Source: a virus. From it: 20,126 bases of DNA. Below the pieces are notes generated by a model that was not told the DNA's origin, ran no database searches, and saw nothing but the letters and a program-made list of their open reading frames with translations. Location: positions 1 to 20,126 of the IMG/VR virus record IMGVR_UViG_3300009551_000133. One strand, 5' to 3'. Position numbers and translations under genes: made by a program. Positions 1-20,126 of the stretch are shown one piece after another (positions within the stretch are counted from its first letter, which is position 1; each line of letters begins with the position of its first letter).

Positions 1-1342
1 CTAAAAAAGTATATCCAATATCTGGGTGCGAGAAAATTTTTGTGAATATGCTTTTTAACGTTATGCTCCAAGTGCCCTGAGGAAAATTTCCGCTCCCTTG
101 CTCTGGATTAGGTAGATGGCTAACGAATGGCTGCAATAGGTCAGGATCATCCATTACATTACCGGACGTAACGTCGGTTCCACCCGCCGTTTTGCCATTA
201 ACCCAAATACTTGACGGTATAGTTGTTGATGTTAAAATTCCATCCCCGGCAGTGCCAATTACCGAGGCTTGCAATGTCATCGCAATCTCTCCCGTAATAT
301 ATGGTGCGGGCGCAAAAGCAGTGGCTACGCCTAAAGCAGTTGTTGCGGCTGCGTATGCAGAACCTGAGCTAAATGGAATTAAATTTATAGCGTCCGATAA
401 GTTTTTAAGAGAATCTATATCATGTCCGCCTCCGCCGACTTTTCCTACTAAAACATCCCCGTCTGCACTACCGCCTGTTATTGCATTTTGGAATGTATAA
501 ACTTTCCCATTTATAGTTACAGTTTTCCCCGCAACAATATAGTCAACTCCGTTGCCGCTCGTCACTAAGGTATCAGTTGCAAATCTGCTGCCAACAGTGC
601 CGGGATTGAATTGCGGATTATTCCCATTTATATAATCATTCCCGATTGTTAAGATCGGATGATTTTGGACGGCTGGAACTCCGGGCTTCGTGCCTATATA
701 TAAGCCACCGTATATATTATATTGAGCCGTATCGACATCTGAGGATGTCCACAAAATATCCTGAACAAGGACATCATTCAATCGTTGAATGAGTGGCGAG
801 GATTTTATTGTTACTTTCTTCCGCGTTAATTCAGTAGCCGTTTCAGGCGCACTAATTATTCCTATGTTTGTATATTTGAAATCTTTTCTTCTGAAATCCC
901 CGCAATATAAATGTTCGTAGGTATTATCGTTTCTTTGGCGGATTATCCGAAGAGTATACTTTGCATTCTCATCAAATAGCATCCATTCAAAGAGCGTGAG
1001 AAGTTCGGGGATTAAGTCGTATGAAACGGGAGTACTATTCGTTACGCTTGAAAAAGAAAACGGGGAGTCGAATTCAACATCTAATAAATCAGATAAAAGT
1101 ATAAGCCCGTTTTCCTGTTTCGTCTTTTGAATCTCTAAATCAGGGGACATCAAAAGATCGAACGAATCCAGAATGATCGTATCGGCTGCGGGGAGCGTAA
1201 AATCTAAATCCGAATTATCATAGGTATAACGCCCGTCATTCTTCGTGCCCGTAGGAGAAGCTCGGTTTATAGCAATGAGGAATTTTCCAATGTTACTTTG
1301 GAATGCCTGAATTCTTACTTGTTTATAATGAGGTGTTGCCAT
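1..1342 (-). CDS. Putative tail-tip (distal tail/baseplate) protein, 3' end cut by window edge
   Basis: An open frame of 447 codons begins at ATG 1342-1340, overlaps the tape-measure stop as TAATG, and runs off the left edge without a stop. The N-terminus reads MATPHYKQVRIQAFQ. By position directly after the tape measure it is most likely the distal tail or first baseplate/tail-tip protein; this is inferred from order, since I recognise no diagnostic motif in the first ~250 residues. Around residues 265-390 there is a beta-rich module (core GKTVTINGKVYTF, then a segment ending SLKNLISAINLI, then a Thr/Ala/Gly-rich part). This resembles a module common in phage tail and fibre proteins, in which a short 'NG..YTF' hairpin is followed by a helix ending AIN. 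The module could be for carbohydrate binding or a structural insert. Existence of the gene is sure; the role is moderately supported. Confidence 0.75.
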   Translation of the reverse strand, partial: MATPHYKQVRIQAFQSNIGKFLIAINRASPTGTKNDGRYTYDNSDLDFTLPAADTIILDSFDLLMSPDLEIQKTKQENGLILLSDLLDVEFDSPFSFSSVTNSTPVSYDLIPELLTLFEWMLFDENAKYTLRIIRQRNDNTYEHLYCGDFRRKDFKYTNIGIISAPETATELTRKKVTIKSSPLIQRLNDVLVQDILWTSSDVDTAQYNIYGGLYIGTKPGVPAVQNHPILTIGNDYINGNNPQFNPGTVGSRFATDTLVTSGNGVDYIVAGKTVTINGKVYTFQNAITGGSADGDVLVGKVGGGGHDIDSLKNLSDAINLIPFSSGSAYAAATTALGVATAFAPAPYITGEIAMTLQASVIGTAGDGILTSTTIPSSIWVNGKTAGGTDVTSGNVMDDPDLLQPFVSHLPNPEQGSGNFPQGTWSITLKSIFTKIFSHPDIGYTFL

Positions 1343-4300
1343 TATCCGAGTGCTCTAACTTTGTTGTTTGCCTGAACTCTATCGGCGGAAAGTTTCGCGC
1401 CGAATGTATCATAAATTATCGGAATAACTTGAGGTTGATTTAACCTTGCTATTGCTTTTTCAATATTGGCAGAACTACCGCCCGTGTTTTGAATCTTCGC
1501 AAATAGTCCGTTAAGTTGAGGGGATGTGAATACATGTTCGTCCCCATGAACTATGCCGCGAACTTCGCCGGGTTTACCGCCCGTGTAGCCGCCATCCGCG
1601 AATAATCCCGCACCCGCGCTAAGGATACTCCCAAAAATGTTTAACCCCGGAATAACGGAAAGAATTGAACCTAAAGCTCCAACGCCTTGGGCGGCTGTTA
1701 TGCCATTCCCTTTTTTTGCGCTCCCTGCTGTTTTTAATAATGTTGTTGCGATAGAAGCCCCTATAATTTCGCCGTCTGCTTTTTTATCTGCTTTACTATC
1801 AGTCAATGGCGAGTCTGCTTTACCGAATTCCTCTTGTGCCATTGTTATTTTTCGCGTAGTCTCCGAATCCGTAATTCCTGCAATCGGAGAACGTTTACCT
1901 TGTAGCATAGCAATTATATTAGATTCAAAATGTAATTGCTCTAAACCGCCGCCACGTCCTATCTCATCAAATCCGCCAGCAGTATCAGCGTCCGAACCGC
2001 CTACTTTCAGATTGCCCCAATCTCTTAATGCGGTAGTGCCAAAACCTTTGCCAAGTAAAGCGTTTAATGTCGTTGTTCTTCTTTCAAGTTCGGATAAAGA
2101 TTCATCTAAATTAAATCCTTTTGAAAGCCCCTCTGCAATCTCAGGTTTATCCATAAAATCCTGCATCTCTTTATAATGCCGTGCGATTTTTGTTTGATCT
2201 TTGCTTTCACTACCGCCACCTTCATTAAGCTGTGCGTATGGCAGCGATCCTCCTTTTGCAGTTTCCCCCGCCATTAACTTTTTTACTGTCTCTGCTGAAA
2301 TTACATATTCTCCGAAGTGAACCATGCCAGCGAGTTTAGATGAATCTCCATCTCCCGTGTAGCCGCCTAAAGCAAAACTATTGCCGAAGAGAACCTTCAA
2401 TGCCTCATCTATAGGGCTAAGTGCGGGGGATTCATTTGTTTCTCCCTGTGCACCCGTAATTGGCTTTAATGCCTCTTTATAAAGATCGCTACGCAAAGGA
2501 AATTCAACTGCTTCACCACGCTCTTTATCTCTTTTCTTTTTACCGAAGAGAGATTCAGAAAGAACTTCCAATGCCTTACTCTCAAGTAATTTCATTGCAG
2601 CTTTTCCGATGTCTGAAAACATTCCCTCAAGCACATTGCCCGTCTTTCTTGCGTCTTCATCTATCGGCTTAAAAAACTGTTCATACCACGCCGTGTATGC
2701 TTTTGAAGCAGGTGAAGTAATAACCGCTAGAAGCTCTTCGTTAAATTTTTTCTCTTTATCTAATTGTTCTATTTTTTTTACTTTATCTCTCGCTGCAACT
2801 GTATCAAATAATTTTTCTTTCTCAAGATAATTTTTAACCCTAAAATCGTATTCTATTGTTTGCAGCTTGTAATCAATTTCATTAGCATAATTCTTTTGAT
2901 CGAAAAGATATTTTTGATAAGCCTTATAATTAGTCAAATCCTGTTGGTAAAGCTTGTCCCGCGCTTCGTTCCCAGCAGTAATGATCGCCACCCCATCCTT
3001 ATCAATCGCTATAGCTTTAGAAAGAGCCTCTTTGCCAACTACTCCTTTAGCTATATAATAATTTTTTACTGCCGCTAAATTGTTTTGCCGCTCCTCTTCC
3101 TCTGCTGCATTTTTTGCGCGTGTAAAATTGAGTTCGGAATGGTCTATTTGAAATTGATCGTAGGCTGCATTAATAGCTATTTCTTTTAAGACTGCATTCT
3201 GCGCTTTAGCTGCATCGAATGCCTCTTGAGCTACGTCTTTTTTGGATTTCTTAAAGTCCGCACCAAATTTATTATCTTTTTTAGGTTTAGCTGATGAAAT
3301 AGCTTTGTCGGAAATAGCTTGATCTAAAATAGTATTTACTTCGGTAACGATTTGAGACTGCTGCTCCATCGTTAAAGCTAATGGGTTGCCATGTGATAAA
3401 TGCTGAGAGGCATAATCAACTAATTCTTTTCTTGCTACGTCTTTATTAAAGTATTTCCCTGCTACTAAACTTGTAGCCAACCCGCGTGTTTCGTCTCTTG
3501 TTTTTTCTATTAAATTAGCGACTTGTTCCTTGCCATAGCTTTCAGGAGAGAATAATTTCTTAAAAGCATCAACTAAATCATTTGCAGTAGAAAGAATGCC
3601 CGAAAGCATAGGCATAAGTTTTTGCCCCAGAGAAATAGCAAAATTTTCTTCCTCAATCTTTGCATGTTTGAATCGCTCGGCAGTCGATTCCATTGTTTTA
3701 TTAGACTGTTCTTGAGCCGCATTCGTCCCTGTTATTTTTTGAGTCGTAGTAGCTAAGGCAACGGAATCCTGCATGAGTGCCTCCGCTATTTTAATAGCAC
3801 CTCTCGCACCTTGCCCGAAAATCTGAGTTAGGATTTCCATTCTATTAACTGGGTTTCCTACTCCATTTAATTTCTCCTTTAATAATTCGATGGATTTATT
3901 TAACCCTACTTTTTCGGGGTTAATCATATCGTAACTTAATCCAAGTCTCTCAAGAGCGTGAGACATTGCGGGAGTTCCTGCCGAAATCTTTGTGATAAAT
4001 AGAGCGAACTTGCCGCCTGCTTCTGCACCATCGACGCTATTCTTATTTAGAACTTCAATAGCGGCAGCCGTTTCTTCTAATGAAATCCCTGCATTATGAG
4101 CCACTATTCCGGCAGTTTTTAATCCTTCTGCAAGTTGTGGCATTTTTGCAGTACCTTCGCGCGAAGCAGCAGCCAACACATTAGCTATATTTTTTAATGA
4201 CTCTGCTTGTTGATCTGCACTACCCACTGCTAATCCAAATTGATGGAGTGTCCCCGTTAAGATCGTTGAAGATTCTTCCGCTGTTATTTTTTGAGCCTTA

Positions 4301-5079
4301 GATAAAAGCAAAACCGAATCAGTGGCGGAGTTTGTGGCGGCTATATTACTTACAAATTCTTGCCCTAATGAACGAAGTATATTTTCTGTGGCAGCAACGG
4401 CATCCGGCAATTCTGTATTATATGCAATAGCAGTTTTTCTTAATTTTTCTCCTAATTTATCTAACGCCTCTCCAGAAATTCCCGTAGTATTTGATAAGTG
4501 GATTAAAGCACTTTCAAAATTAGCAGCATCAGTAACGCCTTGCTTTAAGGCAATCCCTACGGCAGCCGCTAAACCTCCGCCTGCCAATAACCCGAAACCT
4601 AATCCAGTAGAATTTATAAGGTTTCTTCCAGTGCCAAGAATTCCATTTTTTGAACCCTCGCCCTTATGGTTTACTTCATCGCGTTTTCTATATTCTAAAT
4701 CTAATTCCTTTGTGAGTGATTTTTCAGCCGCCAGTTGTTGCTGTATTCTTGCCTTCGTATCGTCAAGTTGAAAAACGGAAAGTGCTTTGGTGAGAGTGCG
4801 GATTTTATTATGATGAGTATCGTATTCTTTCTCTAAATTTTTGAAAGAAAGTTTGGAGTATTTTGTAGAGAGTTCGCCGCGTTCTTTTTCAATGCCGTCT
4901 ATGATTTTATTTGTGCGCTTTTCGAGAGTCGCAACATCCCCTAAATACTTCTCATGGTCTTTTAATCTTTTCGCATATTGCGAACCGCCGTCTTTTGAGG
5001 ATTGCGTTGCATAGGACTTTAGACTTTTATCAACGTCCGAAGTATCGGCACTGAATTTTATTCTTACGTTAGCATTCAT
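1342..5079 (-). CDS. Tail tape measure protein (TP901 core type)
   Basis: This 1245-residue protein is the longest in the window. It should set tail length and be threaded through the tail tube before release at infection. Residues ~30-140 are highly charged and predicted coiled coil. A Gly/Ala-rich hydrophobic stretch follows at ~158-178. Residues ~185-500 look like the TP901 tape-measure core, with segments such as FESALIHLSNTTG, ISGEALDKLGEKLRK and GISLEETAAAIEVLNK. The middle (~600-850) is Lys/Glu/Ala-rich helix. The C-terminal part has two copies of a GGYTG...G.VH..E.V motif, at ~905 and ~1163, a pattern typical of tape-measure C-termini. The start ATG overlaps the stop of the frameshifted chaperone (ATGA), and the stop overlaps the next start (TAATG). 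No Shine-Dalgarno is visible, so translation is probably coupled to the chaperone frame. Confidence 0.95.
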   Translation of the reverse strand: MNANVRIKFSADTSDVDKSLKSYATQSSKDGGSQYAKRLKDHEKYLGDVATLEKRTNKIIDGIEKERGELSTKYSKLSFKNLEKEYDTHHNKIRTLTKALSVFQLDDTKARIQQQLAAEKSLTKELDLEYRKRDEVNHKGEGSKNGILGTGRNLINSTGLGFGLLAGGGLAAAVGIALKQGVTDAANFESALIHLSNTTGISGEALDKLGEKLRKTAIAYNTELPDAVAATENILRSLGQEFVSNIAATNSATDSVLLLSKAQKITAEESSTILTGTLHQFGLAVGSADQQAESLKNIANVLAAASREGTAKMPQLAEGLKTAGIVAHNAGISLEETAAAIEVLNKNSVDGAEAGGKFALFITKISAGTPAMSHALERLGLSYDMINPEKVGLNKSIELLKEKLNGVGNPVNRMEILTQIFGQGARGAIKIAEALMQDSVALATTTQKITGTNAAQEQSNKTMESTAERFKHAKIEEENFAISLGQKLMPMLSGILSTANDLVDAFKKLFSPESYGKEQVANLIEKTRDETRGLATSLVAGKYFNKDVARKELVDYASQHLSHGNPLALTMEQQSQIVTEVNTILDQAISDKAISSAKPKKDNKFGADFKKSKKDVAQEAFDAAKAQNAVLKEIAINAAYDQFQIDHSELNFTRAKNAAEEEERQNNLAAVKNYYIAKGVVGKEALSKAIAIDKDGVAIITAGNEARDKLYQQDLTNYKAYQKYLFDQKNYANEIDYKLQTIEYDFRVKNYLEKEKLFDTVAARDKVKKIEQLDKEKKFNEELLAVITSPASKAYTAWYEQFFKPIDEDARKTGNVLEGMFSDIGKAAMKLLESKALEVLSESLFGKKKRDKERGEAVEFPLRSDLYKEALKPITGAQGETNESPALSPIDEALKVLFGNSFALGGYTGDGDSSKLAGMVHFGEYVISAETVKKLMAGETAKGGSLPYAQLNEGGGSESKDQTKIARHYKEMQDFMDKPEIAEGLSKGFNLDESLSELERRTTTLNALLGKGFGTTALRDWGNLKVGGSDADTAGGFDEIGRGGGLEQLHFESNIIAMLQGKRSPIAGITDSETTRKITMAQEEFGKADSPLTDSKADKKADGEIIGASIATTLLKTAGSAKKGNGITAAQGVGALGSILSVIPGLNIFGSILSAGAGLFADGGYTGGKPGEVRGIVHGDEHVFTSPQLNGLFAKIQNTGGSSANIEKAIARLNQPQVIPIIYDTFGAKLSADRVQANNKVRALG

Positions 5080-5917
5080 GTAGGTTTATTTTCTTCTGCA
5101 ATTATACCATCGTTTACCTTTTCACACGATTTAAGTGCGCTTTTCAAAGAAAGATACTCTGTTATTTCATCAATGCCGCCTTCCGTGCCCTTCAATGAAA
5201 TATACTCTTCATAAGATTCGGATACCTGAATAAGCGTGAGAAGATTTTGATATTCCGTTGGAATAAAATCCGTAGCGGATACAAGGAATCTCTCGCCCTT
5301 CGTTGTTAGGTAGTGCCCGTATCTATTTTCTTCTTTGAACTCTTGTCTTTTTTGCCAGAAGCGTTCTCCGATGATTCCTGCCCTTCGCTTTCTTTCGTCG
5401 AAGGCTTCTGACTCAAGTAGAAAAAATTTATAGCATCGTTCATCAACTCCTTATCCGCTCGGTCTGCTACCGTTGAAAGTTTAGGAGTATTTTTATCTTT
5501 TGGCAAACAAATAAGATTGAGTTGATCTAAACAAACTCTATCACTCCATTCATTTACGCCCAAATTATTAAAGAATCTATCCATGACCGATTTTAGCATG
5601 TCATCGTTCGGGATAATTCTTGTTTCTTTATTTTGAGCGGCAAGAGTTCGGAGAATCATTCCCGCCGCTTGTTCCTGTTGCGTCTTTACAATTTGCGAAT
5701 GCGGCGTGTCGTCGTCTGCTTGTTCGGCTATTGATTTGTTAAGTTCTCGCGTTAGCCATAGATGGGCATGGCTGTAAGGAATTTGTCTTATTCGTGCAAT
5801 CTCTGAAAGTGTGAAACTATCAGGTATTTGCCACGTCCATTGTTCCCCTGCCACGAATTGAACATCCGTGTACTCTCTTTGCTTTATCGGTTTTGGTGCT
5901 CTTGGTTGAAATGACAT
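5076..5917 (-). CDS. Tail assembly chaperone, -1 frameshift product (GpG-T type fusion)
   Basis: The frame runs from ATG 5917 to Phe 166, shifts -1 at the heptamer T TTT TTC (5426-5420), then reads CTA CTT GAG and continues for 114 codons to TGA 5078-5076. The product is about 280 residues. The shifted part begins LLESEAFDERKRR, continues through GERFWQKRQEFKEENRYG, and ends IIAEENKPT. It is fully open, has normal protein composition, contains no ATG or GTG codon and has no ribosome site, so it cannot easily be a separate gene. Its stop overlaps the tape-measure start as ATGA. In lambda and many siphophages the short form and the rarer frameshifted form both bind the tape measure and recruit tail-tube subunits; the same role is inferred here from position and layout. 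I did not find an obvious downstream pseudoknot. Confidence 0.85.
5306..5917 (-). CDS. Tail assembly chaperone, unshifted short form (GpG type)
   Basis: The zero-frame product is about 203 residues from ATG 5917-5915 (MSFQPRAPKPIKQREY). A longer start at 5971 is possible in frame, but its first 18 codons lie inside the terminator hairpin and T-tract, so it would not be on a transcript started downstream, and those residues (NGIPFFFYNQ) look non-coding. No strong Shine-Dalgarno precedes 5917. The protein is mostly helical and hydrophilic. The region around LSEIARIRQIPYSHAHLWL looks like a short helix-turn-helix-like segment, but this is only by eye. After the slippery Phe-Phe the zero frame ends in a low-complexity Ser/Lys tail (SSKKKIDTGTT), as is usual for the short form. 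It sits between major tail and tape-measure genes, the canonical place for the chaperone. Confidence 0.8.
   Translation of the reverse strand: MSFQPRAPKPIKQREYTDVQFVAGEQWTWQIPDSFTLSEIARIRQIPYSHAHLWLTRELNKSIAEQADDDTPHSQIVKTQQEQAAGMILRTLAAQNKETRIIPNDDMLKSVMDRFFNNLGVNEWSDRVCLDQLNLICLPKDKNTPKLSTVADRADKELMNDAINFFYLSQKPSTKESEGQESSENASGKKDKSSKKKIDTGTT
5420..5426 (-). promoter_or_regulatory. Programmed -1 ribosomal frameshift slippery heptamer T TTT TTC
   Basis: On the minus strand the zero-frame codons are AAT TTT TTC TAC, so T TTT TTC fits the X XXY YYZ rule in register. After slippage both tRNAs can re-pair (TTT TTT) and the next codon is CTA. The new frame stays open for 114 codons and stops on the tape-measure start. 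A second run (C AAA AAA G, 5350-5356) lies downstream but does not fit the heptamer rule in frame. Confidence 0.85.
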
Positions 5918-5929
5918 ATTTAATCTTTG

Positions 5930-5958
5930 ATTATAAAAAAAAAACGGGATTCCGTTAA
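5930..5958 (-). promoter_or_regulatory. Possible sigma70-like promoter overlapping the terminator
   Basis: On the minus strand a perfect TATAAT (5935-5930) sits 17 bases downstream of TTAACG (5958-5953), which matches TTGACA at 4 of 6 positions. Initiation about seven bases later would leave a nearly leaderless mRNA for the chaperone ATG at 5917. The -35 falls in the terminator loop and much of the spacer is the T-tract, so the match may be accidental in AT-rich DNA. It would also not apply if the host uses a Bacteroidota-type promoter. Confidence 0.25.
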
Positions 5959-5967
5959 GAATCCCGT
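5935..5967 (-). terminator. Intrinsic (rho-independent) terminator inside the tail operon
   Basis: A perfect 9-bp stem is formed by ACGGGATTC (5944-5952) and GAATCCCGT (5959-5967) around a 6-base loop. On the minus strand it is followed directly by nine T residues (5943-5935). The plus-strand direction has no T-tract, so it acts on the operon transcript. It lies after the lipoprotein gene (stop 6008) and just before the chaperone start, so it should cut transcription of chaperone, tape measure and tail tip relative to the genes upstream, unless read through or antiterminated. Confidence 0.88.
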
Positions 5968-6007
5968 CCATTCTATAAAAACAAATCCCCTATGTTAAAA
6001 AAAACTT

Positions 6008-6385
6008 CTACTTCTCGCGGGTACAATGCCACTGTAATTCAGTGCCGCCTAAAAATTGCCCAGTCCAGACTCCGTCAAGCTGAGTATCATTTTTATTTAT
6101 TTGTGCCCGAATCTTATGAAGAGTAGCCGCCCCATATTGGTAATCTCTCTCCATGATAAACACAGAATCATTCTCTATAACTCCGATTGCAGTTGAAGAG
6201 TCTGGCATATACGGGCTTCCGTTTAGCCATCCCGTGCTACCTAAAATACTATCTCCATTTTGAGATATATTCCACGCCTTACCGTCGCTCCATGATCCAG
6301 AGAGATTATGCGAATAAGTTTGTGGTGCGCTTATTGGATTCGCCGCACATCCTGAAATCAGTAAAAGAACTATCAGATATTTCAT
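6008..6385 (-). CDS. Small lipoprotein of unknown function
   Basis: The product is 125 residues. It begins MKYLIVLLLISGCAANPIS: a short charged start, a hydrophobic run, then a lipobox I-S-G-C with the lipidated Cys at 13. Signal peptidase II processing and membrane anchoring are therefore expected. Ala at +2 would not retain it in the inner membrane under the enterobacterial rule. The mature part has a SGSWSDGKAWNISQNGDSILG-like beta-strand pattern and ends GVWTGQFLGGTELQWHCTRE, recalling small beta-barrel lipoproteins that share 'G.W.G.' strands; no family is assigned. A second Cys lies near the C-terminus. It is the last gene before the intrinsic terminator, at the end of the major-tail gene group. 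Phage lipoproteins of this size are often lysogenic-conversion or superinfection-exclusion factors, or lysis accessories; which applies here cannot be told. Confidence 0.78.
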   Translation of the reverse strand: MKYLIVLLLISGCAANPISAPQTYSHNLSGSWSDGKAWNISQNGDSILGSTGWLNGSPYMPDSSTAIGVIENDSVFIMERDYQYGAATLHKIRAQINKNDTQLDGVWTGQFLGGTELQWHCTREK

Positions 6386-6414
6386 ATATTTTTAGTTGGT
6401 TAAAACGTTGCATT

Positions 6415-6666
6415 TTACGTTTCTTCCGCCTGAATGTTATCTGAATTATTATTCATTTCCTTAACTTCTTTCTTTTGAACGTTTAACGGTTCAAACTGCG
6501 CCTTCAAACGGGCTTCGGTTATGTAGTAATTTGCACCATGCTGAGAAGAGCTACCATCCGTATGAGTTACTTTATATGGATGGTCTTCATTCGTAGTGTT
6601 ATGAAATTTCGGGTCTATCTTTTCAATGTCAACGATTTCGCCGTTACGCTTATCTTTATATTGCAT
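6415..6666 (-). CDS. Small hypothetical protein after the major tail gene
   Basis: The product is 83 residues, beginning MQYKDKRNGEIVDIEKIDP. The start overlaps the major tail stop as TAATG, so it is probably translated by coupling. It is polar and charged: a beta-like N-terminal half (GEIVDIEKI, HPYKVTHTDGSS) is followed by a helix (ITEARLKAQFEP) and a disordered Asn/Glu-rich tail. I do not recognise a family. The place, between tail tube and chaperone, is where small tail accessory proteins often lie. Confidence 0.7.
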   Translation of the reverse strand: MQYKDKRNGEIVDIEKIDPKFHNTTNEDHPYKVTHTDGSSSQHGANYYITEARLKAQFEPLNVQKKEVKEMNNNSDNIQAEET

Positions 6667-7703
6667 TAGTTGTAACCAATTTTTCCTTTATAAACTTCCT
6701 CAACTGCTGAAGACTGACCTAAATCCATATATGTAGTGTCCGTGTATCCGCCCGGGTTTACTGGAACGTCGCCACTTAAAGTAACTTCAATCCATGAATC
6801 GCCCGGCTTTTCAGATAATCTATAATCGGGGATATTAGATACTACACCGTTAGTAAATTTGTAATCGTTGCCTGATTTATCAAATGCTTTTAGGACTGCG
6901 ACATCTTCACGGTAATCGGTCAAGAATGCTTTGGCTTGCAAATAATTCATATCAACAATTTGCACTTTCCCAGCGATTCTAATGCCCTGAACGAAGGAGC
7001 GATTTCTATTATCTGGCTTGCCTCCGTACGACTCCCATGTTATTTCTGAGTCCATCCCTACTTTACCAGGAGCGGCGGTAGTGATTGAATTTTGCACCGA
7101 GAAAGAATCAAAGATAGGGATTACTATACTTTGTCTATCGTAGGCTTCTGCTGTTAGCCCCAAAGTAGTACCGCCCGTATTTGCCGCCAGTGCGGCGGTC
7201 GAAGAACTGAAAAGAAAATCCAGTTCATCGGTAGAAAGTAATGAAGTAATGTAAGAGTTTAACGTTATAACGCAATTTGCATTTTTACCGTTAATAGTTC
7301 TTTTGATCTTCATACCTAAAGACGTTGTGCCCGTAGCTTGTGCGCCTAAAGCGGCTGCGTTGTTTATAAATGTAAACCATCCCATAGAGGTTGCGCCGCC
7401 GCCAATCGCTTTGAACTGCGCGTCAACGTATCCTCTTGCAAGTTGTACGTAGTTTGCCCAATAGAGCGGTTTAATTTGCTCCGTTGTATATGTTACTGTT
7501 GCCTCGTGCTGAAAAGCCTTATCCCTATTGGCAATATCTTTCCCTGTTATCGGTTTAATTTCCATAAGGCCCTCGTCGCGCAATCCGGGCGTTATCGCAT
7601 CGGAAGCATTGAATGCTAAATTTTGCGGAGTGAGTCTGATGTTATCAAACCTACTTCCGGGCTCATGCCCTATAACTACGCCCTGATGTCCTGTTTCTGC
7701 CAT
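6666..7703 (-). CDS. Major tail (tube) protein
   Basis: The product is 345 residues. It is assigned by position (after tail-completion and terminator genes, before chaperone and tape measure) and by composition: beta-rich, Gly/Thr/Asn-rich, no signal peptide, no Cys-rich or catalytic motif apart from one Cys. The C-terminal segment SEKPGDSWIEVTLSGDVPVN looks like a beta-sandwich closing domain. Unlike most genes here it has a good Shine-Dalgarno (GGAG, 8 bases upstream of the ATG), which fits the high expression needed for a tube subunit. Its start lies 28 bases inside the upstream glycosyltransferase gene. The protein is longer than many siphophage tube subunits, so an extra surface domain is possible. 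The exact family was not recognised from motifs. Confidence 0.7.
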   Translation of the reverse strand: MAETGHQGVVIGHEPGSRFDNIRLTPQNLAFNASDAITPGLRDEGLMEIKPITGKDIANRDKAFQHEATVTYTTEQIKPLYWANYVQLARGYVDAQFKAIGGGATSMGWFTFINNAAALGAQATGTTSLGMKIKRTINGKNANCVITLNSYITSLLSTDELDFLFSSSTAALAANTGGTTLGLTAEAYDRQSIVIPIFDSFSVQNSITTAAPGKVGMDSEITWESYGGKPDNRNRSFVQGIRIAGKVQIVDMNYLQAKAFLTDYREDVAVLKAFDKSGNDYKFTNGVVSNIPDYRLSEKPGDSWIEVTLSGDVPVNPGGYTDTTYMDLGQSSAVEEVYKGKIGYN

Positions 7704-8671
7704 TTTGTTTTCTCCAAAATATAATTAAATTTATCTTCTATGTCAACTCCTTCGTGCGTGAACTCGCATTTTATGACATCAAAACGCGACGCATTAAAAT
7801 CTTTGTATTGCTCTGCTGCGATATTCGGAGTGCTCCCGAATATACAGAGCGTCGGTACGCCTAAAGCTCTTGCAGTATTCATCGTACCGCTATCCGCACC
7901 TACTACCAATTTAGCCGAATAAATATATGCAAGAAATTCATCAAACGAATCGGCTAAAATTTTCTTCTTATCAAAATTCCTATTCTTAAAAAGTATAGAT
8001 AATTTCCTAAAGTATCGCATTACTTTTTTTACTGCAACGCGAATCCTATCCTTCTTATTATGCCTCGGCATTGGCTTTATTTCTCTATTGAAGAAATATA
8101 AGCACGACTGCCCAAACATTACTATCTTATTATTTTTCAATAACTCTTTGTAGAGTTTTTTCTGCTGTAAAATTCTTCTGTTCTTTGAAGCGGAATCCGG
8201 TGCGAATAGAATATATTCATCTCCGAAAACTCTTTGTGGCTTCAAAACTTCAACCCATGAAAAATCTCTCTTCGGCGTAGTCTCTATCAGTTCTGCGAAA
8301 TACTCTATCCTATTTGAATGGAATGCCGCCTTAACCCCTGAATATCCTACGCTCCATTGATCTAATTCATAAATAATGCCGAACTCATTTCTCAAATCAA
8401 AAACTTCGCGTTGCCCTTCAAAATTTTCACCTATAAAGCATTTGAATCTGTAAAAATGCTCTTCATCATCTTTAGGGTTTACCGAAGGATAAACTTTGCA
8501 TCCCAACGAAGTCCAGATTTTTCTTGTGAACGGCTTACAGAAAACAGTGATATCAAATCCTTCGGAAATCTTTTGGGCAATCGCTGGCATAGCAGAAATA
8601 TCATCCCCTATACCGTGTCCGGTAAAAGCGATTGCTATTTTCTTACTATCTCCATTTCCGATTATCTTCAT
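7676..8671 (-). CDS. Glycosyltransferase family 9 (heptosyltransferase-like)
   Basis: The product is 331 residues with two Rossmann-like halves of the GT-B fold. The N-terminal half has a FTGHGIGDDISAMPAI motif (residues ~16-31), matching the glycine-rich acceptor loop of ADP-heptose:LPS heptosyltransferases. The C-terminal half has YILFAPDSASKNR and LVVGADSGTMNTARALGVPT (~255-274), matching the D-S/T-G-x-x-H-x-A sugar-nucleotide motif, but with Asn 265 where His is usual. The start overlaps the tail-terminator gene stop as ATGA, and the end overlaps the major tail start by 28 bases, so it is locked into the structural operon. Such enzymes normally act at the cytoplasmic membrane on lipid-A core. 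Here it could modify host LPS (receptor masking) or glycosylate a virion protein; both are inference. The motif change might alter donor choice or reduce activity. Confidence 0.85.
   Translation of the reverse strand: MKIIGNGDSKKIAIAFTGHGIGDDISAMPAIAQKISEGFDITVFCKPFTRKIWTSLGCKVYPSVNPKDDEEHFYRFKCFIGENFEGQREVFDLRNEFGIIYELDQWSVGYSGVKAAFHSNRIEYFAELIETTPKRDFSWVEVLKPQRVFGDEYILFAPDSASKNRRILQQKKLYKELLKNNKIVMFGQSCLYFFNREIKPMPRHNKKDRIRVAVKKVMRYFRKLSILFKNRNFDKKKILADSFDEFLAYIYSAKLVVGADSGTMNTARALGVPTLCIFGSTPNIAAEQYKDFNASRFDVIKCEFTHEGVDIEDKFNYILEKTKWQKQDIRA
7711..7716 (-). promoter_or_regulatory. Strong Shine-Dalgarno of the major tail gene
   Basis: The minus strand reads TGGAGA, with GGAG ending 8 bases before ATG 7703. 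It is notable because most other starts in the window have no such site. It lies within the 3' coding end of the glycosyltransferase gene and supports 7703 as the start. Confidence 0.7.
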
Positions 8672-9267
8672 GTCTGTGGTACGAAATTATTTACCTGAAC
8701 TACTATTTCTAAAGAATGCAAATAATACTGCGATTTGATAGATCGTCCTTCATCAATCCATTTTGAGTTCACATCGAATCTGTGATGAACTGATTTCCAA
8801 AGATTTTCCCCGCCGCCTTCTGCTGTTCTAAATTCCCAAATCTCTTGCCCTGCTGAATTCTTTTGGAACGGGATTCCCGTCGTTAGGTCATCCGTTGGAA
8901 CTCGCAAATTCTGCAATACTTTTCTATGAATTTGCATCATATACCGTTGAATGTCGGGGTAAGTCCCATCATTATTATTCGGTATGTAACTCATAAAAAG
9001 TATTTTGAGCGGAGTAAAAAGATACATTTCGTCGAATTGATTTGAAGAATTGTATCCTTCCGCCTCTTCCCCGAAATAAACGAACGCGGCGGGGGCTGAT
9101 TGCTCTAAAATATCCGCGTATGAACTTTCGGTCAACGGAAGCACCGTATTAAAACTCGGCTTATTCGGATCGTTGTCGTTATCTGTCAAAGAACGAAGTT
9201 TAGCTATTACATCCGTAATAACTCTTTGTGCAGGAGCATCATCGTAATTGTAATTTTGCGCCTGCAT
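8668..9267 (-). CDS. Putative tail terminator / tail-to-head joining protein
   Basis: The product is 199 residues, beginning MQAQNYNYDDAPAQRVITDV. It is assigned mainly by position between the tail-completion protein and the major tail region. The overall pattern fits tail terminators: an N-terminal helix (VITDVIAKLRSL), a central strand pair (APAAFVYFGEE, YLFTPLKILFMSYIP), a helix (YPDIQRYMMQIHRKVLQNL) and C-terminal strands (YYLHSLEIVVQVNN). That is the alpha/beta arrangement of lambda gpU-like proteins, though no signature motif was seen and it is longer than gpU. The start follows the previous stop directly (TAAATG), and the stop overlaps the glycosyltransferase start. Confidence 0.6.
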   Translation of the reverse strand: MQAQNYNYDDAPAQRVITDVIAKLRSLTDNDNDPNKPSFNTVLPLTESSYADILEQSAPAAFVYFGEEAEGYNSSNQFDEMYLFTPLKILFMSYIPNNNDGTYPDIQRYMMQIHRKVLQNLRVPTDDLTTGIPFQKNSAGQEIWEFRTAEGGGENLWKSVHHRFDVNSKWIDEGRSIKSQYYLHSLEIVVQVNNFVPQT

Positions 9268-9696
9268 TTATTTCAAATTATCTAAGCCTCTCACTACCGC
9301 TTCTTCAATTAGGGGAATATCCATAGGAGAAATGCCTACAAACTCCCTTGCGTTCATATTCTCTGTACCGTCGTTAAGATACCCCGCTAAATCTTCGTTA
9401 TTATCATCGTACCTTAACTCATTTGTTGAAGTATCAAAATAACGTGATTGCTTTAATTCCCCTGTCACGGTTAGGTTTACAATGTCCGTTCGCAAACCCA
9501 TTCTTTTTCTCTCGTAAACCGTAGCTTTTTTATACCGCTTAAAAAACTCGCCTTTATAATTTCTTCCTATTGAAGTTTGCTCTAATTCCTGTTTTTGAAC
9601 TACTGTTGCCGCTATCTTTAGAGCTTTCTTTTCTGCGAAGTTCGTTAGCTTCTTTGAAATCTTCTCTATGTCCGATTTATTTACGACGAAGTTCAT
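9268..9696 (-). CDS. Tail completion / neck protein (HK97 gp10 or Mu gpG-like)
   Basis: The product is 142 residues. The N-terminal basic helix (IEKISKKLTNFAEKKALKIAATVV), a basic middle with a GRNYKGEFFKRYKKATVYERKR stretch, and a C-terminal NAREFVGISPMDIPLIEEAV segment match the phage virion-morphogenesis/tail-completion pattern, in which an 'R.F.G.S' turn precedes a last helix. It probably binds the neck end of the tail or the connector ring. It lies 31 bases after the YadA-like gene and directly precedes the tail terminator (TAAATG). Confidence 0.65.
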   Translation of the reverse strand: MNFVVNKSDIEKISKKLTNFAEKKALKIAATVVQKQELEQTSIGRNYKGEFFKRYKKATVYERKRMGLRTDIVNLTVTGELKQSRYFDTSTNELRYDDNNEDLAGYLNDGTENMNAREFVGISPMDIPLIEEAVVRGLDNLK

Positions 9697-9727
9697 TTAT
9701 ATATCCAGTTTATAGAGTTCTTTGAGT

Positions 9728-11797
9728 TTAGTTCGCATCAACTTCGACACTCATAGTCCAATCGTTCAAATTGCCACCGCCGATATAAGCAACCGAAAGA
9801 AAATCCCCTGCCACGAATGTTACTGAGCTTATCGTATTGCTCGCGCTCTTTACTCCATTTGGGTAAATTGCGAACAATGCAGTAGCTATACCATTCTTAT
9901 AAATCATTATCGTGTCTGTGCCATCCGGCGAGCCCGACACAGAGTTTGCATATAAGTTTTTGATCGTACCTGAAAACGGAGCTATTGTGGCTACGATATT
10001 TGAATAGCTCCCAACAGTCGGATACGATGCACTTGGCGTTCCTGCATTAAGCGGAGCATATCTATTAAATGTGCCTACTGGGGCATTGACGCTCCACGTT
10101 GATTTAACCCCTGAAAAATTAGTAGCTGTTATCGTGCCGCCGCATGTAACATTACCATTCTTCGCAATTTGCAAGCAATCAAAAGTAGAGGCATTGCCAT
10201 CTTTGCCGCCGTTCGCAAATACTGCAAGTAGTCCTGTAGTAGTTGTGTTGCCGTTGCCGTAAAGAAATTCTCTTGCATTTCTCGCCGTCACTACTCCGCC
10301 GTTCCCTATCTCTGTAGTTGAATCAAAGGCGGATGTGCTTTGCCCTGTAATGCTCTGAATGCAAATATCATAATTTGCAGTGTTGTTGTATCCTGAAAAA
10401 GCACCGAGCGCGATGTTGTTCAATCCTTTCGTTCTCGCATTCATACCGAGGGCTGTTCCGTTACTTTTATCGGTTTCACTTGCATAGCCTACAGCCGTTG
10501 AATTTGCAGAGCCTAATTGATTTGAAGCATCAGCCCCAACCACTACATTCTGTCCGTGATTGCCGTCCTGACTTTGCGACGTGTCGAAATCCGTTGCAGA
10601 GTATCCCTGAGCAAGTGACGCAAAAGAACGAGCATCCGTGCTTGCACCCACAGCAGTAGCGAAATCGCCAGTAGCTTTTGCCCCCGGCGTTCCTGAGGCT
10701 TCAGGAGCACCAATAGCAACCGCACCTGTTCCCGCTAGTGATCTTGTTCCAAGTGCTATACCATTCCATCCTGCAACAGAGGAGTCACCCATTGCAAAAC
10801 CTTTTCCTCCTGCCGTTACCGAAGGAGGGAGAACGGGCAAACCTGTGTCGGTTGTAATCCAGTTCATTCTTCCTGAATAGGAAATGAAATTACCGTCGCT
10901 TGAGAAAAGGAAATTTCTTGTTAACGGGTTATCGTCCGTTCCTGAAATTCCCGCGTGAGATGAGGCAAAAATAATATCCCCGCCTAATCCTGCACCTGTT
11001 GAAATACCCCCTGCTATGGTTATGGAGCCGCCTGGCAAGTCGTTCCCCTGAGGAACACATCCAGTCCCATGTATCGTATAATTTGCAGGGGTTGATGCCG
11101 AGTGCATTCTATATCCATCCCCAAAAAATACATCATATATGCCATGTCCTTGTTTCCCGCAAATAAATAAATTACTCAATGTGTCTGGGTCATCCGCGCC
11201 TGAGCCTGAGCCTAAAGCTATTACCCAGTTCCACGACTGATTACTCGTGGTAACATTACCCGCATTATAGCCTATAATGGTATTATTGTCGCCATCATTA
11301 TTTCGGTTTAATGCCCTAAACCCAATTATAGTATTGTTAGATGCGCTCTGAGCATATTGCAAAGCATAGCATCCCACTACCGTATTTCTCGTCCCATCGG
11401 TATCCGATTGCAACGCATCCTCTCCTATTGCGATATTATTTCCACCGTGAATAATACCTAATCCAGCCTCAAATCCAAAAGCCGTATTCTCCTCACCATC
11501 CATTATATTTCTTAGCGCATGTATGCCAGATGACGTATTGAATCCGCTCGATAAGATATTGTTCCCGCCTCCAAGCGTAAAACTATTATTATTTGACGTG
11601 TCAACATAAACTACTCCGCCCCCTCCACCTGATGGGGTTTGCCAAGTTGTAGTAAGTGGACTCCCTGTCACGGTAAGAACTTTTGCCGAATCAGCGTGAG
11701 TATATTTCGGAACCCCGCCACGATTAACTGGTACGCGAGTTGTATCCGCACCATAAGCGAAGGAAGAAAAAAGCAAAAGAAAAAATAAAATTTTCAT
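9728..11797 (-). CDS. Exported YadA-head-like repeat protein, putative fibre/adhesin
   Basis: The product is 689 residues. MKILFFLLLFSSFAYGADTT looks like a Sec signal peptide, with likely cleavage around residues 16-17. Residues ~100-180 and ~335-475 contain about a dozen degenerate 14-residue-type repeats of the form N-x-A-x-G-x-x-A (NTAFGFEAG, NNIAIGEDAL, NTIIGYNAG, NGIALGTRSLA, STAVGYASE, NNIALGAFSG), as in the left-handed beta-roll of YadA-type trimeric adhesin heads. Residues ~540-562 have a fibre-like DCLQIAKNGNV...GTITATNFSG segment. Residues ~575-689 form a beta-sandwich-like end domain (GTIKNLYANSVSGSPDGTDT, IMIYKNGIATALF). There is no autotransporter membrane anchor. It follows the 83-aa gene directly (TAAATG). 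It may be a head or neck fibre, or a host-derived secreted adhesin carried as cargo; the signal peptide is odd for a cytoplasmically assembled virion. Confidence 0.8.
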   Translation of the reverse strand: MKILFFLLLFSSFAYGADTTRVPVNRGGVPKYTHADSAKVLTVTGSPLTTTWQTPSGGGGGVVYVDTSNNNSFTLGGGNNILSSGFNTSSGIHALRNIMDGEENTAFGFEAGLGIIHGGNNIAIGEDALQSDTDGTRNTVVGCYALQYAQSASNNTIIGFRALNRNNDGDNNTIIGYNAGNVTTSNQSWNWVIALGSGSGADDPDTLSNLFICGKQGHGIYDVFFGDGYRMHSASTPANYTIHGTGCVPQGNDLPGGSITIAGGISTGAGLGGDIIFASSHAGISGTDDNPLTRNFLFSSDGNFISYSGRMNWITTDTGLPVLPPSVTAGGKGFAMGDSSVAGWNGIALGTRSLAGTGAVAIGAPEASGTPGAKATGDFATAVGASTDARSFASLAQGYSATDFDTSQSQDGNHGQNVVVGADASNQLGSANSTAVGYASETDKSNGTALGMNARTKGLNNIALGAFSGYNNTANYDICIQSITGQSTSAFDSTTEIGNGGVVTARNAREFLYGNGNTTTTGLLAVFANGGKDGNASTFDCLQIAKNGNVTCGGTITATNFSGVKSTWSVNAPVGTFNRYAPLNAGTPSASYPTVGSYSNIVATIAPFSGTIKNLYANSVSGSPDGTDTIMIYKNGIATALFAIYPNGVKSASNTISSVTFVAGDFLSVAYIGGGNLNDWTMSVEVDAN

Positions 11798-12049
11798 TTA
11801 GTTCGGTATCCAATAGGAAATTAAAAGTGTAGCTGATGGGGCAGTATTCAATATAAGCGTGGAATTTGATAAATTAAATTCCGTTGGAGATATAAGCAGA
11901 GAATCCAATGCAACTACTGCCGTTCCGAGAACAGGGCACTCGTTATTCTTCAATGTGAATGTGACGTTATTCCCGTCTATAACTCCCGAAGGAACATAGA
12001 ACGGAACAAGCATTGCCGTTAATTCTCCATAACCCTGAATTTTACTCAT
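11798..12049 (-). CDS. Stand-alone phage beta-module protein
   Basis: The product is 83 residues. The segment VPSGVIDGNNVTFTLKN and the later strands TAVVALDSLLISPTEFNLSN and TLILNTAPSATLLISYWIP match a widespread virion/fibre module ('P.G..dG.NttFtL...', 'v.l.G.ll....dy', 'i.l..aP..g..l..sY'). Usually this module is one domain of a longer fibre; here it is nearly the whole protein. It lies 7 bases after the connector gene, and its stop abuts the start of the YadA-like gene, so it may be a partner or base of that fibre, or a small decoration protein. Function beyond virion association is not shown. Confidence 0.65.
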   Translation of the reverse strand: MSKIQGYGELTAMLVPFYVPSGVIDGNNVTFTLKNNECPVLGTAVVALDSLLISPTEFNLSNSTLILNTAPSATLLISYWIPN

Positions 12050-12056
12050 AAACTTT

Positions 12057-13142
12057 TTATCCTAAAATTACAACTTCGCTTCGTGTAAATCCGCGCTTCC
12101 AATCGTTCATTATTCCGCTTCCTGAAATATCAATATCAACTAAAGAAAGTCCGCGTGATTTGTCTCTCTCATATTCTTTTCGCCAGAACGAAATAGTCAA
12201 ATCCATATAATCCACGTTCGTTCTATCTTGATAGTTTGCCCTGTTCCTGAATAGTCCATCTTTTGCCATTGCTAAAATAGCGGCGGATGTTGCCATGTGT
12301 AAGAGTTCGGTTTCAGTCGGAGAGAGAATATAATTTATTGCATCCCCCGCCTGAAATAAATCCCACGTTACATCCGTCGTTCCAGTGTTGCGATTGATGT
12401 AAAGGTTTCTATTTTGCATATCTGCTAAACAGTCCCCATTCTTTGCTAACCCTGCGAATGTACCCGCTCCGCTTCCCGCATTTGAAGGAACTCCATAATT
12501 AAAACGGAGTAAAGGGATTTGCCCGTAAACTGCATACCCGGAAATATCAATGAACAAACCATCATAACTAAAGAAACCATACGTCGGATAACTCCAACTT
12601 CCGAAGCCACGATCTGCGAGTTCCAAATTACGTGAGAACTCACTTTGCGAAGCATCAACCTGACTTCTTTTGAACGCCAAAAAACTCTTTATAGCAGTTG
12701 GTATTTTCTGCTGAAAATAGTTTACTAAATCTTGACGAATCCAGTCTTTTGATAAATCAATTTTTGATTGTATCAAAATATCTAAATTCGCATTATAAAC
12801 TACGTTCGTTCCCGTCCCTGTTGTCGTTATGTCAACCGAGGTGCCGCCCTTAACTGTAGAAATCTTAAATGTCGTAGGGGACACCGATATAACATAATAA
12901 CTCGTATTAGCTGTCAAGGGACTTGGAAGCGCACCGCCCGTATTCTCAAATTTTAATAAGTCATTTACTAAAAAATTATGATTAACGGTAGTAGTGAAAA
13001 CATCGGTAGCAGTATCAACGGTATATCCTATTCTCACATTATCGCTTTTCGGATATTGAAAAGAGATTTCGGGACTGTTAAGTCTGTTCCTAACGTCCGC
13101 TACTGTTGTGAGTGTTTGCTGCGCCCATGTTTTCTGTGGCAT
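12057..13142 (-). CDS. Putative head-tail connector/adaptor with two inserted beta modules
   Basis: The product is 361 residues. The frame of the protein is an adaptor-like helical scaffold: TLTTVADVRNRLN near the N-terminus, ILIQSKIDLSKDWIRQDLVNYF at ~122-143, and a C-terminal helical part (ELLHMATSAAILAMAKDGLF, ~279-298; ISFWRKEYERDKSRG, ~317-331). Two segments look foreign to it. Residues ~40-118 (FTTTVNHNFLVNDLLKFENT, SYYVISVSPTTFKIST) are a beta module common in phage surface proteins. Residues ~213-265 (AGTFAGLAKNGDCLADMQNR, then NLYINRNTG..VTWDLF) resemble a short tag also seen on virion proteins. Position after the capsid genes supports a connector/adaptor role; the inserts might face outward from the neck. 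No Shine-Dalgarno is seen, and a strong hairpin lies just upstream of the start. Confidence 0.6.
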   Translation of the reverse strand: MPQKTWAQQTLTTVADVRNRLNSPEISFQYPKSDNVRIGYTVDTATDVFTTTVNHNFLVNDLLKFENTGGALPSPLTANTSYYVISVSPTTFKISTVKGGTSVDITTTGTGTNVVYNANLDILIQSKIDLSKDWIRQDLVNYFQQKIPTAIKSFLAFKRSQVDASQSEFSRNLELADRGFGSWSYPTYGFFSYDGLFIDISGYAVYGQIPLLRFNYGVPSNAGSGAGTFAGLAKNGDCLADMQNRNLYINRNTGTTDVTWDLFQAGDAINYILSPTETELLHMATSAAILAMAKDGLFRNRANYQDRTNVDYMDLTISFWRKEYERDKSRGLSLVDIDISGSGIMNDWKRGFTRSEVVILG

Positions 13143-13152
13143 TGTAAGAATA

Positions 13153-13173
13153 GGCGGGGAGAATTTCCCCGCC
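13153..13173 (-). other. Strong RNA hairpin between capsid genes and connector gene
   Basis: A perfect 8-bp GC-rich stem (GGCGGGGA / TCCCCGCC) with a 5-base loop lies 10 bases before the connector ATG. The minus-strand flank (TATTCTTACA) is too poor in T for a classical terminator. It may still slow or partly end transcription, protect the 3' end of capsid mRNA, or affect initiation of the connector gene. It follows the most highly expressed capsid genes, where such structures are common. Confidence 0.6.
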
Positions 13174-13187
13174 CGTTACTTTAATTT

Positions 13188-13640
13188 TTATCCTGCTACG
13201 ATTGCCTGTTGAGTTAAGCCGCGTGTAGTCGCGTCATAAGGTTTCTGTGTTGGGCTGAAAATAGCTAAACAAGAAGCAAACGTACCTGCACTTCCATCGC
13301 CGAATGACCCAACGATCTTCTGGTATCTTTTACGAAGTCCGTTTACCGGACAAAAGATAGCAAATAAATGATTGTCATCCGTAGCCGAAGGAAGCGTGAG
13401 TGGTAATACAGAGAAGTCCGCTAAAGGAACGTCCGTGTATGAGCCGCCCGAAGTTTCGCATTCGGTTAATTTCAGTGCGACGGTTGCAATATCCGTAGCT
13501 CCATAGCTTACGATATAAGCCACATAGTTCATCCCGAAAGTATCTTGATACCCTGGAGAAAGAATAGTCCATGCAGCGTTATCATAAATTGCGGCAGGTG
13601 GAACTACGTTCTGGAATTTTAATGCTTGTAAATCAGTCAT
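13188..13640 (-). CDS. Putative head decoration/accessory protein
   Basis: The product is 150 residues, starting MTDLQALKFQNVVPPAAIYD. It is beta-rich with evenly spaced strands (AYIVSYGATDIATVALKLTE, TSGGSYTDVPLADFS, RKRYQKIVGSFGDGSAGTF, FASCLAIFSP). This type of protein is commonly found right after the capsid gene in HK97-type phages and is likely displayed on the capsid or involved in head completion; biochemical function is unknown. The gene has one of the better ribosome sites in the window (AAAGGA about 10 bases before the ATG), in line with high expression, and lies 21 bases after the capsid gene. Confidence 0.6.
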   Translation of the reverse strand: MTDLQALKFQNVVPPAAIYDNAAWTILSPGYQDTFGMNYVAYIVSYGATDIATVALKLTECETSGGSYTDVPLADFSVLPLTLPSATDDNHLFAIFCPVNGLRKRYQKIVGSFGDGSAGTFASCLAIFSPTQKPYDATTRGLTQQAIVAG

Positions 13641-13661
13641 TGGTAATTTTTCCTTTCAATT

Positions 13662-15122
13662 TTAGTTTGATTTAAGTCCCACCATTGCACCTGCCAAAGA
13701 CGAGGAGCCTAGTTCATGGTTTATCATGCCGACGCGCTCATCAATGCGGATAGTCGTAGTGTTAGTCGATACGTTTGTATCCCCCTGATTAGCCTGAAAT
13801 ACAGTGTACTCGCCTTTAGAGACGAACGTCGAACTGAATTCAGGGTCACCATAGAGAAGTGAGATAGTACCTGTTCCGGGGTCTGTACCGGGAAGAACCT
13901 GAGATACAACTACCTCAACTCCATCCCATTGCTTTGAACCCATGAAAACCGAACCACTGGAACCCTGCTCCAACATAAGCAAGTTCGTACCTCCAGCCTT
14001 AGCAAGCTGAGTTCTCAAAACTGTACGGTAATAATTGTTATGGCAGAATAGTTTAGGTTTCATTCCTGGGAATTCAGGAAGAGCACCCATAAGAGCTTCA
14101 ATGTCTGCGACTGTTTGTGCAGCCCATGTCGTACCTGTTCCTTGCAAAACTACTCCGGCATTTGAACCGATTGCAAGAAGTCCGGGGATAACTCCAACCG
14201 TATTACCATAAGCGGCAGTGCCAATTCCATTGAAGAACGCATCATCTTCTTTTTGCCCCATTTGACGAACTGAATCTTTTACGATCCATTCGGATAATCC
14301 GATAATAGAATCAGCGTTCAATTCATTTGAAATACTAACCAAAGAGGAGAGACGTTTCAAAAGAACCTGAACTTGATCTATGCCCATTTGAGATGGAGAA
14401 ATCGTTGCGAGTTCACCTTCCCATGCTACCCCAACACCGGACTGCATTCTTGGCTGTCTGTAATCATTGGAAGAAACAGCAACGTTACGGGCATACTTTC
14501 TTGCGATACCGTAGAACTGCTGTAAGTAAATAAAGTCATTGGAGAATTCAGGCGGCACTAAATATCCACCCGCCCCAACCGTACCTTCATTCATTACAAG
14601 ATATTCATAGCCAAGTTCGTTAGCTTTACCCTGATAATGTCTGCGAGTAACTTCATTCCCTGCGACTGCACCAAGAATAAAAACTCCGAACTCATAAGCG
14701 CGGCGTTCATCCGAAAGTGTTTCGCGTGTTCCATTTCTGCGGAGAACTTCACGATCACCGATAAATGCAGAAAGTTTTCCGATTGATTTAGGACGTGCGA
14801 AATTTTCAGAGGCTAAAGGAAGTTGATTCCCTAAAGTGTTAGTCTGTCTGTTTTGATTTGCCTTAGTGCTCATTTGCGAAGCTAAGAGTGCGGCGTCCGC
14901 TTGAGTTTTCTTTACAAGGATTTCCTGCGCTTCGATCTTTGTATTTTGATTTGCAAGTGCCTGAGCTTTAGTAAAATTCTCTGGCGAAATAGTTACTGGA
15001 TTTCCAGTAGCATCTTTATCTGCCAAGAGCAGAAGTGCGGCATCCTCATTCTGCTTTCTCTGCACACCGAGTGCGGAGATATTGGCAGTAGGGAGCCATG
15101 TTTGAAACTGTAATTCTTCCAT
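13662..15122 (-). CDS. Major capsid protein, HK97 fold
   Basis: The product is 486 residues. Residues ~1-110 are an Ala/Gln/Lys-rich helical region typical of the delta (scaffolding) domain removed by the prohead protease. The body has HK97 capsid landmarks: GAGGYLVPPEFS (~183-194), the P-domain strand and helix with VLLKRLSSLVSISNEL (~253-268), and QMGQKEDDAFFNGIG (~287-301) on the long helix side. The C-terminal part includes KQWDGVEVVVSQVLPG and ends in a strand and tail with RIDERVGMINHELGSSS. It lies 14 bases after the protease gene. No Shine-Dalgarno is visible before the ATG. The exact cleavage site cannot be set from sequence alone, but lies most likely between ~105 and 140. Confidence 0.95.
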   Translation of the reverse strand: MEELQFQTWLPTANISALGVQRKQNEDAALLLLADKDATGNPVTISPENFTKAQALANQNTKIEAQEILVKKTQADAALLASQMSTKANQNRQTNTLGNQLPLASENFARPKSIGKLSAFIGDREVLRRNGTRETLSDERRAYEFGVFILGAVAGNEVTRRHYQGKANELGYEYLVMNEGTVGAGGYLVPPEFSNDFIYLQQFYGIARKYARNVAVSSNDYRQPRMQSGVGVAWEGELATISPSQMGIDQVQVLLKRLSSLVSISNELNADSIIGLSEWIVKDSVRQMGQKEDDAFFNGIGTAAYGNTVGVIPGLLAIGSNAGVVLQGTGTTWAAQTVADIEALMGALPEFPGMKPKLFCHNNYYRTVLRTQLAKAGGTNLLMLEQGSSGSVFMGSKQWDGVEVVVSQVLPGTDPGTGTISLLYGDPEFSSTFVSKGEYTVFQANQGDTNVSTNTTTIRIDERVGMINHELGSSSLAGAMVGLKSN

Positions 15123-15136
15123 GTTCTTAAAATGTT

Positions 15137-16390
15137 TTAGTGTTGGAATTGTTTGCGGAGTATCATTGCTTTTAGTGCAAGTGCTTCCGCGTTAATTTTA
15201 GAGGCTTCGGTTTCGCCATTCGGGTTATGCTTATCTAAAAAGTCATCCAAACTTTGAATACATTCCTTCATTGTTTTAGAATGATCTTTTAATCCTGAAT
15301 CCATCGCATCGCGGGTTGCTTTTACAGCCTCCCAATTTGTTTTAGATACGGCTTTGCCCGAAAGAATACCGAGCTTCTTTTTCTCCACGTTCTTCTCTGC
15401 CTGAGAGAGTGTTCGTTTTACATAAGCGGATAAGACTGCCTGAGTCCGCTCCCTTAGTTGTGTATTTGGCACGTCCAGCGTACCGAAAAATTCTTTAGAA
15501 ATAAAATTAGAAAGGAAGAAATTTTTAGCCATCATTGGCATTTCTTCATCATCCTCATTCTCGTTTGCTTCGCCTTCTGCATAAGCATCAAAAATCTTTG
15601 TTTGTAATTCTGAAAAATCCGAAAGAGCCTTAACCCAGTTTGTACGGCGTTCTTCAAGTGGTATATCTTCATTGCAAAAGCAATCATATCCGGCGTAGTA
15701 AAGACAATTTATCAATAATGACATTTGATTTAATGCCAGAGACTCGCCTATATCCTCAAAATAATTTTTCACATTATCCATGTTTGCACTTTGAACTTCC
15801 GTTACTAACGCCGCGTCCATAGCGGGGGTAAGTGTAAGTGAATTTTCAATAAGCTGTACTTCTTGCCGGATGAGAATTGAATTCCAACTCTTTGCATCCT
15901 CTAAACCTTTTGCGAGAAATTGCGAAGCTAAGTATTTTGGGAGCTCTGTTGCGTAATCTTTGGGATAGATTCGGAATGATTTTGTAGTAAGGAATCCGAT
16001 TGACATTCCAACGGATAATCCCGCCTCGGAGCGTTCGGCAATTTTTGTTCTGACTTTCTGCGAATCAATATCGGAATGGAAGGCTCCTTCAAAGTATAGT
16101 CCTTTTGCATCCTCTCTCGCGTTCGTAGGGTATCCATAGGTTCCAAGAACTGTATATTCAAATCCGTTTGCTGCAGAGTGGGAGTCCGGTACGAAGCCAT
16201 TTTTCAGAAACGAAGGAATTGATTTCGTATAGCAACCATCCGCAAAAATAGAGCCGTAATTATTTTCTAAGAACCCCTTCAAGTTACCGTAACCAGACCA
16301 TGAACCACGCGGATCGTTTTTATCGCCGCTCTGAAATTCCATCAAAGGAATTGTAAGTCTCTGAATGCCTGTAGGTTTACCGTCTCTCAA
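15137..16390 (-). CDS. HK97-type prohead protease, probably fused to a scaffold-like domain
   Basis: The product is 417 residues from a TTG start at 16390. Residues ~10-200 match the prohead protease fold: a DGCYTKSIPSFL turn, VPDSHSA with likely catalytic His 71, GLSVGMSIGF with likely nucleophile Ser 130 (or Ser 126), and IENSLTLTPAMDAALV (~181-196) with a likely Glu. Residues ~200-417 are mostly helical and charged, with an acidic run (EGEANENEDDEEMP) and a coiled-coil-like end, as expected for a scaffold segment; this is inference from composition. The TTG has AAGGA immediately before it. The frame is open upstream to 16456 without an ATG, and an internal ATG exists at codon 17, so the start is uncertain. 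The enzyme would trim capsid delta domains and degrade scaffold during head maturation. Confidence 0.85.
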   Translation of the reverse strand: MRDGKPTGIQRLTIPLMEFQSGDKNDPRGSWSGYGNLKGFLENNYGSIFADGCYTKSIPSFLKNGFVPDSHSAANGFEYTVLGTYGYPTNAREDAKGLYFEGAFHSDIDSQKVRTKIAERSEAGLSVGMSIGFLTTKSFRIYPKDYATELPKYLASQFLAKGLEDAKSWNSILIRQEVQLIENSLTLTPAMDAALVTEVQSANMDNVKNYFEDIGESLALNQMSLLINCLYYAGYDCFCNEDIPLEERRTNWVKALSDFSELQTKIFDAYAEGEANENEDDEEMPMMAKNFFLSNFISKEFFGTLDVPNTQLRERTQAVLSAYVKRTLSQAEKNVEKKKLGILSGKAVSKTNWEAVKATRDAMDSGLKDHSKTMKECIQSLDDFLDKHNPNGETEASKINAEALALKAMILRKQFQH

Positions 16391-16476
16391 TCCTTGTAAA
16401 ATAACGGCGGGGATTTCTACCGCGTTATAGAGTAAAGGAAAAAAATAGAAAGAGAGTTACGTTTGTCTAAATTTGT

Positions 16477-16692
16477 CTAATCTCTGTGAAGCTCAATCCA
16501 ATCGGAGAGAGAGGATTTAAGGATGAGGATACGCCCATTTATTTTTATAGAACGTATATGTTCGCGGCGAACTGCTTTATAAATTGCATCGGGATGAAAT
16601 TTTATAGGGAGAGATTTTGCGACGCGGAGTTGCGCCCGTTTTGGAGTTGTGTATTTTGATAAATTTATTTTTGCGGTGCGGGATTCCGGCAT
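16477..16692 (-). CDS. Small winged-helix/excisionase-like DNA-binding protein
   Basis: The product is 71 residues and highly basic. The C-terminal half (AIYKAVRREHIRSIKINGRI followed by LILKSSLSDWIELH) fits the helix-turn-helix type found in excisionases and MerR-like proteins, where a recognition helix is followed by a 'G.....k..L..W' wing. The N-terminal ~30 residues are a basic linker. The start overlaps the portal stop as TAATG, so it is translated with head genes. Candidate roles are an unusual small-terminase or packaging-recognition protein, or a late-operon regulator; a classical excisionase is less likely because no integrase is in view. The DNA-binding call is moderately strong; the role is unknown. 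Confidence 0.65.
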   Translation of the reverse strand: MPESRTAKINLSKYTTPKRAQLRVAKSLPIKFHPDAIYKAVRREHIRSIKINGRILILKSSLSDWIELHRD

Positions 16693-18083
16693 TAGTGAAC
16701 TCCGTTAGTTGAGAAACTTTCTTTATGCTTTTCCTTCGTAGGCTTCGGCGTAGGTTGCGGAGCATTCTTATCTGGAATCGTGTCGGCTGCTTTAGTATCT
16801 GGTATTTGCGTACCGAACGCAGAGCCCGTTGACTCTGAATAATACTTTGCTCCTTCTTCGCCGCCTACTAATTCTTCCCCTATCAATTCAAGTGTGCGGT
16901 CACGGTCTATGAGATTGTAACGCCATTGGTCTATGATTTTCCCTTGCAGTTTAGAATCTGATTCCATTAGTGCCGGAATATCCGAATAATCAAATTCTAT
17001 TTCTAAATCAGCACCCTTGCAATCATAGAAAACTTCATCTTTGAACCCACGCTTAAAAGCTCTTTGGTATGCTTGCCAAAGTGATACCATTGTATCCTCG
17101 TAAAAACTTTGTTTGTCGAGTTCGCGGTTTGCGTATGTTCCGGCGTATTCTAAGCCCGTTAACATTTGAGCATATCCAACTGGCACACCATAAACAGCGC
17201 ACACGCGAGTTTCAGGGAGCATGGAGAACTCCGTGAGTAACATTTCTTTCGGAGAGAACCCAACCTTTTCAATTTGATAACCCTTGTTCATTAAGGCGGG
17301 ACGACCTCTATTCCTTCCGTTGAACTTCGTTATAATCTTTTCAATGGCTCCATCAATTTGATCTTGAGTCATCATGTCAGTTTCCGCACCTTCGCCGGGA
17401 TAGATGACGAACGGCGGCGTTCCGCCATTAAGCAGAAGTGCTACTGATAATTCTGCAACTTGAGAATCTAAGTCGACTAAAGAAGCAAGTGCGAGGAGCG
17501 GAGAACTTGAGGTATAGGGACGAAGGAAATTTATTGAAGGAAATTTGAACGGGATTATATCTTCGGGCGGAATGAATTTTCTAAATCCAGCTCCATTATC
17601 ATACCAGTAACCTTCAATCCATCGTGTCGTTCCTTGTTGTATAGAGATTTGAGAAGCATGGTAAGGATAGATTTCAGATACCACACCGTAGTTATCCCGA
17701 ACCTTGTGTAAATACATCTTGCCGCCTACATCGTTGTAAATGGAAATGTATTGAAGTAAATCGGTAGTATCTTGGTAGGGGTTTGGATTCTCTAAAAGAC
17801 GGGATAAATCATTATCTAAGCTCTCGCCCTTATCCTTTTTCTTTTTAACCTTTGTGTTTTTCTTGGAAATAACTAATGGGGCTTGATGGATTGCCTGCGC
17901 TCTGCGAGTTACGCAATTAAAAACTAATGAGTTCTTTGTGTATCCTTCGTTTGCGAATTTTAATGTTTCGGGATTGCGGGAGAGTAGCTGATTATAAACG
18001 GGCATTAAAGGCAAAGAACCATCGGAATACTGTTGTCCGCTTCGCTGGGGCTGAGAAGAGAGTTCCGAAAAGGCTATTGGCAT
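16692..18083 (-). CDS. Portal protein, HK97 family
   Basis: The product is 463 residues and forms the dodecameric ring at the head vertex through which DNA is packaged. Family features include an N-terminal crown-to-wing segment with VFNCVTRRAQAIHQAPLVI (~54-72), the LLENPNPYQDTTDLLQYI motif (~97-114), a wing region with WIEGYWYD and PPEDIIPFKF, and the stem/clip part with GVPVGYAQMLTG and TYANRELDKQSFYEDTM. The C-terminal ~45 residues are Pro/Lys/Thr-rich and likely disordered. The start abuts the stop of the preceding small gene (TAAATG), and its own stop overlaps the next start. Length is typical for the family. Confidence 0.93.
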   Translation of the reverse strand: MPIAFSELSSQPQRSGQQYSDGSLPLMPVYNQLLSRNPETLKFANEGYTKNSLVFNCVTRRAQAIHQAPLVISKKNTKVKKKKDKGESLDNDLSRLLENPNPYQDTTDLLQYISIYNDVGGKMYLHKVRDNYGVVSEIYPYHASQISIQQGTTRWIEGYWYDNGAGFRKFIPPEDIIPFKFPSINFLRPYTSSSPLLALASLVDLDSQVAELSVALLLNGGTPPFVIYPGEGAETDMMTQDQIDGAIEKIITKFNGRNRGRPALMNKGYQIEKVGFSPKEMLLTEFSMLPETRVCAVYGVPVGYAQMLTGLEYAGTYANRELDKQSFYEDTMVSLWQAYQRAFKRGFKDEVFYDCKGADLEIEFDYSDIPALMESDSKLQGKIIDQWRYNLIDRDRTLELIGEELVGGEEGAKYYSESTGSAFGTQIPDTKAADTIPDKNAPQPTPKPTKEKHKESFSTNGVH

Positions 18084-18365
18084 TTATTGCATAAATGATT
18101 TGACAACTCGCAAGTCGGTATTGTTCAAATAAAATACTTTATTTTTTATACCCATCTGATCTAAGAATTCCTCTGTCCGTTGTTTTAATGCGAGAAGTTC
18201 GGTTGCTGAAAGTTCGGGTTTGCTACTACACGTAAATACTAAAACGTCTTTTTCTCGTAATAGTTCAGGCTGTAAGATTTTGCATTCGATCTTAATTTTA
18301 TTCCCTGCAATATCTTTAACTGATTGCTCTAAGTTTTCTATGCGTTTTCCGTTGAACATTCCCAT
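18084..18365 (-). CDS. Small hypothetical protein between terminase and portal
   Basis: The product is 93 residues, beginning MGMFNGKRIENLEQSVKDIA. A short N-terminal helix is followed by strands (KIKIECKILQPELL, DVLVFTCSSK), a longer helix (ATELLALKQRTEEFLDQMGI) and a last strand (NKVFYLNNTDLRVV). This is a compact alpha/beta pattern; no family is recognised. Both ends abut neighbours through TAAATG junctions, so it is surely co-translated with terminase and portal. It may serve packaging or head assembly. Confidence 0.7.
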   Translation of the reverse strand: MGMFNGKRIENLEQSVKDIAGNKIKIECKILQPELLREKDVLVFTCSSKPELSATELLALKQRTEEFLDQMGIKNKVFYLNNTDLRVVKSFMQ

Positions 18366-19922
18366 TTAGTTAGCTCCAAAAAAGTTAGGTAGTTTAGGTT
18401 TAGTAAGTTTTCTGTGGCATCCAACAAGAGCATCTAAAATGTCATCGTGTCCGCCCGTGAATTCCATGCCAGTTGCAGTTTCCTTTTCAATTAGTCGGCT
18501 AAGTTCTAAGAGTGCGGGTTCGTTCCATTCGCCCTCACAAAATTTAATCATGCCAGATTGCGAAGCGGATTGAAAACTACCGATTTCTTTTGTCGCTCTG
18601 AAAACTTTATTATCCTTAACGTTATCCGTTTCTGCTTTAATACCATTATGGATTAAAAGTTTTTTCAACTCAAGAACATCCTGAACTCCTGCACCCATTC
18701 CTGACTCTAAGTAAACTTTTATATTTGGGAATAGTTCACCCCATTCTATACATTTAGCGAGTATCTCCTGATTGCGTTTTGCTATTTCCCAACGTCCGAA
18801 GCGCATATCTGCAATCCATTCGTTCATGGATTTATCGGTTAGCATTAAGCATCCGGCTGTTTGATCTGCTTTCGGATTTTCTGAATAAGCTAAATCCCAA
18901 TATGCGCAACACGATTTCATTTCGCCGTTCAGGTGCGGCAAACTCCATGCTTGCCCGTTCTTTTGAAGATACCATTGCCGCTTAAAAACATTGCCCTCGT
19001 GCGCGGATGGGCGTTGTTGCATTAAGGCTGAAAAATAATAAGTGCTTGTGTTCGCTCTTTCCTTTTCGTAATGTTCTTGCCCGTAATAATCCAGCCATAA
19101 GCCTTCATCTTCAATAGTTCGTATATCATAGGGTTTTGCGAATCGCTGCTCAAACATTGCGGGGAGCGATAAGACTTCCCATTGATCTGCACGAGGGTCT
19201 GCTTTTGCAAGGCGTAGGAGTCTCCCGACTAAATCATCCTCATTCCAACGGGTAGTCATTATAATTATAGCCGCGTTCGGAGCTTTACGTTTTGAGAATT
19301 CCGATTCATACCAGTTCCAAGTTTTCTGCCGAATCGTTGGAGAGTCTGCCGCCTCCGCGCCCTTAACAGGGTCATCTATAATCCCGATTGTAAAGCCGCG
19401 TCCTGAAATTGCTCCGTTGATCGTTGTACTGCTATATTTACCTGAAATTTTCCCGCCCGAAATAATATCAAAAACATCGGAGTTCTTCACCGCGCCTTCC
19501 GTTTTATTTACAGAGCTTTTGGAGTTTATTCTTGTTTGAAAAACTTCTCTATATTCTTCCGAGTCTATGATTGATTGAACCGCTCGGTTATTTGTAGTGG
19601 TAAGGTAGTTATCAAAAGAAACGGCTATTATCTTTTCTTTAGGGTTATGTCCGAAAACGAATGCGGGAAAGATTTGGGACGTTGAGCGGGTCTTGCCGTG
19701 CTGAGGTGGCATTTCAATGATAAGCCGGAGAATCTCGCGTTTGCGAACTTGCTCTAACTTCGAGAATAAAAATTTATGGAACCATGCGGGTTTATAATCA
19801 GCATCAACGTGACACGCGAAATCTACAAGTGAGGACGTAATTCTTTCTCTCCGCTCTTCCCCTTCGCGCAGTTCACGGAGTTTAGCGTCTATGCGGAGTA
19901 GGTTGGGGGAGGGTTCGATCAT
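18366..19922 (-). CDS. terL: Terminase large subunit
   Basis: The product is 518 residues and is the DNA-packaging motor. The ATPase domain has Walker A PPQHGKT (72-78), Walker B IIDD (181-184), and a coupling-type motif IMTTRW (221-226) followed by NEDDLVGRL. The nuclease domain has the expected acidic triad: Asp 343 in AYWDLAYS, Glu 406 in YLESGMG, and Asp 493/494/497 in GGHDDILDAL. All key residues are present and length is normal, so it should be active. The ATG overlaps the stop of the upstream YodC-like gene (TAATG). A classical small terminase is not visible next to it in this window. Confidence 0.97.
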   Translation of the reverse strand: MIEPSPNLLRIDAKLRELREGEERRERITSSLVDFACHVDADYKPAWFHKFLFSKLEQVRKREILRLIIEMPPQHGKTRSTSQIFPAFVFGHNPKEKIIAVSFDNYLTTTNNRAVQSIIDSEEYREVFQTRINSKSSVNKTEGAVKNSDVFDIISGGKISGKYSSTTINGAISGRGFTIGIIDDPVKGAEAADSPTIRQKTWNWYESEFSKRKAPNAAIIIMTTRWNEDDLVGRLLRLAKADPRADQWEVLSLPAMFEQRFAKPYDIRTIEDEGLWLDYYGQEHYEKERANTSTYYFSALMQQRPSAHEGNVFKRQWYLQKNGQAWSLPHLNGEMKSCCAYWDLAYSENPKADQTAGCLMLTDKSMNEWIADMRFGRWEIAKRNQEILAKCIEWGELFPNIKVYLESGMGAGVQDVLELKKLLIHNGIKAETDNVKDNKVFRATKEIGSFQSASQSGMIKFCEGEWNEPALLELSRLIEKETATGMEFTGGHDDILDALVGCHRKLTKPKLPNFFGAN

Positions 19923-20126
19923 TAAACTTTCAATAATTCAGCGAGAGAAAATTCAGCCTCGCATAAAGTTTTGGATTCGTCAAACCATCGGCACTTACAG
20001 TTATTTATTCCGCCTACTATCCCGCCTGTGAAAAATCGGATTACCATAATGGGGCGTGGCTGTAAGATGGAGTTTGGTTTTAGTATTACCGTGTCCCCTA
20101 TTTTGAATCCTAATTTTTCATTATTA
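19922..20126 (-). CDS. YodC/DUF2158-like small protein, 5' end cut by window edge
   Basis: The last 67 codons are present, ending LAELLKV with a TAA that overlaps the terminase start. The pattern F.GD.V.LK (FKIGDTVILK), a central strand with PIMVIRFF, then C.WFD (CKCRWFDES) and a final F.L..L (EFSLAELLKV) matches the YodC-like DUF2158 family of ~60-70-residue beta proteins of unknown function. The true start lies beyond the right edge; an ATG close to the edge is in another frame and meets a stop at once. Such genes are scattered in phage and bacterial genomes; nothing shows it is a packaging protein. Confidence 0.7.
   Translation of the reverse strand, partial: NNEKLGFKIGDTVILKPNSILQPRPIMVIRFFTGGIVGGINNCKCRWFDESKTLCEAEFSLAELLKV

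What the first reader, a model, noticed from the sequence alone, without database searches (positions are those of the whole stretch)
9728..11797. Signal-peptide-bearing YadA-head-like protein inside the neck gene module
The protein combines a Sec signal peptide, about a dozen NxAxGxxA beta-roll repeats and a beta-sandwich C-terminus, without any autotransporter anchor. Virion proteins are assembled in the cytoplasm and should not be exported. This could be a host surface adhesin captured into the phage, a secreted factor that coats the infected or lysogenic cell, or a fibre whose signal is inactive. The cassette (83-aa module plus this gene) interrupts the normal connector-to-neck order.
Basis: partly seen in the sequence, partly recalled or inferred. 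Interest (0 to 1): 0.65.

Follow-up and report, generated by a model that had tools for sequence, protein, structure and literature searches.

The report
Exported fibre-like protein among phage genes
A phage carries, inside its capsid-and-neck gene cluster, a fibre-like beta-roll protein that starts with a cell-export signal; related phages of Bacteroidota bacteria repeatedly put such exported fibre-like proteins in the same part of the cluster, which suggests they work outside the cytoplasm and not as ordinary virion parts.

Summary
The gene at 9728-11797 (minus strand) encodes 689 aa with a textbook Sec signal peptide, two arrays of YadA-head-like beta-roll repeats (about 15 in all) and a C-terminus that probably forms a beta-sandwich. 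It has no YadA anchor, type IX sorting domain or S74 chaperone. With an 83-aa gene it splits a connector-neck1 pair that is adjacent in two related prophages. A third relative has a different signal-peptide protein in exactly this slot. More such genes sit between major capsid and neck, or at the tail end, of other prophages in the Bacteroidota phylum; one, in a Bacteroidia prophage, is again signal peptide plus beta-roll. By a blind rule, 11 of 16 signal peptides of this set have Gln at +1 (Bacteroidetes Q-rule); the window's own does not. None of 66 IMG/VR beta-roll proteins has a signal peptide; 48 of 62 cellular ones do. Gene spacing (7, 0, 31 nt) makes it part of the late operon, not a self-contained moron. 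Best explanation: a late-expressed, Sec-exported accessory fibre, held in the periplasm and released at lysis; its target is unknown. Exported proteins of Bacteroidota phages are partly known (Porphyromonas phages); this fibre type and slot appear new.

The parts
9728..11797 (-). Signal-peptide-bearing YadA-head-like (left-handed beta-roll) fibre-like protein, 689 aa
   Evidence: ORF; PHROG matches to virion structural / tail spike proteins within residues 45-187, E 3e-17 to 1e-9
11750..11797 (-). Predicted Sec signal peptide MKILFFLLLFSSFAYG, cleavage near residue 16
   Evidence: Rule-based call; inspection of the sequence. The crude site rule put the cut two residues earlier
11633..11680 (-). 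Fibre-type linker motif VLTVTGSPLTTTWQTP (residues 40-55), followed by a poly-Gly hinge
   Evidence: Sequence; a similar VLTxxGxxxxxxW motif occurs in SP-bearing proteins of related prophages
11237..11539 (-). First beta-roll array, residues 87-187, 17-residue NTxxGxxAL-type repeats
   Evidence: AlphaFold solenoid at pLDDT about 90
10388..10810 (-). Second repeat array, residues about 330-470, about 14-residue YadA-head-type repeats
   Evidence: Pfam YadA_head sub-threshold at residues 432-454
9731..10105 (-). C-terminal probable beta-sandwich (residues 565-689); no S74, YadA anchor or type IX sorting domain found
   Evidence: no homologue found
11798..12049 (-). 83-aa ORF, first gene of the cassette, abutting the fibre-like gene (0 nt gap)
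   Evidence: no family match, no tblastn match in phages
12057..13142 (-). Connector-like protein (361 aa) upstream of the cassette
   Evidence: 32% identity to the corresponding gene of prophage G216, 34% over residues 2-131 to that of G455
9268..9696 (-). Neck1 / tail-completion-like protein (142 aa) downstream of the cassette
   Evidence: phrog_5 E 5e-5, phrog_26 E 1.5e-4

Best explanation
It is a late-operon phage gene for a Sec-exported, fibre-like beta-roll protein. The protein is made together with capsid and neck proteins, its signal peptide sends it across the inner membrane, and, lacking any outer-membrane route, it stays in the periplasm until endolysin releases it together with the virions. 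Outside, it acts as an accessory fibre: most likely it binds host-surface glycans or receptor (masking debris and neighbouring cells from the progeny), or else it attaches to the released particles. Shown: sequence anatomy, operon position, recurrence of signal-peptide proteins at this slot in related prophages. Inferred: actual export, periplasmic retention, release at lysis, and the binding target.
For: Signal peptide and repeats. Spacing of 7 nt (connector to g83), 0 nt (g83 to this gene) and 31 nt (to neck1), with promoter- and terminator-like hits in the region no more frequent than in shuffles: co-transcription with structural genes. Prophage G455 has connector / SP-bearing 293-aa collagen-like protein / neck1 in the same order, with an unrelated mature part. 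Prophages G216 and G418 have connector and neck1 adjacent, so the slot is an insertion site. SP-bearing proteins between major capsid and connector in G216, G455, G506, G499 and G636. The G636 prophage carries an independent SP + beta-roll + fibre-motif protein that hits the same three PHROGs. 11 of 16 predicted cleavage sites in this set have Gln at +1 against 6% background, as expected for processed Bacteroidetes signal peptidase I substrates (PMC5837995). None of 66 5'-complete viral beta-roll proteins has an SP; 48 of 62 cellular ones do.
Against: The window's own signal does not follow the Q-rule and no SignalP-class tool was run. Beta-roll relatives in phages are virion fibres without signals. 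The window's host is not identified; the link to Bacteroidota rests on distant prophages (25-34% identity) found in searches mostly confined to that phylum. No homologue or confident fold for the C-terminus. Enrichment in Bacteroidota modules depends on the counting: 13 of 32 against 1 of 19 in Alphaproteobacteria (p 0.008), but several of the 13 look like host genes beside portal remnants; with strict modules 6 of 15 against 1 of 7 (p 0.35).
Confidence: 0.5

Rival explanations
1. It is a virion head or neck fibre made in the cytoplasm; the hydrophobic N-terminus is not used for export but tethers the protein or assembling proheads to the membrane, or is removed by the prohead protease.
For: Location among head/neck genes; the named beta-roll phage relatives are fibres or structural proteins. 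The major capsid protein of prophage G499 also has a hydrophobic N-terminal segment, and for Porphyromonas phages capsid signal peptides were proposed to be cleaved by the prohead protease (PMC10367356).
Against: The major capsid protein of this window has no such N-terminus. Related SP proteins have signal peptidase I cleavage sites with Q at +1, which a prohead protease would not require. Unrelated mature parts share only the signal.
Confidence: 0.22
2. It is a lysogenic-conversion gene (moron): a host-type surface adhesin captured by the phage and expressed by the lysogen to alter adhesion or exclude other phages.
For: SP plus beta-roll is common in cellular Bacteroidota-phylum proteins (48 of 62; up to 40 matching stretches in one genome). 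The same structural cluster also holds a probable lipoprotein and a glycosyltransferase.
Against: Gaps of 7, 0 and 31 nt leave no room for an own promoter or terminator. No outer-membrane anchor or type IX sorting domain. No close cellular relative found; the repeat similarity to viral and cellular proteins is about equal.
Confidence: 0.2
3. The signal peptide is a chance or vestigial relic of recombination with a cellular signal-peptide fibre gene and has no function in the phage.
For: Cellular beta-roll proteins with signal peptides are abundant partners for recombination; the window's site lacks Q at +1.
Against: Recurrence of intact signal peptides in several prophages with different mature parts and Q-rule cleavage sites; a relic would be expected to decay.
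Confidence: 0.08

Closest known systems
YadA head / trimeric autotransporter adhesins (Pfam PF05658 YadA_head)
   Same: Beta-roll repeats of the NxAxGxxA type behind a Sec signal peptide
   Different: No YadA anchor found; Pfam head match is below the gathering score
Phage beta-roll tail fibres / virion structural proteins (phrog_6002, phrog_4636, phrog_23837; marine phage fibres such as Pelagibacter phage Kolga gp17)
   Same: First repeat array matches at E down to 3e-17, 34-42% identity in tblastn; fibre-type linker motif
   Different: Viral beta-roll proteins have no signal peptide (0 of 66) and many in that sample end in S74-like chaperone tails
Cellular Bacteroidota signal-peptide beta-roll proteins
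   Same: Signal peptide plus beta-roll array (48 of 62)
   Different: This gene sits in a phage late operon, with a different C-terminus and no close relative
Signal-peptide, Q-rule genes of Porphyromonas gingivalis phages (PMC10367356)
   Same: Phage-encoded Sec substrates of unknown function adapted to Bacteroidota signal peptidase I
   Different: The passage read describes genes of unknown function; here the genes are fibre-like and sit beside connector and neck. The window's own site lacks Q
Lambda Lom/Bor and T5 Llp (from general knowledge, not tested here)
   Same: Phage-encoded exported envelope proteins; Lom lies within the late tail region
   Different: Those are an outer-membrane barrel or lipoproteins, not fibre-like beta-rolls

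Membership tests
Trimeric autotransporter adhesins (type Vc, YadA) | C-terminal YadA anchor barrel | tested here: not met
   Pfam scan at E <= 1 lists only YadA_head
Trimeric autotransporter adhesins (type Vc, YadA) | YadA-head beta-roll repeats | tested here: met
   Two arrays, about 15 repeats; solenoid at pLDDT about 90 for the first array; Pfam match sub-threshold
Trimeric autotransporter adhesins (type Vc, YadA) | Trimer | not testable with these tools
   Only monomer prediction available
Sec/SPI-exported proteins | n-, h- and c-regions with a signal peptidase I motif | tested here: met
   Rule-based call; not confirmed by SignalP or experiment
Bacteroidetes Q-rule substrates | Gln at +1 after cleavage | tested here: not met
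   Window has A or D after AYG; 11 of 16 in the tested set have Q
Type IX secretion cargo | C-terminal sorting domain | tested here: not met
   No NCBIfam or Pfam match at E <= 1
S74-type phage tail fibres | C-terminal S74 intramolecular chaperone | tested here: not met
   No Pfam match
Lysogenic-conversion moron | Own promoter and terminator, separable from the late operon | tested here: not met
   Gaps of 7, 0 and 31 nt; promoter/terminator-like hits no more frequent than in shuffles
Virion protein of a tailed phage | Presence in the particle | not testable with these tools
   Needs virion proteomics

The most novel reading that the evidence does not exclude
Phages of the Bacteroidota phylum systematically encode Sec-exported fibre- or decoration-like proteins within their capsid-neck module; these mature in the periplasm and join or shield the virions only at lysis, a division of virion accessory assembly between cytoplasm and periplasm not described, to my knowledge, for tailed phages.
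Probability: 0.25. Interest if true: 0.8.

Novelty: new variant of a known kind. Interest (0 to 1): 0.52.

Why it matters
If the export is real, a group of tailed phages makes fibre-like proteins meant to work outside the cytoplasm, coded among the virion genes and probably expressed with them. That would give a testable answer to what signal-peptide genes of Bacteroidota phages do (receptor masking at lysis, or periplasmic maturation of virion accessories), and it warns annotators not to label every beta-roll gene in a structural module a tail fibre. The capsid-neck slot named here is a concrete place to look in other phages.

Tried and rejected
Close relatives of the protein: none in IMG/VR, the genome collection or plasmids; only weak beta-roll matches in nine phage records. 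Relatives by major capsid, terminase or connector in IMG/VR: none near; 80 loci by a terminase profile share essentially only terminase. C-terminal domain and g83: no tblastn match in phages up to E 5 and none in fetched loci. Fold search: the low-confidence C-terminal model gave nothing at E <= 0.001; the full-length model matched beta-helix proteins at Z about 6-8.6, treated as a common solenoid arrangement. Solved-structure sequence search: nothing. Q-rule as proof of export of the window protein itself: rejected, its +1 is not Gln. Claim that all Bacteroidota prophages have such genes: rejected, many modules have none (L336, L367, L368, L369, L259, L291). The first alphaproteobacterial control was spoiled by long antisense ORFs that cut modules short and was redone. 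Six isolate phages of Bacteroidota checked: several small SP or lipoprotein genes, no SP beta-roll. Literature searches gave nothing on signal-peptide tail fibres.

Full report
What is there. The window is an IMG/VR virus record (20,126 bp). Its main genes all lie on the minus strand: terminase, portal, protease, major capsid, a 150-aa ORF, a connector-like protein (361 aa), an 83-aa ORF, the 689-aa target, a neck1-like protein, a 199-aa ORF, a GT9-family glycosyltransferase, a probable tail-tube protein, a probable lipoprotein and the tape measure. The target starts with MKILFFLLLFSSFAYG/ADTT, a good Sec signal by rule, followed by a fibre-type motif (VLTVTGSPLTTTWQTP), a Gly hinge, a first array of 17-residue repeats (87-187), a middle region, a second array of about 14-residue repeats (about 330-470) and a C-terminal probable beta-sandwich. 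Repeats far exceed shuffles (17 against a mean of 3.8 and a maximum of 11 in 2000).

Relatives of the repeat region. Three PHROGs of virion structural and tail spike proteins match at E 3e-17 to 1e-9, and the nine phage tblastn hits lie in fibres or structural proteins. I fetched the 80 best beta-roll loci from IMG/VR and 79 from bacterial genomes. Of the viral ORFs with a complete 5' end (66 by my count of the listing) none has a signal peptide; of 62 cellular ones 48 do, most in Bacteroidota and related lineages. So signal peptide plus beta-roll is a cellular architecture in this sample, and the window protein is the exception among viruses.

Synteny with prophages. A portal search over 395 Bacteroidota-phylum genomes led to a prophage in G216 whose module is collinear with the window: terminase, portal, connector (32% identity), neck1-like, a 204-aa ORF in the place of the window's 199-aa one, GT9 (25%) and tail tube (26%). 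There connector and neck1 are adjacent; between major capsid and connector lies a 168-aa signal-peptide protein. Prophage fragment G455 has connector (34% over residues 2-131), then a 293-aa signal-peptide protein with a collagen-like stretch, then neck1 (phrog_26, E 1.5e-6): the same slot, an unrelated mature part; it also has a 158-aa signal-peptide protein before the connector. G418 has a 179-aa connector-like gene directly before neck1. rpoB places G216 and G455 together, apart from the Bacteroidia rows and as sister to the Ignavibacteria/Kapaibacterium rows; the searches put them in the class of an Ignavibacteria MAG.

How general. Portal-anchored modules from two classes of the phylum gave further signal-peptide genes: G509 (1502 and 120 aa), G506 (295 aa), G499 (152 aa beside the connector, 426 and 308 aa at the tail end) and, in a Bacteroidia genome, G636 (131 aa before the connector, 378 aa at the tail end). 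Capsid and connector identities were checked for G499 and G636, neck1 for G636. The 378-aa protein is signal peptide plus beta-roll plus fibre motif and hits the same three PHROGs as the window protein. Many modules have no such gene. Counts against other phages: 13 of 32 against 1 of 19 alphaproteobacterial modules (p 0.008), but several of the 13 are probably host genes next to portal remnants; strict modules 6 of 15 against 1 of 7 (p 0.35); against IMG/VR terminase modules 9 of 18 versus 3 of 19 (p 0.04). I treat enrichment as suggestive, recurrence at the slot as solid.

Is the signal real? A blind cleavage rule put Gln at +1 in 11 of 16 signal peptides of this set, against 5.8% in the residues that follow (binomial p 9e-11). 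Related proteins are not fully independent, and the set was gathered by me. Gln at +1 is the Bacteroidetes rule for signal peptidase I substrates (PMC5837995, PMC10653852), and Ignavibacterium album was reported at 77%. The window protein itself has Ala or Asp, so the argument reaches it only through its relatives. Porphyromonas phages were already reported to carry Q-rule signal-peptide genes of unknown function (PMC10367356).

Mechanism. Spacing of 7, 0 and 31 nt ties the gene to the late operon. Without an anchor or type IX domain a Sec-exported protein in a diderm should remain periplasmic until lysis. I therefore favour a lysis-released accessory fibre that binds host surface or, less likely, virions. 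Export, retention, release and target are inferred; nothing here tests them.

Limits. No SignalP, no trimer prediction, no virion proteomics, unknown host, C-terminus without homologues. The related prophages are distant, and the genome searches that found them were mostly restricted to the Bacteroidota phylum, so host assignment of the window is a lead only.

Noticed in passing
window 7676-8671 (-): A GT9-family (heptosyltransferase-like) gene overlaps the start of the tail-tube gene. It recurs in prophage G216 at the same place and in G418 upstream of the capsid gene; it may modify LPS or a virion or exported protein.
   Followed up: partly
window 6008-6385 (-): 125-aa probable lipoprotein (lipobox LISGC) between tail genes; a second exported product in the same cluster, possibly a superinfection-exclusion type gene.
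   Followed up: no
L371:11247-12503 (-): Family 2 glycosyltransferase directly before the 131-aa signal-peptide protein in a Bacteroidia prophage.
   Followed up: no
L360:13623-15017 (-): Major capsid protein (phrog_10) with a signal-peptide-like hydrophobic N-terminus in prophage G499.
   Followed up: no
L269:11045-13025 (-): Three consecutive signal-peptide genes near the endolysin of the G216 prophage, two of them fibre-like.
   Followed up: partly
window 12057-13142 (-): The connector-like protein contains an inserted domain (residues about 38-115) that is absent from the G216 homologue and matches phage fibre families.
   Followed up: no
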